Source: Acidobacteriaceae bacterium (GTDB lineage: Bacteria; Acidobacteriota; Terriglobia; Terriglobales; Acidobacteriaceae). Taken from it: a stretch of 64,000 nt of DNA. Location: contig PLSM01000096.1 of the NCBI GenBank assembly GCA_003165075.1, positions 1 to 64,000 on the forward strand, in the 5' to 3' direction. Shown in pieces: positions 1-64,000 of this stretch (its first letter is position 1; each line of letters opens with the position of its first letter). The notes under the pieces were generated by a model. The model searched no databases and was not told the origin of the DNA. It saw only the letters and a program-made list of their open reading frames with translations. The position numbers were made by a program, and so were the translations under genes.

Positions 1-2720
1 CCCATCTCGTGGCCGATGCTGATTTCATGGAGCGGTGTTGGTGGTTCGATGCTCTGTATGGGCAATTGAGCAAGGCCGTGTTCCGGCGCGGGATGAACTT
101 GAGCTTGCTCTCTTGCCAGTTCAGTCGCCGATGGCCGCGCCGACGAGATGCCGAGCGATTCGCGTAATCCATCTACATCAGAAGTGATGATCGTAATTTC
201 ATCGCGGCCACGTGACGCGGCGACGTAAAACTGTTCCTGCTTCATCGCGTCGCCGGAGAGAATCACCGCATCGACGGTCTTGCCCTGGCTGCGATGCGCG
301 GTAATCGCATAGCCGTGGTCGAATTCACGATAGTTCGATGGCAGCGTCCGGCCATCTTCAAGTTGAATGCGATCACAGCCAACACTGCGTACCTTCACCA
401 GTTCGCCGTTTGTGGCGCGGAAATCCGCTTCGCGGCGATTGCCCGTCAGCAGCAATTTGTCGCCAGAAGCAATTTCAATCTGGCCGCGCTCATGCACTGA
501 GAAGGAACGCGCCTGTGTTGGGCTCACCATGCGTTCCACGCCTTGCAGGTCTCTGGCAACGATGTGCGACTTGTCCGCATGTTCAACGGTGAGTGTTTCA
601 TGCCGGGCAACTCCATGCGAAGAGCGATGGAACAAGAGAACCTGTCCTTCCTGATAGTTCGACAGGTCTTTCTTTTGCGCTTCGGTCCATTGCAACGGTG
701 AATAGCGTTCAAAAGCCATGCCGCGTTCCAGTTCGCCGTGCTGTTTCCTATCCTCACGGATCGCGTGCGTAATCCTGCCAATCTCCTCATGTGTACCGGC
801 AACGACGAGCACCTTGCGATTTGGATCAGTCGCAAGTTCCCGGTAAGCCGAAGCCACGGCCTGCGCCCGCTCCAAGTATGGAACCTCGCGAACGGCACCG
901 AGCTTCTCCAGCTTTTCAAACCCCTGCTCCGGTGACTGCCGCAACGTCTGGATTGCATCCCTATACTCTGGCTGTGCCTGCCGTTGTACGCCAGTCAACG
1001 AAATGCTCTTCATCTGCGATTCCCGCTCCAGAATTCGGAGAGCGTCCGACGCCTCTACACTCTGAATTTGCCGTGTGTCCCCAGAAAACACAATCCGCGC
1101 TTGTTCGCGCTCTGCCAGCTTGAGCAGACCTTCCATCTGGCGACCCGAGACCATACCCGCCTCATCTACGATCAGCACTTTGCCATGAAGCGAGGATTGC
1201 GCTGAACTGTTGTCCAGTAGTCGAGAAATCGTCATGGCGTCGTTGAAGCCGACCTTTCGCAACTCTTCTACTGCACTCCGTGTTGGAGCGACGGCCGCAA
1301 CTTCACGGCCCGCATCGCGCAAGCCACAGTCGATTTCATGTAACGTGGCAGTTTTTCCGGTTCCCGCCGCGCCACGCAGATTGACGGCTAAGTCGCACGA
1401 ATCAAGAACCTGGTAAACAGCTCGTTGCTGTTCTTCGCGCAGACGCTCGGAAGGGTGAAGTTCGTGCTCTCCGCCCAGGCGATCAAAGCGCCCGACGCCA
1501 CCATCTACTGTCGTAATCATGTGCTGTTCTCGTTCAAGGCTTTCGCGTGTGGCCAGATTGTTCCCAGCGCGAATAAGAGTACCCTGCGACTGTTCCAGTT
1601 CCAGTGCGCCGCGTAATTGACCAGGGTCAATCTGCCCACGCCCATGGCGCAGAGCTTCAGTCATCAATTCGTGGTCGCGTACAACGGAGTTGCGTTCAAA
1701 GAGATGCTCTTTGGCATATTGAAGAGATTCCGATGCCTGTGAGAATTCGTGATAAATGCGCGGATTCTGCTCAAGGGACTCGGCACGAAGATGTTCCAAT
1801 GTCTGTCTTTCCTCTGGAGTAAGGCGGGATCGCTGCTGCTCTCTGACTTTTTCTGTTGCGATTTCTGCCAGCTTGTCCGCGCGAGATTCACGGACGAGAA
1901 CGGCAACTTCGTTATCGGTTGGCTTGCGGCCATGCTCCACTGCGAATTGCTCGATAGCGGCGTCTCGCTGTGCGCTCCGCACGCTGTACTTTTCGAGCAA
2001 CTCATTTGAGACGCCGCGAATCTCAAACCCATGATCTCGGCCTTTGGCATCGCGGCGCGTCTCGATTTCGTATCCCAGGCCGCGCACTTCACGTGCCAGC
2101 GCGTTTCGGTAGACCTCTGTCAGGTACGCCCGCCGTTCGTACAACCCCGACGCCTGGAGCGCCTTCCAGCGGCCCTCGGCACCGTCATAGGTCAGATTGG
2201 CTGCAACCGCGTGCGTGTGCAGTTGTGGATCGAGTTCGCGGCTGGTGTCGTGTCGGTACGAGGCAACCACCAAGTTTGCCGTCGCCCGATTCTCGTTTGC
2301 GCCGTTCAGGCGAACCCGCGTGGCGGCATGGCTCTCAGACTCTTCAAGGGCTTCGCGGACAGCTTTGTCATGGGCCGCAATCAGACGCTCATCCCCACCG
2401 GCCAGGGCCTGAATGGAAACCGACTTCGGTGCGGAAAAGGTCAGATCGTACAGGGACCGCCCCTTGCTTTGTTCGTTTCCATCCACACCCATGCGGTCCG
2501 CACTGTGGCGAGGTCGTAGGAACTCGCCAGTTTCCGGGTGCAACCCCTCGCGCACAGCTTCGAACTGCTCCTGTTTTACTTCGCCGCGAAGCCCGAGCAA
2601 CTCCGCCCCGCGCCCATGCCATTCGCCTTGCACACGACGATGCTCGTCATAGTAATCGCTGTGTTCGAGATGCCGCTGGGCATACCCGACACCGCCCGAC
2701 ATGGCCCGTATCGTCAGCAC
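1..2720 (-). CDS. MobF-family conjugative relaxase-helicase (TrwC/TraI-like), C-terminus off the window
   Basis: Nicks plasmid or ICE DNA at oriT and unwinds the transferred strand. The frame is open from a GTG at 2720 to the left edge, about 906 residues, with no stop. The N-terminus reads VLTIRAMSGG, as in TrwC relaxases, followed by a candidate catalytic tyrosine pair (Y23, Y24 in HSDYYDEH) and the metal-binding histidines in DPQLHTHAV (about 164-172). A SF1 helicase follows: Walker A GAAGTGKT near residue 450, Walker B VLIVDEAG, a GDTRQ motif, and the C-terminal HRSQGKTVD and YVAASRGR motifs near 806-840. A later in-frame ATG at 2702 would cut into the conserved N-terminus, so GTG is preferred. 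No type IV secretion genes are visible, so they may lie left of the window. The family call is firm; the C-terminal end is unseen. Confidence 0.93.
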   Translation of the reverse strand, partial: MLTIRAMSGGVGYAQRHLEHSDYYDEHRRVQGEWHGRGAELLGLRGEVKQEQFEAVREGLHPETGEFLRPRHSADRMGVDGNEQSKGRSLYDLTFSAPKSVSIQALAGGDERLIAAHDKAVREALEESESHAATRVRLNGANENRATANLVVASYRHDTSRELDPQLHTHAVAANLTYDGAEGRWKALQASGLYERRAYLTEVYRNALAREVRGLGYEIETRRDAKGRDHGFEIRGVSNELLEKYSVRSAQRDAAIEQFAVEHGRKPTDNEVAVLVRESRADKLAEIATEKVREQQRSRLTPEERQTLEHLRAESLEQNPRIYHEFSQASESLQYAKEHLFERNSVVRDHELMTEALRHGRGQIDPGQLRGALELEQSQGTLIRAGNNLATRESLEREQHMITTVDGGVGRFDRLGGEHELHPSERLREEQQRAVYQVLDSCDLAVNLRGAAGTGKTATLHEIDCGLRDAGREVAAVAPTRSAVEELRKVGFNDAMTISRLLDNSSAQSSLHGKVLIVDEAGMVSGRQMEGLLKLAEREQARIVFSGDTRQIQSVEASDALRILERESQMKSISLTGVQRQAQPEYRDAIQTLRQSPEQGFEKLEKLGAVREVPYLERAQAVASAYRELATDPNRKVLVVAGTHEEIGRITHAIREDRKQHGELERGMAFERYSPLQWTEAQKKDLSNYQEGQVLLFHRSSHGVARHETLTVEHADKSHIVARDLQGVERMVSPTQARSFSVHERGQIEIASGDKLLLTGNRREADFRATNGELVKVRSVGCDRIQLEDGRTLPSNYREFDHGYAITAHRSQGKTVDAVILSGDAMKQEQFYVAASRGRDEITIITSDVDGLRESLGISSARPSATELAREQAQVHPAPEHGLAQLPIQSIEPPTPLHEISIGHEM

Positions 2721-2911
2721 AAGCCAACGCTAGCGCTGTTCGAATTCCGAATGCAACAGCCTTTTGTAACTTTGCCGCCTTGGCTGCCGCGCCAATGCAG
2801 AGCCACGCACCCTTTTTGTCCGTGTTGCGGTCAGCACGGCCAGAATCCGCAAGCGTCATTTCGGCTGAGTCCGGCCAAGAGCGTTCTCGCTGCGCTCGTT
2901 TTGAAGATAGA

Positions 2912-2945
2912 CACCATCCCTAAGCCTCACGGCTTAGGACGGTGG
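2912..2945. repeat. Hairpin upstream of the relaxase
   Basis: CCTAAGCC (2919-2926) and GGCTTAGG (2931-2938) form a perfect 8-bp stem with a TCAC loop. CACC (2912-2915) and GGTG (2941-2944) extend it after a small internal loop. On the minus strand it is followed by a second hairpin, GAGCG/CGCTC. The shape resembles the right ends of IS200/IS605-type elements and could also belong to oriT. No tnpA or tnpB is next to it. Confidence 0.6.
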
Positions 2946-2960
2946 ATGCGACAGACAAAC

Positions 2961-3011
2961 ATCGAACGGAATTCGAACAATCTCGGACGACGTTCGATGA
3001 TGTTCGAATTC
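2961..3011. promoter_or_regulatory. Interleaved inverted repeats, candidate oriT or operator
   Basis: Two perfect inverted repeats interlock. ATCGAACG (2961-2968) pairs with CGTTCGAT (2991-2998), and GAATTCGAACA (2969-2979) pairs with TGTTCGAATTC (3001-3011). The result is four TCGAAC-type half-sites with spacings of about one and two helical turns, 241 bp upstream of the relaxase start. That layout suits a DNA-binding protein or relaxosome site. The assignment to oriT is inference. Confidence 0.55.
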
Positions 3012-3162
3012 TGCCCGGGCCATAGTCGAGTATTAGTGCAACTCGGAAGCCCGAAGCGCGCAGTCACCTGGCAACTGAGTCAGCGTTCGGATTGACGAAT
3101 GAGCCCGGTTCACTGACCACCAGCGCTTCAAGTGGTAGACTTCGATCCTGAAGGAATCGTCC

Positions 3163-3768
3163 ATGAAAGCTACGGCAACTCACTTTTTGCTTGTCTGTGC
3201 TCTGCTCTGCACACTGCCTGGAATGGCGCAAACGCCAACACCCGATAAACCACTAACAAAAGAGCAAATTGCAAGCTCCCGATTTCGTGTCGATACCCTT
3301 AACTGTGGAAATGGACATGGCGGATTGATCGCATCCCCTGGGGACACGATACTCCTGCCAGCCAAGGACTCTAAAAGGGGAACTTCGAATGACGATCTTC
3401 GTGTCGATGGCTGCATAGAGTCCGGCCTGACGCAAAGACAATGCCAAGGTAAGAAAATCGAGTTGACCTGCCAGTGTTATCTAAGAGCATCATCTCCTTG
3501 GTCTGTTAATCCTGCGGATAATTTCGAGGCTCGCTGTGTAAAGGAATACACAGTCAACGGCCGAAACCTACAAAGAGAGCATGAGCTTGCCAGGAAGGAA
3601 GCGGAGCGCAAACGAGACGAAGAAGCAAAACGCGAACAAGAGAAGTCCGGCATTGTTGAGTGTATGTCTAATGGAAGAGCAACGGGTAACGTTAAACAGA
3701 GCGGAGAAGATGATTCCCATTGTCATACACCTAAGAAGGGTGAACCGGGGTATCTGCCATGGAACTAA
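3163..3768 (+). CDS. Exported hypothetical protein, lysine- and glutamate-rich C-terminus
   Basis: Unrecognised protein of 201 residues. The N-terminus has a clear signal peptide (basic start, hydrophobic LLVCALLCTL, cleavage after GMAQ near residue 23). The mature part has several cysteines (in LNCGNGHGG, DGCIESG, RQCQGKK, LTCQCYL, EARC) that could form disulfides. A charged helix, rich in ELARKEAERKRDEEAK-like sequence, follows around 140-162, then a short tail with HCHTPKKGEPGYLPWN. An AAGGA ribosome site precedes the ATG. It lies between mobilisation genes and other cargo of the element. Function is unknown; a periplasmic location is inferred from the signal peptide. Confidence 0.75.
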   Translation: MKATATHFLLVCALLCTLPGMAQTPTPDKPLTKEQIASSRFRVDTLNCGNGHGGLIASPGDTILLPAKDSKRGTSNDDLRVDGCIESGLTQRQCQGKKIELTCQCYLRASSPWSVNPADNFEARCVKEYTVNGRNLQREHELARKEAERKRDEEAKREQEKSGIVECMSNGRATGNVKQSGEDDSHCHTPKKGEPGYLPWN

Positions 3769-3807
3769 GACTATGAACGTGTCCTTGTAATGACCGAAGG
3801 GGGAAGT

Positions 3808-4491
3808 GTGAATTACTTCGCGGTGGGTATTCTTGTGTTCCTGTTCTTAATTGGCTTAACTCGCACTGGAAGCAAAAGTCGCAATCTCAAGCTAAAGCCA
3901 AAGCAGAGGCGCACCGCTAAGACCAGTACGCAGGCTTCCCGCACGACAATCAAGATTCCCCAAGCGGCGAACCACATGCACGATTCTATGTGGACGAAGG
4001 TGCTCCCACAGGCCCGGCAAGCGGCTCGCGCCTACGGCGCTGCGCTGATTGGTAAAGGTATCCTCCGAGAAGGTGAACCAGACAGACCCGATGATGGCCC
4101 CAATCCTTACGGAAAATGGGAGATCACAGAAGCCACCCGCGCCAGATTGCGCAACCTCGTTGTCAAGGCCATTGACAGCGGCTGGACCGTAAACCAGTTG
4201 CAGCATGAAATCATTGTTGGCGAGAAGCTTTCAGCTGCCTGCGCGCTGACGATTGCGTGGACTGAAACGGCCATCGCGCAAGCCCACGGAGCGTATGAAG
4301 CCGCCAAAGAACACGGGATGCGGTGGAAAAAGTGGATCATAGCTGAGAAGTCATGCGCCGTCTGCATCGCAAACGCGGCCCAAGGGCGCATTCCGATAAA
4401 CGAACCTTTCAGGTCGGGGACTGATTTTCCCCCTGGACATACATGCTGCCGATGCGGTGTGGGATACTATGAAACCCAAAAAGGTGATTGA
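3808..4491 (+). CDS. Membrane-anchored protein with Mu gpF-like (phage head morphogenesis) domain
   Basis: The C-terminal half resembles the gpF/SPP1 gp7 minor head protein domain. It has a helical ARTET-like stretch (AWTETAIAQAHGAYEAAKEHG), a CAVCIANAAQG motif, then NEPFRSGTDFPPGHTCCRCG, the usual Cys/His pattern near the end of this domain. The N-terminus is instead one transmembrane helix (NYFAVGILVFLFLIGL) and a basic linker. The start is taken at GTG 3808 because AGGGGGA sits just before it; an ATG at 3790 lacks a ribosome site. No other phage structural genes are nearby, so this is probably a domain reused in another role, such as an effector or surface protein. The domain call is moderately sure; the function is unknown. 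Confidence 0.65.
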   Translation: MNYFAVGILVFLFLIGLTRTGSKSRNLKLKPKQRRTAKTSTQASRTTIKIPQAANHMHDSMWTKVLPQARQAARAYGAALIGKGILREGEPDRPDDGPNPYGKWEITEATRARLRNLVVKAIDSGWTVNQLQHEIIVGEKLSAACALTIAWTETAIAQAHGAYEAAKEHGMRWKKWIIAEKSCAVCIANAAQGRIPINEPFRSGTDFPPGHTCCRCGVGYYETQKGD

Positions 4492-4540
4492 TCTGTGCGT
4501 CAGATTGTAGGATAAACACTGGATTGGAGGTCTTGCTATC

Positions 4541-5341
4541 ATGCCTCATGGTACCTGTGCCCTTTGTCGTGAATCCGCCGATCTTCAGGACGGCCATTTG
4601 ATAGCGAAAGGTTTCTACAAGGCTGTTCGAGAGCCTGCTAGTGTAATCAGCAACCCCGTCCTCGTGACCGCTTCCACAACATTCCAGACAAGTGAGCAGG
4701 TGAGTGACTATTTGCTCTGCAGACGCTGCGAATTGCGGCTTGCGCAGAATGGTGAAGAATGGGTATTGAGGAACTCACCGCATCGCAACGGACGGTTCCC
4801 GATGCGCGAGGCTCTCTTGCGCTCTCCCATCAAGAGCACAATTAGGGCGGGGGAATCCTACAAGGAACCGTATGATTCTGCTTTTGATTTGGAACGACTC
4901 GTCTATTTTGCGGCCAGCGTTTTTTGGCGTGCGTCTGTCCACACATGGGATCGGGTAAAGCACCTTATGGAAAGAGCGCCGCTGCCACTTGAACTCAACG
5001 AACAGTTGCGACTCTTTCTTTTACATCTGGGCGCATTTCCAATAGACGCTGTGCTCCTCATCAGTGTCTCGGCATCGAAGCCTCTACCGCATATCATTTT
5101 TCCGCAAGCGAATAAGCGGGCAAACCTGACAGACATAATAGGCTATGATTTTGCAGTTCCAGGCTTACAATTTCGCCTAATGTATGGGAATATTCCCGAT
5201 CTGATGAAGCAGATATCTGTGGCTGTCCCGCCCCATGCGGTGCTTCTTACTGACCTCGTTGAAAGAGAGATTAAGGCACGTCGTGATGAGTTGAGGAAGA
5301 CGAGCAGGATGGTTGGGAGCTTGGGCTCGGCGGCTTCCTGA
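4541..5341 (+). CDS. HNH-like zinc-finger protein, hypothetical
   Basis: 266 residues. The N-terminus has CALCRESADLQDGHLIAKG, then LLCRRCELRLAQNGE around residues 60-75. This CxxC...DGH...CxxCE layout is seen in a group of HNH-nuclease-like proteins often annotated as hypothetical. The rest is helical, with no other motif recognised. A GGAGG ribosome site lies before ATG 4541. It sits 49 bp after the gpF-like gene and may be co-transcribed. A nuclease or defence role is possible but unproven, since only the zinc-binding part of an HNH motif is clear. Confidence 0.6.
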   Translation: MPHGTCALCRESADLQDGHLIAKGFYKAVREPASVISNPVLVTASTTFQTSEQVSDYLLCRRCELRLAQNGEEWVLRNSPHRNGRFPMREALLRSPIKSTIRAGESYKEPYDSAFDLERLVYFAASVFWRASVHTWDRVKHLMERAPLPLELNEQLRLFLLHLGAFPIDAVLLISVSASKPLPHIIFPQANKRANLTDIIGYDFAVPGLQFRLMYGNIPDLMKQISVAVPPHAVLLTDLVEREIKARRDELRKTSRMVGSLGSAAS

Positions 5342-5692
5342 CGCGATCAGGCGTCTCAGGTCTCGCCTTTCAGAACTGGGAGTTCCGCCGGGAGCGCTGG
5401 GCGACCCCGCCGCCGGTCTTTGCGGCCTTTTGTTGGCAGGCAAGCCCACCGCGGCCTCAGTCTCCGCGGTCTGACGAGTGGAGAGCTCGGCAAGGGCTAC
5501 TCCCCCAATAGGTATATAATTTGACCGGCTCAGCATTGAAAAGAGAAGTTCTTGCGAATGTGCGCTAATCGTCTGCCGCAACTGCTGTGCTGAGATTGAC
5601 TCCGCCAACCAGTTCTGAAGAAGTATGTCGTGCCAAGGTAGGGGCTGGCGGTATGACTTTGCCGAAGCCGAGTCGTAGAAAGAGGGGTACTC
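5342..5692. other. Intergenic region with promoter-like element
   Basis: No gene is supported. It contains GC-rich sequence and, at 5511-5548, a TATAAT-containing element that recurs at 7892-7930. Confidence 0.55.
5511..5548 (+). promoter_or_regulatory. Promoter-like element, copy 1 of 2
   Basis: GGTATATAATTTGACC followed by CAGCATTGAAAAG. It aligns with 7892-7930 (GGTTTATAATCCGACC, CAGCATTGCAAAG). Both contain a perfect TATAAT -10 box, and the conserved sequence after it suggests a shared transcription start or operator. Confidence 0.5.
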
Positions 5693-6301
5693 ATGGCCTT
5701 TCTGGAGTCTGTAGAGCGTCATGCGCTTTTTCGCCTGACCCGTTTTTTGGCGTTCGTCGTGATTCTGGCTCTTTCCCTGGCGCTTGTCATTGGCGCGGTC
5801 ATCTTCGCGGGTGATCTGATTCCGAACCAAACTCCTGTGGTTTCATTCAATGAGATAAGCCGCGAGTTGCATCCAGCGCCTGAAGCGAATCAGCCTGGCT
5901 CAAAGCCATCCCAGCCGGGAGAGGAATCCCAGGGAGCATCATCCCTTGATCTTCCATTCGTGCTTCAGCCCTATTTCAGCGCCTCTGACAATAGGGAAGT
6001 TCTTATGCGGCACATGGAAGGTCTCGATTCTATCGAACGAACGGAGTATCTGAATAATTTGTCTCAGGTCGTTAAGGCAAGCCAGAGCAGCGGAGAAGAT
6101 ACGACCAATGTCATCAATAAGTATTTTGAGTTAAAGCAGACCCAGCTCGCACTTGCAAAGGCTGACAGCGCAGCTAGAACATTGCGTTGGCTCTATATCG
6201 CGGCATCGGCATTATCGATCATGTTCTTAATAGCCTTGGCAAGTCTGATTCTCGTTTTACTTGCGATTGAAAGGAACACGCGGAGCCATGCAACGACTTA
6301 G
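5693..6301 (+). CDS. Membrane protein with two transmembrane helices
   Basis: Unrecognised 202-residue protein. It has an N-terminal helix (FRLTRFLAFVVILALSLALV, about 15-37), a roughly 120-residue extracytoplasmic part rich in acidic residues and glutamine, and a C-terminal helix (LYIAASALSIMFLIALASLI, about 170-192). AGAGGGG precedes the ATG. Its stop overlaps the start of the next gene, a lipoprotein, so the two are probably made together and may act at the cell envelope. Confidence 0.7.
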   Translation: MAFLESVERHALFRLTRFLAFVVILALSLALVIGAVIFAGDLIPNQTPVVSFNEISRELHPAPEANQPGSKPSQPGEESQGASSLDLPFVLQPYFSASDNREVLMRHMEGLDSIERTEYLNNLSQVVKASQSSGEDTTNVINKYFELKQTQLALAKADSAARTLRWLYIAASALSIMFLIALASLILVLLAIERNTRSHATT

Positions 6302-7283
6302 ATGCTCACATTACGCAATCCACGGCACGGTCCTTTTGATGCTGGTAGTTGTCTTATTTGGCTGCCGCAAGGAGCAGCGCTATCCGGGGTTCACTCGGGT
6401 CGGAGGAGACGGGAAGATATCGTATTTTGTTGATGCTTCCACGATCAGACGAACCACAGAAGCAAAACATTTTTCCTTCGTAGAGTTGACCGAAAATTCC
6501 TCAGCTGAATACGACGTTGGCGAAGCGATGGTGGATTGTGACTCCCTGGAATCGATTGTGGGAGAGTCCGGTCACTATGACCGGCAAAAGCATTTCATCT
6601 CCAACACGCCTCAACATACTCAATCAATCGCATCGATTGCTCATTTCGTCTGTACTCAAGGAAAAAATAGCCCTCTCTTTGCCGGCACATCCAACAACGA
6701 TGCGACGATGCCAGCGGTACAAAATCTAGCGGTAAAGCAGAATGCAGCCGCTGAGCAAAGTGCGCGCGTCATGGAAGAGCAAAAAGCTCGGCAAATCGCC
6801 CAGGCGCAAGCGGAAGTTCAGGCAAAGGAGGAGCAAAAAGCGCAACAAATCGCTCAGGCGCAAGTAGAAGCTCAGGCAAAAGAGCAGGCGGAACTGCGCG
6901 CTCAGGTTTCAGGCATTAAACCTGATTGGGACAAAGCGATTGCGCGTCTACGCGCCGCTACTAATTTCTGGCAAAATCCCCAACTGCATAAGATGTCCAA
7001 AGAGTGGCAACAGAGCCACGGCGCAATCACTACGCAACAGGACCGCACAATCAGCCAGGCATCGGCTAACGCACAGGACGCACTGTATTCCGCAAGGGAA
7101 GACGAAAGCCAGTGCCAAATATGGTACGGGAAACTAGAGGCGTCCTCGACCTTGGACAAGAATTATGTCAATGCAATAAGAGCATGTATTCCGAGGCTAT
7201 ACGGTGACTTAGATAAGCTCGACAGAATCAAGTCAAGACTGGTTCAGATTCCGGGCAGGAGTCCGTCGCCAGTACTCCAATAA
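6288..7283 (+). CDS. Lipoprotein with repeated coiled-coil segment
   Basis: The start is placed at ATG 6288 because it gives a lipoprotein signal: hydrophobic LLMLVVVLFGC with the lipobox cysteine near residue 26. Upstream TTG 6261 would only add residues that overlap the previous gene. Residues about 160-210 hold tandem repeats of the type KARQIAQAQAEVQAKEEQ, predicted to form a coiled coil. The C-terminal part has three cysteines. It overlaps the preceding membrane-protein gene by 14 bp. No family was recognised. It is likely attached to a membrane by lipid and may span the periplasm. Confidence 0.7.
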   Translation: MQRLRCSHYAIHGTVLLMLVVVLFGCRKEQRYPGFTRVGGDGKISYFVDASTIRRTTEAKHFSFVELTENSSAEYDVGEAMVDCDSLESIVGESGHYDRQKHFISNTPQHTQSIASIAHFVCTQGKNSPLFAGTSNNDATMPAVQNLAVKQNAAAEQSARVMEEQKARQIAQAQAEVQAKEEQKAQQIAQAQVEAQAKEQAELRAQVSGIKPDWDKAIARLRAATNFWQNPQLHKMSKEWQQSHGAITTQQDRTISQASANAQDALYSAREDESQCQIWYGKLEASSTLDKNYVNAIRACIPRLYGDLDKLDRIKSRLVQIPGRSPSPVLQ

Positions 7284-7360
7284 GCATCTGCGACGTACAA
7301 AGCCGTCCAGCCCCCTTAATCTACGCTCCCGCAGCGCGTGCATTTCTGCCACATCTTCGG

Positions 7361-7756
7361 ATGCCTTATGTCGCGAACGTGGAACGCTCTTGCACCTCTG
7401 GCGGTGCATTTGGCAGGTATGGCGTGGGGTGCTCCATCGGTGGCCGTGGCTTCCGCGTGGGCCAGGATGCCAAGGGCAGATCGTACACTGCGGCTCCCAT
7501 CCCTGGCACGGGCCTCTACAGTCGGACGTATTCCGGCCAGAGAAAGGCGGCTGCCCGGAGGGCAACGCCAGCGTCCGGCGCAGCCACGGAACGAAACACC
7601 GGCATCAGGCCCGCCGTGGGGATGCTTGCTCTGGCATTCATGGCAGGCGGGTTGGTGGTGTTCATCCTAACGCCTCACCCTACCACTCCCCCGCCCGCAA
7701 CTCCACCAGCGACTGTGAGTGAACCTGTAACGCCGCTACAGCCTATTCGTGTATAG
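7361..7756 (+). CDS. DUF4236-like protein with C-terminal membrane helix; N-terminus possibly damaged
   Basis: Residues about 17-58 (RYGVGCSIGGRGFRVG, RSYTAAPIPGTGLYSRTYSG) match the glycine-rich core of DUF4236-type proteins, which normally reads like SKRGVGVSIGGRG...IPGTGLSYT. A membrane helix (VGMLALAFMAGGLVVFIL, about 86-103) and a Pro/Thr-rich tail follow. The usual DUF4236 start is absent. The codons before GVGCSIGG do not look like it, and another frame holds a CxxxxxC pattern, so a frameshift may have destroyed the original N-terminus. No good ribosome site precedes ATG 7361. Function is unknown in the family. Confidence 0.5.
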   Translation: MPYVANVERSCTSGGAFGRYGVGCSIGGRGFRVGQDAKGRSYTAAPIPGTGLYSRTYSGQRKAAARRATPASGAATERNTGIRPAVGMLALAFMAGGLVVFILTPHPTTPPPATPPATVSEPVTPLQPIRV

Positions 7757-7891
7757 CAGCGTCGCAGTCGTGGTTCAAAGCGGGCAAACACTCCGGGAGT
7801 CCCGCGCGCATCAACGTCACCGACTCCCGATGCATCCCCCCGGCCAACTAAGGCGAACATCGGGTGAATAGCGTCTGACTGCCCGCCGACA

Positions 7892-7930
7892 GGTTTATAA
7901 TCCGACCCAACCAGCATTGCAAAGAAAAAA
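7892..7930 (+). promoter_or_regulatory. Promoter-like element, copy 2 of 2
   Basis: GGTTTATAATCCGACC then CAGCATTGCAAAG, 19 bp before the start of the zinc-ribbon gene at 7949. It matches the element at 5511-5548, so the two cargo units may share regulation. Confidence 0.5.
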
Positions 7931-7948
7931 GCCCCTGAAGGTGTACCA

Positions 7949-8518
7949 ATGGTCTGTCACAACTGCGGTGCGCAAATCGATCCCTCCAGCCAATTTTGCG
8001 GGGCATGTGGTGCGAGGGTTGGTACTGGGAATATGCCCCTGCCCGGCCAAACAGCCGGAAAGCACAGATCGCCTGTAAAGGTGTGGCTCGTCTGCATCGG
8101 AGCTTTCTTTGTCCTTCTCATTGCCTACGCCATCCTCACGCCAAGCAGTAAGACTGTTCAGTCACCCGCTACCGCTCAGAGCACGCCAGCGACACAACGC
8201 ACCGACGAAGGAAGCACATCGATTGGGCAGGTCCCTCGCTCATTGCTAAAGTTGTCGGGAAGTGGAACGAAATCTACTCAGACAGTAACTGTTCCTGGCG
8301 AGTGGCAGCTAGCATGGAAATATGACTGCTCTAACTTTGGTGTACCGCAAGGAAATTTTATCGTTTCCATCTACAACTCCGATGGGACTCCCTCTAAGGC
8401 AGGTCTAGTAAATCAAATCGGGCGTAGCGGCTCCGACACTGAGTATTACCATCAAGGGGGCACCGTTTACTTCGTTGTGAATTCTGAGTGCCGATGGTCT
8501 ATTAACGTGATTGGCTAG
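7949..8518 (+). CDS. Zinc-ribbon membrane protein
   Basis: 189 residues. The N-terminal zinc ribbon CHNCGAQIDPSSQFCGACG has two CxxC knuckles. One membrane helix follows (VWLVCIGAFFVLLIAYAIL, about 48-66), then a Ser/Thr-rich linker. The C-terminal domain (about 108-189) is beta-rich, with VPGEWQLAWKYDCSN and two cysteines. The topology suggests a cytoplasmic ribbon and an external beta domain. It resembles the many zinc-ribbon-domain membrane proteins of unknown role. It is transcribed from the element at 7892 and followed by a second zinc-ribbon gene. Confidence 0.7.
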   Translation: MVCHNCGAQIDPSSQFCGACGARVGTGNMPLPGQTAGKHRSPVKVWLVCIGAFFVLLIAYAILTPSSKTVQSPATAQSTPATQRTDEGSTSIGQVPRSLLKLSGSGTKSTQTVTVPGEWQLAWKYDCSNFGVPQGNFIVSIYNSDGTPSKAGLVNQIGRSGSDTEYYHQGGTVYFVVNSECRWSINVIG

Positions 8519-8583
8519 CATGTCACCATTGGCTATTCGGAGCAGTCTCGCAAGCGTGGTAACGGCATCTGGTGGGGGAATAC

Positions 8584-9105
8584 ATGTTCTGTAACAACTG
8601 TGGTACGGCTGTAGCTGGCGCAGCGAATTTCTGCAGTCGATGCGGTAATCGCATCTCGCCCACGAGTGGCAGCGTCCCGGCTATGGAGGCATCACCTCGG
8701 GACCTTATGGATCTACTGCCGGGCCGGTTGGACAAACTGCTATCCGAACTGCTTGAGCCGGACGAAAAGGTTCATATTAAGTTGAAAGGGGCTTTTGTAG
8801 AAGCTCTGATTTGCACGAACAAGCGCGTGCTTATTCTGAAGGCTGGTTTTATGACGGGGCAGACATTCGGCTCGAATGTTTTTCAAGTTCCCTATCGCAA
8901 TATCACGGGCGTTCAGGTCAAGAAGCACTTGCTCACAGGCTACTTCGAAGTTTCGGCTGGAGGGGTACAGAATCAGCCAGCCAGTTATTGGGGAGGCGGT
9001 CGAAGTGCCGCACGAGAGCGTGAGAATTGCATATCGTTGAATTCAAATGATGCCTTCCGCAGGTTTCGGGATGCGAGCACTTTTATCCTGTCAAGATGTG
9101 GCTGA
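8584..9105 (+). CDS. Zinc-ribbon protein with bacterial PH-like domain
   Basis: The N-terminus is MFCNNCGTAVAGAANFCSRCG, a double CxxC zinc ribbon. Residues about 45-170 look like a bacterial PH-type domain: EPDEKVHIKLKGAFVEALICTNKRVLILKAG, then FQVPYRNITGVQV. This is the strand pattern of bPH/YdbT-like proteins. The start at 8584 is chosen because GGGGGA lies five bases before it; an upstream ATG or GTG at 8572 has none. It lies 65 bp after another zinc-ribbon gene. A lipid- or protein-binding role is possible; the function is not known. Confidence 0.7.
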   Translation: MFCNNCGTAVAGAANFCSRCGNRISPTSGSVPAMEASPRDLMDLLPGRLDKLLSELLEPDEKVHIKLKGAFVEALICTNKRVLILKAGFMTGQTFGSNVFQVPYRNITGVQVKKHLLTGYFEVSAGGVQNQPASYWGGGRSAARERENCISLNSNDAFRRFRDASTFILSRCG

Positions 9106-9193
9106 GTTGATTTTGGTATCTACCGGGGGCTAATCGTTGCCATTGCAGTGAGCTCGGAAGTTTTCCAACCGCTCATTCACTTTTCCGGATATT

Positions 9194-9223
9194 TACTTGA
9201 CGCCACCGACCACAATGTAGTGG
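9194..9223 (+). repeat. Repeat R, copy 1
   Basis: TACTTGACGCCACCGACC (9194-9211) with the small stem CCAC...GTGG at 9210-9223. It is a direct repeat of 10135-10166 and an inverted copy of 11073-11104. It lies just beyond the 3' end of the DUF3800 gene. Confidence 0.75.
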
Positions 9224-9243
9224 TTTTCATTATAGTGTTGAAT

Positions 9244-10050
9244 TCAGGATTCGTTTTCATGCGACTCCTTTGGCAGCGGCAAGAAGTAGTGTGCCTGAGA
9301 TTTCAGGTTTAATCCGTGTCCTATGCTCTTCACAAAGTCTTCCATATGCTCGCCTTCGATAACGTTACTAACTCCGTGGATTCCCAAGAGAGAGTCAATG
9401 TAGTCATTATGAGGAAGGCCTCGCAGCGAGTCGCGATCCAAGTATCGTCTAACCTGCCATGCATAAATATCAGCCGCCTTGAGTGGCAAGACTTGATTGT
9501 CGTGGCGGAACATAGGCGAGCTACCAAGTCGCCGATTCAGGGATGGTACAGTTCTACTAATGTAGTCATACCACTGCAAAGCTGCCCTCCCGATTGTTCC
9601 CTGCTCATCGAAAACCCAATCTATGGTTTCATCTAACCCCGTTTTGTCCATAAATGCAACGGTGGATAGTATGACATTGAAAAAGAGCAAGAAATACGGA
9701 TTATCTATAGAGTCTGGTACGCAGCCCTGGATGACCTTCTCATAGTTGGGCCACGCGAGGACGCTATCTACGCGATACATCGCATGAGCCTTAATGAGAT
9801 CGACAAAGCCATTGATCTTTTCGTCCCGCTGTGGCTCGTCTTTCCATTTACGCGAGCCTTTCATTCGGAAGGCATCGGCCATGTGAAAATCCGGAGTTTT
9901 TGGGTCTTCGCTGCTATATGCTTTCCAACGATCTGAAAATCTTTCCCATCGTTTCTCTGTGGAAAGAAAACCAGCTAGGACGTAGATGTTTCCATCCGTC
10001 GCCCCGCCCCGCCCGCTACCACTGTCATCAACAAAGCCCTGAAGAGCCAT
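9244..10050 (-). CDS. DUF3800 domain protein
   Basis: The protein begins MALQGFVDDSGSGRGG, the hallmark of DUF3800 (an acidic DDSG turn on the first strand of an RNase H-like fold), and continues with YVLAGFLSTEKRWERFSDRW and FHMADAF. A late acidic segment, WVFDEQGTIGRAALQWY, and PLKAADIYAWQVRR complete the expected pattern. GAGGA about ten bases before ATG 10050 supports that start over 10089. Repeat R flanks the gene on both sides. DUF3800 genes are common in mobile and defence-rich regions, and nuclease activity is suspected but not shown. The family call is firm. Confidence 0.85.
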   Translation of the reverse strand: MALQGFVDDSGSGRGGATDGNIYVLAGFLSTEKRWERFSDRWKAYSSEDPKTPDFHMADAFRMKGSRKWKDEPQRDEKINGFVDLIKAHAMYRVDSVLAWPNYEKVIQGCVPDSIDNPYFLLFFNVILSTVAFMDKTGLDETIDWVFDEQGTIGRAALQWYDYISRTVPSLNRRLGSSPMFRHDNQVLPLKAADIYAWQVRRYLDRDSLRGLPHNDYIDSLLGIHGVSNVIEGEHMEDFVKSIGHGLNLKSQAHYFLPLPKESHENES

Positions 10051-10134
10051 AATTAGCTTATCCTCACGCGTTCGATGAAGTATCCGCATACGCCCGGCAT
10101 TCGCTTTTTACGCCAATTCGTCTATCTGGCTATC

Positions 10135-10166
10135 TACTTGACGCCACCGACCGCAACAGGTTGCGG
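10135..10166 (+). repeat. Repeat R, copy 2, with perfect hairpin
   Basis: TACTTGACGCCACCGACC followed at 10151-10166 by CCGCAAC-AG-GTTGCGG, a perfect 7-bp stem. It lies between the DUF3800 gene and the membrane-protein gene. Confidence 0.8.
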
Positions 10167-10193
10167 TTGCCCATTAAGGCAGCACATAGAGTT

Positions 10194-10982
10194 TTAAGTT
10201 TGATTGGGGTGCTGGTTGCGGTTAACTGTTCCCTTTTCCACGGGTACCATGGACACCTCTTCTATAAAACGCGTCTCCTTCCCTTTTCCGAATATCAAAT
10301 GTCCGCTGAAGGATTGCACAATGAGCTTGCCAAGCCTGCCAACATGAGGGATTTTCCCCGCAATCCTAACCGTAATAAATCTGCCGCTTTCGTACTGCCT
10401 ACTTTCTGGGATGCAGATGGGGAACAGAACCGTCACAAGGTAAGGATTCTTCGGGGCCAAGAAAACATTCTCTCTACTGCCAAAAAGCGTGTGGTTATAG
10501 AACACGATTTCAGCGTCATTTATAGTGAGCGGAAAGTCGCTTCCGTTCACTATATCAAATCGGATTTCAACTTGCGCTCCGGAGTTTTCCGTAGCTGGTT
10601 CAGTTACAGCAACTCGCCAGTTTCTTATCTCCACCCACTGTTGGATCCCGCTCCCTTGCAACCGGATACTGTCACGAGCCGCATTGGCGGACTTTCTCGT
10701 TTCCCACGATTGCCAGAAAACTCCGCATCCTGTAAAGAATGCAATTCCGACCAACCACCACTCGGGAGGATTGATGGCTTTGTAATACTTTGGCGGATTG
10801 GTGTCGGGTTTGGCCTGATCTGTCTGGCCGCTTGCTTGTTTGTTTTGGCTGTCCGGTGTGGCAACGGCTGGCGAGCCTTGTTTTGCTGGCTGCAGTTCAT
10901 GACCGGAAGTATTATTTGGCTGACTGGATACACTGACTACCACGAATGCGGAAATTGCGAGAATCGCCAGACGTTGCAGCAT
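10194..10982 (-). CDS. Membrane protein, hypothetical
   Basis: An N-terminal signal or helix (MLQRLAILAISAFVVVSV) is followed by a Gln/Pro/Ala-rich linker. A membrane helix (WWLVGIAFFTGCGVFW, near residues 75-92) leads into a coiled segment ETRKSANAARDSIRLQ. The C-terminal domain of about 160 residues is beta-rich (VEIRNWRVAVTEPATE, IRFDIVNGSDFPLTINDAEI) and looks immunoglobulin-like. An upstream ATG at 11030 is possible, but neither start has a clear ribosome site. The opposite strand is also open but lacks protein-like features. The gene lies between inverted copies of repeat R. Function is unknown. Confidence 0.65.
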   Translation of the reverse strand: MLQRLAILAISAFVVVSVSSQPNNTSGHELQPAKQGSPAVATPDSQNKQASGQTDQAKPDTNPPKYYKAINPPEWWLVGIAFFTGCGVFWQSWETRKSANAARDSIRLQGSGIQQWVEIRNWRVAVTEPATENSGAQVEIRFDIVNGSDFPLTINDAEIVFYNHTLFGSRENVFLAPKNPYLVTVLFPICIPESRQYESGRFITVRIAGKIPHVGRLGKLIVQSFSGHLIFGKGKETRFIEEVSMVPVEKGTVNRNQHPNQT

Positions 10983-11072
10983 GATAGCGGAAGTGTATAA
11001 CAGAAGGCCGTTTACACGATAAACAGGCATTGGGGGGCGCTATGATTTCTCAAATGGTTTCCAAAGGAGAAA

Positions 11073-11104
11073 CCACAACATCTTGCGGTCGGTGGCGTCA
11101 AGTA
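11073..11104 (-). repeat. Repeat R, copy 3, opposite orientation
   Basis: On the minus strand it reads TACTTGACGCCACCGACC, then CCGCAA-GATG-TTGTGG (stem with one G-U pair), just upstream of the membrane-protein gene. Copies 2 and 3 form an inverted pair around that gene. Confidence 0.75.
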
Positions 11105-11158
11105 AATACCACAATTGGCATTTTCCAGAGCTAAGGCTCTGATACTAACCTTTGGGCT

Positions 11159-12655
11159 TTAACGATCACTGCTGAGCATATCCGTATTCGTGACCAGGAA
11201 GAGCCGTTCGGCAGAGTTGGAGGCGAGCTGCAGAAGCTCGGAGGAGAAGCCGCCCAGAGCAAAGAGAATGTAGCTTGGCTTGTCTCTCCAGCGGGCCTCG
11301 GGCAGGCTCGCGACTTTAGCTTGCAAGGCGCTTAGATCACTGAGACGTGTAACGCGCTCTGTGCGCCACTTGCACTCCCCGAAGAGAAAAGTTCCGTCGT
11401 CCAGTTCCGCCATTAGATCGATCTCTGTGCGGCCATCCCGGCTCCAGTACCGCGCCATTTCGCGAACGCTGAGCCCCAGGCGCTGTTGGGCATTCCGTTG
11501 AAGCCACTGGCCGCAGATTTCCTCAAAGACCGACCAGCCCATATAATCGGCCAGCCGCGGCGCAACCTGTGCAGCGTAGACCGTAGCGGGGTCGGAGAAT
11601 TGCAACGAACTGGCCAGCGGCGCAACAAAGCGATACCAGAAAGTCAGGAAAGGATCGGCAACGCGGTAGATTGCTCGGCGGTCCGAGCGTTCTCCGAAAG
11701 GAAGCTCGCGCCGAATCCAGCCCAACTCCAGCAACGTGCGTAGGGAGGCCGAAAGCGCTCCGCGCTCCACGCCAATCAACTGCTGAATGCGATTGAATTT
11801 CGTCTCACCACCGGCAATCGCCGCCAGGATGGCATTGTAGGGAGCCGGGTCGCGAATTTGTTCACTGCCCAGCAGAAATCGCACTTCGTTTTCGAGGATT
11901 GCGCGGGGCTGCATCAGCAGCGTAACAATCTCATCAGCGGGAGGGCGCGACGTGTCTACCAGCGCGTGGTAGCGCGGCGTTCCGCCAAAGACGCCATACA
12001 TCAACAGTTTCTCGACCACGCCATAGTGAGAGCTGTTTGCGTAGAAGGCCGCCACGTCTTCGTAGTGGAGCGGATCGAGGTGAAAGATGCCAGCATTGAA
12101 GCGCCCGAACAGCGGAGCGCTCTCTTTGCCGAGGGCAGCCATGGCCGAGAGTTGAGACCCGCACAGAACCACGAATAGATGAGAATGGATGCCCTCGCGG
12201 TCCCACCATGCTTGCAAAATCGAGGGCAGCTCTGGAGTCTGGTCCACCAGATAAGGGAATTCGTCGAGGATCAAGGCAAATCGGCCTGCGCCCTTCTTCC
12301 GTGTATGGGATTGCTGCGAGGCGTAGCGAAGAAGAGCATTCCAGGAGACGGCAATTTCTTCAGGGGCAACCCCCTCGGAAGGCAGGGCCGCAATCAGTTG
12401 ACGGGCCAGGGTCATTCGCTGTGTGGCGGCTGTAGACTGTTCAGCCAGAAAGTAGCAGTGAGGCTTTTCCCGCTCGTCCCCGCTTATGCCCGCCGTGAAG
12501 TAGCGTTGCAAAAGGAAGGTCTTGCCCAACCGCCTGCGTCCATACAAGAGAAGCATTTGCCCACCGGCCCCATGGCGCTTCCAAGCGCGATCCAAGGCCG
12601 CAAGTTCGAGGGTCCGATCATAAAAAGGGTCAGGTTTGATGGTTGTGCCGGGCAT
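11159..12655 (-). CDS. Archaeal-type STAND/AAA ATPase with C-terminal DUF234
   Basis: A 498-residue ATP-binding protein. Walker A is GRRRLGKT (39-46) and Walker B is FALILDEFPYL (about 165). The CGSQLSAM sensor-like segment and GTPRYHALVD match the ATPase_2 (archaeal ATPase) family. A winged-helix region (RIQQLIGVERGALSASLRTLLELGWI) follows. The C-terminus carries DUF234 with a PD-(D/E)XK-like pattern, RDGRTEIDLMAELDDGTFLFGECKW, in which D, E and K are all present. This family is widespread on mobile DNA and its role is unsettled; a nucleic-acid-linked switch or nuclease function is inferred. An AT-rich 150-bp spacer separates it from the mobilisation operon. Confidence 0.85.
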   Translation of the reverse strand: MPGTTIKPDPFYDRTLELAALDRAWKRHGAGGQMLLLYGRRRLGKTFLLQRYFTAGISGDEREKPHCYFLAEQSTAATQRMTLARQLIAALPSEGVAPEEIAVSWNALLRYASQQSHTRKKGAGRFALILDEFPYLVDQTPELPSILQAWWDREGIHSHLFVVLCGSQLSAMAALGKESAPLFGRFNAGIFHLDPLHYEDVAAFYANSSHYGVVEKLLMYGVFGGTPRYHALVDTSRPPADEIVTLLMQPRAILENEVRFLLGSEQIRDPAPYNAILAAIAGGETKFNRIQQLIGVERGALSASLRTLLELGWIRRELPFGERSDRRAIYRVADPFLTFWYRFVAPLASSLQFSDPATVYAAQVAPRLADYMGWSVFEEICGQWLQRNAQQRLGLSVREMARYWSRDGRTEIDLMAELDDGTFLFGECKWRTERVTRLSDLSALQAKVASLPEARWRDKPSYILFALGGFSSELLQLASNSAERLFLVTNTDMLSSDR

Positions 12656-12808
12656 GGTTTGGCAATACCTTTCTTACTGGACTTTGATTATGAATTGTCA
12701 CTTTATAAACTGTCAAGTCGTACAAGGACAATATCTGACGAACAAATAAAGGCAGAGGCCAATTGCTGGTTGCTAGGAAATGCTTGCCGTGAGCGATTGA
12801 GAACCCCT

Positions 12809-13669
12809 CTATCGCTCACGGGCTGCGCCAGTTTTGGCAGCTTTCTCCGCATGGTGCGGCTTCTTCGTATCGCCAACCGGCGCGGCGTCCTGTTGTGGTG
12901 TGGGAGCCGGAGCAACTTGTCCCGGCGTTGGTGTTGTCGTCGCTGCGGGAGCCGAATCCCGGCAGCCTTGTATCTCTATGCCGCCAAACAGCCCAACCAA
13001 CATCGCAGCCCCGGCAATCAGCGGAATCCAGATGCGCAGCAGATCGCTTTTCCATTCATGCAAGAGCGCGTCCATTGTTTTCGCCCGCCTCTCCAGGGAA
13101 TGCTCTATTCGGTTGTTGGCATATTCCACCTGAGCAGCAACCCCGCCATGTGAATCCGATAGATTGTGCAGTGCCATTGTGAGTTCTTTCTGTGAACTTG
13201 TCATGGCCGCGCTGGTGGCTTGCAGACCCTTCACGGTCTCGGATATGCCCGATTGAATAAAGTGTTGGCGCAGGCTTTCGCCGAGCATTTTTGCAATCTG
13301 GTCAGGATCGAGGCTAGCCTTGATTCCTCTGGGAAGGTCAGAAATCCGCGCCTCCAACTCGCGGACATAACCAAGCATTTTCTGCTGCGCTTCGTCTGAG
13401 AACTGCCTATGAAGCTCCAGCAACTCCTGAAAGCGTTCCCGTTCGTCGGCAATATCCTTCGGCGTGTGGCGTGTGAGTAGAGCCAGGATGCCCATCGCTT
13501 CGAGAATGCGCAGCATTTCATCGTCTGGGCTGAGGGTGCGAGTATGTGCGAGTACCCGATAGTATGCGGTCTGCAATTCTTCAGGGACAAGGCGGGCGAG
13601 AGAGTCGAACAGCGTCGGCTCTCCCACCGTGATAACTGAGACATTGGAAGGGACCGGAGCCGTATTCAT
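12809..13669 (-). CDS. Membrane coiled-coil protein of the mobilisation operon (TraM position)
   Basis: 286 residues. Long amphipathic helices (about 50-200: DIADERERFQELLELHRQF, EAQQKMLGYVRELEARI) are followed by one transmembrane helix (LLRIWIPLIAGAAMLVGLFG, about 211-230) and a Pro/Ala-rich tail. The gene overlaps the preceding ParA-like gene by 4 bp (ATGA), indicating translational coupling. The order HTH protein, ParA-like ATPase, third protein matches the traK-traL-traM order of IncP plasmids. I see no clear sequence likeness to TraM itself, so a relaxosome or transfer role is inferred from position. Confidence 0.65.
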   Translation of the reverse strand: MNTAPVPSNVSVITVGEPTLFDSLARLVPEELQTAYYRVLAHTRTLSPDDEMLRILEAMGILALLTRHTPKDIADERERFQELLELHRQFSDEAQQKMLGYVRELEARISDLPRGIKASLDPDQIAKMLGESLRQHFIQSGISETVKGLQATSAAMTSSQKELTMALHNLSDSHGGVAAQVEYANNRIEHSLERRAKTMDALLHEWKSDLLRIWIPLIAGAAMLVGLFGGIEIQGCRDSAPAATTTPTPGQVAPAPTPQQDAAPVGDTKKPHHAEKAAKTGAARER

Positions 13670-14391
13670 GGCAAGAACACCTGCCTTGCCCGGTCGAATT
13701 CTGAGAAGAGCCGACGTCGATAGCTCTGGGCACGCATAACGAGAGATGCCCTCTTCAGCTCATCTACGTCGGCTTTGCGGTCTGCAACTTGTCCCAGTTG
13801 GATTCCATGTTGCCGGACAGGATTTTCAAGTTCCGCAAGCCGAAATTCCATCTGCAAGATTTCCGGCGTAAATGCTTCGCGAAAGCGGTTTGCCTGTTCG
13901 GTGGACCTCCAGTAGGTGAAGTCCGCTAGCGCGCTTGTAGCGTTTTCGACGATGACATACTCCACTCGATCCTGAAGGCGGTTTGCCCAGGCAAGGACGC
14001 TCTCAACGCTGGCCGGGTCTGGCGTGACCACGCCCACCGCAGTAAAGCGAACGCCAGTTGCCGCGACATCTTCATACATAGATTCGAACCAATCAGTGGC
14101 CACTTGTCCGGCACCAGCTCCCATATCGGCGAGAATGATGGGTGTACCGCCGTCGAGATAATCGACGAAGGCATCGAGACCCGCAGGCGTGTGAATGTTG
14201 ACCTTGGTCACAGTGCCATTGAAGAAGTGCTTCAACGAACCACGCGCTTTGTTCTCTGTGTCGAGGTCGAGCAACGTGACGGGAATCTTGTTTGATGCGA
14301 ACCACTCGGCCAAGGAGACCATGACGCCAGTTTTGCCGACGCCGCCTTTGCCGCCCATGGTGAAGACAACGCGCTTTGAATATGCCGTCAT
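13666..14391 (-). CDS. ParA/MinD-type ATPase (TraL-like)
   Basis: 241 residues, the size usual for IncP TraL. The deviant Walker A KGGVGKTG (about 15-22) carries the signature lysine of the ParA/MinD class, followed by VTLLDLDTENKA (motif A') and IILADMGAGAGQ (Walker B). It would bind ATP and organise the DNA-protein complex during transfer or partition. It overlaps both neighbours by 4 bp, so all three genes form one translationally coupled operon running toward the relaxase side of the element. Partition protein is the alternative, but there is no ParB-like gene and the next gene is a small HTH protein. Confidence 0.82.
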   Translation of the reverse strand: MTAYSKRVVFTMGGKGGVGKTGVMVSLAEWFASNKIPVTLLDLDTENKARGSLKHFFNGTVTKVNIHTPAGLDAFVDYLDGGTPIILADMGAGAGQVATDWFESMYEDVAATGVRFTAVGVVTPDPASVESVLAWANRLQDRVEYVIVENATSALADFTYWRSTEQANRFREAFTPEILQMEFRLAELENPVRQHGIQLGQVADRKADVDELKRASLVMRAQSYRRRLFSEFDRARQVFLP

Positions 14392-14798
14392 TGCTCACCT
14401 CCATTGCTTGTCAAGGTCAGAGGTTCGTTCTCTCGGAAGACGAAGCGAGTAGGCTTCGCATTCCGCACCGGCGGCTTTGTCTTGAGAGCGGCAATGCGTT
14501 CGAGTGCCGGTGACTCGGCCACCGCGAATTCCAGCGGGGGCAGTTCAAACTGCGTCCGCTTGCGATGCTTGGCTCGCACTTTGACAAAGGAATGGAGAGT
14601 GCTCGGTGCAACGTACAGTCCAAGCCGCTCATGGAAGAGACGCGCAACTTCACGATACGTGCGCCCTTTGCGCCGCAACTCACGGATTAGTTCGCGGTGG
14701 GGTTCAAGTTTGGAACGTGGCGGCTTGGGGGGCAAATCGGCAAATTCGGCGATGGCCTGATTGCCTTCCAGATGGGCGGAGGGTTGTTGAAGAATCAT
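14388..14798 (-). CDS. Small HTH DNA-binding protein (TraK position)
   Basis: 136 residues. Residues about 27-65 (PHRELIRELRRKGRTYREVARLFHERLGLYVAPSTLHSFV, seen in pieces) form a resolvase-like helix-turn-helix. The remainder is basic and proline-rich. AGAGGATC before ATG 14798 supports this start. IncP TraK is a similarly sized oriT-binding protein followed by TraL. The region just upstream (14857-15161) is full of repeated motifs that this protein could bind. Assignment to a TraK role is inference from size, order and HTH. Confidence 0.65.
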   Translation of the reverse strand: MILQQPSAHLEGNQAIAEFADLPPKPPRSKLEPHRELIRELRRKGRTYREVARLFHERLGLYVAPSTLHSFVKVRAKHRKRTQFELPPLEFAVAESPALERIAALKTKPPVRNAKPTRFVFRENEPLTLTSNGGEQ

Positions 14799-14856
14799 GA
14801 CTGATCCTCTGAGGCGACAGCAGCGGTCGCGCTCGGCTGACGGCAGAGCGGCACGT

Positions 14857-14950
14857 CGTTGGGTGCTCGTTGGGAACGTCGTCAGACGTGTCCCCAATCG
14901 GTTCCCAATGGCAATGGGGTCCGATTGGCAGATCGTTGGGCACTCGTCGG
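14857..14950. repeat. Cluster of short direct and inverted repeats next to the att-like site
   Basis: CGTTGGGTGCTCGTTGGG (14857-14874) is repeated as CGTTGGGCACTCGTCGG (14934-14950). CCAATCGG (14894-14901) is inverted at 14921-14928. CCCAATCGGTTCCC (14893-14906) recurs at 15145-15158, across the tRNA piece. They may be integrase arm sites or oriT. Confidence 0.6.
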
Positions 14951-15067
14951 CAATCCGCCAAACAAGTCCCCATACGGTCCCCAATAAGCTGTTCCAGCCG
15001 TTCCCAGGGGTATCTCAGGGTTACCACTCGTGCCCTGTTTTCCGTAACTTACCGAAATCTCGGGTCG

Positions 15068-15112
15068 CTCATAACCCAAAGGTCGCTGGTTCAAATCCAG
15101 CCCCCGCAACCA
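15068..15112 (+). repeat. Attachment-site-like 3' piece of a tRNA(CAU) gene, copy A
   Basis: It runs from within the anticodon loop (CTCATAA) through the variable region and T-arm (GGTTCAAATCC) to CCCCGCAACCA. The CAT anticodon indicates tRNA-Met or tRNA-Ile2. The sequence to the left does not supply the 5' half. It is identical to 34461-34505 except for one base, at 15105 versus 34498. The break in the anticodon loop is a typical tyrosine-integrase crossover point. Confidence 0.85.
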
Positions 15113-15132
15113 AAGCCATCTTATTGATTATC

Positions 15133-15161
15133 AAAGGGAACTGGCCCAATCGGTTCCCTTT
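15133..15161 (+). terminator. Terminator-like hairpin after tRNA piece A
   Basis: AAAGGGAAC (15133-15141) and GTTCCCTTT (15153-15161) form a perfect 9-bp stem followed by T-rich sequence, 20 bp after the tRNA CCA end. It is probably the old tRNA terminator. Confidence 0.6.
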
Positions 15162-15611
15162 TGCTTTGTGCAAACGAGTCCATAAAATCCCATGACAATG
15201 GGATATGTCCGCATCCGGCGTCACATACAGCAGTCCAAGAAAACGGCAGCATCTTCCCCGTCATAGGGTATCTGGATAACTAACATCGAGAATTGGGTTC
15301 CATACCGGGACGATATTGTCACGCTCAGTGCAAACTGATACACGGCCTGAGCCTTGGCATGATCCCGTTTCACGTGTAGGGGCTCTCATGGACGGCAAAG
15401 TTCATCTTGGCATTGTAGGGTACGGATGGACGTATGTTGCCAAGGACGAGATTGTTATTCATGGACCTGCGGAGAAGATGGGATGACACTTAGCGACATT
15501 CCCGAGCCGCATCCCCACCGCTCGACGTAGCCATGGCCTTCCTGGCTGCGGTATGCAGCTTAGAAGCGGTATTCGTGTGCTGACAGCAACCATCAATCAT
15601 CGGAGGTGCCT
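15162..15611. other. Non-coding or unresolved stretch
   Basis: Only a short open frame of about 57 codons (ending near 15486) is seen, without a ribosome site or recognisable motif. Nothing else is supported. GGAGGT at 15601-15606 belongs to the next gene. Confidence 0.45.
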
Positions 15612-15953
15612 ATGTACAACTTCGAAGAAGTAATTCCCGGTAAACTGACGCGGTCTTGGTACGTATGGAAGGCCGTGTTCTTTCTGCTCTTTGCCCTCAG
15701 CGCACTGGCGAAAGTGGCTTGGATAATCCGCAACAACCACGAACTCGTGCTGTTGGACGTGGTTCTGCTCACAATACTGGCAGGACTTCTCTGGGCTAGC
15801 AGCCAAGTGTTTACGACTCTACGCACGCTCCAGCCGGACCCGAGCGAAAGCCTCCAACAACTAACCACTCAATATGTCTGGATGTATACGGCTGTAAACG
15901 CCATGGTTGGCGGCTGTTTGTGGCTGCTTACGGCTGTGATCAGCAGACAGTAA
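15612..15953 (+). CDS. Small membrane protein
   Basis: About 113 residues with three hydrophobic helices (AVFFLLFALSALAKVAWII, LVLLDVVLLTILAGLLWA, YTAVNAMVGGCLWLLTAVI). A perfect GGAGGT at 15601-15606 sets the start at ATG 15612. No family was recognised. It is followed 9 bp later by another small membrane protein, so the two are likely one operon. Confidence 0.65.
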   Translation: MYNFEEVIPGKLTRSWYVWKAVFFLLFALSALAKVAWIIRNNHELVLLDVVLLTILAGLLWASSQVFTTLRTLQPDPSESLQQLTTQYVWMYTAVNAMVGGCLWLLTAVISRQ

Positions 15954-15962
15954 GAGTGAGCT

Positions 15963-16226
15963 ATGCTGATTAAACCGATCAAATATCCTCCACAGACGAC
16001 TGCGACCCTGTTAACCATAGCAGGACTCTTATTGGCCGCCCCTTTGGCCATGCTGGCAGTACACGGCCCTCAGGCTCACCCAGTACCCTTGCTTGCTTTT
16101 GGAGGGATACTAGCCTTCATTGGCGGCACCGAGAAACAACTTGAGGCATCGAGGTGGAAATGGGCGACCAGAGCAATCGATGCGGTTTTCCTGTTCGTTG
16201 CCGTTGTCACGTTCATACATCTCTAA
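15963..16226 (+). CDS. Small membrane protein
   Basis: 87 residues, with three hydrophobic helices (ATLLTIAGLLLAAPLAML, PLLAFGGILAFIGG, AIDAVFLFVAVVTFIHL). GAGTGAGCT just before the ATG gives a weak ribosome site. It is directly downstream of 15612-15953. Function is unknown. Confidence 0.6.
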   Translation: MLIKPIKYPPQTTATLLTIAGLLLAAPLAMLAVHGPQAHPVPLLAFGGILAFIGGTEKQLEASRWKWATRAIDAVFLFVAVVTFIHL

Positions 16227-16446
16227 CCGAAAACGACAACGTAAAAGTCCCCGCCTCCGAAGCCCCCCGCTGTCTGTCTAGGTTAACGACCGAAGGGCAC
16301 TGAGATGAAGGTGGATACACAATTCCGCCGACAGAACTCGTCCGGACGGATGCTAAGCACATAAGTGCCCCGCTTGCGGCAAGGAGAGCGTGTACGCAAG
16401 CAAAAAGCCATCGGCATGATTGTCCGTCTTCTAGTAGGCTTTCGCC

Positions 16447-17319
16447 ATGATTCCAGACACCGTCATTACCGTTGTCCTTGTGGTCTCGACCTTTTTAATG
16501 ACGGCTTTAGCTTTCTATCTGGGCATAAATCCCGTCAACACGAACGATGGAATTAGTTGGTGGCGAAGGCGCTCCACTTGGTACGTCTTGATTCCATTTG
16601 TTGCCGCCGCTGGACTGAATCTGGCTGCTACCGTAGCCCAGAATGGGAGGGCGGCATCAGAGTCTGGAAAGGCTCAGGGGAAATTGGACGCAATCACGGG
16701 ACAGTTAAACGACACGAAAGATAAACTCAGTGACGCGAAACTACAGCTACAAAGAGTCAATGATGATGTAGACCGCGTAAAGAATGATGTCAACTCCGGA
16801 AGAATCACACTACTGGATGGCTTCAAGCTCCTAACGACTAATTTGAAGCAGACCGTTTCCAGACCCCCAAACCAAGAAGGACTTGCGCTTGTCAGTATCG
16901 GTGCAGCAGGGTTAGCTGAAGAAATGCAGGGAATCTATGACAAAGGCGTGAAGCAATTTGAGGACAAGGCGAAGGACGAACGGTTCGAGATATATCGCAG
17001 CATGATACAGCAGGGGAAACCAGAGAATGTGGCCTCCTCGTATCTGCCCATTCCACCGGGTCCCGGCTATACACATACACACGATGAGTTTGCAAATCGT
17101 CTTGCCAAAACCACGTTACTCGACCATCAAGTCCAGATAAGATACTTCTTCGCATCAGCAAAGCAAAATGTATCTCCGGACTTCGGGACATTCGTGAGCA
17201 GTGAAGTCGCTGCTGAGAATGCGTGCTTCCCAGTGATAGCCAATTCTTCAGGCACGAATTATCTTGAGCCTTGCATTTCGGCTCTCAGGCACATCGCTGA
17301 CATAACCAAGCCGCAATGA
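16447..17319 (+). CDS. Membrane protein with cytoplasmic or periplasmic coiled coil
   Basis: 290 residues. Two N-terminal helices (VITVVLVVSTFLMTALAFYL and TWYVLIPFVAAAGLNLAATV) are followed by a coiled coil (about 75-120: KLDAITGQLNDTKDKLSDAK) and a C-terminal globular part of about 160 residues with three cysteines near the end. No family was recognised. It has its own spacing (about 220 bp) from the genes before. An envelope scaffold or sensor role is only a guess. Confidence 0.65.
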   Translation: MIPDTVITVVLVVSTFLMTALAFYLGINPVNTNDGISWWRRRSTWYVLIPFVAAAGLNLAATVAQNGRAASESGKAQGKLDAITGQLNDTKDKLSDAKLQLQRVNDDVDRVKNDVNSGRITLLDGFKLLTTNLKQTVSRPPNQEGLALVSIGAAGLAEEMQGIYDKGVKQFEDKAKDERFEIYRSMIQQGKPENVASSYLPIPPGPGYTHTHDEFANRLAKTTLLDHQVQIRYFFASAKQNVSPDFGTFVSSEVAAENACFPVIANSSGTNYLEPCISALRHIADITKPQ

Positions 17320-17406
17320 CTTCTGCGAAGCCGCCCATGGTCACCAAAGGTCGTAAAAGACTACGGCGTTCGCATGTCTAATCCTGAGTTCTGTATACTT
17401 TCGTGC

Positions 17407-17616
17407 ATGACGATTGACAATATTCTCGCCTCAATTGACTCCGAAATCGCTCAACTCAAACAAGCCCGTGCTCTGCTGTCCGGTGATGGAATCAAGAAGA
17501 CTGCGACCCCTGCGAGCCCGAACAAGCACAAGATGAGTGCCGCCGCGCGAAAGAGAATCGGCGATGCACAGCGGAAACGTTGGGCGAAGCAGAAAGCCGC
17601 CGCTACCGGCAAATAG
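17407..17616 (+). CDS. Small basic protein
   Basis: 69 residues from ATG 17407. The N-terminal half is helical (IDNILASIDSEIAQLKQARALL) and the C-terminal tail is basic (SAAARKRIGDAQRKRWAKQK). Short proteins ending in an ARKRI(A/G)xAQRKRWA segment occur repeatedly in acidobacterial genomes and look like nucleic-acid-binding proteins. An upstream ATG at 17374 adds only unconvincing residues. The role is unknown. Confidence 0.6.
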   Translation: MTIDNILASIDSEIAQLKQARALLSGDGIKKTATPASPNKHKMSAAARKRIGDAQRKRWAKQKAAATGK

Positions 17617-17768
17617 GTGAAGCAGCCAAGGGCAGTCGGTTCAGCGCACAAGTAGGTTTAGCAGGATGCCGGGTATGTTCGGCTTCGAGGTGTTCTTGTC
17701 CTCGGGTGTAAATAGCTCAAGGCCTGTAGATGTGAATGGTGCCCGGTAAGTCCTCAAGGGCAACGAAT

Positions 17769-17990
17769 TTAGTGATGGTCTTTCTGGCTATGCCGCCAGT
17801 CGTCGTATTGTTTCCGTTCCTCGTCACTCCGCTTATTCACGTCCACGTGCTCTCGGTGAGTATCGTGCTCCCACTGAATATAGCTATCGTCTTGCGGCGG
17901 GCCTTGAGACCGGCAACCAGCCGTAACTACGGGAGCAGCCAATAAGGCTGCAAGCAAAAGCGGAACGAAGTTTCTAAACAGCGAGCGCAT
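17769..17990 (-). CDS. Small lipoprotein
   Basis: 73 residues from ATG 17990, which follows GGGGGA by four bases. The signal peptide LLLAALLAAPVVTAGC ends in a lipobox cysteine near residue 25. The mature part is short and highly charged (YIQWEHDTHREHVDVNKRSDEERKQYDDWRHSQKDHH, seen in pieces), rich in His, Asp and Arg. No family was recognised. It is probably a membrane-anchored small envelope protein. Confidence 0.7.
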   Translation of the reverse strand: MRSLFRNFVPLLLAALLAAPVVTAGCRSQGPPQDDSYIQWEHDTHREHVDVNKRSDEERKQYDDWRHSQKDHH

Positions 17991-18022
17991 AGTTCCCCCT
18001 TCAATACAATCCGTATACTTGG

Positions 18023-18331
18023 ATGCTGACTGGGAGCCGGACGACAAGACGGTTAGCGAAATCGAAGGGTGGATTCTGCGACCCCGAACTCGCAGAGTGG
18101 CTGCGATGGGCATATGAGAGCGGGGATGTTTCGAAATTCATCCGGGCAAATGCGGAAGATGCGTTCCCCGCGGACCCGGCAGAATTCTGTGGGAGACAAA
18201 AACTCGCCCCCGAAGGATATCTTCTCTTCGGAGGCGCTTGTATGAAACAAGATAGCAAAGTGGGTACCAGTAGTCGGTACTGGAGGTCGGTAGTGCGCGA
18301 CCACTGGCAATCCCAATACAAACCAAGTTAG
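18023..18331 (+). CDS. Possible small protein
   Basis: An open frame of 102 codons with a partly plausible interior (PELAEWLRWAYESGDVSKFI, DPAEFCGRQKLAPEGYLLFG). There is no ribosome site before the ATG, and the last 25 residues look random. It may be a remnant. Confidence is low. Confidence 0.3.
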   Translation: MLTGSRTTRRLAKSKGGFCDPELAEWLRWAYESGDVSKFIRANAEDAFPADPAEFCGRQKLAPEGYLLFGGACMKQDSKVGTSSRYWRSVVRDHWQSQYKPS

Positions 18332-18856
18332 CTGCGGCTTCCCCTTTCCACGGCTAACTCGCATCGCCCGGCTCTAAGAAGGCTTTCTTGCTCGTCTTCC
18401 GAACCATGTTGACAACGCGAGTGTTACACATGCGGGATAAGACGTTCGTGACCGCCATCACCTACCAAATAAGTCCCTATCTCGCGGTGGCTGGTGCAGG
18501 GACGGATGGATGAATACGAAGGCCGACTTCGTGAAATCCTTTGCTCCGGTCATCGTGTACTGTCGGTTAGGCACGCGGCACTCCAGAGACCAAAGTGGTA
18601 TAGACCGCGAGCGGATTCAAGTTAAATGATTGCCGATATAGAGTTGTGAGGATCAATATGCATATAACTAGAGCAGGGGAACGGGCTTTCGTAAATGAAG
18701 AATATGAAGCCATAGGCGGCAACTCACATCAGTGCAGAATCGCACGGCGGGAGGGGCGGCTGTGAATCCAAACGCGCAAACTCCCCAAACGAATCACGCA
18801 TGGGTGGCGCAACAGTGGGCGATCTATCACGCAAGTTCCCGCGCATAGAAAGCGTG
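18332..18856. other. Stretch without a gene
   Basis: No open frame with protein-like character, RNA gene or strong hairpin was found. It may be decayed island DNA. Confidence 0.5.
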
Positions 18857-19189
18857 CTATTCCATTAGCGAGAAGGCTCTTTTCAACCTCGCTCCAGAAC
18901 GCGACCTCTTGCCCCTCCAGCTTCTGAGTGCCGGAATGCTAACGCCGAGGAATGCCGCTGCCTCCTTTTCTCGGACGTACCGCGTTTCTCCTCGTGCCTG
19001 AGGCTTCGGCGGAGTGCCCAGTCGTGCAACGATTCTGCCTGCAATCCGCTCGATGAGTTCCTCTTCCTTCAATCCAGTAAAAGCCGGACGTTGTTCGCCG
19101 AGGAAGTGAACGAGCGAGTCCGTGACACAATCCCGCACAGCTTCGATTCGTTTCTGAAGCCGAGTCAATTTCTCCTGAATTTGCACCAA
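18857..19189 (-). pseudogene. Truncated excisionase/AlpA-like HTH protein
   Basis: 110 residues. The N-terminal half is helical (KLTRLQKRIEAVRDCVTDSL). Then TRYVREKEAAAFLGVSIPALRSWR begins a MerR/AlpA-type winged helix. In intact relatives the helix continues through a Pro-rich wing and a conserved LxxLExW-type end. Here the sequence changes to SRSGARLKRAFSLME and stops, which suggests a frameshift or deletion. Such proteins usually control excision of integrated elements, so loss here would fit a stranded island. The excisionase role is inferred. Confidence 0.55.
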
Positions 19190-19325
19190 TTCACCACGAC
19201 ACTTGTCAGATTTTGCTGTGGTTTTCGCATTGGTCTCCCTTTGCTATATAGATTTGTGATTCACGATTACCGGTTCAAACGATTTTTGATTCAAGTCACC
19301 GAATGCCGCTTCGGTTTGCAGTAGA

Positions 19326-19529
19326 TTGACGCATCCACACCCCGTCTGCTTGCAAGCCAGTTCATTATTTGCTATGGCCCTCCCGGAAGCAATTGGCCAG
19401 CATTACAGCGCGCAGGAGTTGTACCAGCAGATCAGCAACTGGGCAGCAGAAATGAAAGTCGAGAAGCCGCTGATGAAGGCAATACTCAATGCGGCTGACC
19501 GTAAACCTGCCGATTACATACGACAATAA
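19326..19529 (+). CDS. Possible small protein or gene remnant
   Basis: 67 codons. From about residue 17 the sequence (MALPEAIGQHYSAQELYQQI, KPLMKAILNAADRKPADYIR) looks protein-like and helical, but no family is recognised and no ribosome site is seen. It lies just outside the left inverted-repeat arm. Confidence 0.3.
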   Translation: MTHPHPVCLQASSLFAMALPEAIGQHYSAQELYQQISNWAAEMKVEKPLMKAILNAADRKPADYIRQ

Positions 19530-19579
19530 GGATGGGTTCCCATCGCTGCCTTTGCCGTCCTCTGCAGATACAGATTCCC

Positions 19580-19844
19580 GGGGGATGACATCGTCGCCGG
19601 TCACGCGGGCGATAGCGCCGCGTACATAAGGCGCCAGGAAGTCATGAATGGACCGGTCCCACCGGCGCATGGGGGTGCCGATGGCCTCCTGCTGAATGTA
19701 CTGGCTGAGAGCTGTACGCTGCTGGGCCAGCTTGGTGTGGAAGGGAGTGGGGATGTAGCGCATGGGGTTCAGGGCGCTCTGGTCCCCTTCGAAGAACATC
19801 TCCTCGGTGTATTTACCGAAGAGACGACCTAGACGGCCATGCAT
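19580..19844 (-). pseudogene. Gene fragment in left repeat arm
   Basis: It encodes HGRLGRLFGKYTEEMFFEGD, NPMRYIPTPFHTKLAQQRTA and IHDFLAPYVRGAIARVTGDD, strongly protein-like with no recognised family. A further piece (AAKAGTWVEQNNRP) precedes it in another frame, implying a frameshift. The reading becomes random beyond the arm edge, so this is a captured piece of a larger gene. Confidence 0.6.
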
Positions 19845-20079
19845 GGCCTGTTGTTCTGCTCCACCCAGGTGCCGGCTTTGGCTGCGAGCTCAAGTGAGTA
19901 GATACTCCAAGTGTAGTCAATCCCGGCAGACCCGTTTGACAGGCTTCCCTATCAGAAGTAATGCCCATATGAGTATGACGATTTTGCCGTTCCACCCCGC
20001 TTTCCGCACTGACGCCTTCCGCCGCCAGCCCTGTTCCAAAATGGCTCTGAAAACACGACCTCTAAACCCAAGAAAGCAA

Positions 20080-20106
20080 ACGGCCGGATCTGCCCGATCC
20101 GGCCGT
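20080..20106 (-). terminator. Stem-loop terminator in left arm
   Basis: ACGGCCGGATC and GATCCGGCCGT form an 11-bp stem with a 5-nt loop. On the minus strand it is followed by TTTGCTTTCTTGGG. The matching hairpin in the right arm differs by one compensated base pair. Confidence 0.75.
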
Positions 20107-20350
20107 GTCAAAAGGTGTGGGTTGGGAAACACAAGACAGAGCAGAGATAAGAGAAGCCGTCCAACTCCTCCGGGCATCATCGGCGATGCCTAGCTGTCCC
20201 ATCGTCACCGATCAGAGCTCAACGAGTGACTCGGTGATTTATCAACAACGGACACCGCGGTGTTAGAGGCGGCAATTGTGACATGCGCAGCAGCCAACCG
20301 CATCGGCATCGAGCAATGCGCTCAATGAGAACTGTTCGCAATGCTTATCA

Positions 20351-23300
20351 TTAGAAATTCACCTTCCCTCCAAGTTGTACCTGGCGGGGGCTGTTGGATG
20401 TGTAATTGATCACCCCGAAGTTCGGGTCGTCAACAGCGGTGTCCGGTGTGCCGAAGACAGGGTGATTTAGCGCGTTCTCAGCCTCGAGGCGGAGCTCGAA
20501 GTTCATCCCTTCATGCAGCTTGGAAAGAGAGAACTCCTTTTCCACCGACATGTTGGTGTTGAAGGCCGTAGGGGTCCGGATCATTCCGGTGGCTCGGGGA
20601 GCATTTCCAAATGTATAAATTGGCGGCAATTGGAATGCTCCAGGGTTGGCGAAATAGTTATTGATCCAGTTAGAGTCTGGCCCCTTGCTGCGCAACGGCA
20701 TGCCGACGATATTGGGCCGCTGCACGCCATACGTTGGCAGCGAAGTTCCGTCATAGGTTGAAAAGGCAAGCGGCCGGCCATACGAAATCCGCCAGACGCC
20801 GTTGGTCTTCCATCCGCCCACGATCGCATCCAGCACGCCCGGCATATGGCCAAGGAGAGCCTTTCCGCGCCCCACCGGCAAATCGTACGTGTAGGTGAAT
20901 TGATAGACGAAAGGAATGTCGAACGTGGATAGGCTCCGTTCGAGCCACGGCTTGTTTGGATCCACAAGGCTAGAAAAGCCACCCAGCCAAGTGGTGTTGT
21001 CGTCCGGCGCTGAGGCATCGTCCATTGACTTGGACCACACAAAGCTGACCAGGAACTGCAGGCCGTTGGAGTAACGCTTCTCCGCGGTCAGTTGCATGGC
21101 GTGATATTCCGAGTTGGCGATCGGGGGCGGTTCGATTGTGACGCCACCGGGGAACTGAGGATATGGAATCTGCAGCATATATTGCTGTATCTGCTGCTGC
21201 GAGAGGATGCTGCCTGCGTCCGTGTTGATCCCATAGAAGGGATTGTTCACCATGGTGGTGAGGTTGTTGATCTGATCTGCGCTGTAACTCTCCACCTCGG
21301 GTCCAAGATGGTTGATGTAATTGTCGCCGGAATAATAGAGGTGGGTCCCTTTTTTTCCGACATACATCATATTGGTCAGAATCTTGAAAGGAAGCTGCAT
21401 CTCGATCCCGAAGCTCCAGCTCTGTTCATAGGGCGTGTTGGTCACATTGCGTAGCGGTCCATTTGCAGCGTATCCATAGTCGTTCATCAAACCAAGAGAG
21501 CTGCCCGCCGGCTGAATCAGTCCATTGGGGAAGGGATTGCTCAATCGCAGGTACGGCGTTGCACCGTCGTTGTGGTAGGTCGCGATCGCACTGGTGTACT
21601 GGTTAAACCCCTGTGAGCCATAGGGCGCGACACCGGTGGCACCAGACCGCGGCTGCGAATAGTAGATGCCATACCCGCCACGAACCACGGTTCTGGGACC
21701 GGCCTGCCAGGCAAAACCGAAGCGCGGCTGGATGTCTTTCCAGTCGCCATTCACGATCCTGCGCTCACTAGAGCTGGCGAAGACTTCGCCGCCCGTCAAG
21801 GTCAGCCCCGGAACAGTGACCGGAAACGGTGCGTTCAGGTCCAGCCAGTTCTGGCGGTTGAAACGATCGGTACGGGGTATGGAAACGTCGTAGCGCAGAC
21901 CGATGTTCAGAGTCAATTTGTGGTTCACCTTCCAGTTTTCCTGGGCAAACCACGCATACTGACGGTCCTCGGTGGCCGGCCGGTCCTGGATTTCGTAGTA
22001 GGTGCTTCCGTTTGCGTCGTTCGCCATCTGGCCCATCATGAAGGCAGCCATGCCGTCTCCGCCGCAATCGGCAAAATCGTTTGGACACTGCGATGTGCCG
22101 TAATGATCAAAGCTGAAGATGCCGTTCGGCGCATTGGTCTGAATGTAGTTCATCTGGTGTTGGCGGCCTTCAAATCCGATTTTCAACTCATGATCGCCAA
22201 TCACTTTGTTCACTGAGACGGTGAGCTGCCCCGTGTCCTGACCCTGTCTGTAATTGCCGTAAGGGTCGCCGCCAATGCTTGTGTAGCCGGCGGAATAGTA
22301 AGTTCCCTGATCGATAAACATGGACGGGACGCCCTCAAACCCGTTTGAGTTCAGATAAGACGGGAACCCGAGTTTGTTAACCGGATCGGCGATCCCGCCA
22401 GCCCCGTTGTATGCCAGGATCTCCTCCGCACCCCTGGTGAAGCCAAGTGTTGCAGTAAGCAAGAGCGTTTTGGAGAACGTATGTACATCGTTAAGAGTGA
22501 ACAGGTGAGCCGTGCCCTTGTTGGGACCGCCGGCACAGGGGTCGGCGAAGTTACCGAAGCAGTTATACGAGACGGCACTATTCCACTCCTGCGAGTACTT
22601 GGCACTCATCAGGTTGTTTTCGTTGAATCTATGGTCGATCTTGATGTCGAATTGGTCGTTGGGGTATCTGCTGGCCCCGGAGGTGATCCAGTTGAGATAG
22701 ATGGTTGGATTCGACATGTTCGCAGTGGGCTCAGGAAACATCTTCATCATCGCTTGAGCTATCGGGTCGATCAGGTCTCCGGGGCCTCCCGACAACTGGT
22801 AAGGTGTGCCGGCCAGATTGGGATTTCCTGGACTGGCATAGGCGCCGATGTCGTTGTAGGGGATGTATGTTTTCCGATAGGCTCCCGCGGCGCTTGAACC
22901 ATCGGAGCTGGCGGGCTGATAAACGCCGGAGTAAGGATCCCAAATCTGTCCCGCCGCAACGGTGCACATGCCCGTACTGTCGAATCCCCCGCCCTGCGCC
23001 GAACACACCTCTCCAAAGTCTCCGCTATTGCGCTCGGCGCCTGTGGGAACCCCAGCCTGATAAGTGGCCATGGAGCTTTGCCGCGTGGCGTCGTAATCGA
23101 AGAAAAAGAAGGTCTTGTTCTTGAAGATAGGTCCGCCGAAGGTACCGCCAAAGTTGTTGCGATGGACCGGCGGAATTGGGATTCCATTCAGATTATTGAA
23201 CCAGTTGTTGGCATCAGTGATGGTGTTGCGGACGAAATCATAGACTCCGCCATGAAAGGTATTCGTTCCGGAGCGCGTGATCATGTTGACTACAGAGGCG

Positions 23301-24046
23301 CCGGAAAATCCGTACTCGGCGCTGAAGTTCGACTGTTCCACGCGGAACTCGTCCACTGCCTCCGACGACGGAGTATACGTAACCTGCGTGACTCCGCCGT
23401 TGGGCTCATAGTTGGTAACCGTTGCACCATCCATCAGAACGTCAGCGGTGGAATTGCGGCTGCCGTTGGACACAAAGTTCGTGCCTGTGCAATTGATGGC
23501 ACACTGATCGTCTGTCTCGGTGACGCCCGGCGTCAACATGGTCAGGTCCATGACATAGCGATCGACAAGCGGTAGATCGTTGATGAATTTCCTGTCGATC
23601 ACCAAGCCGGTGGTGGCATCCTGTGCGTCGAGTGCCTGGGCTTGGGCGTTCACCTCGACAGTCTGCGAGGAACTGGACACCTTGAGACTCAGGTCGGCCG
23701 TCGCATTCTGGTTCACGTCTACCCGAATACCGGTGCGCACCGTTTTCTCGAAGCCCGGCATCTCCGCGGTTACCGAATAGATACCCGGAGGAATGGAGCG
23801 ATAGAGATAGCGTCCGGCTCCATCCGTAGTCGCATTGAATGCGTAGCCCTTGTTCTGATCGGTCAGGGTCAGCTTTGCCCCCGGGATCACGGCTCCGGTC
23901 GGGTCACTCAGCACGCCGGTTACGGTTCCGAAATAGCCTTGTCCAAAAGACCCCGCCGGCGTCGCCAACAGAGACGCGAGCAGCAGTATCCAATGAAACT
24001 GCAATCTGCACCTATGCTTCAACTCGGTAAAGAAGCCCTTCCTCAT
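20351..24046 (-). CDS. TonB-dependent receptor with carboxypeptidase-regulatory-like domain (Oar-like)
   Basis: 1231 residues; outer-membrane importer of large substrates. The signal peptide ends near LLASLLATPAGSFGQ. Residues about 38-125 form the carboxypeptidase D regulatory-like beta domain (GTVTGVLSDPTGAVIPGAKL). A plug domain (DLPLVDRYVMDLTMLTPGV, then VLMDGATVTNYEP) follows, then a roughly 900-residue beta barrel rich in Asn and Tyr. The protein ends in an aromatic-rich barrel strand, VQLGGKVNF, as outer-membrane barrels do. It is divergent to the GH18 chitinase gene, with about 400 bp between them. Location inside the chitin cassette suggests chito-oligosaccharides as substrate, which is inference. 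Confidence 0.93.
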   Translation of the reverse strand: MRKGFFTELKHRCRLQFHWILLLASLLATPAGSFGQGYFGTVTGVLSDPTGAVIPGAKLTLTDQNKGYAFNATTDGAGRYLYRSIPPGIYSVTAEMPGFEKTVRTGIRVDVNQNATADLSLKVSSSSQTVEVNAQAQALDAQDATTGLVIDRKFINDLPLVDRYVMDLTMLTPGVTETDDQCAINCTGTNFVSNGSRNSTADVLMDGATVTNYEPNGGVTQVTYTPSSEAVDEFRVEQSNFSAEYGFSGASVVNMITRSGTNTFHGGVYDFVRNTITDANNWFNNLNGIPIPPVHRNNFGGTFGGPIFKNKTFFFFDYDATRQSSMATYQAGVPTGAERNSGDFGEVCSAQGGGFDSTGMCTVAAGQIWDPYSGVYQPASSDGSSAAGAYRKTYIPYNDIGAYASPGNPNLAGTPYQLSGGPGDLIDPIAQAMMKMFPEPTANMSNPTIYLNWITSGASRYPNDQFDIKIDHRFNENNLMSAKYSQEWNSAVSYNCFGNFADPCAGGPNKGTAHLFTLNDVHTFSKTLLLTATLGFTRGAEEILAYNGAGGIADPVNKLGFPSYLNSNGFEGVPSMFIDQGTYYSAGYTSIGGDPYGNYRQGQDTGQLTVSVNKVIGDHELKIGFEGRQHQMNYIQTNAPNGIFSFDHYGTSQCPNDFADCGGDGMAAFMMGQMANDANGSTYYEIQDRPATEDRQYAWFAQENWKVNHKLTLNIGLRYDVSIPRTDRFNRQNWLDLNAPFPVTVPGLTLTGGEVFASSSERRIVNGDWKDIQPRFGFAWQAGPRTVVRGGYGIYYSQPRSGATGVAPYGSQGFNQYTSAIATYHNDGATPYLRLSNPFPNGLIQPAGSSLGLMNDYGYAANGPLRNVTNTPYEQSWSFGIEMQLPFKILTNMMYVGKKGTHLYYSGDNYINHLGPEVESYSADQINNLTTMVNNPFYGINTDAGSILSQQQIQQYMLQIPYPQFPGGVTIEPPPIANSEYHAMQLTAEKRYSNGLQFLVSFVWSKSMDDASAPDDNTTWLGGFSSLVDPNKPWLERSLSTFDIPFVYQFTYTYDLPVGRGKALLGHMPGVLDAIVGGWKTNGVWRISYGRPLAFSTYDGTSLPTYGVQRPNIVGMPLRSKGPDSNWINNYFANPGAFQLPPIYTFGNAPRATGMIRTPTAFNTNMSVEKEFSLSKLHEGMNFELRLEAENALNHPVFGTPDTAVDDPNFGVINYTSNSPRQVQLGGKVNF

Positions 24047-24450
24047 GTCCCCTCCAACTCAAGAAAACCCTCTGCGGCAGGCTCACCGGATCCGCTGCCT
24101 TCTTCCAAAATGCCTCGAATCCCGTTACAGCTTGCGTATATTGTCATCTTTTGGAAACCAACTACGATTCACAGATCAAAATAAGTTACCAGACAATATA
24201 CTCCAATCCTTAGACAAACCGGTCGATTCTTTGACCGCACGGGCGGCTCGTTGCCTGGGATCACTGAACACGTCGTTGGGCAAGAATAACCCGCGATGCG
24301 CCATTCTTCTCGCTGGCGGAGTCGGGGTACCCGTACTGATTGAGAAAAGTGCAAACCGATCCTCGACTGTTACACTTGCCACGCGAACGCACGTGCGCAA
24401 TTGACCTAGTCCATTTGAATCTGAATCAAAGCCAGGCAGGAGGCTATACC
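24047..24450. other. Divergent promoter region
   Basis: Separates the minus-strand receptor from the plus-strand chitinase. No gene is supported. Near the right end AGGAGG (24438-24443) serves the TTG start of the chitinase. No clear operator palindrome was recognised. Confidence 0.5.
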
Positions 24451-25659
24451 TTGCTTAACTTGGATGAGAGCGAGCAGACCTGTCATAGAATCGAAGCAAA
24501 TCACCGAATTCTGTCCGGTGCAAGCCTGTTCGCTCTCGCTTGCCTTTGCTTCTGTTTTGTCTCGCGCGCAGAAACGAACGCCCCCCGTCCAGTGATCGTT
24601 GCCTATGTCTTTCCCAGGGATAGCCTGCTGCGCGACGGAGAGATTGCAGCGCTGAAGCTGACGCGTATCAACTATGCCTTCGCCAATATCAAGGATGGCC
24701 GCATCGTAAACGGTTTCGCACATGACGATCAAAATCTGGCTTCACTGGTGGCACTGAAACAGACGAACCCCACTCTGACCGTCCTCGTCAGTGTAGGCGG
24801 ATGGCTCTGGTCGGGTGCATTTTCCGACATGTCTCAAACCAGACAAAGCCGGGCCATCTTTATCTCGAGCGTGGTCGAGTTTGTAGGTCGCAATCACCTC
24901 GATGGGTTGGATATCGACTGGGAATACCCGGGATTACCCGGAGCAGAGAGTCATTTTCGCGTCGAAGACAAGCAGAATTACACGCTGCTACTCAAAGAAC
25001 TTCGCAAGCGCTTCAACCAACTGGAGAAGGAACTTCACCGACGGCTATACGTGACTATTGCGACGGGCGCCTCGTCCGAGTTTCTCGCGCACACCGAGAT
25101 GAACAAAGTGAAGAAGTTTGTCGATACGGTCAACCTGATGGCCTACGACTACTACGAACCAGACTCCGATGCGATCACGGGCCACCATGCCCCTCTCTAT
25201 ACAAATCCTGCTGATCCCAAGAAGATTTCGGATGACAATTCGGTTCAGGAGTATGAAATGGCCGGTGTTCCTGCCGCAAAGATCGTGCTCGGCGTTCCCT
25301 TTTATGGGCATTCGTGGGGCCAGGTGCCCGAGACGAACCACGGGCTGTTTCAACCTGGGAAAGAGATTCCGCATAGCTACGCGCCCACCGGCGATGGTCA
25401 GGAGGCCATGATAAAAAACGGATTTATCCGCTACTGGGACCCCATAGCCGCAGCTCCCTATCTCTACAATGCGGAGAAGCAAATCTTCGTTTCCTTGGAC
25501 GACCCCGAGTCGCTTGCGTTGAAATGCAAATACGTGCTCACCCATAAACTCAGGGGCATCATGTTCTGGGACTATGAGAGCGATTCCACCGGGGCGCTGC
25601 TCAACGCAGTCAACGACGGGCTCAACAAGAGCCCTGACTTGCAAGGCGTGACGAAGTGA
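24451..25659 (+). CDS. GH18 chitinase or chitinase-like hydrolase, exported
   Basis: Hydrolyses beta-1,4-GlcNAc links. The catalytic motif DGLDIDWEYP (151-160) has the full DxxDxDxE pattern, with Glu158 as acid. The SVGGW motif (114-118), NLMAYDYYEP and late MFWDYESDSTG also fit the family. The TTG at 24451 is chosen because AGGAGG lies seven bases upstream and it yields a signal peptide (LSGASLFALACLCFCFVSRA). The frame is open further upstream to 24340, but without a ribosome site. The stop overlaps the NagX-like gene by 4 bp. Exported location and neighbours suggest chitin breakdown outside the cytoplasm. Confidence 0.93.
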   Translation: MLNLDESEQTCHRIEANHRILSGASLFALACLCFCFVSRAETNAPRPVIVAYVFPRDSLLRDGEIAALKLTRINYAFANIKDGRIVNGFAHDDQNLASLVALKQTNPTLTVLVSVGGWLWSGAFSDMSQTRQSRAIFISSVVEFVGRNHLDGLDIDWEYPGLPGAESHFRVEDKQNYTLLLKELRKRFNQLEKELHRRLYVTIATGASSEFLAHTEMNKVKKFVDTVNLMAYDYYEPDSDAITGHHAPLYTNPADPKKISDDNSVQEYEMAGVPAAKIVLGVPFYGHSWGQVPETNHGLFQPGKEIPHSYAPTGDGQEAMIKNGFIRYWDPIAAAPYLYNAEKQIFVSLDDPESLALKCKYVLTHKLRGIMFWDYESDSTGALLNAVNDGLNKSPDLQGVTK

Positions 25660-26891
25660 CTACAACGGCACCTGCGCCATCCGTAGCGCTCTCCGAGCGG
25701 CCCGCCGCCTCACGTCTGGTTTCCATTGATATCTTCCGCGGTCTCACGATGACGGTGATGATCTTCGTCAACGAACTGTCCGGGATCAAGGGGCTGCCCT
25801 GGTGGAATTACCACATGAAGGCCGACGTCGACGCGATGACCTATGTCGATATGGTCTTTCCCTTCTTCCTGTTCATCGTCGGCCTATCGATCCCGCTCGC
25901 CATCCGGCACCGGCTCAAGCGGAACCCTTCTCTCTTTGCACTGTGGATGCATGTTGCTCTTCGAACCGCCAGCCTGATGACGCTCGGGCTGATCCTGACC
26001 AACGCCGATGACGGCGATGCGTCGCGCATGATCGTGAGCCCCGCTGTGTGGGCAATCCTCGCCCTCACCGGCGCTGCCCTCTTCCTGAACGACTATGGCG
26101 AATCCAGCCGCCATGCCACACTGCTAAGCGGGTTGCGCATCTTTGGCCTTGTCCTGGTCGTCGCCATGTTCGCGATCTTCCGCCACACAGCAATTGCCGG
26201 TCACGCTTCTTGGATCGATATCTCGTACCCCGAGATTCTTGGCCTCATCGGCTATACGTACTTCGCCGTTGCCATCCTGTACATTCCGACACGCCGCTGG
26301 CTGTGGGCTCCGCTGGCGTGGTTCGTTGCGATGATGGCATTCAATTCTCTAAGCGCCGCAAGATGGATTACTTTTGCCGGGCGACTCCCGTACTATGTCT
26401 GGCCATTCAGCAACGGAGCCATGGCCGGAATCACTCTCGCCGGCATCGTCACGTCCGTCATCTTTCTCGGGGCTCATCGCTGGCAGTCGGTTGGCCAGAA
26501 GACATTTCTCGGCCTGTCGTTCGGTGTCTTGTCCCTGATTGCTGGATGGTTTCTCACCCAGCTCGGCATTTCCAAGATCAGGGCGACGCCCACCTGGAGC
26601 CTCTACAGCATTGGCGCTGCCGTTCTGTTATTCACCGCGCTCTATTGGATCTGCGATCTGAAAAAGAAGACTGGGTGGGCCTTTTTTGCCCGTCCCGCAG
26701 GCTCCAATACGCTGACGACCTATTTGCTTCCGGATTTCTGGTATTACATCCTCACTGCGACAGGCATTCGCTATTTCGACACGCACTTCAATTACGCGTG
26801 GCCGGGAGCTGTTAGATGCGCTCTTTTCACAGCGTTCATTCTAGGCACCGCCGGTCTCCTGACTCACTGGCGGGTCCGACTGCGCCTCTAA
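25656..26891 (+). CDS. NagX-like membrane acyltransferase (DUF5009 / heparan-alpha-glucosaminide N-acetyltransferase-like)
   Basis: 411 residues with about ten membrane helices. The opening RLVSIDIFRGLTMTVMIFVN and the following YVDMVFPFFLFIVGLSIPLA match the DUF5009/NagX family, whose eukaryotic relative acetylates glucosamine residues across a membrane. Translation begins at a GTG overlapping the chitinase stop (GTGA), so the two are coupled. The last codons reach into the right inverted-repeat arm by about nine bases, yet the C-terminus looks normal. A role in processing GlcNAc or glucosamine during chitin use is inferred from the family and the operon. Confidence 0.9.
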   Translation: MTTTAPAPSVALSERPAASRLVSIDIFRGLTMTVMIFVNELSGIKGLPWWNYHMKADVDAMTYVDMVFPFFLFIVGLSIPLAIRHRLKRNPSLFALWMHVALRTASLMTLGLILTNADDGDASRMIVSPAVWAILALTGAALFLNDYGESSRHATLLSGLRIFGLVLVVAMFAIFRHTAIAGHASWIDISYPEILGLIGYTYFAVAILYIPTRRWLWAPLAWFVAMMAFNSLSAARWITFAGRLPYYVWPFSNGAMAGITLAGIVTSVIFLGAHRWQSVGQKTFLGLSFGVLSLIAGWFLTQLGISKIRATPTWSLYSIGAAVLLFTALYWICDLKKKTGWAFFARPAGSNTLTTYLLPDFWYYILTATGIRYFDTHFNYAWPGAVRCALFTAFILGTAGLLTHWRVRLRL

Positions 26892-27047
26892 CACCACGGT
26901 GTCCGTTGTTGATAAATCACCGAGTCACTCGTTGAGCTCTGATCGGTGACGATGGGACAGCTAGGCATCGCCGATGATGCCCGGAGGAGTTGGACGACTT
27001 CTCGTATCTCTGCTCTGTCTTGTGTTTCCCAACCCACAGTTTGTGAA

Positions 27048-27084
27048 ACGGCCGAATCGGGCAGATTCGGCCGTTTGTTTTCTT
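27048..27084 (+). terminator. Stem-loop terminator in right arm
   Basis: ACGGCCGAATC and GATTCGGCCGT form an 11-bp stem with loop GGGCA, followed by TTGTTTTCTT. It lies 157 bp after the acyltransferase stop. It shows a paired change relative to the left arm. Confidence 0.8.
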
Positions 27085-27309
27085 GGGTTTAGGGGTCGTG
27101 TTTTCAGAGCCATTTTGGAACAGGGCTGGCGGCGGAGGGCGTCAGTGCGGAAAGCGGGGTGGAACGGCAAAATCGTCATACTCATATGGGCATTACTTCT
27201 GATAGGGAAGCCTGTCAAACGGGTCTGCCGGGATTGACTACACTTGGAGCATCTACTCACTTGAGCTCGCAGCCAAAGCCGGGACCTGGGTGGAGCAGAA
27301 CAACAGGCC

Positions 27310-27574
27310 ATACATGGCCGTCTAGGTCGTCTCTTCGGTAAATACACCGAGGAGATGTTCTTCGAAGGGGACCAGAGCGCCCTGAACCCCATGCGCTACA
27401 TCCCCACTCCCTTCCACACCAAGCTGGCCCAGCAGCGTACAGCTCTCAGCTAGTACATCCAGCAGGAAGCCATCGGCACCCGCATGCGCCGGTGGGACCG
27501 GCCCATTCATGACTTCCTGGCGCCTTATGTGCGCTGCGCTATCGCCCGCGTGACCGGCGACGATGTCATCCCCC
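27310..27574 (+). pseudogene. Gene fragment in right repeat arm, with internal stop
   Basis: Same fragment as in the left arm (LFGKYTEEMFFEGD, NPMRYIPTPFHTKLAQQR), but with a TAG after ALS, around 27451, and other substitutions. It is clearly non-functional. Confidence 0.65.
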
Positions 27575-28194
27575 AGGGAAGGGCAGCACCGCCGGGACTT
27601 GGACACGCTGAGCGGACTACGTCCCTCCCTTCCGTTCCCCTTAAACGCCCCCTTTTCAGTTCGCTCCCGCCTGCCAGGCCCGCCAGCCCGACAAGTCCCG
27701 TCTGTCCAGCGCCCTGGCCGAACACGCAACTGTTGATATCATTCATCCATGCATCAGGCCCCAACAAATCGTCGCCGACTAAGCGCGATCTTCCGCGGTG
27801 GAATTGAAACCTCGTTTATCGTCTTTCTCTTTTATTCAAATCTCTTGATGCGAGAATTCACAGCGAGTAGTGGAAAAGCAAGAGCCTAATGTTTGCCTTT
27901 AAAGATATCCTTACGGGTACGAATTTTCTGATTGCCATTATTTCCGCGCTGATCGGATGGGTGGTGTTTGAAAACTTGCGAAATAGGCTTTAAGGTTTAT
28001 GACACGGTCGGCAGAATGCTGGGTTGAGTCCACATAAGGGCTGGAAAGTGGATGAGACGGCGGAGACTATAACAAAGTGTGCGGTGGTCGCCCTTGATGG
28101 GGCACATCAAGAACCAGTTCCCCTCGCGCTGTACAGAGCAGCGAATCGTAGCTGCATTCAAGTCAACTGACGATTTACTTGACGAAAAATAGGA
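27575..28194. other. Intergenic region after the cassette
   Basis: No firm gene. A 34-codon frame at 27889-27993 is listed separately. The rest shows no recognised RNA or repeat. Confidence 0.5.
27889..27993 (+). CDS. Possible 34-residue membrane peptide
   Basis: The frame encodes one hydrophobic helix (FLIAIISALIGWVVF) followed by ENLRNRL, the shape of a small single-span membrane protein. The ribosome site is weak. It could be chance. Confidence 0.3.
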   Translation: MFAFKDILTGTNFLIAIISALIGWVVFENLRNRL

Positions 28195-28232
28195 TGAGCA
28201 GCACCTCCTGAAAGGAAGCTGCTTCTCGAATT
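28195..28232 (-). terminator. Terminator of ilvD
   Basis: On the minus strand GCAGC-T-TCCT, loop TTC, AGGA-GGT-GCTGC is followed by CATCCTATTTTTCG, just after the ilvD stop. Confidence 0.65.
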
Positions 28233-28245
28233 GGCTGGCACCAGA

Positions 28246-30096
28246 CTATTTCTGGATTTGCGTCACGTCCCGGACGGCGCCGCGAGCCGCGCTGGTGGCC
28301 AATGCGGCATAAGCCTGCAATGCTTTTGAGACTTTCCGATCGCGAGCCAGAGGCTTCCACGCGGCAAGGCCCTTGGTCTCCATCGACTTCCGTCTTTTGG
28401 CAAGTTCCTCGTCGGGGACAGATACACGGATTACGCGCCGGGGAATGTCGATCTCAATACTGTCGCCTTCCTCCACCAGTGCCAGCGCTCCACCCTCCGC
28501 GGCCTCTGGCGAGATATGGCATAGGCAAAGCCCCGAACTTCCGCCGGAGAAGCGTCCGTCCGTAATAAGAGCGCAGGCCTTTCCCAATCCCTTGGATTTG
28601 AGATAGCTGGTTGGATAGAGCATTTCCTGCATCCCTGGACCACCCTTTGGCCCTTCGTATCGAATCAACACCAGATCACCGGGATGGATTTTGTCTCCCA
28701 GGATGGCACGCACGGCATCGTCCTGGCTTTCGAAGATGCGCGCCGGACCTCTAAATATAAGGTGATCCGCATCCACGCCGGCCGTTTTGACGATACAACC
28801 GTCTTCGGCGATATTTCCGTAGAGAACAGCCAGACCACCGTCCACACTGAAGGCATGTGCAGCGTCGCGGATCACACCATTCTCGCGGTCCAAGTCCAAT
28901 GCCGCATAACGCGCGTTCTGACTAAATGCCTCCGTCGTGCGCACGCCACCGGGGGCCGCGCGATAAAACTCCTCAACCGCTGGTGACACGGCGCGCTTTA
29001 TGTCAAGCTTGTCGATGGCTTCACCGAGAGTCGGGGCGTGAACCGTGCGAGTTGAACGATGGAGCAGTCCCGCTCGATCCAGCTCAGCGAGTATGCCGAA
29101 GATTCCTCCGGCACGATGCACATCTTCGAGATGCACGGTAGGCGCGGACGGAGCCACCTTGCACAGATTCGGGACACGGCGCGAGAGTCGGTCGATATCG
29201 GCCATCGTGAACGGCACTTCACCCTCTTGAGCCGCGGCCAGTAGATGCAGAACTGTATTCGTTGATCCGCCCATAGCGATATCGAGCGTCATCGCATTTT
29301 CGAAGGCCTCGAAGGTCGCGATGCCGCGCGGGAGCGCCGTGGCATCGTCCTGCTCGTAATAACGCCTCGCCAGATCGACGACGGCTCTGCCCGCTTGAAG
29401 AAATAATTCCTTCCGATCAGCGTGGGTGGCGACAACGCTCCCATTGCCAGGCAGACCAAGTCCCAGCGCCTCGACCAGGCAATTCATCGAATTGGCGGTA
29501 AACATCCCGGAACACGATCCGCAGGTGGGACAGGCGGAGCGCTCATATTCATCCACTTCCGCATCGCTAACCCTTGGATCTGCGGCGAGAACCATGGCAT
29601 CGATCAGATCCAGGGTCTTGACGGTATTGCCATTCTGGATCTTGCCGGCCTCCATGGGGCCGCCAGAGACAAAGACGACTGGAATGTTCAGCCGCAGCGA
29701 CGCCATCAGCATTCCCGGCGTAATCTTGTCGCAGTTGGAGATGCAAACGAGCGCATCCGCGCAGTGAGCATTCACCATGTACTCCACCGAATCGGCAATC
29801 AACTCGCGGGAGGGCAAGCTGTAGAGCATCCCGTCGTGACCCATCGCGATGCCATCATCGATGGCTATAGTGTCGAATTCCTTTGCAACGCCGCCAGCCC
29901 TTTCGATTTCTCTGGCGACGAGTTGACCGAGATCCTTTAGGTGAACGTGGCCAGGAACAAACTGCGTAAACGAGTTGGCAACAGCGATGATGGGCTTGCC
30001 GAAATCACCGTCCTGCATTCCAGTAGCGCGCCAAAGGCTGCGCGCCCCGGCCATGTTGCGTCCGTGTGTTGAGGTACGAGACCGATAAGGTGGCAT
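28246..30096 (-). CDS. ilvD: Dihydroxy-acid dehydratase
   Basis: Third step of branched-chain amino acid synthesis: dehydrates 2,3-dihydroxy-isovalerate and -methylvalerate to 2-oxo acids, using an Fe-S cluster. 616 residues from ATG 30096 ([20 protein letters not shown]), the length of E. coli IlvD and very like it throughout. An upstream ATG at 30141 adds unrelated residues. Cluster and metal motifs are visible: [34 protein letters not shown], and the [20 protein letters not shown] stretch. It stands alone, away from other ilv genes, between the chitin cassette and a HEAT protein within the tRNA-bounded segment. The strong likeness to the proteobacterial form of the enzyme and the location hint at transfer. 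Confidence 0.96.
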
Positions 30097-30238
30097 GATT
30101 GATATTTTATCTCTCGCCGCGGTGATTCTGCATGAGTGCAAATCCCGTAACTATCGGAGTGCGCTTCATAAACAATCTCTTGAATCGAAGGACATTGATT
30201 TCACAAAGTAGATGGGAACTACTTAAACAAAGACGCCT

Positions 30239-30634
30239 TCATTGGCCGCGCTCTTGCGGCGACTTTATGCGTCGCAGACCTCTCTTAGCAAAGATGGACA
30301 AAAATCGATTCGTGCTTCGGCTAATGGCACATAGCAAAGAGGCCGAACGCAGATCCTTTAAGGTTACCCATGCCTCCACCGCCGCCTTTTGCACGAAAAG
30401 ATCGGGGTCATGTTCTGCTACGTGCATTAAGCGCGGAACTGCCGTCCGAATGCAGTTCTCCCCAATAAGCCAGCAAACACGAGCCCTTGCCTCCGGCAAA
30501 GGGTGTGCGAGTGCGGCAACAAGTTTTTCTTCGTAGGAGCGAGGGTCCGCGCCCTGGTCGATTCCACAGTGCGGACATCGATCGATGCTTGCATCAAGTT
30601 CAGTCCAACAATGCGTACAGAAGGCAATCACCAA
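30239..30634 (-). CDS. Zinc-ribbon plus HEAT-repeat protein
   Basis: 131 residues. The N-terminus has CTHCWTELDASIDRCPHCG, a double CxxC zinc ribbon. The rest is a pair of HEAT-like helices (LVAALAHPLPEARARVCWLIGE, AVPRLMHVAEHDPDLFVQKAAVEAWVTL) as in PBS-lyase-type HEAT proteins. It ends with a basic tail. It is 112 bp downstream of the dynamin-like GTPase gene on the same strand and may be co-transcribed with it. It probably serves as a protein-binding adaptor; no specific partner can be named. Confidence 0.75.
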   Translation of the reverse strand: MVIAFCTHCWTELDASIDRCPHCGIDQGADPRSYEEKLVAALAHPLPEARARVCWLIGENCIRTAVPRLMHVAEHDPDLFVQKAAVEAWVTLKDLRSASLLCAISRSTNRFLSIFAKRGLRRIKSPQERGQ

Positions 30635-30746
30635 ATCGCTCCGGGCCGGGAGTGGCTGTAGATTTCAAAGGGCAGTCAGTGCTTAGTCTCAAAAGTCTGT
30701 CACAGCGTTGAATTCCCGTAGACCACACTCCAGGCCATCAACTGGT

Positions 30747-32501
30747 TTAGACGAGTGCCGAAAGATCCCGTTCTAATCCGTTGAGTCGTTCAATTGCCAA
30801 CTGTACGGCAGGAGTTCCTTCTTCTTTGACTTTCCGAGCCCGGCCAAGCGCCTGTTCTGCAATGCGGCTGATTTCATGCAGCAGCTTGCGGATCTCGACT
30901 TCCAAGCGGTCCCGGCTTTCCTGAATGCGATTGAGAACATCGTTTTGCGCGCGCGCGCTGTTAATTTCCAAAAGGTGCAGCAGAAATTCACGAGCTTCGT
31001 TTGTGATTACTTTGCGTGCACCCACAAGCGGCAAAAAGACGTCAGCGAGCCAGCGCAGCGGCGAAGGTGGTTGAGCAGTTCCGATGAAGTCCTCGAAAAT
31101 GAACCTGGAACGTATGCGGAAGCCTTTCTCAGGATCGAGCGCATGGGGCATCCGTGTCAGTTCGCTAAGGCCCGCATCCACGAGCTTCTTCAGAAAGTTG
31201 TTTCCCATCTCTACAAATCGAAGGGCCACGGCGCGATATTGGCGCTCGCCCTCTTCCTGCTCAGGTTTGAGCCAAGGCATTACCCTGCGGCGCGAGATCT
31301 CCTGGGCGACGTGCATCACTCGGCACCGATAGTGCGGCCCAAAACCGAGGGAAACACTTCGTAGCTCCTCACCAAATTCAGATTCAGATTCCGTCCACGC
31401 AGAAGCGAAGAACCTCTTGTGCCTTTCTCCGAAGAGGTCCGAAATCCGGTGCAACTCCGCCATAAATAGGTAATCCAGTTCGCGCATGGAGCGCTCAGCC
31501 TCGTGGATAGTTTCCCTCATGAGCTCAATGCGCCGTTCGGATTCTTCGATGGGCCTCTGGAGCGCATCACGGTCCTCACTGATGATCGCCAGCAGTTGCT
31601 CGCTTAAGCGCTGGAGGCCTCGGTCGCAAGCCGCGCTAACGAGATTTCTGCCCGAGTCTTCAACGAGGTCATACAAGCTCGCCAGCAGTTTTTCCCAATC
31701 CCGCAGCGGACCGCGGCTTTCCATCCGCTCGGCGGCACTCACCTCAAAGACCTCACCCATCGGGCGATGCAGTCGCTTTTCCAGAATCTCGCGCGTGAAC
31801 TTAACCGCTGCCGCACGCTCCGGATCGGTGGTGCGGTCGGCTTTGTTGATCACGAGGATTAAATCCTGAACTTGCTTGCCAACTTCTTCCACCAGCGCCA
31901 GCTCCTCGCCCGCAATTGGTGGATCGGCTCCGACGACAACCAATGCTGCGTCAATGTGAGGAATGAAAGCCTGCGTGGTTGCCGTATTTCCGGTGAAGAC
32001 CGAGCCCAAGCCCGGCGTATCCACAAAGCACATGCCGGAGGACAACAGGGGGCTGGGCACGAATACCTCCGCGCCGTCCACGGCCTTTTTGTTTTCGGCG
32101 TTTAGCTCCTCGGTCACGTATTCCTTCAAGTCGGTCATCGCAACGTCCCGCCAGGCCCCGTCTCGCATGCGAACACGCGCGTGAGGTTTGTCGCCAAAGC
32201 GAATCACAGTAGGCACCGCCGTGACCGGAACAAACCCGGTCGGAACAACCTCGTGGCCGACTAGAGCGTTGAGCAGGGTAGATTTGCCCCGCTTGAACTG
32301 ACCAACACAAGCTACATAGAAACGTCCTTCGGAAACCCGCGCTGCGAGCTCACGTGCTTCCTCGGCGACAGGCTCAGCCCCAAGTTCCTGAGCTAGTCTG
32401 CCGAGTCGCAGCAGTCGGGAGGCGCCGTCCATAGATACGGGTGTTTCGGTCGGAGGGCTGTCGTAATCCTGCACCGTCGAATTGCTCTTGAATTCCTGCA
32501 T
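30747..32501 (-). CDS. Dynamin-family GTPase
   Basis: 584 residues. The GTPase domain holds G1 GQFKRGKST (67-75), G2 threonines in VPVTAVPTVI, G3 DTPGLGS and G4 NKAD. The long helical remainder (about 300-584: EESERRIELMRETIHEAERS and later coiled segments) is typical of bacterial dynamin-like proteins, which bind and remodel membranes using GTP. No paired second dynamin is adjacent, although bacterial dynamins often come in pairs. It precedes the HEAT/zinc-ribbon gene. A role in membrane repair or phage defence is known for some relatives but not shown here. Confidence 0.88.
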   Translation of the reverse strand: MQEFKSNSTVQDYDSPPTETPVSMDGASRLLRLGRLAQELGAEPVAEEARELAARVSEGRFYVACVGQFKRGKSTLLNALVGHEVVPTGFVPVTAVPTVIRFGDKPHARVRMRDGAWRDVAMTDLKEYVTEELNAENKKAVDGAEVFVPSPLLSSGMCFVDTPGLGSVFTGNTATTQAFIPHIDAALVVVGADPPIAGEELALVEEVGKQVQDLILVINKADRTTDPERAAAVKFTREILEKRLHRPMGEVFEVSAAERMESRGPLRDWEKLLASLYDLVEDSGRNLVSAACDRGLQRLSEQLLAIISEDRDALQRPIEESERRIELMRETIHEAERSMRELDYLFMAELHRISDLFGERHKRFFASAWTESESEFGEELRSVSLGFGPHYRCRVMHVAQEISRRRVMPWLKPEQEEGERQYRAVALRFVEMGNNFLKKLVDAGLSELTRMPHALDPEKGFRIRSRFIFEDFIGTAQPPSPLRWLADVFLPLVGARKVITNEAREFLLHLLEINSARAQNDVLNRIQESRDRLEVEIRKLLHEISRIAEQALGRARKVKEEGTPAVQLAIERLNGLERDLSALV

Positions 32502-32551
32502 CTTTTATCACGCTTGCGACTGAACATCTTTCTGGGCAGGCCGGTTATTTG

Positions 32552-32908
32552 TTAGACCTTTGCCGATTCGTTAGTCGAAGTCCGCGAGTATCGAATGACT
32601 TCGACACGAGACATGGCGATGAGACCCTCCTCAACCATGATGTCAAGATGGGGAATCAGCTTTTCGATCTGTTCCTCACGGTCGATAATAGTCAGCATGA
32701 TCGGCGCATCCTTGGAGAACGTCCAATGACTGGAATGGTGAATTCTGGTGCTGGCGCCGTACCCTTCGATTCCCCGATACACGGTGGCGCCGGCCATCCC
32801 TAATTCCATGCATTTAGACACAATCGCCTCATGCAGGGGTTTGCCCTGCCATTTGTCTCCTTCGCCGAAATGAATCCGCAACATGCGAGCTTGAAATCGG
32901 TCTTTCAT
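32552..32908 (-). CDS. DUF190 (PII-like) protein
   Basis: 118 residues from ATG 32908, which follows GAGGAGG. An ATG at 32926 overlaps the antiporter stop but lies upstream of that ribosome site. The sequence ARMLRIHFGEGDKWQGKPLH, GMAGATVYRGIEGYG and IMLTIIDREEQIEKLIPHLD matches DUF190, small trimeric proteins with a PII-like fold. They are often encoded with ion channels or transporters such as CrcB and antiporters. Here the partner is the antiporter directly upstream, which it probably regulates. Confidence 0.85.
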   Translation of the reverse strand: MKDRFQARMLRIHFGEGDKWQGKPLHEAIVSKCMELGMAGATVYRGIEGYGASTRIHHSSHWTFSKDAPIMLTIIDREEQIEKLIPHLDIMVEEGLIAMSRVEVIRYSRTSTNESAKV

Positions 32909-32922
32909 GGTTGAGCCTCCTC

Positions 32923-34029
32923 TCATACAGAAGTGCCACCCACGATGTAGGAATACTGTGCCTGCGTGATGATCTGATGATTCAGACCAAAAAGTGCCGA
33001 GATGGTGCCGAATGTGAGGCCGGTTGACATCATCAGAGTGTAATATGCTCCAGCCTTGCCGTCGTATTTGTGTACCCGGACTGCGGGATATACAGAGACT
33101 GCCTTGGTGAGCGACTTAGCCGCAAACAGAACGAGCAGCGTGAACGGCGCGGCCATCAGCGCAGGAACCGAAACAAACGATCCGGCGCGAATGAAATAGA
33201 ACGGCGTGAGCAATCCGAATGTGAGAGTACGCAGGCGGCGAATCAACGAATGGTCTTTTCCGACCGTTCCCGCCAACACCATGCCAATCATGTAAGCCGG
33301 CAGGACTGCCTCACTTCCAGCCCAGACGGCCAGGCCGCCCATGGCGAAGAGGAAGAACAGAAGGTACTTGGCTTCCAACTCTGAGACGCGCCCGCCGTAC
33401 TTCTTGAAGAACCTCGGCGTAAGGAAGGGAAGCACGACGAAAACCACGATGGAAACCACCACAAAGATCAGTGTCCTGATGGTGAATGGAGAGAAGATGA
33501 GCCCCAGCGCAATCACGGTTCCCAGGTCGTTGAGGAAGCAGGCGGCGAGAATCGCCTTGCCATACTCAGTGACGTTGAAGCCAAGCTCCAGCATCACCGC
33601 ATACACGACAGCCACAGAAGTCGTGGAAAGCGCTACCCCGCAGAGCCAACTGGGCATAATCGCCCAGTGCAGGATGTAATGCGTGATCGCTGTGCATCCG
33701 AGAAAAGGGCCGAAGAATCCTGCCAGGCCAATGATCGACGCTTCACTCCACTTGGTTTTGAAGATCGCCGGATCGAGTTCCGCGCCGGCCAGAAACGTCA
33801 GGACGATAGCCCCGGTTCCCGCCAGGAAAGTGATCCATTGCGAATTGCCGGCAAGGCCGCCCTGCGCAAAGCCGAAGAGCCCGGTAAGGAACACGCCGAT
33901 GACCAGTTGCGCCACAGTTCCCACTACAATTTCGGAAAGTGCCGTCGAGATCTTGAACCAGATCGCCAACAGCGTCGCCGCCAACGCCAGCCCCACCCAG
34001 AGCGCACATAGAGCCCAAGTGTTCGTCAT
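32923..34029 (-). CDS. Cation/proton antiporter (CPA2, Kef/Nha-like)
   Basis: About 368 residues with roughly ten to twelve membrane helices. FLAGAELDPAIFK and AILAACFLNDLGTVIALGL fit the ion-binding helices of CPA2 antiporters (the ND pair of the NhaA/Kef group). There is no C-terminal TrkA-N domain. It exchanges Na+ or K+ for protons across the inner membrane. The start is placed at ATG 34029 because AGGAG lies nine bases upstream; ATG 34035 would leave only three. The 5' leader (34036-34118) folds into a three-part hairpin able to mask the ribosome site. The DUF190 gene follows with a 4-bp overlap possibility. Confidence 0.88.
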   Translation of the reverse strand: MTNTWALCALWVGLALAATLLAIWFKISTALSEIVVGTVAQLVIGVFLTGLFGFAQGGLAGNSQWITFLAGTGAIVLTFLAGAELDPAIFKTKWSEASIIGLAGFFGPFLGCTAITHYILHWAIMPSWLCGVALSTTSVAVVYAVMLELGFNVTEYGKAILAACFLNDLGTVIALGLIFSPFTIRTLIFVVVSIVVFVVLPFLTPRFFKKYGGRVSELEAKYLLFFLFAMGGLAVWAGSEAVLPAYMIGMVLAGTVGKDHSLIRRLRTLTFGLLTPFYFIRAGSFVSVPALMAAPFTLLVLFAAKSLTKAVSVYPAVRVHKYDGKAGAYYTLMMSTGLTFGTISALFGLNHQIITQAQYSYIVGGTSV

Positions 34030-34035
34030 GAGCAT

Positions 34036-34118
34036 GAACTCCTAAGTTGTCATTCAGGGAACTTGCCGGGACATAACTCCGCGACAGGATTCCCTGTCAG
34101 GAGTCATCATCTGTCCGG
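34036..34118 (-). promoter_or_regulatory. Structured mRNA leader, candidate riboswitch
   Basis: On the minus strand three stems nest: CCGGACA with TGTCCCGG (outer), ACTCC with GGAGT (middle) and GACAGG-GAAT-CCTGTC (inner). A conserved-looking GATGATG lies in the internal loop. The middle strand ACTCCT is also complementary to AGGAGT of the ribosome site, giving two exclusive folds. It ends about 30 nt before the antiporter start. I cannot match it to a named class. Confidence 0.5.
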
Positions 34119-34460
34119 CCTATTGGAATGGACAGCGGTTAAGGGTGAACTCCCTCACCACACCAACACTTCAATAAACGCCCTATGGCGCTCAATGTCA
34201 AGAAGTTGTCTGAAGCAAATCGCAATTTCAGCGAGCTTGCCCAGATAGAAGTCCAACATATTATTTCTGATCTCAGCGGGAATGGACATTACTGACAGAT
34301 GGTGAGAACAGATTCCACGCTGAGCCTTCTACAGTTGCATCTCACACTTCCATCGTGCAGGTCCATCTAAGGGTCCAATAAGGATTCCTTACAACTCTTT
34401 TCAAGCATTTACGGAGCCGTTCGTATCCTCTAACTTGTTGAAAATACGCAGATTATCGCT
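34119..34460. other. Intergenic region upstream of the antiporter leader
   Basis: No gene or RNA recognised. It probably contains the promoter of the antiporter operon and the end of the island. Confidence 0.45.
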
Positions 34461-34505
34461 CTCATAACCCAAAGGTCGCTGGTTCAAATCCAGCCCCAGC
34501 AACCA
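34461..34505 (+). repeat. Attachment-site-like 3' piece of a tRNA(CAU) gene, copy B
   Basis: 44 of 45 bases match 15068-15112, starting at CTCATAA of the anticodon loop and ending at CCA. The preceding sequence (GATTATCGCT) does not form the 5' half of the tRNA. With copy A it brackets 19.4 kb. Confidence 0.85.
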
Positions 34506-34566
34506 ATCAAATCAACATCTTATGCGCTGTTGACTGCATCCCATCAGGGATAGTTAGGGACAGATA

Positions 34567-34604
34567 ACGGAGCCACCGCGCTTGGTGGCTCCGTTTCTTG
34601 TTTT
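34567..34604 (+). terminator. Strong terminator after tRNA piece B
   Basis: ACGGAGCCACC and GGTGGCTCCGT form an 11-bp stem with loop GCGCTT, followed by TTCTTGTTTT. Confidence 0.85.
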
Positions 34605-34718
34605 AGATTCGAGGCTTTCCAGCCTATTTATGGACTTCATTTGGGGCAGTCTGGGCGAATCTGGTGAAGTGCATAGAATGGGATGTCTCCATCTTTGTCG
34701 GACCGGTGGTACCGCCGG

Positions 34719-35160
34719 TCAGGTAGTGGGCTGGGAGCTGCGTTTCCGGCGGCTCTGTTTGAGGCGGGAGCTGTCGCCGTTCATCTCCAGGATGTGGACG
34801 TGATGGGTAAGGCGGTCGAGCAGAGCGCCGGTCAGCCGTTCCGAGCCGAGGACCTCTATTCACTTTTGGAACGGCAGATTCGATGTCACCATCGTTGAAC
34901 CCCGTTCGTAGCGCTGGCTGAGCATTTCGAAGAGCAGCTCGGCACCGGTCTTGGAGAGAGGTACGAAGGCCAGCTCACCGACGATCAGCAGTTCGTAGCT
35001 GGCTATCTGCTTCTGGAATCGCAGAGCCACGTCGAATTACGTTTTGCTCGTGCCGCTGTTGCCCAGCGGTTGCAGGTTCTCCTTGCAGGCGAGGAACCCA
35101 TATCGCGCCAGTTCCAGCACCAGAGTCTCGTGGCCGAATTTTCCGGGACACGTCGAGGTT
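34719..35160 (-). pseudogene. istB: IstB-like IS21 helper ATPase, degenerate
   Basis: Reading the minus strand from about 35160 gives LARYGFLACKENLQPLGNSG, a decayed Walker A (GNSGTSKT) followed at once by a TAA. It continues with SYELLIVGELAFVPLSKTGA and ELLFEMLSQRYERGSTMVTS, a second stop after NLPFQK, then TGALLDRLTHHVHILEMNG. These are the ordered motifs of IstB, with at least two in-frame stops. No istA or IS21 ends were found beside it. It marks old transposition at the island edge. Confidence 0.85.
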
Positions 35161-35184
35161 AGAGACCCTCAGCTTCAAAACGGC

Positions 35185-37350
35185 TCAGTTCTTGTTGTCT
35201 GATTCAGCCTGCAATTCAACTACGGTCGCGCGCCATGGAGTTGCGAGTTCCACTGAGATTCCATCGTCCATCAAGGCTCTGCCAGTCCTCGCTTCCACGT
35301 TCGTCCCGTCGTTCGCGATTCTGTATTCAGCAGCTGGATTCAGCCCGCGCAGTTTGAAAGTTTGTGACGCCAGGCTCTGCTCTAACCGGTACACCATCAG
35401 AACGCTCTTCTCCGCACTGGGTGCAACATATTGAATTGCCATCCATCCCCTGGGCGCATTGTGCGTGGGTGGCTCGGTTAGGTGATAGACATCCGACTGC
35501 ACAATTGTGCTTCGAATTCTCTTGTAGAGAGCCACGTTATTCGCGGCATGCTGCAGCAGTTCAGGGGGCCAATCGAACACTTTACTGGAAATTCCGAACT
35601 GGCCGTTCATGGGGACTCGGAACATGAAGTCCCACCACTCCTGTGTATCCCTCGGCGAGACATCGCCTTCGACAGTGTCTCCAACCATCCAGTGATTACA
35701 GGCTCCCGGAGTGAACTCCAGGGTGCAGCCGTAAGCCAGTTCCACAGACGGCTTCGGCCGGACTTCGTCAGAAAGCCAGGTTGTGTTTGCGTGCGCCATG
35801 ATTCCAGCATCGAAGCGTAGACCTCCGCTGGAGCAGTTTTCAATAATTAAGCCAGGGTGCGCAGCGCGCACCTCGTCCAACCACGCGTAGTAGCTGACCA
35901 CTTGCTGATAGAGGATATCGCCTCGCCGTGAGTCACTCGCGGACGGGTCATATTCATCGCCAATCTCGATGTTGTAATCGATCTTCAGCCACTGGATGCC
36001 GTAGTCGTGGGCCAGCCTGTCAATCACAGACCGTGCCCATTGCCGAACTGCCGGTTTTGAAAAATCAAGTTGCAGACGGTCGCCCCGCTTTATCGGCTGA
36101 CCATTGAACTTCAGGCACCAATCCGGATGCTCTTTGAAAACCTCGGAATCCACGCCAACATTCTCTATCTCCACCCATATGCCAAACTTCATTCCTAACT
36201 GCCGAACATAGCTTGCCAGTTCCTGAATTCCGTTAGGGAATGCGACAGAGTCCGCCTGATAGTCGCCCAGTTCTGTGTTCCAGTTCTTCTTGTTATACCA
36301 ACCGGCATCGAGCACATAGACATCCGCACCCATCTTTGCAGCTAATGCGGCGCACCGTTTCATCTCCGCGATGGTCATCTTTCCCGGAAACGGATACCAG
36401 GAATTGAATTGAACCAGAGGAGGGTTATTGGCAGGATTCAGAGCAAATGCATACTCCCGCTGGTAACGATGCATCTGATTGGCTGCTTCATCGAGTCCCG
36501 CATCGGAACTGGTGAACGCAACTGCCGGCAGCGAGAAGGACTCACCGGCATTAAGTTTAAGTGCACCACCATAGTCGAATCGCATGCCGAGATCCACATT
36601 AAGATCCCGCTCCGTAAAGGAATGCTCTTCAACCAGGGGGTTGCGCGCAAAACCCATCTCCCAGTTCCCCGAGTAAGCGAGTTCCGCCAGATATCTTGTC
36701 CCGTTGCTGTGATTATGGAGGCAGAACCAGGGCGAATAATCATTCGTCGACCGCCCGCTCGTCGATGAGAATCGCCTGGTTCCGGGCCCGAGAATATCAT
36801 TTCCGACCTGCCTCTCCTGACTCCACCCACCCCAGAGATAAGTTAAGTCATACTCGCCCGGGGGAAGACTCCAACTCAGGGATGGAAGGCGTTCCACGTG
36901 GAGGTCGCTGCTTCCAGTATTTACCAGGACGATTTTTCGAGTGATAACTCCTGTATCGCCCCATACCGTATAACTCTCCCGAATCTGCAACGGCAAGCGC
37001 CGGTGGCTAAGTACCAACTCCAGCGCATCCACGCCGGGTTTGATAGGTAGGATCTTTGCAGAATCCAGTTTGAGCTCAGATGGTGTAATCTCCTCTCCTT
37101 CGGCTTGTCCATTAATGTCATAGCGCAAGAGAGAAGTTCCAGCGGATCCGGGCGCAGTCCAGGGAGCGTGCGCAGCGGGGCCAAAGTAGCTGAGCGTAAC
37201 GATGTCCTGCGCCACGCGAATCACGTATTCTACCTGGCCACTTACCATTTGCCAGCAATCGTCACTCTTGCTATAACTGATTCCGGCTTGTGCCGGAACA
37301 GACAATAAGCACGCGATAAACAGCAAAATGCCGGTTCGAATCGAATACAT
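35185..37350 (-). CDS. Alpha-galactosidase, GH36 family, exported
   Basis: 721 residues from ATG 37350, preceded by GGAGGG. The signal peptide is GILLFIACLLSVPAQA. The N-terminal beta-sandwich (about 20-290) is followed by the TIM barrel, with DVYVLDAGWYNKK, WVEIENVG, the nucleophile aspartate in WLKIDYN (about D458) and the acid/base aspartate in WLSDEV (about D528). The IIENCSSGG motif is also typical. A C-terminal beta domain ends the protein. It releases terminal alpha-galactose from galactomannan or raffinose-type sugars, probably in the periplasm. It is one of three alpha-galactosidases in this locus. Confidence 0.93.
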   Translation of the reverse strand: MYSIRTGILLFIACLLSVPAQAGISYSKSDDCWQMVSGQVEYVIRVAQDIVTLSYFGPAAHAPWTAPGSAGTSLLRYDINGQAEGEEITPSELKLDSAKILPIKPGVDALELVLSHRRLPLQIRESYTVWGDTGVITRKIVLVNTGSSDLHVERLPSLSWSLPPGEYDLTYLWGGWSQERQVGNDILGPGTRRFSSTSGRSTNDYSPWFCLHNHSNGTRYLAELAYSGNWEMGFARNPLVEEHSFTERDLNVDLGMRFDYGGALKLNAGESFSLPAVAFTSSDAGLDEAANQMHRYQREYAFALNPANNPPLVQFNSWYPFPGKMTIAEMKRCAALAAKMGADVYVLDAGWYNKKNWNTELGDYQADSVAFPNGIQELASYVRQLGMKFGIWVEIENVGVDSEVFKEHPDWCLKFNGQPIKRGDRLQLDFSKPAVRQWARSVIDRLAHDYGIQWLKIDYNIEIGDEYDPSASDSRRGDILYQQVVSYYAWLDEVRAAHPGLIIENCSSGGLRFDAGIMAHANTTWLSDEVRPKPSVELAYGCTLEFTPGACNHWMVGDTVEGDVSPRDTQEWWDFMFRVPMNGQFGISSKVFDWPPELLQHAANNVALYKRIRSTIVQSDVYHLTEPPTHNAPRGWMAIQYVAPSAEKSVLMVYRLEQSLASQTFKLRGLNPAAEYRIANDGTNVEARTGRALMDDGISVELATPWRATVVELQAESDNKN

Positions 37351-37626
37351 GGTACCCTCCATCTTTACCCGAAGCCCCATAGTATTCTCTCTTCTCTAAA
37401 ATAAGTTCTGTAATACGAGTCACAGTCAATTCACACCCTTTAGTTCATCCCGATGCCGTGATCATGGCTTCCGTCGGATGTTTACCTCCATCAGGCTACA
37501 TAGCGTCCTGAGTTAGACGCGCAGGCTTTGTTCCGTGGCTGCGTGGTGTCCGCCCAGCTCCACACACAATTGAGTTGCTCCATACAGAGGCGAATTAGTT
37601 TTCGGGTTTACCTTGGGCCGCGTGCC

Positions 37627-39402
37627 TCATTGTGTTCCAGTCTCCGCACCCGCTGTAGGCGCTCCTTGCATCAATGTCGACGAGGTGATAGGTCTTGTAT
37701 TCTTTTTTGCTGCCACATACGCATGCTCATGCGTCTGCTTCAGATCCTTCAGTCTCGCAATCCATTCCGTTGCCTGCGTATTATCGCCGGTTTGCATGTA
37801 GGCGCGAGCCAGCAAATAGTAGGCCTCTTCCAGATCGGGATTCAGCACGATCGCTTCATTCAGTTCGCGGATTGCTTCCTTATGCCGGCCGGTCTTGGCT
37901 AACAGCTTGCCGAAAAGATAATGGTCCTCGCCATTTGCGCCAGGGAGCGCAACAGCTCGGGCGGCATATACCATCGCTTGGTCTGCATCGTTGGAGCGGT
38001 CAAAAGCCACCGCCGCACCATGTGCGAAGATTCGACTGCCCTGATCCAAATCCGATGCCTTCCCATAGGAGGCCGCGGCCTTTGCCATGTCCCCTTGCGC
38101 AAGGAGACAAAACCCCAGCATGTTGTGGGACAAGGCCAGAGATGGGTTCTCTAACGCTGCCCGTTCTAAAGTCGGAACCGCCTGTGCGGATCCGTTCACA
38201 ATGATCTGAGCGATTCCCAGTAATAGATCGCGTTCTCCGGCTTCCAGTCCTTCAGCGTGGACACGCTGTATAACCGCCAAGGCCTCCCGGGCGTCATCAT
38301 GTTGAAGTAGGAGCTTGCCCAATTCAATGCCATAGGCAGAATTGCCGGGCTCCAGCCGTATGGCCCCCTGGAGGTGACTTATCGCGAGCGCCAACTGATC
38401 CGGATTGCCGGATTCGATCATTCCAAGCGAATAAAGTGCCCGTCCGTTGCGGGGATTTTTCTTGGCCGCGAACTCGAATGCAACCCGGGCATCCTCTGTA
38501 GCACCTGCATCCGTGTAGGCCAGGCCAAGCAAATATGCAGTCTCTCCTGTGCTGTCATCGTTCTCGGCCGGCTTCAACAGGTCGATCGCTTTGTAGTCTT
38601 CCCGCGCTCCTAGATAAGCGCGCGCCAGCAGCATATCCGGTTCACGGCTCGGTCCCGATTGCGCGCGCACGCTTTCAAAGAGAACAATGGCCTGGGCATA
38701 ATCCCCCGCCTCAATCAGAGCTGCTCCCACTTGTTGCCTTGCTTCGACAGAAGTTATGGTCAGCATCCGTTCAAGAATCAGCTGCGCCTCGTCTTTTCTC
38801 CCCATTGCGAGCAGATCGACCAACAAGTGCTGGCCTACACCGACGTCATCCGGACTTGACTTATAGGCGGCCTGCAAGTGCTCAATCGCTTCGGCTGTCG
38901 CGTGCGTTTCTTCAAGCAGAATGGCCAGGTTGTATTCCGGCTCCATCATGCCCGGTTGCGCCTTGACCACGATCTTCAATTGTTCAATGGCAGAATCAGC
39001 CTGTCCCGTGCGAATCAGGCTCAGGGCAAGGTTGTAGTGCGCCGGAAGCGCGGTCGAATCGATGCGCAGCGCCGCTTCAAGATCCACCACGGCTTCTCGG
39101 TATTGTTTCAACTGATTCTCCGCGATCCCCCGCCACGTCAGCGCGTCCGCGGAGCGCGGATTAGCCCGTACCGCCGCGCTGAATTGCACCTTCGCTGCTG
39201 CGGTATCCCGGTTGCGAAGAAGCCGGATGCCGCCCGCTATATAGGTCGCAGCAGGATCGGGTTTAGCGGCTGCTTCGAGTTGCACCGCGAGCCCCATCGT
39301 CGGCAGCGCTGTAAGGCTCGTCGCAGCCAGCAGCCCCGCGAGGACCCTGGTTCCTGCTGGCATGCTTATGCCCCACCACCGCCTCGTCTGCGCTCTTCGC
39401 AT
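37627..39402 (-). CDS. TPR-repeat exported protein
   Basis: About 591 residues. After a basic start, a signal peptide or anchor (TRVLAGLLAATSLTALP) is followed by some twelve or more tetratricopeptide units, such as ADALTWRGIAENQLKQYREAVVDLEAALRI, seen across about 60-560. The start is ATG 39402, just after the stop of the CRTAC1 gene; ATG 39363 with a GGTGGGG site is also possible. TPR arrays mediate protein contacts. It is the third gene of a TPR, CRTAC1, TPR operon, and is probably a periplasmic scaffold for sugar breakdown; the exact role is unknown. Confidence 0.8.
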   Translation of the reverse strand: MRRAQTRRWWGISMPAGTRVLAGLLAATSLTALPTMGLAVQLEAAAKPDPAATYIAGGIRLLRNRDTAAAKVQFSAAVRANPRSADALTWRGIAENQLKQYREAVVDLEAALRIDSTALPAHYNLALSLIRTGQADSAIEQLKIVVKAQPGMMEPEYNLAILLEETHATAEAIEHLQAAYKSSPDDVGVGQHLLVDLLAMGRKDEAQLILERMLTITSVEARQQVGAALIEAGDYAQAIVLFESVRAQSGPSREPDMLLARAYLGAREDYKAIDLLKPAENDDSTGETAYLLGLAYTDAGATEDARVAFEFAAKKNPRNGRALYSLGMIESGNPDQLALAISHLQGAIRLEPGNSAYGIELGKLLLQHDDAREALAVIQRVHAEGLEAGERDLLLGIAQIIVNGSAQAVPTLERAALENPSLALSHNMLGFCLLAQGDMAKAAASYGKASDLDQGSRIFAHGAAVAFDRSNDADQAMVYAARAVALPGANGEDHYLFGKLLAKTGRHKEAIRELNEAIVLNPDLEEAYYLLARAYMQTGDNTQATEWIARLKDLKQTHEHAYVAAKKNTRPITSSTLMQGAPTAGAETGTQ

Positions 39403-39412
39403 AGGTATCAAC

Positions 39413-41242
39413 TTAGTTCGCCTTGCGCAGCGTCGTAAGTTTTCCCCCTTCCTGCACCAGGATGAACTGGTCGACCGCGATATTGTGCAACTGATCAACC
39501 GCCCCGCTTGGCCATTTGATCTCAAGCAAGTCGATAGTCGCCTTTTCTCCCAGTCCGAAGTGTATTCGCAGATCGTTCTGCGAGATATAGCTGCCCCCGC
39601 TCCGCACCTCGTCAATCTGCACAAGCGCTCCTGCCACGCACTTCACCCTGGCGCCAATCGCGCTTCGATTGGACTTGGTGCCAACGAGTTTGATGTTGAT
39701 CCAATGGTTGTGATTCTGCTGCTTTACCTTGAGCAGCGCCGGTCTCGCATTCTGGTTGTTAATCACAACATCGACGCATCCATCGTTGTTCACGTCGCCA
39801 AAAGCGCATCCGCGGCCGGTTGAAGGTGTGGTGATGGCTGCACCGGCCATTTGTGAAACCTCTTCGAACTGGCCGTTGCCTAGATTCCTGTAGAGTACGC
39901 GAGGTTCCCGGTAAGTGGTGTCGGCGTGGATTCGTTCCAACTCCGGATACACATGCCCCGAAACATAGAGCAGGTCAACAAATCCGTCGTTATCCGGATC
40001 GAAGAAGCCGCATCCCCAGCAGACGAAATGGGTTTCCCTGCCCAATCCCGCGGCTCCGGTCACGTTTGTAAATGTGGCATCGCCATCGTTGTGGAAGAGA
40101 TCCACACCTTCGTCGGAGAAATTCGTCTTGACAATATCCAGCCAGCCATCGTGGTCGTAGTCCGCGGCGGTTACGCCCATGCCGGCCTGCGTCATGCCGT
40201 TTTCGCTGAAACCCACGCCGCGCAGCAATCCCTCTTCGCGGAAAGTTCCGTCATGGTTGTTCATGAAGAGCAGCGCCGGCGTAGTGTCGCTGGCCATATA
40301 GATGTCGGGCCAGCCATCATTGTCAAAATCGGCCACCAAGACTCCCAGCCCGTAGAAGCCACTCTGCTTCAGTATCCCCGCTTGCGCGGAGACATCGGTG
40401 AAGGTGCCGTCTCCATTGTTGTGGTAGAGAGTGCTGGTCTCTCCGATGAGTCCGCGCGGACCGCAGTTCACTGCCAATCCGCGAAACATGCAGTAGGGAT
40501 TGGTGCCTGGGTCCAGGGCATTCTGCAACGAGAAGTTGACATAGTGCGTCACGAATAGATCGAGCTTCCCATCGCGGTCGTAGTCCAGAAAGGCGCACCC
40601 CGTACTCCATCGGCCCGGCTCACCCGCGACCTTTGCTTTTCGGCCCACCTCGGTGAAAGTGCCGTCTCCATTATTGTGATACAACACATCTTCGCCCCAA
40701 TAGGTGACGAAGATATCATCAAAACCGTCGTTGTCGTAATCGCCAACGCAAACGCCCTGTCCCCATCCTGAGCGCGTCAATCCTGCTTTTGTGGTTACAT
40801 CGGTAAATGTGCCGTCGCGGTTATTGTGAAATAACTTATTAGTTGGCTGGTCCTGAGAAGCGGAGAGCTCAAAGCTCGAACCGTTTACCAGGAAGATATC
40901 CAGCCAGCCATCATTGTCATAATCGATAAAGGCTACGCCCGAGCCTGTTGTTTCGAGGATGTACTTCTTGCTGGTATCGCCACCGCATACCTGGAGGAAA
41001 TCCAGATGCGCTTCACGGGCTACGTCCTGCAACGAGTAACCGAGCGGTGAACCCAATGCTCTGGTTGCCGACTTTGATGCGGAGGGCGTACTCAATTGCG
41101 CCAGACCCAAGTGTGATCCTGCCCGCAAGAACAACCCCGACCCTGCCATGCGAATGAATTCCCGGCGGTTCGGCAACAATGCACCAGCGATGCTAGTTGG
41201 CGGCTGTCGAGAAGAATCGACACATCGCCGGTTTTTGCTCAC
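39413..41242 (-). CDS. CRTAC1-family protein (FG-GAP/VCBS repeats plus ASPIC/UnbV), Tat-type signal
   Basis: 609 residues. A twin-arginine signal, NRREFIRMAGSGLFLRAG (about 26-43), precedes a seven-blade propeller of VCBS/FG-GAP repeats with calcium-type loops: DYDNDGWLDIFLVN, DYDNDGFDDIFVTYW, DFDNDGWPDIYM and others. The C-terminus has the ASPIC/UnbV domain (GARVKCVAGALVQ, VRSGGSYISQNDLRIHFGLG, IDLLEIKWPSG). Many Acidobacteriota carry such genes beside TPR and TonB-receptor genes. Carbohydrate binding outside the cytoplasm is often proposed but not proven. Its start overlaps the upstream TPR gene by 4 bp. Confidence 0.9.
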   Translation of the reverse strand: MSKNRRCVDSSRQPPTSIAGALLPNRREFIRMAGSGLFLRAGSHLGLAQLSTPSASKSATRALGSPLGYSLQDVAREAHLDFLQVCGGDTSKKYILETTGSGVAFIDYDNDGWLDIFLVNGSSFELSASQDQPTNKLFHNNRDGTFTDVTTKAGLTRSGWGQGVCVGDYDNDGFDDIFVTYWGEDVLYHNNGDGTFTEVGRKAKVAGEPGRWSTGCAFLDYDRDGKLDLFVTHYVNFSLQNALDPGTNPYCMFRGLAVNCGPRGLIGETSTLYHNNGDGTFTDVSAQAGILKQSGFYGLGVLVADFDNDGWPDIYMASDTTPALLFMNNHDGTFREEGLLRGVGFSENGMTQAGMGVTAADYDHDGWLDIVKTNFSDEGVDLFHNDGDATFTNVTGAAGLGRETHFVCWGCGFFDPDNDGFVDLLYVSGHVYPELERIHADTTYREPRVLYRNLGNGQFEEVSQMAGAAITTPSTGRGCAFGDVNNDGCVDVVINNQNARPALLKVKQQNHNHWINIKLVGTKSNRSAIGARVKCVAGALVQIDEVRSGGSYISQNDLRIHFGLGEKATIDLLEIKWPSGAVDQLHNIAVDQFILVQEGGKLTTLRKAN

Positions 41243-42435
41243 TTTGGCAATGCCTCCTCTGCAGCCGGCTTTCCGTTCATCAGCGCATTCATCTTGTTTT
41301 GAAATGTTTCGGCTCTTTCGGCCTGCAGGCGGTTGAAGGTCGCCATCTCCGCTGCCGCCTCCGGCATCTTCTTTTGTCCGCGATAGGCGAGCATCAGGAC
41401 GTAGTGTGCCTGAGCTTCCTCGGGGTGCTCCGCAACCACGGCAACCAGCTGCTTTACAGCGGCGTCCGGATTGTGTTCTTCAAGCAGTATCCTGGCCAGA
41501 CCTACTTCAGCTTCTACAAGATTTGGATCCAGCCTGGCAGCTTCTTCATACAGCGGCTTCGCCTTGTCCAGGTTATGGCGATGTACTTCTATATCCGCCA
41601 TTGCCAAATCCGAAACGGCGGAGGCGGGATTGATTGCCTTCTCCTGGCGAAACTCATTCATCGCCTTTTCGTCCACCTCTTCCGATCCCTGGTGCAGATA
41701 GAGTTGTCCGATGCGGTAGTGCATCTGGGGCAGTTTCGGGTTATTCTGCAAAGCCAGAGAATACTCGCGGATGGCCTGATCGTAGTTATTCTGCGCCTCG
41801 TAGACCTCTCCGGCCAATTGATGAACCCGATAGGAATCCGGGTGCTTGGCCATCAACTCGCCTGCGCTTTCGTTCCACAGCCGTGTGTAGAGTTCTGCGG
41901 ACTCATACAACACATCCGGGTCGCCTGGATAAAGCTGCTTCAACCGTTCCACCGTCTGCAGAGCCGGCAAGGGATCAGTGGCCCCAGCGGCGCATCCAAG
42001 CAGGGCCAATCCCGTCAGACGCTGCAACTTGCCTGCGGGCTCGCTGGCAAAGTATTTCGATAGGATGGGTATCGCCTGCTTGCACTGGCTCAGGTCGGCC
42101 TCGCTCAATCCGAGGAAAAGTTCTGCGCGCCTAGCGGCTGGATCGATGTTCAAGGCTCTCTGCAGTGCTTCGCCGGCCTGCTCTGCCTTACCCGAGCCAT
42201 AGAGCAGTATCCCCAACCCGGTCCATGCCTGGCTATTTTGCGGGTCGAGCGCCAATATCTGGTGATATTCGCGTTCCGCTCCTGCCATATCGCCCGCGCG
42301 CAGAGACTGTTCCGCTTTGGCCATATGCTGCTGAAGCGAATTATCAGAAGAGCTTTGTCCCGAGAGCGAACAAGATGCGCTGAGTAACACGGTGAAACCC
42401 AACAAAACACTTCGACGCACCCATCTCGATCGCAT
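41239..42435 (-). CDS. TPR-repeat protein, exported (first gene of TPR-CRTAC1-TPR operon)
   Basis: 398 residues from ATG 42435, with a GGAG site nearby. The lipoprotein-like signal VLLGFTVLLSASCSLSG (cysteine near residue 22) suggests a lipid anchor. TPR units run through about 45-385, for example AEREYHQILALDPQNSQAWTG and DQAIREYSLALQNNPKLPQM. It overlaps the CRTAC1 gene by 4 bp, so translation is coupled. It probably forms an envelope complex with its two operon partners. Confidence 0.85.
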   Translation of the reverse strand: MRSRWVRRSVLLGFTVLLSASCSLSGQSSSDNSLQQHMAKAEQSLRAGDMAGAEREYHQILALDPQNSQAWTGLGILLYGSGKAEQAGEALQRALNIDPAARRAELFLGLSEADLSQCKQAIPILSKYFASEPAGKLQRLTGLALLGCAAGATDPLPALQTVERLKQLYPGDPDVLYESAELYTRLWNESAGELMAKHPDSYRVHQLAGEVYEAQNNYDQAIREYSLALQNNPKLPQMHYRIGQLYLHQGSEEVDEKAMNEFRQEKAINPASAVSDLAMADIEVHRHNLDKAKPLYEEAARLDPNLVEAEVGLARILLEEHNPDAAVKQLVAVVAEHPEEAQAHYVLMLAYRGQKKMPEAAAEMATFNRLQAERAETFQNKMNALMNGKPAAEEALPK

Positions 42436-42510
42436 AGGTCCACTCCGCTCAAGCCATGATTCTAGCTTGTCAAGAAATGCCGCCGCAACCGCAGCGCTTC
42501 CCCTACACAA

Positions 42511-42541
42511 CGATGCCCCGTCGGATCGCGGCGGGGCATCG
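42511..42541 (-). terminator. Stem-loop after the TonB receptor gene
   Basis: CGATGCCCCG and CGGGGCATCG form a 10-bp stem, 20 bp beyond the receptor stop. The T-run is weak. It separates the receptor from the TPR operon downstream. Confidence 0.6.
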
Positions 42542-42560
42542 TCGGTTGTTCGATTCGCGT

Positions 42561-45500
42561 CTAGAACAAATACTTCAGCGCGAACTGTGCTATACGTCCG
42601 TCACCCGCACTTGTAAGCTGGCCGATATTCCCGTTGCCTATGGAGTTCGACGGGTTGCCAAAGTTCGGGTGGTTGAAGAGGTTGAAGAACTCGCTGCGGA
42701 ACTGGAGCTTCCCAGCCTCGAGAATCGGGAACTCCTTGAACAGTGAGAAGTCCATGTTCACCCTGCTGGGGCCAAACAGCATGTTCCTTGACGATGTGCC
42801 GTAGGTTCCGTCGGCTGCCTGTGTGAACGCAGCCGGATTGAAGTAAGACGACACGCCGCGATGTGCAGGGCTGGTGCTCACGCCCGACACAAGGTCGGCG
42901 AACTCGCCACCGATACCGGTAGCCGCGGTATCGCCGTTGCTGTTGATCGAGTAGGGTGATCCGGTCTGGGCAATAAACACGCCCTGGTTTTGCCAATCGT
43001 TGACGATCCCGGCCAAAACGCCGTGCGCGGACTTCAACTTGGGCAGTTGGTAGATATAAGAGGATGTGAACCGGTTGCGAACGTCGTTGTCGCTCGGCCC
43101 ATAGTTCTGCCTGAAATCCAGAGGATTCCGCGGGCCCAGGCCGCCCTCAGCGCCGTAGGAAACGAGGTCAAGGTATTTTCCAAAGACATACGATGCCATC
43201 AGGCTGAAGCCGTTTGCAAAGCGATGGTTGATGGTTACATCAAACGCGTCGTAGTTCGACCATCCCTGGTTGGCTTCTTCCTGGGTTTGGCCAAGGCATG
43301 GGTTAGCCAACTTGGTGACTTGGTTGATGCCGCAGTTTCCGTCGTAGGCAAACAGCCGGCGGTTGTTGATGGTGCTTTGGTTTTGGCTGAGGGTCTGAGT
43401 TTTATCGTAAGACGAGATGGGAGCGTAGTTGATGTCACGCGACAGGAACAGATGTGTTCCGTGGTTCCCAATGTAGGAAACGGTGACCACCCAGTTCTTC
43501 GCAAGCTCCTGGTCGATGGATAGGTTCCACTGCCCGGCATAGCCCTCATTGAAGTTGGGCGGCAGAACCGTCCCTTCAGCCGAGGTTGGCCAGTAGGGAG
43601 TGCCATTGATCGTATAGGACGGGCTGAACGCTGCGCGCTGGGCCGCCGTGCGAGGAATGATGAATGGGAACGGGTTGATCACGCCGGGGTTGATGTTGAT
43701 GATGTCATACCCGGCTAACGCTCCCGTAGTAGGAACGTTGTTCGTAGGTATGGCCCCGTTGAGCTGGAAGTTTTCGTCAAACGGTTGCGCGGTCGAGTAG
43801 CGGTTCCAGGCAATCAGGCGAGCCTGATCCCAGAAGATGCCGTAGGCGACGCGGATTGACGTCTTGCCGTTGGCAAAAGGATCGATGTTGAAGCCGAGGC
43901 GCGGAGCCACGTTCTTCATGCGGTTGGGAACCATGGAGCGCGGGCAGCCCAGATCGCCATGCCCATCCGCCTTCAAAGACAGCGGAGGCCCGGGGAACGT
44001 AAATCCCGGAGGCGCCGTGGGATAGAAGGTCGACTGCGTTTTAAAGGTGGGATCGAAGCAAATCTGGTCGTTGAGGTTGTCCACCGGGGGCAGGAACGGC
44101 TCCCACCGGAAACCTGCGTCAACCGTCAGATGCCGGTTCACCTTGTAATTGTCCTGGACATACAGATCCATGGCCGTGTGCCGCAGGTCACTACGCACTT
44201 CAGTCTGCAGGTTGAAGTAGTTCGGCAGACCCAACAGCATGTCCGCCAAGGCGGTGGTACCGTTTCCGCCTTCTAGCTGATTTGGATCGGAGTATTGCCC
44301 TGAGAAGTTGAAAATGGGATCGGTAAAGTAATCCTCAATGCGGTTTACGGCCTCTTTGCGGAAGTCGCCGCCCACAGAGATGGAGTGCTTGCCGCGCACG
44401 TAGCTCAGGAAGTCGGTGTATTGCCAGGTCTGACGGTTTTGAATGAAGGTACCGTCACCGTTGTTGTTGGCGCCGCCGGATATGTTCACGTAGAACTCAC
44501 TCGGGATACCGGCAGCTTCACTTCCAGGCATGCTGCCAAAAGTTCCCCAGCCATCCGAGACCGTGGTTCCACGATGATGGGCAACGCGGGTAAAGCCCGC
44601 GACCGCAGTGTTGATGAGGCGCGGACTAAAAGTGTGGTTCCAGTCGAGAACCACGTTCTGGTTGCGGAAGTATTTGTCGTGCGGCAGGTCCATGTTGCCG
44701 GCGCCATATCCAGTCGACAGATCCTGATTGAAGAAGAAGCGGCCAAACAGGAGATCTTTCGTCCCGAAGTTGTGGTCGATACGCGCCAGGTACTGATTCT
44801 CATTGAGGCTGTCTTCGTTGTCGGCTGAAGGCGCGTGGTAGGTGTATCCCACGCCGCCGTTATTGGGCGTGTACATCAGGAGCTTCGCAACCATCGCCTT
44901 GGCCACCGGGTCAATGCGGTTCGCGGGAATGAGTCCGTCGGTTGCGAACGGAGCTCCGGTCGTCGGATCGATGATCGAGCCGGCTGGAAATAGAGCGCTC
45001 CCGTCACTGGTTGAATTGGGGTTCTCAGATGCCGTAAGCACCTGTCCGATGGTGACCGTCTCGTCCTTGCGTTGCCTGGTCCCCTGCCAATACCCAAAGA
45101 AGAAGGTCTTTCCCTTCAAAATCGGTCCACCGGCATAGCCGCCGTACTGATTCAGCTTCAAGGCAGGCTTCTGCAGCCCCGCGGGATCAAAGTAGTTGTG
45201 GGAGTCCAATACCGTGTTGCGGAAGAACTCGAACACGCCGCCGTGGAAGGAGTTGGTTCCAGCCTTTGAGGCGGCGTTGATGAGGCCACCGGAACTGCGC
45301 CCATATTGCGCGGTGAAGTTGCTGGTTTGAATGTCGAACTCCTGGAGCGCGTCCGGAGCCGGAAATACGGGAGCGACCGACAGATAGGAATCCGTCATGT
45401 CCACGCCGTCCAGGAGGTAGTAGTTCGAGCCCGGACGGTTTCCGTTCACGACTACACCCTCATGCTGGCCTTGCCCGTGCGCCACGCCATTGTTGTCGTA

Positions 45501-46010
45501 GGAGACACCCGGCATGATGTATTGCAACTGCAAGGTGTCGCGGCCATTGAGCGGAAGGTCGACAACACGCTGTGCGTCGATGACCTCGCTGATGGTTGCA
45601 TCCACCAGGTCTACGTTTTGCCCGGTGTCGCCTGTGACCTGCACGACCTCGGTATTTGAACCGACTTTCAAGTGGGCGAGAACCGAAATGTTCTGGTCAA
45701 CCTGAAGAACGATTCCTTTCTGCAGGTAGCCTTCAAATCCTGTTGCCTCTACTTTCACCGTGTAGTTCCCGACGGGCAGAATCGGGAAAGTCACGTCACC
45801 GCCGTCGTCTGAAATGGCGGCGCGCGACTCGTTCGTACCTTCGTTAATGACTGTTACCTTCGCTCCCGCAACCGGAGCTCCGGAGGGATCGGTAACCGTA
45901 CCGACAATCTTGCCTGTCGGTCCGACGGCATGGGTTGGAATTGTCGAGCAAACCAAGGCCAAGAATGCCACGATGGCCCAAGCTGCCTGACGCGTCAAAA
46001 ACCTCTTCAT
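42561..46010 (-). CDS. TonB-dependent receptor with carboxypeptidase-regulatory-like domain (Oar-like)
   Basis: 1149 residues. The signal peptide is AIVAFLALVCSTIPTHA. Residues about 32-115 are the regulatory-like beta domain (KIVGTVTDPSGAPVAGAKVT). The plug follows, with VVDLPLNGRDTLQLQYIMPGV and YYLLDGVDMTDSYL, then a large beta barrel ending in RIAQFALKYLF with a terminal phenylalanine. GGAGACAACC precedes the ATG. It is the putative importer of this alpha-galactosidase locus, taking up galactose-containing oligosaccharides. Palindromes of LacI type lie 190-360 bp upstream. The substrate is inferred from neighbours only. Confidence 0.93.
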   Translation of the reverse strand: MKRFLTRQAAWAIVAFLALVCSTIPTHAVGPTGKIVGTVTDPSGAPVAGAKVTVINEGTNESRAAISDDGGDVTFPILPVGNYTVKVEATGFEGYLQKGIVLQVDQNISVLAHLKVGSNTEVVQVTGDTGQNVDLVDATISEVIDAQRVVDLPLNGRDTLQLQYIMPGVSYDNNGVAHGQGQHEGVVVNGNRPGSNYYLLDGVDMTDSYLSVAPVFPAPDALQEFDIQTSNFTAQYGRSSGGLINAASKAGTNSFHGGVFEFFRNTVLDSHNYFDPAGLQKPALKLNQYGGYAGGPILKGKTFFFGYWQGTRQRKDETVTIGQVLTASENPNSTSDGSALFPAGSIIDPTTGAPFATDGLIPANRIDPVAKAMVAKLLMYTPNNGGVGYTYHAPSADNEDSLNENQYLARIDHNFGTKDLLFGRFFFNQDLSTGYGAGNMDLPHDKYFRNQNVVLDWNHTFSPRLINTAVAGFTRVAHHRGTTVSDGWGTFGSMPGSEAAGIPSEFYVNISGGANNNGDGTFIQNRQTWQYTDFLSYVRGKHSISVGGDFRKEAVNRIEDYFTDPIFNFSGQYSDPNQLEGGNGTTALADMLLGLPNYFNLQTEVRSDLRHTAMDLYVQDNYKVNRHLTVDAGFRWEPFLPPVDNLNDQICFDPTFKTQSTFYPTAPPGFTFPGPPLSLKADGHGDLGCPRSMVPNRMKNVAPRLGFNIDPFANGKTSIRVAYGIFWDQARLIAWNRYSTAQPFDENFQLNGAIPTNNVPTTGALAGYDIININPGVINPFPFIIPRTAAQRAAFSPSYTINGTPYWPTSAEGTVLPPNFNEGYAGQWNLSIDQELAKNWVVTVSYIGNHGTHLFLSRDINYAPISSYDKTQTLSQNQSTINNRRLFAYDGNCGINQVTKLANPCLGQTQEEANQGWSNYDAFDVTINHRFANGFSLMASYVFGKYLDLVSYGAEGGLGPRNPLDFRQNYGPSDNDVRNRFTSSYIYQLPKLKSAHGVLAGIVNDWQNQGVFIAQTGSPYSINSNGDTAATGIGGEFADLVSGVSTSPAHRGVSSYFNPAAFTQAADGTYGTSSRNMLFGPSRVNMDFSLFKEFPILEAGKLQFRSEFFNLFNHPNFGNPSNSIGNGNIGQLTSAGDGRIAQFALKYLF

Positions 46011-46562
46011 GGTTGTCTCCTAAAATCCTAAAAGAAGTGACCGTGTTTTTGTCAGTCCGCAAACAGATCTCGCACAACTGTGAATGCCCAGTTTGTTAGA
46101 CCTTCATCTTTCATTGGGCGAGAAGTGTTTGCTGATACGGCTCCGAATCCACTTCACATCAAGGATTCCGTGTTGTTTTTTCTCTGACTTCGTTCTACAT
46201 TCCGAAAACGTTGTCCAAAACTATTCAGATCTTCCTATTCATGCGGACTGGAACGAGTTGTTTCAAACCGGTCCGGGAAAACGCTTTCTGGGCACCGTTC
46301 ATCGAATCGCCCGAAATATACGCACCCGGAAAGTCATTGTCAAGGCTTTTTCAGGTTTGGGTAATCGTTTTCACTGACAAGGCGAATTTATCCTATCAAA
46401 CTCGCAAGAATTACTTGAAAATCAGCCGCATAGAGCCACCCCAAAAGGCGCCTCAGTCCCTGCCCGTCCCAACGGGCGATTCCCAGGAACCGGTAGATCG
46501 ACACAGGGGGTGGAGGAAGTCAGATTTCTCCCCCAACCCCGCATCGGAGCGGCTCAAAGGCG
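46011..46562. promoter_or_regulatory. Promoter region of the TonB receptor, with LacI-type palindromes
   Basis: No gene is seen. GAAAACGTTGTC (46204-46215) and GAAAACGCTTTC (46277-46288) are near-palindromes of the GAAAACGTTTTC type, each with one mismatch. CGTTTTC at 46366-46372 is a third half-site. No lacI-family gene is in the window. Confidence 0.5.
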
Positions 46563-48791
46563 CTATTGGTCCAGAGTCAGGATGCAAGCCATCATCTTGC
46601 GTGGGAAAATGACGCTGATTCCGTCCCCTTCTGTTTCAAGTCGTATGCCCTGGTCGCTGGGATAGAGGATCTTCATCTTCGGATCCGTCCTGGGAAGATG
46701 AACTCTCTCCTCACCCTTCAAGCGCCATACGGCGATGAAGTTGCTGTGCGGTGAGCGCATGCCGAGAGAGATCGGGGAGATGGTGTCTGTCATATCGGGC
46801 AGGCCAAGCGGGTAATAGGGCACGGCTGACCCGATATGAGGCCGAATTCGTTCCTTATAAATTCGCAGGCCGTTCTTTACCTGCGCAAAACTGGCCGGGC
46901 TCAACTCCGCCAGGTGACCGCTCTGATGAATCCTGAACAACATGGCGTTGACCAGGTTGAAGGTGGCCGCGTCCGAGTCGCCATTGGCCAGTTGGTAAGA
47001 CCAGATGGCGAGCTGCTCGGGCAGCACGGCGGCCGATTCGCCCACCTCGATGGCAGGGTAGAGACGGTAATCCTCCTGGTCACTTGAGGACTGGAGTTGC
47101 AAGTGCGAAAGCATGGCATATTCCATCCGCCCCCCGCCGCTTCCGCAGTTCTCGATGGTCAAATCGGGATAACGCGCCAGAACTTCGTCCAGCCATGCAA
47201 GGTGTGCCCGGTTGTGTTCCAGGAGTCCCTGGCCGGGGCTATCCGCTTGATACTCCGTCCCTTCGAGGCCGTCGACGTTGTAGTCCATCTTGATGTATCC
47301 CACCTTGTACTCCCCGACCATGCGGTCCACAACACTGTGCAGGTATGCGCGCACTTCAGGGTTGCGGAGGTCGAGTAAATAGCGTGAATGGTCTATAACC
47401 CGTTTGCCATGCCGCTGGAAGAACCAGGCGTCAGGCTTGTTTTTCAGTGGAGAATGAATGCCGATCACTTCAGGTTCGAGCCACAGTCCCGGCACCATTC
47501 CCTTGGCCCTGATGCGGTCCAGCACCTCTTGAAGACCGCCGGGGAAGCGTGTCTTGGATGGCTGCCACGCCCCAACGGATCCCCACCAATCCTCATTCAA
47601 CTCCGCATACCAGCCGGCATCGATCACGAAGTACTCACAGCCGGCCGCTGCCGCCGCTTCGATCAACGGCAGTTCCTTGGCAGTTGTCGGGTCACCTTCC
47701 AGACAGTTCATATAGTCGTTGAAAATCACGGGGAGATTGCGGGTGTCGGCGCGCGGGCGAAGGCACGCGGCACGACGGTACCGGGTCAGGGCGTCGACCG
47801 CCTCTTCAAAGCTGCCGCGGACACATCCGACCGCCGCGGGAACAGTCGTATACATCTCCCCGGGGCTGAGGACCTTCCACGCGTGACCATGGAGCTCGTC
47901 CGGGCCGCCGATATAGGCGTAGACGGCCTTGTCCTCGGTGTTCGCAAGCTCCCAGTGCCAGGTGCCGTTATGTTCAATCTGCCAGAACCACGTGACGCCT
48001 AGCTCGGTGTTTTCGATCACGCCCATGGGGAGATAGCGCTGCGTCGACCAGGTGCCGATGCTGTCGAATGCAGCCGGCGAGACCGTAAAGTTGCCATTGT
48101 CTATAAAGCCTGCCCGCGAGGGCTTCACCGCCCGCCATTGCGCCTCGGCTTGCCAAGTATTTTGCGCAAAGTGGATGAGAAGTTCCTGTTCGAACCGGCG
48201 CGGCGAGGCCAGATTGTAGAGCATCGCCGAACTGAGGTATTCGATGCCCACATTCTGGTGGCCGCGATTCGTCACCCGTGCACTTCTGCGTACCACCGGC
48301 AGATTCGCGAAGGTCTCATAGATCGACTCAACCTCCAAACCGAGCACAGGATCTGACTGATGGATAGTAAAGCGTTTACCGAGCGCCGTAGAAACTTCAC
48401 TCTTGCCCGTGTAAACCAACCTCGAACCCGGAGTTCCTCCCGTCAATTTCAGGCCATGATGGTCGTTTGGATCCTCGCCCGTGCAGTGCAGGGACGTCTC
48501 GATTCCTGAAATCGCGGTCGGTGCAGGAATATCCTTTGGCGGAGCAATCCCCGGCGGCAACAGCGTTCTGGAGCGGATTCTCTTGTCAAGAAATTCGAAG
48601 GAAAACACCATGCCCGGCGCAGCCCATTCAAACGGCTCAAAGACCGGCGGAGAGAGCACGCCGTTGTCCTGACTCTCTTCGTGACTTGCAGCAGCCAACT
48701 CCGAAGCATACGCCCGCAGCTTCGAAGTGAGCGCGCCGGCAGTGAGCATCCCCGTACCTTGCAAGAACAATCTCCTGTCAATTCCAGGCAT
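46563..48791 (-). CDS. Alpha-galactosidase, GH36 family, with Tat-like signal
   Basis: 742 residues. The N-terminus DRRLFLQGTGMLTAGALTSK resembles a twin-arginine signal. An N-terminal beta domain is followed by the barrel: EYFVIDAGWY, LWLEPEVIG, the nucleophile aspartate in YIKMDYN (D503), IENCGSGGGR, and the acid/base aspartate in SSSDQED (D571 or D574). AGGAGA precedes the ATG. It is a different GH36 branch from the gene at 35185-37350, so the two may prefer different substrates. It probably acts in the periplasm on alpha-galactosyl side chains. Confidence 0.93.
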   Translation of the reverse strand: MPGIDRRLFLQGTGMLTAGALTSKLRAYASELAAASHEESQDNGVLSPPVFEPFEWAAPGMVFSFEFLDKRIRSRTLLPPGIAPPKDIPAPTAISGIETSLHCTGEDPNDHHGLKLTGGTPGSRLVYTGKSEVSTALGKRFTIHQSDPVLGLEVESIYETFANLPVVRRSARVTNRGHQNVGIEYLSSAMLYNLASPRRFEQELLIHFAQNTWQAEAQWRAVKPSRAGFIDNGNFTVSPAAFDSIGTWSTQRYLPMGVIENTELGVTWFWQIEHNGTWHWELANTEDKAVYAYIGGPDELHGHAWKVLSPGEMYTTVPAAVGCVRGSFEEAVDALTRYRRAACLRPRADTRNLPVIFNDYMNCLEGDPTTAKELPLIEAAAAAGCEYFVIDAGWYAELNEDWWGSVGAWQPSKTRFPGGLQEVLDRIRAKGMVPGLWLEPEVIGIHSPLKNKPDAWFFQRHGKRVIDHSRYLLDLRNPEVRAYLHSVVDRMVGEYKVGYIKMDYNVDGLEGTEYQADSPGQGLLEHNRAHLAWLDEVLARYPDLTIENCGSGGGRMEYAMLSHLQLQSSSDQEDYRLYPAIEVGESAAVLPEQLAIWSYQLANGDSDAATFNLVNAMLFRIHQSGHLAELSPASFAQVKNGLRIYKERIRPHIGSAVPYYPLGLPDMTDTISPISLGMRSPHSNFIAVWRLKGEERVHLPRTDPKMKILYPSDQGIRLETEGDGISVIFPRKMMACILTLDQ

Positions 48792-49270
48792 TTCGTTTCT
48801 CCTGTTCGTCCATCGCAGCGATCGCCAATCTGATCTGGCAAGTCATACTACATCCCAATCCGTCGCTGCAACAACGCGAGTCGCGGAGGAACCGGAGCGA
48901 CATATGAAGAGCCAACCTCTCTTTGAATGCGATTTCGATGTCCCGGCAGGAGGTGAATTTCTGCTTTGTTGGGTGCCTCGTTCTTTGGCGGATTCATTCA
49001 AATTGCGCAGGCCGGATCCTGCGCAGGTGTGCAATCCACTGTTCCTCTTCGCCGGGTCCGCGGTGCAGATATCCACTGAAGATGGGACCGGCCCTGGCGA
49101 GGCGCAGGAAGCAGAGAATTGACAATTTCTTTTGCCGATCACTATATTTGTGTCGCTCGCGGGCAGCGAGCTATGGAGGCCCGCAATCGCCCGCCACGGG
49201 AAAACGTTTGCCAGAACTTGACCTTTGAATCACAGCTCCATTCACCGGCATTCTCCAGGAGCCCACTTCC
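48792..49270. promoter_or_regulatory. Divergent promoter region between GH36 and GH27 genes
   Basis: No gene is supported. It contains GGAAAACGTTTGCC (49199-49212), a near-palindrome like those at 46204 and 46277, about 60 bp before the GH27 start. Confidence 0.5.
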
Positions 49271-50818
49271 ATGCTGAAACCTCTTTTCTTCGCTTTGACT
49301 CTCGGTCTTTGCACATGCTCACTTGCTCAACCCAACGCCCAATCGAGCCTTGATGGCTTTTGGCAATACACCGTGCCCAACGGCGGCACCACCTTTTTCG
49401 CGTTGAAGCAGTCGGGCGAATCCATCACCGCGTCGGAAGCGGATTGGAAGATGCCGTTGACCGGCACACTTCAAGGCAACAAACTGCACCTTACCGTGAG
49501 TGCCAAGTTCGGCAACGAGACCTTTGAGATTCTTTATGAAGGTGTCCGCGAGTCCGCTGACAAATTTGAGCTCAATGAAAAGGCGCCTGGGGTCCGCCCC
49601 GGAGAGGTAATCGAAAGAAAGGGCACTCTGCAGCGAGTTAGCCGCGAAGTGGTCTATCCGGAACGGCTGTCCCTGCCTCCGCTCGCGGACCAACCCGACA
49701 ACGGCCTCGTCCGCACGCCGCCTATGGGCTGGAATAGCTGGAATCATTATCACGACCAGTTTGACGACGCTACCGTACGGCAAATGGCGGACGCCATGAT
49801 CTCCAGTGGAATGGCTGCAGCGGGCTACAAATACATCATTGTCGACGAAGGCTGGTCCAGTTCCCGCGATGCCAACGGAAATATCGTCGGAAATGCGCGC
49901 TTTCCCGATATGAAGGCCCTGGCCGACTACGTTCACTCCAAGGGTCTCAAGATCGGCATCTACTCCTCGCCCGGGCCACAGGTTTGCGGTGGCTATCAAG
50001 GAAGCTACGGCCACGAGGAACAAGACGCCAAGACTTTCGCTGACTGGGGTTACGACTACCTGAAATACGATTGGTGCGGCGCCAGCCGCATCTATCAGCG
50101 CACCCCGGCAGATCTCGAAGGAGCCTACCAGAAAATGGCAGCAGCACTCGCCAAGACGAATCGCCCTTTAGTCTTCAGTTTGTGTGAATACGGATGGGGT
50201 GATGTGTGGAAGTGGGGCGCCAAGGCTGGTGGCAACCTCTGGCGTACGACCGGCGATATCTCCGACCACTGGGCATCCATGGACCGAATCGGGTTCGCCC
50301 AGCTTGACATCACACAATTTTCGAAACCCGGTCACTGGAACGACCCGGACATGCTGGAGGTGGGCAACGGCGGCATGACCGCCGACGAATATCGCACCCA
50401 CATGAGCCTTTGGGCATTGCTGCGGGCGCCATTGATTGCCGGAAACGATCTGCGCACCATGACGGAGGAAACCAAATCGATCCTGATGAACGCTGAGGTC
50501 ATTGCCATCGATCAGGACCCGGAAGCATTGCCGGTACAGCGCACTCCACCGCAAGCCACATCCGAAGTCCTGGTTCGCCCGCTCGCCAACGAGGCCGTTG
50601 CCGTCGGGCTGTTCAACCGTGGCTCCGCGCCGGCGCAAATCGGCTTTCGCTGGGACAGCCTGCATCTCAACGCCAACCTCGGCGGTAAGTCGCTGGAAGC
50701 CCGCGACCTCTGGAAGCACGAAGGCATTTCGGTAACCGGCGACTCCTACACGGCAACCGTACCTCCACATGGAGTTGTACTGGTGCGCGTTGCCGTTAAG
50801 CAGTTCGGCACGTTCTAA
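49271..50818 (+). CDS. Alpha-galactosidase, GH27 family, exported
   Basis: 515 residues. A signal peptide (FFALTLGLCTCSLAQ) precedes a roughly 110-residue beta domain. The barrel starts at TPPMGWNSWNHY (149-160) and has YIIVDEGW, the nucleophile D267 in YLKYDWCG, the acid/base D329 in RTTGDISDHW, and HWNDPDMLEVGNGG. A C-terminal beta domain follows. These are the complete GH27 hallmarks. It removes terminal alpha-1,6-galactose from galactomannans and oligosaccharides. It is divergent to a GH36 gene and followed by a CRTAC1 gene on the same strand. Confidence 0.94.
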   Translation: MLKPLFFALTLGLCTCSLAQPNAQSSLDGFWQYTVPNGGTTFFALKQSGESITASEADWKMPLTGTLQGNKLHLTVSAKFGNETFEILYEGVRESADKFELNEKAPGVRPGEVIERKGTLQRVSREVVYPERLSLPPLADQPDNGLVRTPPMGWNSWNHYHDQFDDATVRQMADAMISSGMAAAGYKYIIVDEGWSSSRDANGNIVGNARFPDMKALADYVHSKGLKIGIYSSPGPQVCGGYQGSYGHEEQDAKTFADWGYDYLKYDWCGASRIYQRTPADLEGAYQKMAAALAKTNRPLVFSLCEYGWGDVWKWGAKAGGNLWRTTGDISDHWASMDRIGFAQLDITQFSKPGHWNDPDMLEVGNGGMTADEYRTHMSLWALLRAPLIAGNDLRTMTEETKSILMNAEVIAIDQDPEALPVQRTPPQATSEVLVRPLANEAVAVGLFNRGSAPAQIGFRWDSLHLNANLGGKSLEARDLWKHEGISVTGDSYTATVPPHGVVLVRVAVKQFGTF

Positions 50819-50980
50819 ACCACCGTGCCTGTGCGACCGGCGTGAACCAAGAATCCGCGCGCCGGTTGAGTATGTGAGAATGTTGCACTCTTGACGCGAG
50901 GGACGTGCGCGTTGCGGCGTCGCTTAGGGGATCATGGCAAGAATGTCATATAGTACACTGCCCCCTGGTGGAGACCATCC

Positions 50981-52846
50981 TTGTTTGCCCGCGCGCTTTT
51001 TTCGTGCTTCTTGATCTTCTTTTCCCTGCTCGCGCCGTGCGGATGGGCCCAGACCGCTCAACCTCAGAAGGGCGGATCGGGCGGAATGGCCACCGGCGGC
51101 GTCTTCAAGCCGGTCTTTGATTCCACGCACCGCCCCATCACCGCTGGCGGTACGGTCAAGACAGGCCCCATCGTTTTCAAGAATATTGCCGAGCAGGCTG
51201 GCCTTACCAAGTGGCGTCATACGGCAGGAACACCGGAAAAGAACTTCATTCTTGAAGCCAAGGGTGCCGGAGTCGCGCTACTTGACTATGACAACGACGG
51301 TTGGCTTGACATCTACCTGGTGAACGGCTCGACCTACAAGGCCCTGGATGGCCAGGAAGCGCCACCGCGGGCGGCGCTATTTCATAACAATCACGATGGA
51401 ACCTTCACCAACGTGGCAACCCAAGCTGGCGTTACGAATGACCGCTGGGGCTACGGCGTTGTCGTGGGCGACTTCGACAACGACGGTTGGCCGGATATCT
51501 ATGTAACGAACTTCGGGAAGAACCGCCTCTATCACAATAATCACGACGGAACATTCACCGACGTGGCGGAGAAGGCCGGAGTGGCCCTTGGCAGTTGGTC
51601 CACCGGCGCGACGTTCGGCGACTACGATGGCGATGGCCGACTCGACCTTTTCGTCGCTGGCTATCTTCGGTATGACGTCAAGAATCCTCCCGCCCCGGGC
51701 TCCACCAGCGTCAATTACAGTTCCTGCCAATTCCGGGGCACGCCGGTGATGTGCGGCCCGCGTGGAATCCAGGGCGAGCACGACCATCTCTTTCGCAACA
51801 ATGGAGACGGCACCTTCACCGATGTCAGCGCGGAGCTCGGCGTCAGCGATCCGGACGGATATTTTGGCCTGGGCGCACTGTTTGTCGACGTGAACAACGA
51901 TGGCAAGCCCGATCTCGCCGTTGCCAATGACTCGTCGCCGAATTATCTCTACATCAACAAAGGGAACGGCACTTTTGACGATCGGAGTTACCTGAGCGGC
52001 TATGCTCTCAATGGTGACGGGCGCGAGATGGCAAACATGGGCATTGCGGCCGGCGACTACGAAAACAATGGGCACCTTGATTTGGTGAACACCACGTTTT
52101 CCGATGACAATGACGTCCTGTTTAGAAACGACGGCACCGGTATCTTCACTGACGTCAGCTATGAATCGGGTATCGCGCAACCCACCATTCCATTTGTCGG
52201 CTTTGGCGATGGATTCCTCGACTACGACAACGACGGATGGAAGGACCTGCTGATTGCCAACGGTCATGTCTATCCGAAGGTCGACAAACACCCCGAGTGG
52301 GGCACCACTTACGCTCAGCGTCCGCTGCTCTTTCATAACTTGAAGAACGGAAAATTCGAGCTGGTTCCCGCAGTCGAGGGAACGGGACTGGCTGAGCTAA
52401 GCGTGGGCCGCGGCGCCGCATTCGGAGACATTTTTAACGACGGCAAAATCGATGTCGTTATCAATAATGTCGACGGAGTTCCCACGCTGCTTCGCAATGT
52501 GAATCCAGATCATCACCACTGGGTCGAGTTGAAGCTCACCGGCGGTCCTCGGGGCCCCCGCGACGCAGTAGGCTCGACTGTTTACCTTAACGCGGGCGGC
52601 ATTCGCCAGCGGGGAGATGTGTTGAGTGGCGGCAGTTACCTCTCCTCCAATGATCCTCGCGTCCACTTTGGGCTGGGGGATGCCTCAAGTATCGACAGTG
52701 CCGAGATTCACTGGTCCAGCGGAGAGAGAGAATCCATCAACCTGCCCGCTCCTGATCGCATCTATACGGTCACTGAAGGAAAGGGCATCACGTCTGCCCT
52801 GTGCGACGGCAAAGTCTGCTCCGTAAAAACAAGCAGCAAGCCCTGA
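50981..52846 (+). CDS. CRTAC1-family protein (FG-GAP/VCBS plus ASPIC/UnbV)
   Basis: 621 residues from a TTG at 50981 with GGAG seven bases before it. The signal peptide is FSCFLIFFSLLAPCGWAQ. VCBS-type loops recur (DYDNDGWLDIYLVN, DFDNDGWPDIYVTN, DYDGDGRLDLFVAG, DYDNDGWKDLLIAN). The ASPIC/UnbV end is DAVGSTVYLNAGGIRQRGDV, GGSYLSSNDPRVHFGLGD, IHWSSGE. It is 162 bp after the GH27 gene and may be co-transcribed. It is a paralogue of 39413-41242 but lacks the Tat-like signal. Confidence 0.9.
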   Translation: MFARALFSCFLIFFSLLAPCGWAQTAQPQKGGSGGMATGGVFKPVFDSTHRPITAGGTVKTGPIVFKNIAEQAGLTKWRHTAGTPEKNFILEAKGAGVALLDYDNDGWLDIYLVNGSTYKALDGQEAPPRAALFHNNHDGTFTNVATQAGVTNDRWGYGVVVGDFDNDGWPDIYVTNFGKNRLYHNNHDGTFTDVAEKAGVALGSWSTGATFGDYDGDGRLDLFVAGYLRYDVKNPPAPGSTSVNYSSCQFRGTPVMCGPRGIQGEHDHLFRNNGDGTFTDVSAELGVSDPDGYFGLGALFVDVNNDGKPDLAVANDSSPNYLYINKGNGTFDDRSYLSGYALNGDGREMANMGIAAGDYENNGHLDLVNTTFSDDNDVLFRNDGTGIFTDVSYESGIAQPTIPFVGFGDGFLDYDNDGWKDLLIANGHVYPKVDKHPEWGTTYAQRPLLFHNLKNGKFELVPAVEGTGLAELSVGRGAAFGDIFNDGKIDVVINNVDGVPTLLRNVNPDHHHWVELKLTGGPRGPRDAVGSTVYLNAGGIRQRGDVLSGGSYLSSNDPRVHFGLGDASSIDSAEIHWSSGERESINLPAPDRIYTVTEGKGITSALCDGKVCSVKTSSKP

Positions 52847-52974
52847 CAAGCTGATGTTCTGGCGGCGATCCGGGATTCTGTACCAATCGCAACTAGATAT
52901 CCTCGGTCAATGGTGAAGGGTACGGGCTTCAACCCCTGAAGGAGCACTTGCGCTGGAACAAGACTTGTTCGTCC

Positions 52975-54405
52975 TTATTGGCCCTTCGCCCCCGTTCCCT
53001 CCAGATATTTCCCCGCAAACTCCAGAAATGCCGCCCAGTTCGGCACCGGCGTATGGCCGCCCGGATGCTGCCGGAACCCCAGATCCCCATCCATCAGCCC
53101 CGTCTCGATCGGCGGAAACTGTTGCGTTCCCAAGTCTTTTTTCCCCAGCAGCCGGTACACCGGCCCCGCCGCCACCTCGGCCACGAACATCCCACGCGCA
53201 TCCGCCCATCCGTCCCCTGGAGATTTGCCCGGCTCGTCTCTTACGCTTGAACCGGCACCCACAAACACCGGCCGTGGCGCGCACAAGGCGATCAGCTCAT
53301 GGTTATCCACCGGCAGATCCCCGGGGTTCAGCGGCCCCGCATACTTCAGCAGGTTCCCGGCCATCCATTGGTAGAGATACACGTTCATCAGGTGGCTCAG
53401 CGGCTCTCCATAAATGTGCCGGTAGAGCTTCGCTCCGCCCTCGCCTGAAGAACTGCTGTACACAATCGCGAACCGCGGGTCGTAGGCCATCGCCACCAGC
53501 GCCGTCTTCCCCAGCCGCGAGTGCCCCTCGATCCCCACATGCTTTGCATCAACGCTCTTATCCGTCTCCAGGTAGTCCAGCAGCCGGCTTGCTCCCCAGG
53601 CCCAGGCCTTCAACGCGCCCCAGTCCTCCACCCCGCGCGGCTGCCCTTTGTTCATCAATCCAATAATCCCCTCTGTCAACCCCCCGCCGTCGTCCGCCTG
53701 AAAGCTCATCGGCGAAAGCACCGCAAAGCCCCACCCCTTGCCCAGCACCTGGCGTTCCCACGTCTGCCCATAATCGCCCAGCGCGCCCGAAGTCGTGTCG
53801 GAAAGCGGTCGCGCCAGCGATGCCTTGTACTCACCCGCAAAGGCCAACTCCATCATCACCGGAACCGGCCCCGCCGCAGCGGCAGGGACGGTGAGCGTCG
53901 CGTCGATCGTCACCGCGATCTGCGGATAGCTGGAGTTGTCTACGTGCCCTGCCAATCGCTTGGTCACCACCGCCACGCCGCCCATCGTCTCCGGCGTCCT
54001 GCTTACCACCTCCCAAGTGACCTTGGGCAGATCCGCCGGTGTCCGTCCCAGAACCTCGCGGTCGTAGTCCTCCACGATCTCTGGCCGCCGCTCCTTCCAC
54101 CACGCTTCTGCTGTCGTCACAGATTTGCCGTTCTTCTCCACCAGCACGGCGGGCAGCTTGGGATATACATTGGCCTTCGCCTCATCCCAGTTGGCATCCT
54201 TTTCCTCGCCCGGCCGCAGTTCCTTGATCCCCAGCAAGTCCATCAGCCGCCGATGATCCTCCGGCGCCGTCAAATGAACCGGGGGAGACGCGGGCAGAGG
54301 CGGAGCCGTCTGCGCAGCCAGCCCCCTCGTGCCAGCAAGAACCACAAGAACCACCGCCATCGAGCCACGCGCAACCGCCCACAACCCAACCATGACCTTC
54401 CTCAT
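52975..54405 (-). CDS. CE15-like glucuronoyl esterase, exported
   Basis: 476 residues from ATG 54405 (GGGGGTGG just before). The signal peptide ends near TRGLAAQ. It is an alpha/beta hydrolase with the nucleophile serine in GIEGHSRLGKTALVAMAYD, the acidic residue in SSSSGEGGAKLYR and the likely catalytic histidine in GHTPVPNW. The layout follows carbohydrate esterase family 15, which cleaves ester links between lignin and glucuronic acid of xylan. The usual GCSRxG motif is GHSRLG here, with His in place of Cys. Location beside alpha-galactosidases fits hemicellulose use. The family is fairly sure; the substrate is inferred. Confidence 0.85.
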   Translation of the reverse strand: MRKVMVGLWAVARGSMAVVLVVLAGTRGLAAQTAPPLPASPPVHLTAPEDHRRLMDLLGIKELRPGEEKDANWDEAKANVYPKLPAVLVEKNGKSVTTAEAWWKERRPEIVEDYDREVLGRTPADLPKVTWEVVSRTPETMGGVAVVTKRLAGHVDNSSYPQIAVTIDATLTVPAAAAGPVPVMMELAFAGEYKASLARPLSDTTSGALGDYGQTWERQVLGKGWGFAVLSPMSFQADDGGGLTEGIIGLMNKGQPRGVEDWGALKAWAWGASRLLDYLETDKSVDAKHVGIEGHSRLGKTALVAMAYDPRFAIVYSSSSGEGGAKLYRHIYGEPLSHLMNVYLYQWMAGNLLKYAGPLNPGDLPVDNHELIALCAPRPVFVGAGSSVRDEPGKSPGDGWADARGMFVAEVAAGPVYRLLGKKDLGTQQFPPIETGLMDGDLGFRQHPGGHTPVPNWAAFLEFAGKYLEGTGAKGQ

Positions 54406-54529
54406 TTCCACCCCCGCGCCCCGCCGGGAGTCCTTCCCAAAACCAAAGAACTCAAGTCCTGCCGCGGAATGCCGATGAACCGAACGAATCACCTCTTTGG
54501 CTAGCGCAGCAGTGCCGAAGCAGACCACA

Positions 54530-55147
54530 AAATCGGGGCCTGTCCGTGAAAGTCCCCGTTTTTTGCTTGCGCTCCAGATGATACTCCAGATCGTTCTGCT
54601 TTCCAGTGTCTTCGCAAACGTTGGTCACGTTGTTTTGATCCCGAAATGCCGGCGCAAAGTGTTGTATGGAAATCTGCGCCGTCATTTGGGCGAGGTTTTC
54701 CGAAATCTGGCCGCGCAGAAGGAATGCCGGATCGAGGAAGGGCATCTTCTGGCCGACCATGTCCACATGATGATCTCGATTCCGCCGAAGTATTCCGTGT
54801 CATCGGTGGTGGGTTTCATCAAGGGCAAGAGCGCAATTTACCTGGCACGAGTATGTGGAGAACAGAAGCAGAATTATGCCGGCCAAAGCTCCTGGGCACG
54901 CGGATACTTGGTATCAACGGTCGGTCGCGACGAGGTCACGATTCGGGATTACATTCACAACCATGAACAGGAAGACAAACGGCTAGATCAGCTGAACATG
55001 TGGCGAAAACCTGCCACCGACAAGGTGGCCCAACACAACCGGGGCCGCGTTAGCGACCCCGCTCAAGCCCCTTTGAGCGGCTCACAAAATGAAGCGCTCG
55101 GCTCTGCCGGGGGTAATCTCACCAGAAGCCGCATGAGGCGATATTAG
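54530..55147 (+). mobile_element. IS200/IS605-like single-gene element
   Basis: A left hairpin CGGGG/CCCCG (54534-54558), the tnpA gene, and a right hairpin CCGCTCAA/TTGAGCGG (55059-55080). Hairpin ends rather than inverted repeats fit this family. The exact ends are not determined. Confidence 0.65.
54578..55147 (+). CDS. tnpA: IS200-type HUH (Y1) transposase
   Basis: About 190 residues. FANVGHVVLIPKCRRKVLYG begins the domain. RIEEGHLLADHVHMMISIPP holds the HUH metal-binding pair (HVH). Then VVGFIKGKSAIYLAR, WARGYLVSTVGRDE, and the catalytic tyrosine in IRDYIHNHEQED. The family usually ends near DQLNMWR; this copy reads on another 45 residues across the right-end hairpin. The start is ATG 54578; an upstream frame to 54497 is not conserved-looking. 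It nicks and joins single-stranded DNA. It sits 170 bp upstream of the divergently read esterase gene. Confidence 0.85.
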   Translation: MILQIVLLSSVFANVGHVVLIPKCRRKVLYGNLRRHLGEVFRNLAAQKECRIEEGHLLADHVHMMISIPPKYSVSSVVGFIKGKSAIYLARVCGEQKQNYAGQSSWARGYLVSTVGRDEVTIRDYIHNHEQEDKRLDQLNMWRKPATDKVAQHNRGRVSDPAQAPLSGSQNEALGSAGGNLTRSRMRRY

Positions 55148-55484
55148 TTCGCTTGTATAGATTCTTCATTGGGGGGCCACGTCCGCTTGATACGAAGTCA
55201 CAAAATCCGAGGCTTAACCGCTTAGATGAACGGATTGTCATGATCGCGTCGGGTGACCGTCATCTGGCTTCACTATGCTGAAAGTGCAGTATCCAATGCT
55301 CTTTGCAAAACCGTCATGCGACCCCAAGAGATGAACAAATCGTCATTGGGGAAGTCACCTCTCTTTGCTCTCCAAACAGGTTGCAGCTTCGTCTCACCTG
55401 TGAAATGCAGAGCATCGAGCTCGCTCACACAGCGCAAGGGATGCTTGCCATTCCCCGACACTTGCAGTGCAAGACAGGAACCGG
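55148..55484. other. Intergenic region upstream of the region 4 cluster
   Basis: No gene recognised. It probably holds the promoter of the cluster. AGGAACCGG before 55485 is the likely ribosome site. Confidence 0.45.
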
Positions 55485-56438
55485 ATGAGTATAAGTGTGC
55501 CAATTGCGCCTACCACGATCACAGCGAACCCAACGCAGTTCGCGGATGCCTTCAAAACCTTTCTACCTCTGCCTGCAACGCTCGACCAGCCTTTCGAAGA
55601 GGCGATCCGCCATGTGCTAGGCAATCCCGGCAGCCTGATCCGCCCTCGGATGGTCTACCAGGTGGGAACGGCGTGTGGCCTGGATCAGGTTCCTGCCAAG
55701 GACCTTGCCATCGCGCTCGAATACTTCCACACGGCATCGCTGGTCTTCGACGATCTGCCGTGCATGGACAACGCGCTTGAGCGTCGCGGTGTCCATTGTG
55801 TGCATTTCGCATTCGGAGAGGCGGGCGCAATTCTGACCGCGTTGGCGCTCATCAATCGAGCTTATGCGCTCACGTGGCGGGCCATCTTCACAGTTTCGAG
55901 GCAAAGACAGGAGCGATCGCTGAAGTACGTTGAGGCATGTCTTGGCGTGGAGGGGCTACTCAATGGGCAGAGTCTCGATCTCAACTACACAACATTGCCT
56001 CACAATCGCGAGACCACAGAGAGAATTGCACGGGGAAAGACAGTTTCATTGATTCGGCTGACGCTGGTTTTGCCGGCCCTGCTGGGCGATGCTTCAGAGC
56101 GGGAGATCCAGCTGCTGGAGCGCATTGCCCTTTACTGGGGTCTCGGGTACCAGATGGTCGATGACTTGAAGGATCTGCTTGGGAGCCCCACCGAAGCAGG
56201 AAAGACCGTTGCCCGTGACCTCGTCCTCGATCGGCCCAATGCCGCAGCCGTACTGGGAGTTCATGGAGCAGTCAACCGGCTTACTCGCTTTATTCGCATT
56301 GGTGACAGGGCACTCAGCCGACTCCTGAACACGAGACGGGAAATGTCATTTCTTGAAAATCTGAGGAACGAACTCGAGGAAGAGTTGGTTCGTGTCACCC
56401 AGAATGCGCTTGAAAGAAACTCCGGAGAACGGTTGTGA
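55485..56438 (+). CDS. Prenyl diphosphate synthase-like protein (polyprenyl synthetase family)
   Basis: 317 residues from ATG 55485. The first aspartate-rich motif is VFDDLPCMDNALERRG (DD at 89-90, D95) and the second is YQMVDDLKDLLG. EGLLNGQSLDL and GKTVSLIRLTL also fit trans-isoprenyl diphosphate synthases, which join IPP to an allylic diphosphate. The usual GGKRxRP motif appears as GSLIRPRM, without the lysine, so IPP binding may be altered. It overlaps the permease gene by 4 bp, which ties it to a transport and electron-transfer cluster rather than to a quinone or carotenoid operon. The product length is unknown. Confidence 0.85.
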   Translation: MSISVPIAPTTITANPTQFADAFKTFLPLPATLDQPFEEAIRHVLGNPGSLIRPRMVYQVGTACGLDQVPAKDLAIALEYFHTASLVFDDLPCMDNALERRGVHCVHFAFGEAGAILTALALINRAYALTWRAIFTVSRQRQERSLKYVEACLGVEGLLNGQSLDLNYTTLPHNRETTERIARGKTVSLIRLTLVLPALLGDASEREIQLLERIALYWGLGYQMVDDLKDLLGSPTEAGKTVARDLVLDRPNAAAVLGVHGAVNRLTRFIRIGDRALSRLLNTRREMSFLENLRNELEEELVRVTQNALERNSGERL

Positions 56439-57547
56439 TTTTTCTGACTCTGATTTTGACGAATCTATGCCGTCATCGCATCCGGTCGCTCATCAGTATT
56501 GCCGGCATCGCGTTCAGCGTGGCGGCCATGCTCACGGTGGTCACTATCCTGCAAGGCGCAATCGGCATGTTTTCTGGAATCCTTTCTAGCGACAGCGAGA
56601 TCATCGTGTTTGAGCGCAATGTCTCCGATCTTTTCTTCAGCAACGTTCCCGCCGCGGCATTGAACGAGATCACAGGCTGGCCCATGGTATCGCACGCCGA
56701 CCCAGTGCTCTTCGGTATTGTCTCCAGCGCCGACCACCCCATTATTACGTGCTTTGGCGTCACCGCTTCCGATGCGCGCATCCGCAACGCCACATGGATA
56801 CAGGGGAATTCCAGCGTATTCGCGCAACACTCCGACGACGTGGCGCTCGGAGAGCGCGCCGCGGAGTTCCTAGGCGCGAAAGCCGGCGATCATGTCCCCA
56901 TCGGTCACGGGATCTTTCACGTTATCGGGATTCTCAAGACCGCCAACGGCTTCGAAGACGGAGGTGTGTTCATGCCTCTCAGCTCCGCACAAAGCTTCTT
57001 TCACAAGGAAGGCACCTCATCAGTGATCACCGTCAAGCTGCTCAATAAAGACGATGCTGCAGCCCTCAAGAGCATAGTCAGGAGCAAATTTCCCAACCTG
57101 GTTGCCCTCGAAGACACGGAGTTCACGCGATCGTACTCGCAGTTCAAGATTCTCAAGGCAACAGCATGGGCAGTGGGTGGATGCGGATTGGTGCTGGGCG
57201 GCCTGGGTGTTGCAAACACCATGATCATGTCGGTCTTCACGCGAATTCGCGAAATCGCAATTCTGCGCGTCAACGGCTTTTCACACCTGCAGCTTGCGAT
57301 GATGATCTTCGGCGAATCCGCGGTTGTGTCTTTCCTTGGGGCTCTCTCCGGGTTGCTAACAGGCACCTGTCTTCTTTTGATTCTCAAGCAGGTTCCCGCT
57401 CTTCACGGCTATGTCGATGTGAGCGTCGATCCCGTGGTGATGCTGATTGTCATCCTGCTCGCCTTGGCTACCGGCGTCGCCGGGGCTCTTTACCCGGCGG
57501 CCTATGCCATGCGGATCCGTGCGGTGGAGGCGCTGCGCTTCGAATGA
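56435..57547 (+). CDS. ABC transporter permease (MacB/FtsX type)
   Basis: 370 residues. The first helix near the N-terminus (ISIAGIAFSVAAMLTVVTIL) is followed by a periplasmic MacB-PCD-like domain of about 220 residues (ITGWPMVSHADPVLF, ALGERAAEFLGAKAGDHVPI). Three C-terminal helices complete the FtsX domain (GGCGLVLGGLGVANTMIMSV, then FTRIREIAILRVNGFSHLQL, GLLTGTCLLLIL). The coupling segment with REIAILR is typical. MacB-type transporters move substrates or lipids out of the periplasm using force from the inner membrane. It overlaps both neighbours by 4 bp. No membrane-fusion or TolC-like gene is adjacent. Confidence 0.88.
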   Translation: MIFLTLILTNLCRHRIRSLISIAGIAFSVAAMLTVVTILQGAIGMFSGILSSDSEIIVFERNVSDLFFSNVPAAALNEITGWPMVSHADPVLFGIVSSADHPIITCFGVTASDARIRNATWIQGNSSVFAQHSDDVALGERAAEFLGAKAGDHVPIGHGIFHVIGILKTANGFEDGGVFMPLSSAQSFFHKEGTSSVITVKLLNKDDAAALKSIVRSKFPNLVALEDTEFTRSYSQFKILKATAWAVGGCGLVLGGLGVANTMIMSVFTRIREIAILRVNGFSHLQLAMMIFGESAVVSFLGALSGLLTGTCLLLILKQVPALHGYVDVSVDPVVMLIVILLALATGVAGALYPAAYAMRIRAVEALRFE

Positions 57548-58254
57548 GTCTGTCTGGGGCGCAAACCGGCAATCTGGGGCGCATTGTCCTTTCTGCGGAG
57601 AATGTGTGGAAGAGCTACGACGATGGGGCAATCGCAGTGCTGAAGGGGGTAAGTTTTGAGGCGATCGAAGGGCAGACAGTTGCGCTATGCGGCCCATCGG
57701 GTTGCGGCAAGAGCACACTTCTCCATCTGTTTGGCGGTCTCGACTCGCCAGACAAGGGTCACGTTGCCGTCAATGGCACGGAGATCAATCGTCATTGCAA
57801 TCTGTTGCGCTTGCTCAGACACGAAGTAGGTTTTGTCTTTCAACTGCATAACCTGATCCCCGATCTAACGCTGGAAGAAAACTGCCTTATCCCCACAGTT
57901 GCAGCCGGGATAGATCGACGCACAGCGCACGCCCGGCTCCAGCAACTTGCCGATCGTACCGGCTTGACGCACCGGCTGGACCATCGCATTCAGAAGCTAT
58001 CCGGTGGAGAGCGCCAGCGCACTGCGCTTTGCCGGGCGCTGATGAACAAGCCGAAGATCCTTCTGGCAGACGAACCAACCGGTTCGCTCGATGAAGGAAC
58101 GAGTGTTCTTGTTTTTGATTTGCTGCTCGATGTTGTAGCTACCGAGGGAGTGACACTGGTGATGGCAACGCACGATCGCGGCCTAGCCCAGCGCTGCGAC
58201 CGTCTGCTGGAAATGCACGATGGAAGGATTCATGAATCCGTATACGCTCGATGA
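57544..58254 (+). CDS. ABC transporter ATPase (MacB/LolD type)
   Basis: 236 residues from ATG 57544, overlapping the permease stop. Walker A is GPSGCGKST, then the Q-loop (GFVFQLHNLIPDLTLEEN), signature LSGGERQRTALCRAL, Walker B KILLADEPTGSLDE, and H-loop MATHD. All catalytic motifs are intact. It energises the permease encoded just before. A longer frame extends to 57166, but it lies inside the permease gene. Its end overlaps the start of the CcoN-like gene by 23 bp. Confidence 0.92.
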   Translation: MSLSGAQTGNLGRIVLSAENVWKSYDDGAIAVLKGVSFEAIEGQTVALCGPSGCGKSTLLHLFGGLDSPDKGHVAVNGTEINRHCNLLRLLRHEVGFVFQLHNLIPDLTLEENCLIPTVAAGIDRRTAHARLQQLADRTGLTHRLDHRIQKLSGGERQRTALCRALMNKPKILLADEPTGSLDEGTSVLVFDLLLDVVATEGVTLVMATHDRGLAQRCDRLLEMHDGRIHESVYAR

Positions 58255-59569
58255 GTCTGAGCGGTACACTCCGCGAGTCATTGCAGGCACCGCTTGGCAT
58301 AGCCTGCTATGGCTTGTTATTGCGAATTCCGTTGGGGTGCTGATTGCGATTCTGCTGCTCTTCCCAGGGCTGAACAAGTTCCTTGGTGAGTGGACCTATG
58401 GCCGATGGGTCATGGTGCACATGAATCTCGAGCTATACGGCTGGACCGCACTTCCGCTGGTTGGATTTCTGTTCAAAACCTACGGCTCCGATCGCGGTCC
58501 CATGGCAGATTGGTGCCGGCCGGTCCTCTGGGTATGGTCCACGGCTCTCACCGCAGGTGCATTCTCCTGGCTTTCCGGCCACTCCAGCGGCAAACTCTTT
58601 CTGGACTGGAGCGGCTATGCACGCGTGCTCTTCCCTGCGGCACTCTTCGTGCTCTGGCTTCTCCTGCTCGTGTCGCTCATCCGCAGCCGCAACCGTGCGG
58701 AGAACGCATCTCTCGCTGCCTGGGCCACAAAACTGCTTGGTCTCGCAATCCTGCTTGCGGTTCCCTTTCTCATTTATGCCGCGGCCGGTCTCAACCGCTA
58801 TCCACCAGTGAACCCCGACACGGGCGGCCCCACCGGCACAAGCCAATTGGAATCCTCGCTGGCCATTGTCGCTATTTTGCTCATGCTCCCGTTCGGGATT
58901 GCGCGACGCAAGGCCGGCCACTCCAAAGCAATCGCCGCCGCTTGGGTCGTTCTGGTTGCGGAGTCACTCCTCTGTGCGTCTCTTACCCGTGCGGACATCA
59001 GCCATCACCTCGTCACCCAGTACGTAAGCCTGGGCAGTCTTCTTGTTTGGCTTCCCCTCACCCCTGTCTACTATGGGGCCTTCCAATGGCACAACAATTC
59101 GCGCCCTTGGCGGATCGCTCTTCTCTGGTGGTGGGCAGCTCTCATTGTCACCGGCTGGGTCTTTTTTCTTCCCGGAGTTCTCGACCACTTCAAATTCACC
59201 GACGGTTTAGTCGGGCATTCTTTCATTGCCATGGCCGGCTTTACATCCAGCTTCATCATCTTTGTCATGGTCGAACTTCTCGGCGACGGCGGCTGGATCT
59301 TCAATCGTGCCCGCTCCTTTTATCTCTGGCACGGCAGCGTTATCGCGTACATCTTGCTGATGACTATCGCCGGCTGGCGCGAGGGCTTCGACCCCACGTT
59401 CACTATCGTGCCGGGATTAGCCCGCAACTGCATCTATGCTCTGCGTCTTCTTTCCGGGGTCCTCATGCTCATTGCTTCCATCGATTGGTTTCTTGATGCA
59501 TCCACGCTGCTTCTCGAACCAGTCCTCAGTTCCAACTCTGCACAAACTCGACGGGAGAAGACAGCATGA
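58232..59569 (+). CDS. Divergent haem-copper oxidase subunit I (CcoN-like) membrane protein
   Basis: 445 residues from ATG 58232, with about 11-12 membrane helices. YGRWVMVHMNLELYGWTALPLVGFLF matches helix II of cbb3 subunit I and keeps the low-spin haem histidine. The segment ISHHLVTQYVSLGSLLVWLP may match the helix VII Cu-ligand HH region. GLVGHSFIAMAGF matches helix X, but the normal HxH is HxF. The helix VI WWYGHN motif, with a Cu ligand, was not found. It is thus a relative of cbb3 oxidase that probably lacks a complete active site. It overlaps the ATPase gene and the next membrane gene. Confidence 0.7.
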   Translation: MNPYTLDESERYTPRVIAGTAWHSLLWLVIANSVGVLIAILLLFPGLNKFLGEWTYGRWVMVHMNLELYGWTALPLVGFLFKTYGSDRGPMADWCRPVLWVWSTALTAGAFSWLSGHSSGKLFLDWSGYARVLFPAALFVLWLLLLVSLIRSRNRAENASLAAWATKLLGLAILLAVPFLIYAAAGLNRYPPVNPDTGGPTGTSQLESSLAIVAILLMLPFGIARRKAGHSKAIAAAWVVLVAESLLCASLTRADISHHLVTQYVSLGSLLVWLPLTPVYYGAFQWHNNSRPWRIALLWWWAALIVTGWVFFLPGVLDHFKFTDGLVGHSFIAMAGFTSSFIIFVMVELLGDGGWIFNRARSFYLWHGSVIAYILLMTIAGWREGFDPTFTIVPGLARNCIYALRLLSGVLMLIASIDWFLDASTLLLEPVLSSNSAQTRREKTA

Positions 59570-59976
59570 GTCGTCCTATTCTTCTTGCTTATCAGGCCTT
59601 CATCGGCCTATCCGACACACTTACTGGCGCGATGCTCATTATCGCGCCGGGGTTCACGCTGCAACTGATGGGTTTGCACGTTCCCTCCGACTCGTTCACC
59701 TACGTGTCGTTCATCGGCGCCTTTGTTCTCTCCGTCGGCCTGGCATGCCTGTACGGCGTCATTCTGATGACGCGCAGGGAAAGTCCACGCTCACTGGAGA
59801 TTGTCTGGCTGCTGACAGCGTTCACGCGCGCCAGCGTAGCCGTCTTTGTGGGAACTCAGATTCTGGCGCGGACGCTGGAACCAGGGTGGCTCACGGTTGC
59901 TCTCTCTGACGGAGCTTGCGTTCTCATTCAGGGGATCGGTCTGCGCAAAGGCTGGCTGGGCAATGTTGCCCGGTAG
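59566..59976 (+). CDS. Small membrane protein of the oxidase-like cluster
   Basis: 136 residues with four helices (AYQAFIGLSDTLTGAMLII, YVSFIGAFVLSVGLACLYGV, IVWLLTAFTRASVAVFVG, WLTVALSDGACVLIQGIGL). It overlaps the preceding gene by 4 bp (ATGA) and the next by 14 bp. No family was recognised with certainty. By position it may be an accessory subunit of the CcoN-like complex. Confidence 0.75.
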   Translation: MSRPILLAYQAFIGLSDTLTGAMLIIAPGFTLQLMGLHVPSDSFTYVSFIGAFVLSVGLACLYGVILMTRRESPRSLEIVWLLTAFTRASVAVFVGTQILARTLEPGWLTVALSDGACVLIQGIGLRKGWLGNVAR

Positions 59977-61855
59977 AGCTCGCCAATCCGGATGGCAGGG
60001 CGCTAGCCTTGTCGCGATCACCTATATCTACTTTTTGATATTTGCGCAGTTCGCATTTCTGAAGCGGCTGGCGAGTCTTGGATGGGCGGACGATCACCTG
60101 AAGGCCGTGATGGCCGCCATGGCTATCGGCGGGATGCTCTTCAGCCTTCTGACTGCTCGATTGAACTTGTGGCCGTCGCCAAACCTGCGGCTCCGCGCCG
60201 GACTCCTCGCTTCGGGCGCTGCGGCCCTTCTCTCGCTTCTCCAGCTTGGCCTTGTTGCCAGTTTCGGCGTCTCGTTCCTCATCGGTGCTGGGCTTGGTCT
60301 GCTAACCGTCACGCTTGTCACTCATCTGCGCCAATGGACGGGCGGACGGCACGCTCTCCTGCTCGTGGGCCTGGGAACCGGTATTGGCTATTTTGTCTGC
60401 AATCTCCCTCCATTCTTCACTGCCCCTCCCGAGGTGCAGACCTCTGTCGCCGGCTTATTGTGCTTCGCGGGAATCGGCATCACTCTTCTGCCCGCGCCGG
60501 CGAAGCTGGAAGCGGCGCAGATTGCGCAGTTGCGCGCCCCTTCTTTTCTCCGCGTCCTCGTATGTTTTGCCGCTCTTGTCTGGTTGGACTCAGCTGCCTT
60601 TTTCATCATTCAGGGCAATCCGGCCCTGAAGGCCGGGACATGGCAAGGGGAAGTCCATCTATGGGCCAATGGCTTGCTGCATCTTCTTGCGGCCCTGGCG
60701 AGCGCATGGCTGTTGCGTCGCCGCGGCCTGATTTTCGTTCTCTCAGCAGCATTCTTGATGCTCGGCATCGCCTGCCTGCTCCTGCTCCATCCTAGTCGCG
60801 TTCTTTTTGCTTCAATCTTCTATCCCATCGGTGTCTCTCTCTACTCCGTCGCTCTGGTCGCCTATCCCTCGCTGCTCTCTCCGGCTTCTTCTGCCGGACA
60901 GCGGGGCCGTCAGGCCGGATGGATCTACGCCACCGCAGGCTGGGGTGGTTCCGCCATGGGGATCGGCATGGGACAGAATCTCGGCCACGTTCCACCTGCA
61001 TTCGTCATCGCAGCCGGTGCTGTTGTGTTGATACCCGGACTCTTCACCGCACTTCGCTGGCGCGCCCGAGAGCTTGCACTCACCGCGCTCGTCGCTCTGG
61101 CTTCCTTCTGTCTTTATCGCCTTGTTCCCTCGGCCAATACGTCGGCGCAACAATCGCAATTGGAACGCGGGCGCCAGGTCTACATCTCCGAGGGCTGCAT
61201 CCATTGCCATTCTCAATATGTGCGTCCCAACACCGCCGATGTCCTCATGTGGGGACCAGCCGAGACAATCCAGGACGTTCGCCTGCAGAAGCCGCCGCTC
61301 ATCGGTAATCGCCGCCAGGGTCCCGATCTTTCTCAAGTCGGGGCGCGCCGTTCATCGTTCTGGCTCAAAGCACACTTCATTGACCCTGCCGAAGTCAGTG
61401 GTGCTTCGATTATGCCCTCTTTCGATTTCCTCTTTCGCGATGGCCGTGGAGACGATCTTGTTGCCTATCTCGCAAGCCTGCATGGAGCCGGCACGCTGAA
61501 ACGCCAGGAGGAAGAAGCACACTGGCATCCCACCGCCGCCGCCTTGGCGCAGGCCAGCTTCGACGACGGTGAGCGGCTCTTTCGTCGTTACTGCGCCACC
61601 TGCCACAGCGCGGGTGGCAGAACACGCTGGCAAGCCGGCTTCAAGCGCTTTCCTCCCGATCTAACCGTCGGCCCTTTCCTGCATTTGCAACCTTCCGAAT
61701 CAAATGCAGAGCGCATGGATCGGCTGGCACAGATCGCAAAGTTCGGAATTCCCGCAACCGACATGCCAGGACACGAATATCTGTCAGACAAAGACATCGC
61801 TTCCATCAGCTTGTGGTTGTCGCAGAATATTCGGCAACCCATTCACAACCAATAA
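59963..61855 (+). CDS. Fusion protein: MFS-like membrane domain, CcoO-type cytochrome c, second cytochrome c
   Basis: 630 residues from ATG 59963. Residues about 15-390 form roughly 12 helices with MFS-like character (LVAITYIYFLIFAQFAFLKR, FLIGAGLGLLTVTLVTHLRQ). At 411-422 is GCIHCHSQYVRP, the haem-binding signature of CcoO (cbb3 subunit II), with a likely methionine ligand at M474 in SIMPSF. A second haem site, CATCHS (544-549), has a candidate methionine at M601 in DMPGHE. Canonical CcoO has only one membrane helix, so this architecture is unusual. It probably passes electrons in the periplasm to or from the CcoN-like protein. A longer frame to 59846 is unlikely. Confidence 0.88.
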   Translation: MLPGRARQSGWQGASLVAITYIYFLIFAQFAFLKRLASLGWADDHLKAVMAAMAIGGMLFSLLTARLNLWPSPNLRLRAGLLASGAAALLSLLQLGLVASFGVSFLIGAGLGLLTVTLVTHLRQWTGGRHALLLVGLGTGIGYFVCNLPPFFTAPPEVQTSVAGLLCFAGIGITLLPAPAKLEAAQIAQLRAPSFLRVLVCFAALVWLDSAAFFIIQGNPALKAGTWQGEVHLWANGLLHLLAALASAWLLRRRGLIFVLSAAFLMLGIACLLLLHPSRVLFASIFYPIGVSLYSVALVAYPSLLSPASSAGQRGRQAGWIYATAGWGGSAMGIGMGQNLGHVPPAFVIAAGAVVLIPGLFTALRWRARELALTALVALASFCLYRLVPSANTSAQQSQLERGRQVYISEGCIHCHSQYVRPNTADVLMWGPAETIQDVRLQKPPLIGNRRQGPDLSQVGARRSSFWLKAHFIDPAEVSGASIMPSFDFLFRDGRGDDLVAYLASLHGAGTLKRQEEEAHWHPTAAALAQASFDDGERLFRRYCATCHSAGGRTRWQAGFKRFPPDLTVGPFLHLQPSESNAERMDRLAQIAKFGIPATDMPGHEYLSDKDIASISLWLSQNIRQPIHNQ

Positions 61856-61881
61856 TGCCGAGTCAACCCAGGAGAGAACCC

Positions 61882-62460
61882 ATGAAGACCATAACCAAAT
61901 CTCTTTTTCTTGCGCTGGTGGCTGCTGTCGTTCCAGTTGCGCTTGCCCAACATCAGACCTTCACCGCGAATCCCGATGCAAGCCAGGTTGGCTTTGCCCT
62001 GGCCGGAACCGGCCACCATGTAAATGGCACTTTCCACGTGCAAAGCGCTTCGGTTGACTTTGACCGCACTGCGATGAACATCTCCGGCTCCGTGATTGTC
62101 GCGGCCGGCAGCGGCAACAGCGATGAACCGAGCCGGGACAAGAAGATGAACACCGATGTCCTGGACGTGGCGCATTTTGCCGATGTGTCATTCGCGCCCA
62201 AGAGCTATCAGGGAACCATCGCGACAAGCGGCGATTCCACCATTCAGGTTACCGGCGTCTTTACCCTTCATGGCACTCCGCACGACCTGACGGTTCCCAT
62301 GCAGATTCATATCGATGGAACCAGCCTCACAGCAAAGACGCACTTCAAAGTTCCCTATGTGCAGTGGGGCTTGAAAGATCCCAGCATCTTCGTACTAAAG
62401 GTCGCTAAGGAGGTGGATATCGACCTCACGCTTGTCGGTTCCCTGTCTCCTTCCAATTGA
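61882..62460 (+). CDS. YceI-family polyisoprenoid-binding periplasmic protein
   Basis: 192 residues from ATG 61882, preceded by AGGAGAGA. The signal peptide is SLFLALVAAVVPVALAQ. The mature protein has the YceI lipocalin-like fold signature: DASQVGFALAGTGHHVNGTF, KKMNTDVLDVAHFADVSFAPKS (DVxxFPxxxF-like), VTGVFTLHGTPHDLTVPMQI. Structures of relatives hold long isoprenoid chains such as ubiquinone-8 or octaprenyl compounds. It is 26 bp after the cytochrome fusion gene. With a prenyl synthase at the start of the cluster, an isoprenoid carrier role is likely. Confidence 0.92.
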   Translation: MKTITKSLFLALVAAVVPVALAQHQTFTANPDASQVGFALAGTGHHVNGTFHVQSASVDFDRTAMNISGSVIVAAGSGNSDEPSRDKKMNTDVLDVAHFADVSFAPKSYQGTIATSGDSTIQVTGVFTLHGTPHDLTVPMQIHIDGTSLTAKTHFKVPYVQWGLKDPSIFVLKVAKEVDIDLTLVGSLSPSN

Positions 62461-62788
62461 TACACAAGGACACTAGCTGTGGAAGCTCAAGAGGTTGTTC
62501 CGATTCAAGCCGCAGCGGCCTGACCGATTCCTTCTGATCGGCCCGATGCGGCCAGTGGCTTCGTTCAGAATTGAGGCACACAATCCAACAGGATGCTTCT
62601 TCAACCTCGCCATCTGCGTTGGAGCCAGTTAGCCACAAAGAGCCCCAGGGATCCCATGCACGCAAGAGAGTCCGATTGCTTTCAGAAGAGAGGCGCAATT
62701 TACACGCCATCTGCGCCTGCCCAAATAGGTATTTCTCCATTCTTGGGGATTAATTCCGATCGATGCTCCGGCAATCCCGGTTGTTAGG
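62461..62788. other. Intergenic region before the two-component genes
   Basis: No gene recognised. CCGAT...ATCGG near 62522-62541, nested in GGCC...GGCC, could be a weak terminator of the YceI operon. Confidence 0.45.
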
Positions 62789-63889
62789 GTGAACGCACTA
62801 CACTTGAGCGATATGCGAGGAAAGCCGGACGAAGACGCTAGCATGGGCCAGCCAAAGGGGCATGTGCGACCGCTTCTCTGGTCGAGCGGGTGCCTGGTAC
62901 TGCCAGTTCTGGGACTCGCGTATTGGATCGGCCAGTCACATCCGCTCGCCGGTGTTCTGCTTTCAGGCCTTGCCGTCCTGCTCGCGCCTGTTCCCTCGCT
63001 GTTATTCATTCACCGACAGCGAAGCCGAATGGTTGCCGACATGGAGAAAGCCGAGGAAGTCGCAGCTCAGTTAAGACTGCAACTGGAGACGGTACGGTAC
63101 CGCACATCCCGTTTGCGCGAGGAATTGCAGGCCGCCGATCGGCAAGCGCGCCTTTCCCATCAACTCACACTCTTGGGCCAGTTCACAGCCGGATTCATGC
63201 ACGAGTTCAACAACCCGCTGGCGATCGTAACCGGACGGATTGAAGTGTTGCTCGAGGAGCGTAAAGGGGATGCTGCCCTTCGTGCCGATTTGGAGCAGAT
63301 GCTCAAAGAGACTCGCTACATGAGCAGCATTGCCAGTACCCTGTTGCAGGCGCTGCGACGGGAGCGCGGCGGTGAGGTCTTTGAGGCCTCAGCACCGCAA
63401 AAGGCTTTGGAGGATGCGCTTTCCGCGGTGCGGCCCTCTGCGGAGAGGCAAGGGATCCGGGTGGAGGAGCAGATCTTCGAGGTGCCGCGTGTTGACGTGC
63501 CTGAGCATGTTGTTGGCGAAGTGGTCCGTGGTTTGTTAAACAACGCGTTAGAGGCGCTCAAGGGGCGCGAAGAGGCCGTCGTTTGGGTGCGCCTGGGCCC
63601 GTACCGCACCGCAGGCGCCAAAGTCGTGGTCCGGGTCGAAGACAATGGGCCCGGGGTGCCGGAGAGTATTCGCAGGCACCTCTTCGAACCATTCGTTGCC
63701 CAAAGCAGCGGGCGGGAGCGGCTGGGACTGGGTTTGTTTTTGGCAGCCAGCCTGCTGGATATATATGATGGCGGCATCCGATACGAGACACGGGAGGGCG
63801 GGGGTGCCAGTTTTGTAATCGAGCTGCCCCCGGCACGATTTACTCGCGGCCAGCCTTATCACTGGTTCGCCGGAGGAGCGTCTGAGTGA
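62789..63889 (+). CDS. Sensor histidine kinase
   Basis: 366 residues. Two membrane helices (about 30-48 and 53-74) enclose almost no periplasmic domain, so the signal is likely sensed in the membrane or cytoplasm. A coiled linker follows (AEEVAAQLRLQLETVRYRTS). The H-box is FMHEFNNPLAIVTGR with H138; the N-box is VRGLLNNALEAL; the G1 box is VEDNGPGVPE; and the G2 box is GLGLGLFLA-like. The start is GTG 62789; ATG 62813 is also possible. It overlaps the response regulator by 4 bp. It may control the region 4 cluster. Confidence 0.88.
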   Translation: MNALHLSDMRGKPDEDASMGQPKGHVRPLLWSSGCLVLPVLGLAYWIGQSHPLAGVLLSGLAVLLAPVPSLLFIHRQRSRMVADMEKAEEVAAQLRLQLETVRYRTSRLREELQAADRQARLSHQLTLLGQFTAGFMHEFNNPLAIVTGRIEVLLEERKGDAALRADLEQMLKETRYMSSIASTLLQALRRERGGEVFEASAPQKALEDALSAVRPSAERQGIRVEEQIFEVPRVDVPEHVVGEVVRGLLNNALEALKGREEAVVWVRLGPYRTAGAKVVVRVEDNGPGVPESIRRHLFEPFVAQSSGRERLGLGLFLAASLLDIYDGGIRYETREGGGASFVIELPPARFTRGQPYHWFAGGASE

Positions 63890-64000
63890 GCCGCGTTCTG
63901 GTCATTGACGATGAAGGCGCGCTGGGAGAGAACATTCAACGCATGCTGCGCCTTCCCGGCGTCTACGTTTCGTCGTTCGTCGACCCGGCAAAGGGGCTTG
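63886..64000 (+). CDS. Response regulator, start only
   Basis: The GTG at 63886 overlaps the kinase stop (GTGA). The 38 visible residues begin SRVLVIDDEGALGENIQRML, with the acidic DDE of a receiver domain. The phosphorylation site and output domain lie beyond the window. Confidence 0.85.
   Translation, partial: MSRVLVIDDEGALGENIQRMLRLPGVYVSSFVDPAKGL

Follow-up and report, generated by a model that had tools for sequence, protein, structure and literature searches.

Inverted repeats around a chitin-use gene block in Acidobacteria: probably the decayed form of a flippable gene cassette

In the Gin/Cin/Hin/Pin systems (phage Mu G segment, phage P1 C segment, e14 P segment), a DNA segment is bounded by two inverted palindromic sites of about 26-28 bp, at least one of which adjoins the gene for a small serine recombinase, and the C segment of phage P1 also bears long inverted arms. 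The locus described here and its relatives resemble this layout, but their two inverted sites enclose entire gene blocks, about 1.7-25 kb long and of unrelated function, in place of alternative gene ends. Their arms are repeats, often with two copies of the recombinase and with HTH-like or RHH-like partner genes, and their site is an element of about 101 bp, often with a hairpin. Resolvases of the Tn3 type and their res sites offer a second comparison: the recombinase family and the C-terminal HTH are alike, as is an extra half-site-like motif visible by eye at the start of the element, whereas the sites are inverted here and direct in the Tn3 type. A casual look at the arms of G076, a relative with a complete genome, revealed no transposase, unlike Tn3-type elements. 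Finally, staphylococcal cassette chromosomes (Ccr) and recombinase-mediated cassette exchange also involve variable cargo between serine-recombinase sites, but Ccr enzymes are large serine recombinases acting on direct attL/attR, in contrast to the small recombinase and inverted sites of the present family.

The window, i.e., the whole stretch of 64,000 nucleotides that was analyzed, holds an inverted repeat with a left arm at 19,577-20,271 (plus strand) and a right arm at 26,883-27,577, which has the orientation of the left one when read on the minus strand. The repeat finder gave 695 nt for each arm and 6611 nt for the spacer, and an ungapped comparison matched 672 of the 695 positions (97% complementary, with 23 substitutions and no indels). 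With such length and identity, a chance origin of the arms is not an issue. The first-pass annotation had reported equal and nearly identical arms of 692 bp, and was correct except for the outer ends, which it placed 3 nt short. It had also named the three enclosed genes, and domain matches agree with it: a TonB-type outer-membrane receptor (20,351-24,046, minus strand; OMP_b-brl_4 and CarboxypepD_reg), a GH18 chitinase (24,340-25,659, plus strand; Glyco_hydro_18), and a NagX-like membrane protein (25,656-26,891, plus strand; DUF5009), the last 9 nt of whose gene are overlapped by the right arm. The chitinase-NagX pair is by itself an ordinary operon. Its gene order also occurs in relatives without the arms, which speaks for refuting the idea of a mobile or invertible cassette. 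The arms, however, cannot be described as unrelated repeats scattered about, which speaks against doing so; these were the two refuting observations that the annotation had proposed.

The outer part of each arm carries an 88-codon fragment akin to a sequence of unknown function in G071 and G072 (19,581-19,844 on the minus strand; 27,310-27,573 on the plus strand, with one TAG). The earlier statement that the arms encode no recognizable transposase holds for the one arm ORF that was scanned (19,365-19,844, minus strand), which has no Pfam or PHROG family, and the transposase expected in the arms of a composite transposon was thus not found there. The suggested search for further copies of the arm gave a divided answer: no other copy of the complete arm was found in its own genome, while arm nucleotides 443-569 recur in five further partial copies. 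There is no tRNA gene within the 64 kb that could serve as an integration point, nor a sharp step in base composition at the arms. With an empty site in mind, the flank on the ilvD side was compared with 79 genomes of the genus, and its matches were ilvD itself or a dispersed repeat (query nucleotides ~149-420).

Each arm contains an element of about 101 bp that terminates in a 28-bp imperfect palindrome. The putative recombination sites lie at 20,031-20,131 (plus strand; E = 4.2e-24) and, facing it, at 27,023-27,123 (minus strand; E = 1.7e-22), as matched by a 101-position model built from 35 sites, including both window sites. The palindromes, located by a palindrome scan and by junction alignments, are the proposed crossover sites: 20,104-20,131 on the plus strand, centered between 20,117 and 20,118, and 27,023-27,050 on the minus strand, centered between 27,036 and 27,037. 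This center was the best of those scanned, with 54% complementarity over 14+14 nt, the runner-up with 14-nt halves reaching 40%. Within each of the 16 pairs the two sites share their central dinucleotide (GT in the case of the window), as in the sites of the Gin/Hin systems, and we infer that it is the crossover dinucleotide. The two proposed crossover sites of the window are unlike in their left halves (AAAAGG and ACAAAC), which we count against our preferred reading.

Many copies of the site include a G+C-rich hairpin, a possible terminator, which in the window lies at 20,080-20,106 (plus strand) and 27,048-27,074 (minus strand), the two differing by one compensated pair. In 5 of the 9 predicted hairpin pairs some sequence has both sides changed with pairing kept. 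These features would suit a bidirectional terminator or insulator at the ends of gene blocks, an element with no part in recombination. We regard this as very improbable, since 10 of the 14 invariant columns of the site lie outside the hairpin and three loci (L117, L126 and L127) have lost the hairpin sequence while retaining the rest of the site. Moreover, neither a neighboring serine recombinase nor a 28-bp palindrome at the boundary between arm and cargo is expected of a terminator.

In relatives, a recombinase gene adjoins the site. The full unit reads, from outside to inside, a leader often followed by a small HTH-like gene, sometimes a ~60-aa RHH-like protein, the serine recombinase, sometimes a small membrane protein, and the ~101-bp site, whose 28-bp palindrome abuts the cargo. 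The recombinase of the first G076 pair is a small serine recombinase with the N-terminal resolvase domain (PF00239) and the C-terminal HTH typical of Gin and Hin, and its top match among solved structures is the DNA invertase 4m6f (1e-25); the RHH-like and membrane proteins of the same pair matched no NCBIfam family. A homology search of the window's own genome, with a relative's recombinase as query, found no match in the window arms. Comparison with the fuller units shows what may be left of the operon: arm nucleotides 343-408 (19,919-19,984, plus strand) match the leader and opening codons of the HTH-like gene found ahead of the recombinase operon in those units, and the right arm holds the same relic at 27,170-27,235 (minus strand), assigned by its identity to the tested left-arm segment. 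Because only ~50 bp separate this relic from the site, against about 1.1-1.4 kb on the outward side in fuller units, the window arm looks, as far as sequence comparison goes, like a unit whose recombinase operon was deleted. Elsewhere in the same genome, contig C43 has an intact homologue of the recombinase, but its identity is no more than 54% and the 3.5 kb examined there showed no site; contig C69 has a copy cut by the contig end. We count the recombinase-free window pair and the state of these two homologues against our preferred reading. Viral contigs contain 90 relatives, and among the 80 listed a single one, which lies at the end of its contig and has 77% identity, exceeds 50%. The 34 plasmid records found at E ≤ 1e-30 are all below 60% identity, which leaves no close plasmid relative.

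Of 80 genus genomes searched, 45 have matches to the site model (E ≤ 0.001), as do 31 of 300 genomes of the family, where they spread over 11 of 79 genera, 10 of them beyond the window's own. Orientations were counted on 109 sites with E ≤ about 1e-9, a cut-off chosen after the match lists had been seen. Among the 16 pairs of neighboring sites at most 30 kb apart, 15 face inward, one has both sites in the same direction and none faces outward, an excess with a probability of about 1e-8 under random orientation. Weaker matches were excluded by this cut-off, among them two sites in the same direction 19.5 kb apart (G000:C22), an inward pair 6.6 kb apart (G005:C135), a same-direction case (G309:C202), and overlapping opposite matches in G002, G191 and G076. 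G076 also has five outward-facing neighbors at distances above 30 kb, which is what the gaps from one pair to the next should yield. A single site was found on 78 contigs, many of them cut by ends or only 10 kb long, so that a partner may have been missed; such unpaired sites count against the preferred reading. Likewise, a scan of named genomes, covering 48 of 54 loci (L151, L152, L153, L157, L161 and L166 were omitted), found an inverted repeat of at least 60 bp at 9 loci and none in the other 39 stretches, many of which were end-cut or 10 kb long. The cargoes between inward-facing sites are many and mutually unrelated. In G076, 12 of the 13 sites (E ≤ about 1e-9) fall into six inward pairs, five of which have inverted arms of 2.1-2.5 kb around cargoes of 7.7-25 kb, and one recombinase query matches all ten of these arms.

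Arm identity visibly ends within the 28-bp palindrome, or at most 1 nt from its edge, in 10 of the 16 aligned pairs, and in two others the BLAST arms end 2 nt (second G076 pair) and 4 nt (G042) past it. It overruns the palindrome into the cargo side by 140 bp in the window, 79 bp in G041 and 31 bp in L116, cases that we count against the preferred reading. Some pairs, again to its disadvantage, have less similar arms (75% over 237 bp in contig C123 of the window's own genome, 76% over 278 bp in G002, and 85% over 60 bp in the sixth G076 pair). The overrun in the window would fit a passive event, in which an accident of replication or repair copied DNA adjoining the cargo in inverted orientation and the site is irrelevant. 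The homology to G071 and G072 agrees with this, as it continues beyond the outer end of the right arm and stops at that of the left, as if the left were the copy. As a full account we find passive duplication unlikely: it leaves unexplained both the stop of identity at the palindrome in most pairs and the recurrence of inward site pairs in many genomes, across several genera and around unrelated cargoes. It may nonetheless be the source of the copied outer part of the window arms.

A composite transposon, formed by two insertion-sequence copies that landed in inverted orientation with the intervening genes between them, has in common with these loci the two long, similar arms around passenger genes, as well as a recombinase gene in the arms of relatives. 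In addition, three near-identical arm starts in G298 continue into different sequence, as copies of one element would. We nevertheless think this origin quite unlikely. The arms of G076 are 95.8-100% identical within a pair and only about 70-78% across pairs, a pattern that separate insertions of a single element would not produce. None of the 7 inverted repeats examined showed a target-site duplication longer than 4 nt, and outer ends vary between pairs, the window's own differing as described above. The lack of outward-facing pairs among the 16 neighbors within 30 kb is a further argument against it. Given the same target-site and outer-end results, the first-pass suggestion of a mobile element in the sense of a transposon lacks support; its other suggestion, of a segment that is invertible or moved by an enzyme acting in trans, agrees with the putative site in each arm, with the recombinase at the matching place in relatives and with the deletion-like build of the window arms. 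The first-pass interpretation as a whole is thus partly supported.

We therefore favor, as likely, the reading that the window holds a non-autonomous cassette from a family bounded by inverted sites, which an enzyme acting in trans would invert and which may serve in cargo exchange. It is probably the decayed form of a gene cassette that could be flipped and perhaps swapped. Its arms would be two inward-facing recombinase units that lost the recombinase, an enzyme expected to cut at the palindrome center and flip the cargo, while the arms would be kept alike by inversion combined with homologous recombination or gene conversion. Only a recombinase encoded elsewhere could then act on the window cassette. 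As inversion between identical arms would not alter what lies directly beside the cargo, we see no evident advantage for regulation, a point against this reading.

If such cassettes flip or swap, they would give soil Acidobacteria a recurring and easily recognized route to exchange nutrient-use and defense genes, for which the site model is a direct means of detection. Gin-type recombination would thereby extend from phase switches to whole-operon cassettes, and the paired sites and their enzymes would be worth trying as new DNA-editing parts. More tentatively, the loci could form a natural platform for cassette exchange, whose inward-facing sites and matched arms would allow a single family of small serine recombinases to swap whole gene blocks between loci and genomes in either orientation, the arms being homogenized as a by-product; under this doubtful but conceivable scheme, the blocks would concern glycan use, restriction, toxin-antitoxin and surface polysaccharide. 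In G298, a third arm that is nearly identical to the others runs into a different sequence. Two G076 cassettes have seven cargo blocks in common, in the same order and at 77-90% identity (86-90% over most of the length), with an extra 300-bp block inverted elsewhere, whereas corresponding stretches of their arms, apart from the site, reach only 68-71% identity.

The two inverted arms described by the first-pass annotation are real and 3 nt wider than it had given: they lie at 19577-20271 and 26883-27577 of the window, and their 695 nt differ by 23 substitutions and no indels. As it had stated, they enclose genes for a TonB-type receptor, a chitinase (here assigned to GH18) and a NagX-like protein (DUF5009). 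The best explanation is a cassette that has lost its recombinase, from a family whose members are bounded by inward-facing serine-recombinase sites. The single ORF scanned in the window arm has no recognised family. The proposed search for other arm copies in the same genome (194 contigs, 5.68 Mb, with 81 kb in the window contig) returned only the two arms at full length, and five further partial matches to arm nt 443-569. The window arm matches 29 of the 80 genus genomes, mostly via arm nt ~450-555; arm nt 5-292 are 77-81% identical to sequences in genomes G071 and G072, and arm nt 298-449 are 72% identical to a contig end in G047. Judged by sequence comparison, the window arm is a composite.

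Each arm carries a candidate site of ~101 bp that ends in a 28-bp imperfect palindrome. An HMM built from 35 such sites, both window sites among them, matches 45/80 genus genomes and 31/300 family genomes (E <= 0.001), the latter spread over 11 of 79 genera, including that of the window. Orientation was counted for 109 sites with E <= about 1e-9, a cut-off picked after viewing the lists and excluding weaker matches. Among the 16 neighbours less than 30 kb apart, 15 face inward, one has the same direction and none faces outward (probability of at least 15 of 16 inward under random orientation, ~1e-8). Another 78 contigs have a lone site each. In the complete genome G076, 12 of the 13 sites at this cut-off form six inward pairs (P1 to P6; the initial search gave five, + then -), and both sites of G196, a complete genome of another genus, are paired inward. 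Overlapping weak matches of opposite direction at G002:C91:44393-44476, G076:C1:1251271-1251339 and G191:C94:1262-1330 are single palindromic copies, two of the three inside cassettes.

Five G076 pairs have inverted arms of 2.1-2.5 kb (95.8, 99.6, 100, 100 and 100% identity) with the site at the inner end of each arm; across pairs, arms share ~70-78% identity in long matching parts. Matched arms are not a feature of every site pair. Identity is 75% over 237 bp on contig C123 of the window's own genome, 76% over 278 bp in G002, 85% over 60 bp in P6, 80.6% over 1017 bp at the named-collection locus L116, 87% over 2.2 kb in G191, 92.5% over 254 bp in G042, 93.7% over 206 bp in G298, 99.4% over 626 bp in G196, 99.6% over 236 bp in G041 and 100% over 102 bp in G048. 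Inverted repeats of at least 60 bp occur at 9 of the 48 named loci examined (L116, L117, L129, L131, L133, L141, L144, L149 and L156) and were not found at the other 39; no stretch extends more than 10 kb inward, and contig ends truncate many of them. Since by their lengths L117, L129 and L131 are G191:C63, G041:C33 and G042:C6, the named-locus and genome sets are not independent. Two contigs of G298 start with near-identical arms (C136:1-211 and C139:1-206, 96%) and differ beyond them; draft assemblies seem to break at such arms.

The recombinase of P1 (PF00239 and HTH domains) matches all ten long G076 arms, stop-free and reading toward the cargo. The ORFs have 195-219 aa in four pairs; in P2 the ORF listing gave an antisense frame, and the match there spans 199 residues. 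The closest solved relatives are the DNA invertase chains 4m6f (phage Mu Gin) and 3uj3, followed by the Tn3 and gamma-delta resolvases. R9, S11, D74, R75 and R78, the positions expected for an active site, are invariant in an alignment of seven homologues. By eye, a ~60-aa RHH-regulator-like protein lies upstream of the recombinase in P1 and P3, and an HTH-like ORF in P3, P4 and P5 (HTH_31 confirmed for P3); neither was noticed upstream in P2. A protein of 86-89 aa with a hydrophobic N-terminus follows the recombinase and extends into the site in P1, P2 and P5; in G041 the recombinase frame itself does so. G191 has two recombinases of 211 aa each, and both are shortened in G196, one to 148 codons. 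At L133, L144, L149 and L156, inverted repeats of 68-160 bp start where one recombinase ends or a little further downstream, with no site HMM match at these short repeats. Within the named collection (54 loci), this recombinase family is almost confined to Acidobacteria, mostly metagenome-assembled Acidobacteriaceae; the two exceptions carry the labels Bacillota (67% identity) and Gracilibacteria (25%). In the viral collection, a 214-kb contig ends in a recombinase with 77% identity to the family (L211, 10001-10402).

We aligned both sites and the inner sequence of 16 pairs side by side. In ten (P1, P3, P4, P5, G048, own C123, G002, G196, G191 and G298), identity visibly ends inside the last 28 nt or at most 1 nt from their edge; in P5 it ends 2 nt beyond the palindrome centre. 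P2 and G042 are out of register, their BLAST arm ends lying 2 and 4 nt beyond the site, and P6 is too divergent for a boundary to be read. Arm identity continues past the palindrome for 140 bp in the window, 31 bp in L116 and 79 bp in G041. In a scan of the 35 sites, palindromy was highest about a centre that lies 14 nt from the inner end, with 54% complementarity between the two 14-nt halves (runners-up, 40% with 14-nt and 42% with 8-nt halves). Small serine recombinases use symmetric sites of this size. The end points of identity and the palindrome scan therefore place the arm/cargo boundary at a symmetric, serine-recombinase-sized site in most pairs. We infer that the segment could invert and that cargo could be exchanged.

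Arm nt 343-408 match G035 sequence ~1.12 kb outward of its site (E 5e-9), by eye the start of an HTH-like ORF. Overlapping parts match ~1.13 kb outward in G041 (E 3e-6) and G298 (E 1e-4) and 1.36 kb outward in G077 (E 1e-5), with weak matches of this region 1.37 kb outward in P5 (E 0.001) and P1 (E 0.018). In the window arm ~50 bp separate the end of this segment from the site. This would most simply be read as a single deletion running from early in the HTH-like gene up to the site, after which one arm was copied from, or converted by, the other. Eight of the 23 arm differences fall within nt 485-541, the stretch bordering the palindrome centre on its outward side (14%, compared with 0-3% in other parts of the arm; chance of so tight a cluster under random placement, ~0.012), and two of them, nt 511 and 523, form a compensated pair of a hairpin. 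The same genome has an intact recombinase homologue on C43 (54% identity) and another on C69 (57%) interrupted by the contig end, with no site detected in the 3.5 kb and 2.0 kb around them, respectively; a recombinase acting in trans on the window cassette may exist there.

A TonB-type receptor accompanies a glycoside hydrolase in the cargoes of the window (GH18) and G002 (GH28). Other cargoes encode a GH127 enzyme (G041), a TonB receptor (G196), McrBC-like proteins (P1), HipA (G048), a Fic-like protein with HigA (G191), Fic with DUF4143 (G002), an FG-GAP/Ig-like giant (own C123), an NMT1-like protein (P2), a polysaccharide transporter (P3), a GGDEF protein (P6), an NmrA-like protein (G042) and RHS repeats (G298). 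The P4 and P5 cargoes share seven blocks in the same order at 77-90% identity (86-90% over most of their length) and a further 300-bp block, inverted, elsewhere; outside the site, their arms are 68-71% identical. As the cargoes are more alike than the arms, separate histories of the two are suggested. The Fic genes of G002 and G191, from different genera, are 79% identical in DNA, and their recombinases 71-74%. In the P3 cargo (L053, 6485-9836), two ParB-like proteins and a longer recombinase-like protein stand in a row by eye, possibly a second mobile element nested in the cassette.

Of 200 family genomes searched at E <= 1e-60, 40 contain GH18 and 32 contain DUF5009, and by coordinates they are adjacent in many. 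The same gene order without arms, together with arms that are only scattered unrelated repeats, had been named as evidence against a cassette; the GH18-DUF5009 pair does occur without a site match in all three stretches examined (G217, G233 and G225). A TonB receptor stands directly before the pair in G225, 35% identical to that of the window in its best part, and nothing near the pair matches the window receptor in G217 and G233 (1e-10). The closest chitinase and DUF5009 relatives found (62-66%) are in other genera, which fits an acquisition without proving it.

No account of acidobacterial cassettes of this kind turned up in the literature searched, and an earlier description is possible, as most subscription papers lie outside it. 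PMC3174227 has "recombinase" once, for XerD, and neither "resolvase" nor "invertase". PMC12529663 describes a 1797-bp segment of e14 inverted by PinQ, and says that recombinases are frequent beside defence genes. Left of the window cassette lies a prophage-like stretch, where proteins at 3790-4491 and 4541-5341 match phage families, portal/minor head among them. To its right, 27726-27997 is a dispersed repeat with ~66-93% matches over various parts in a number of genus genomes.
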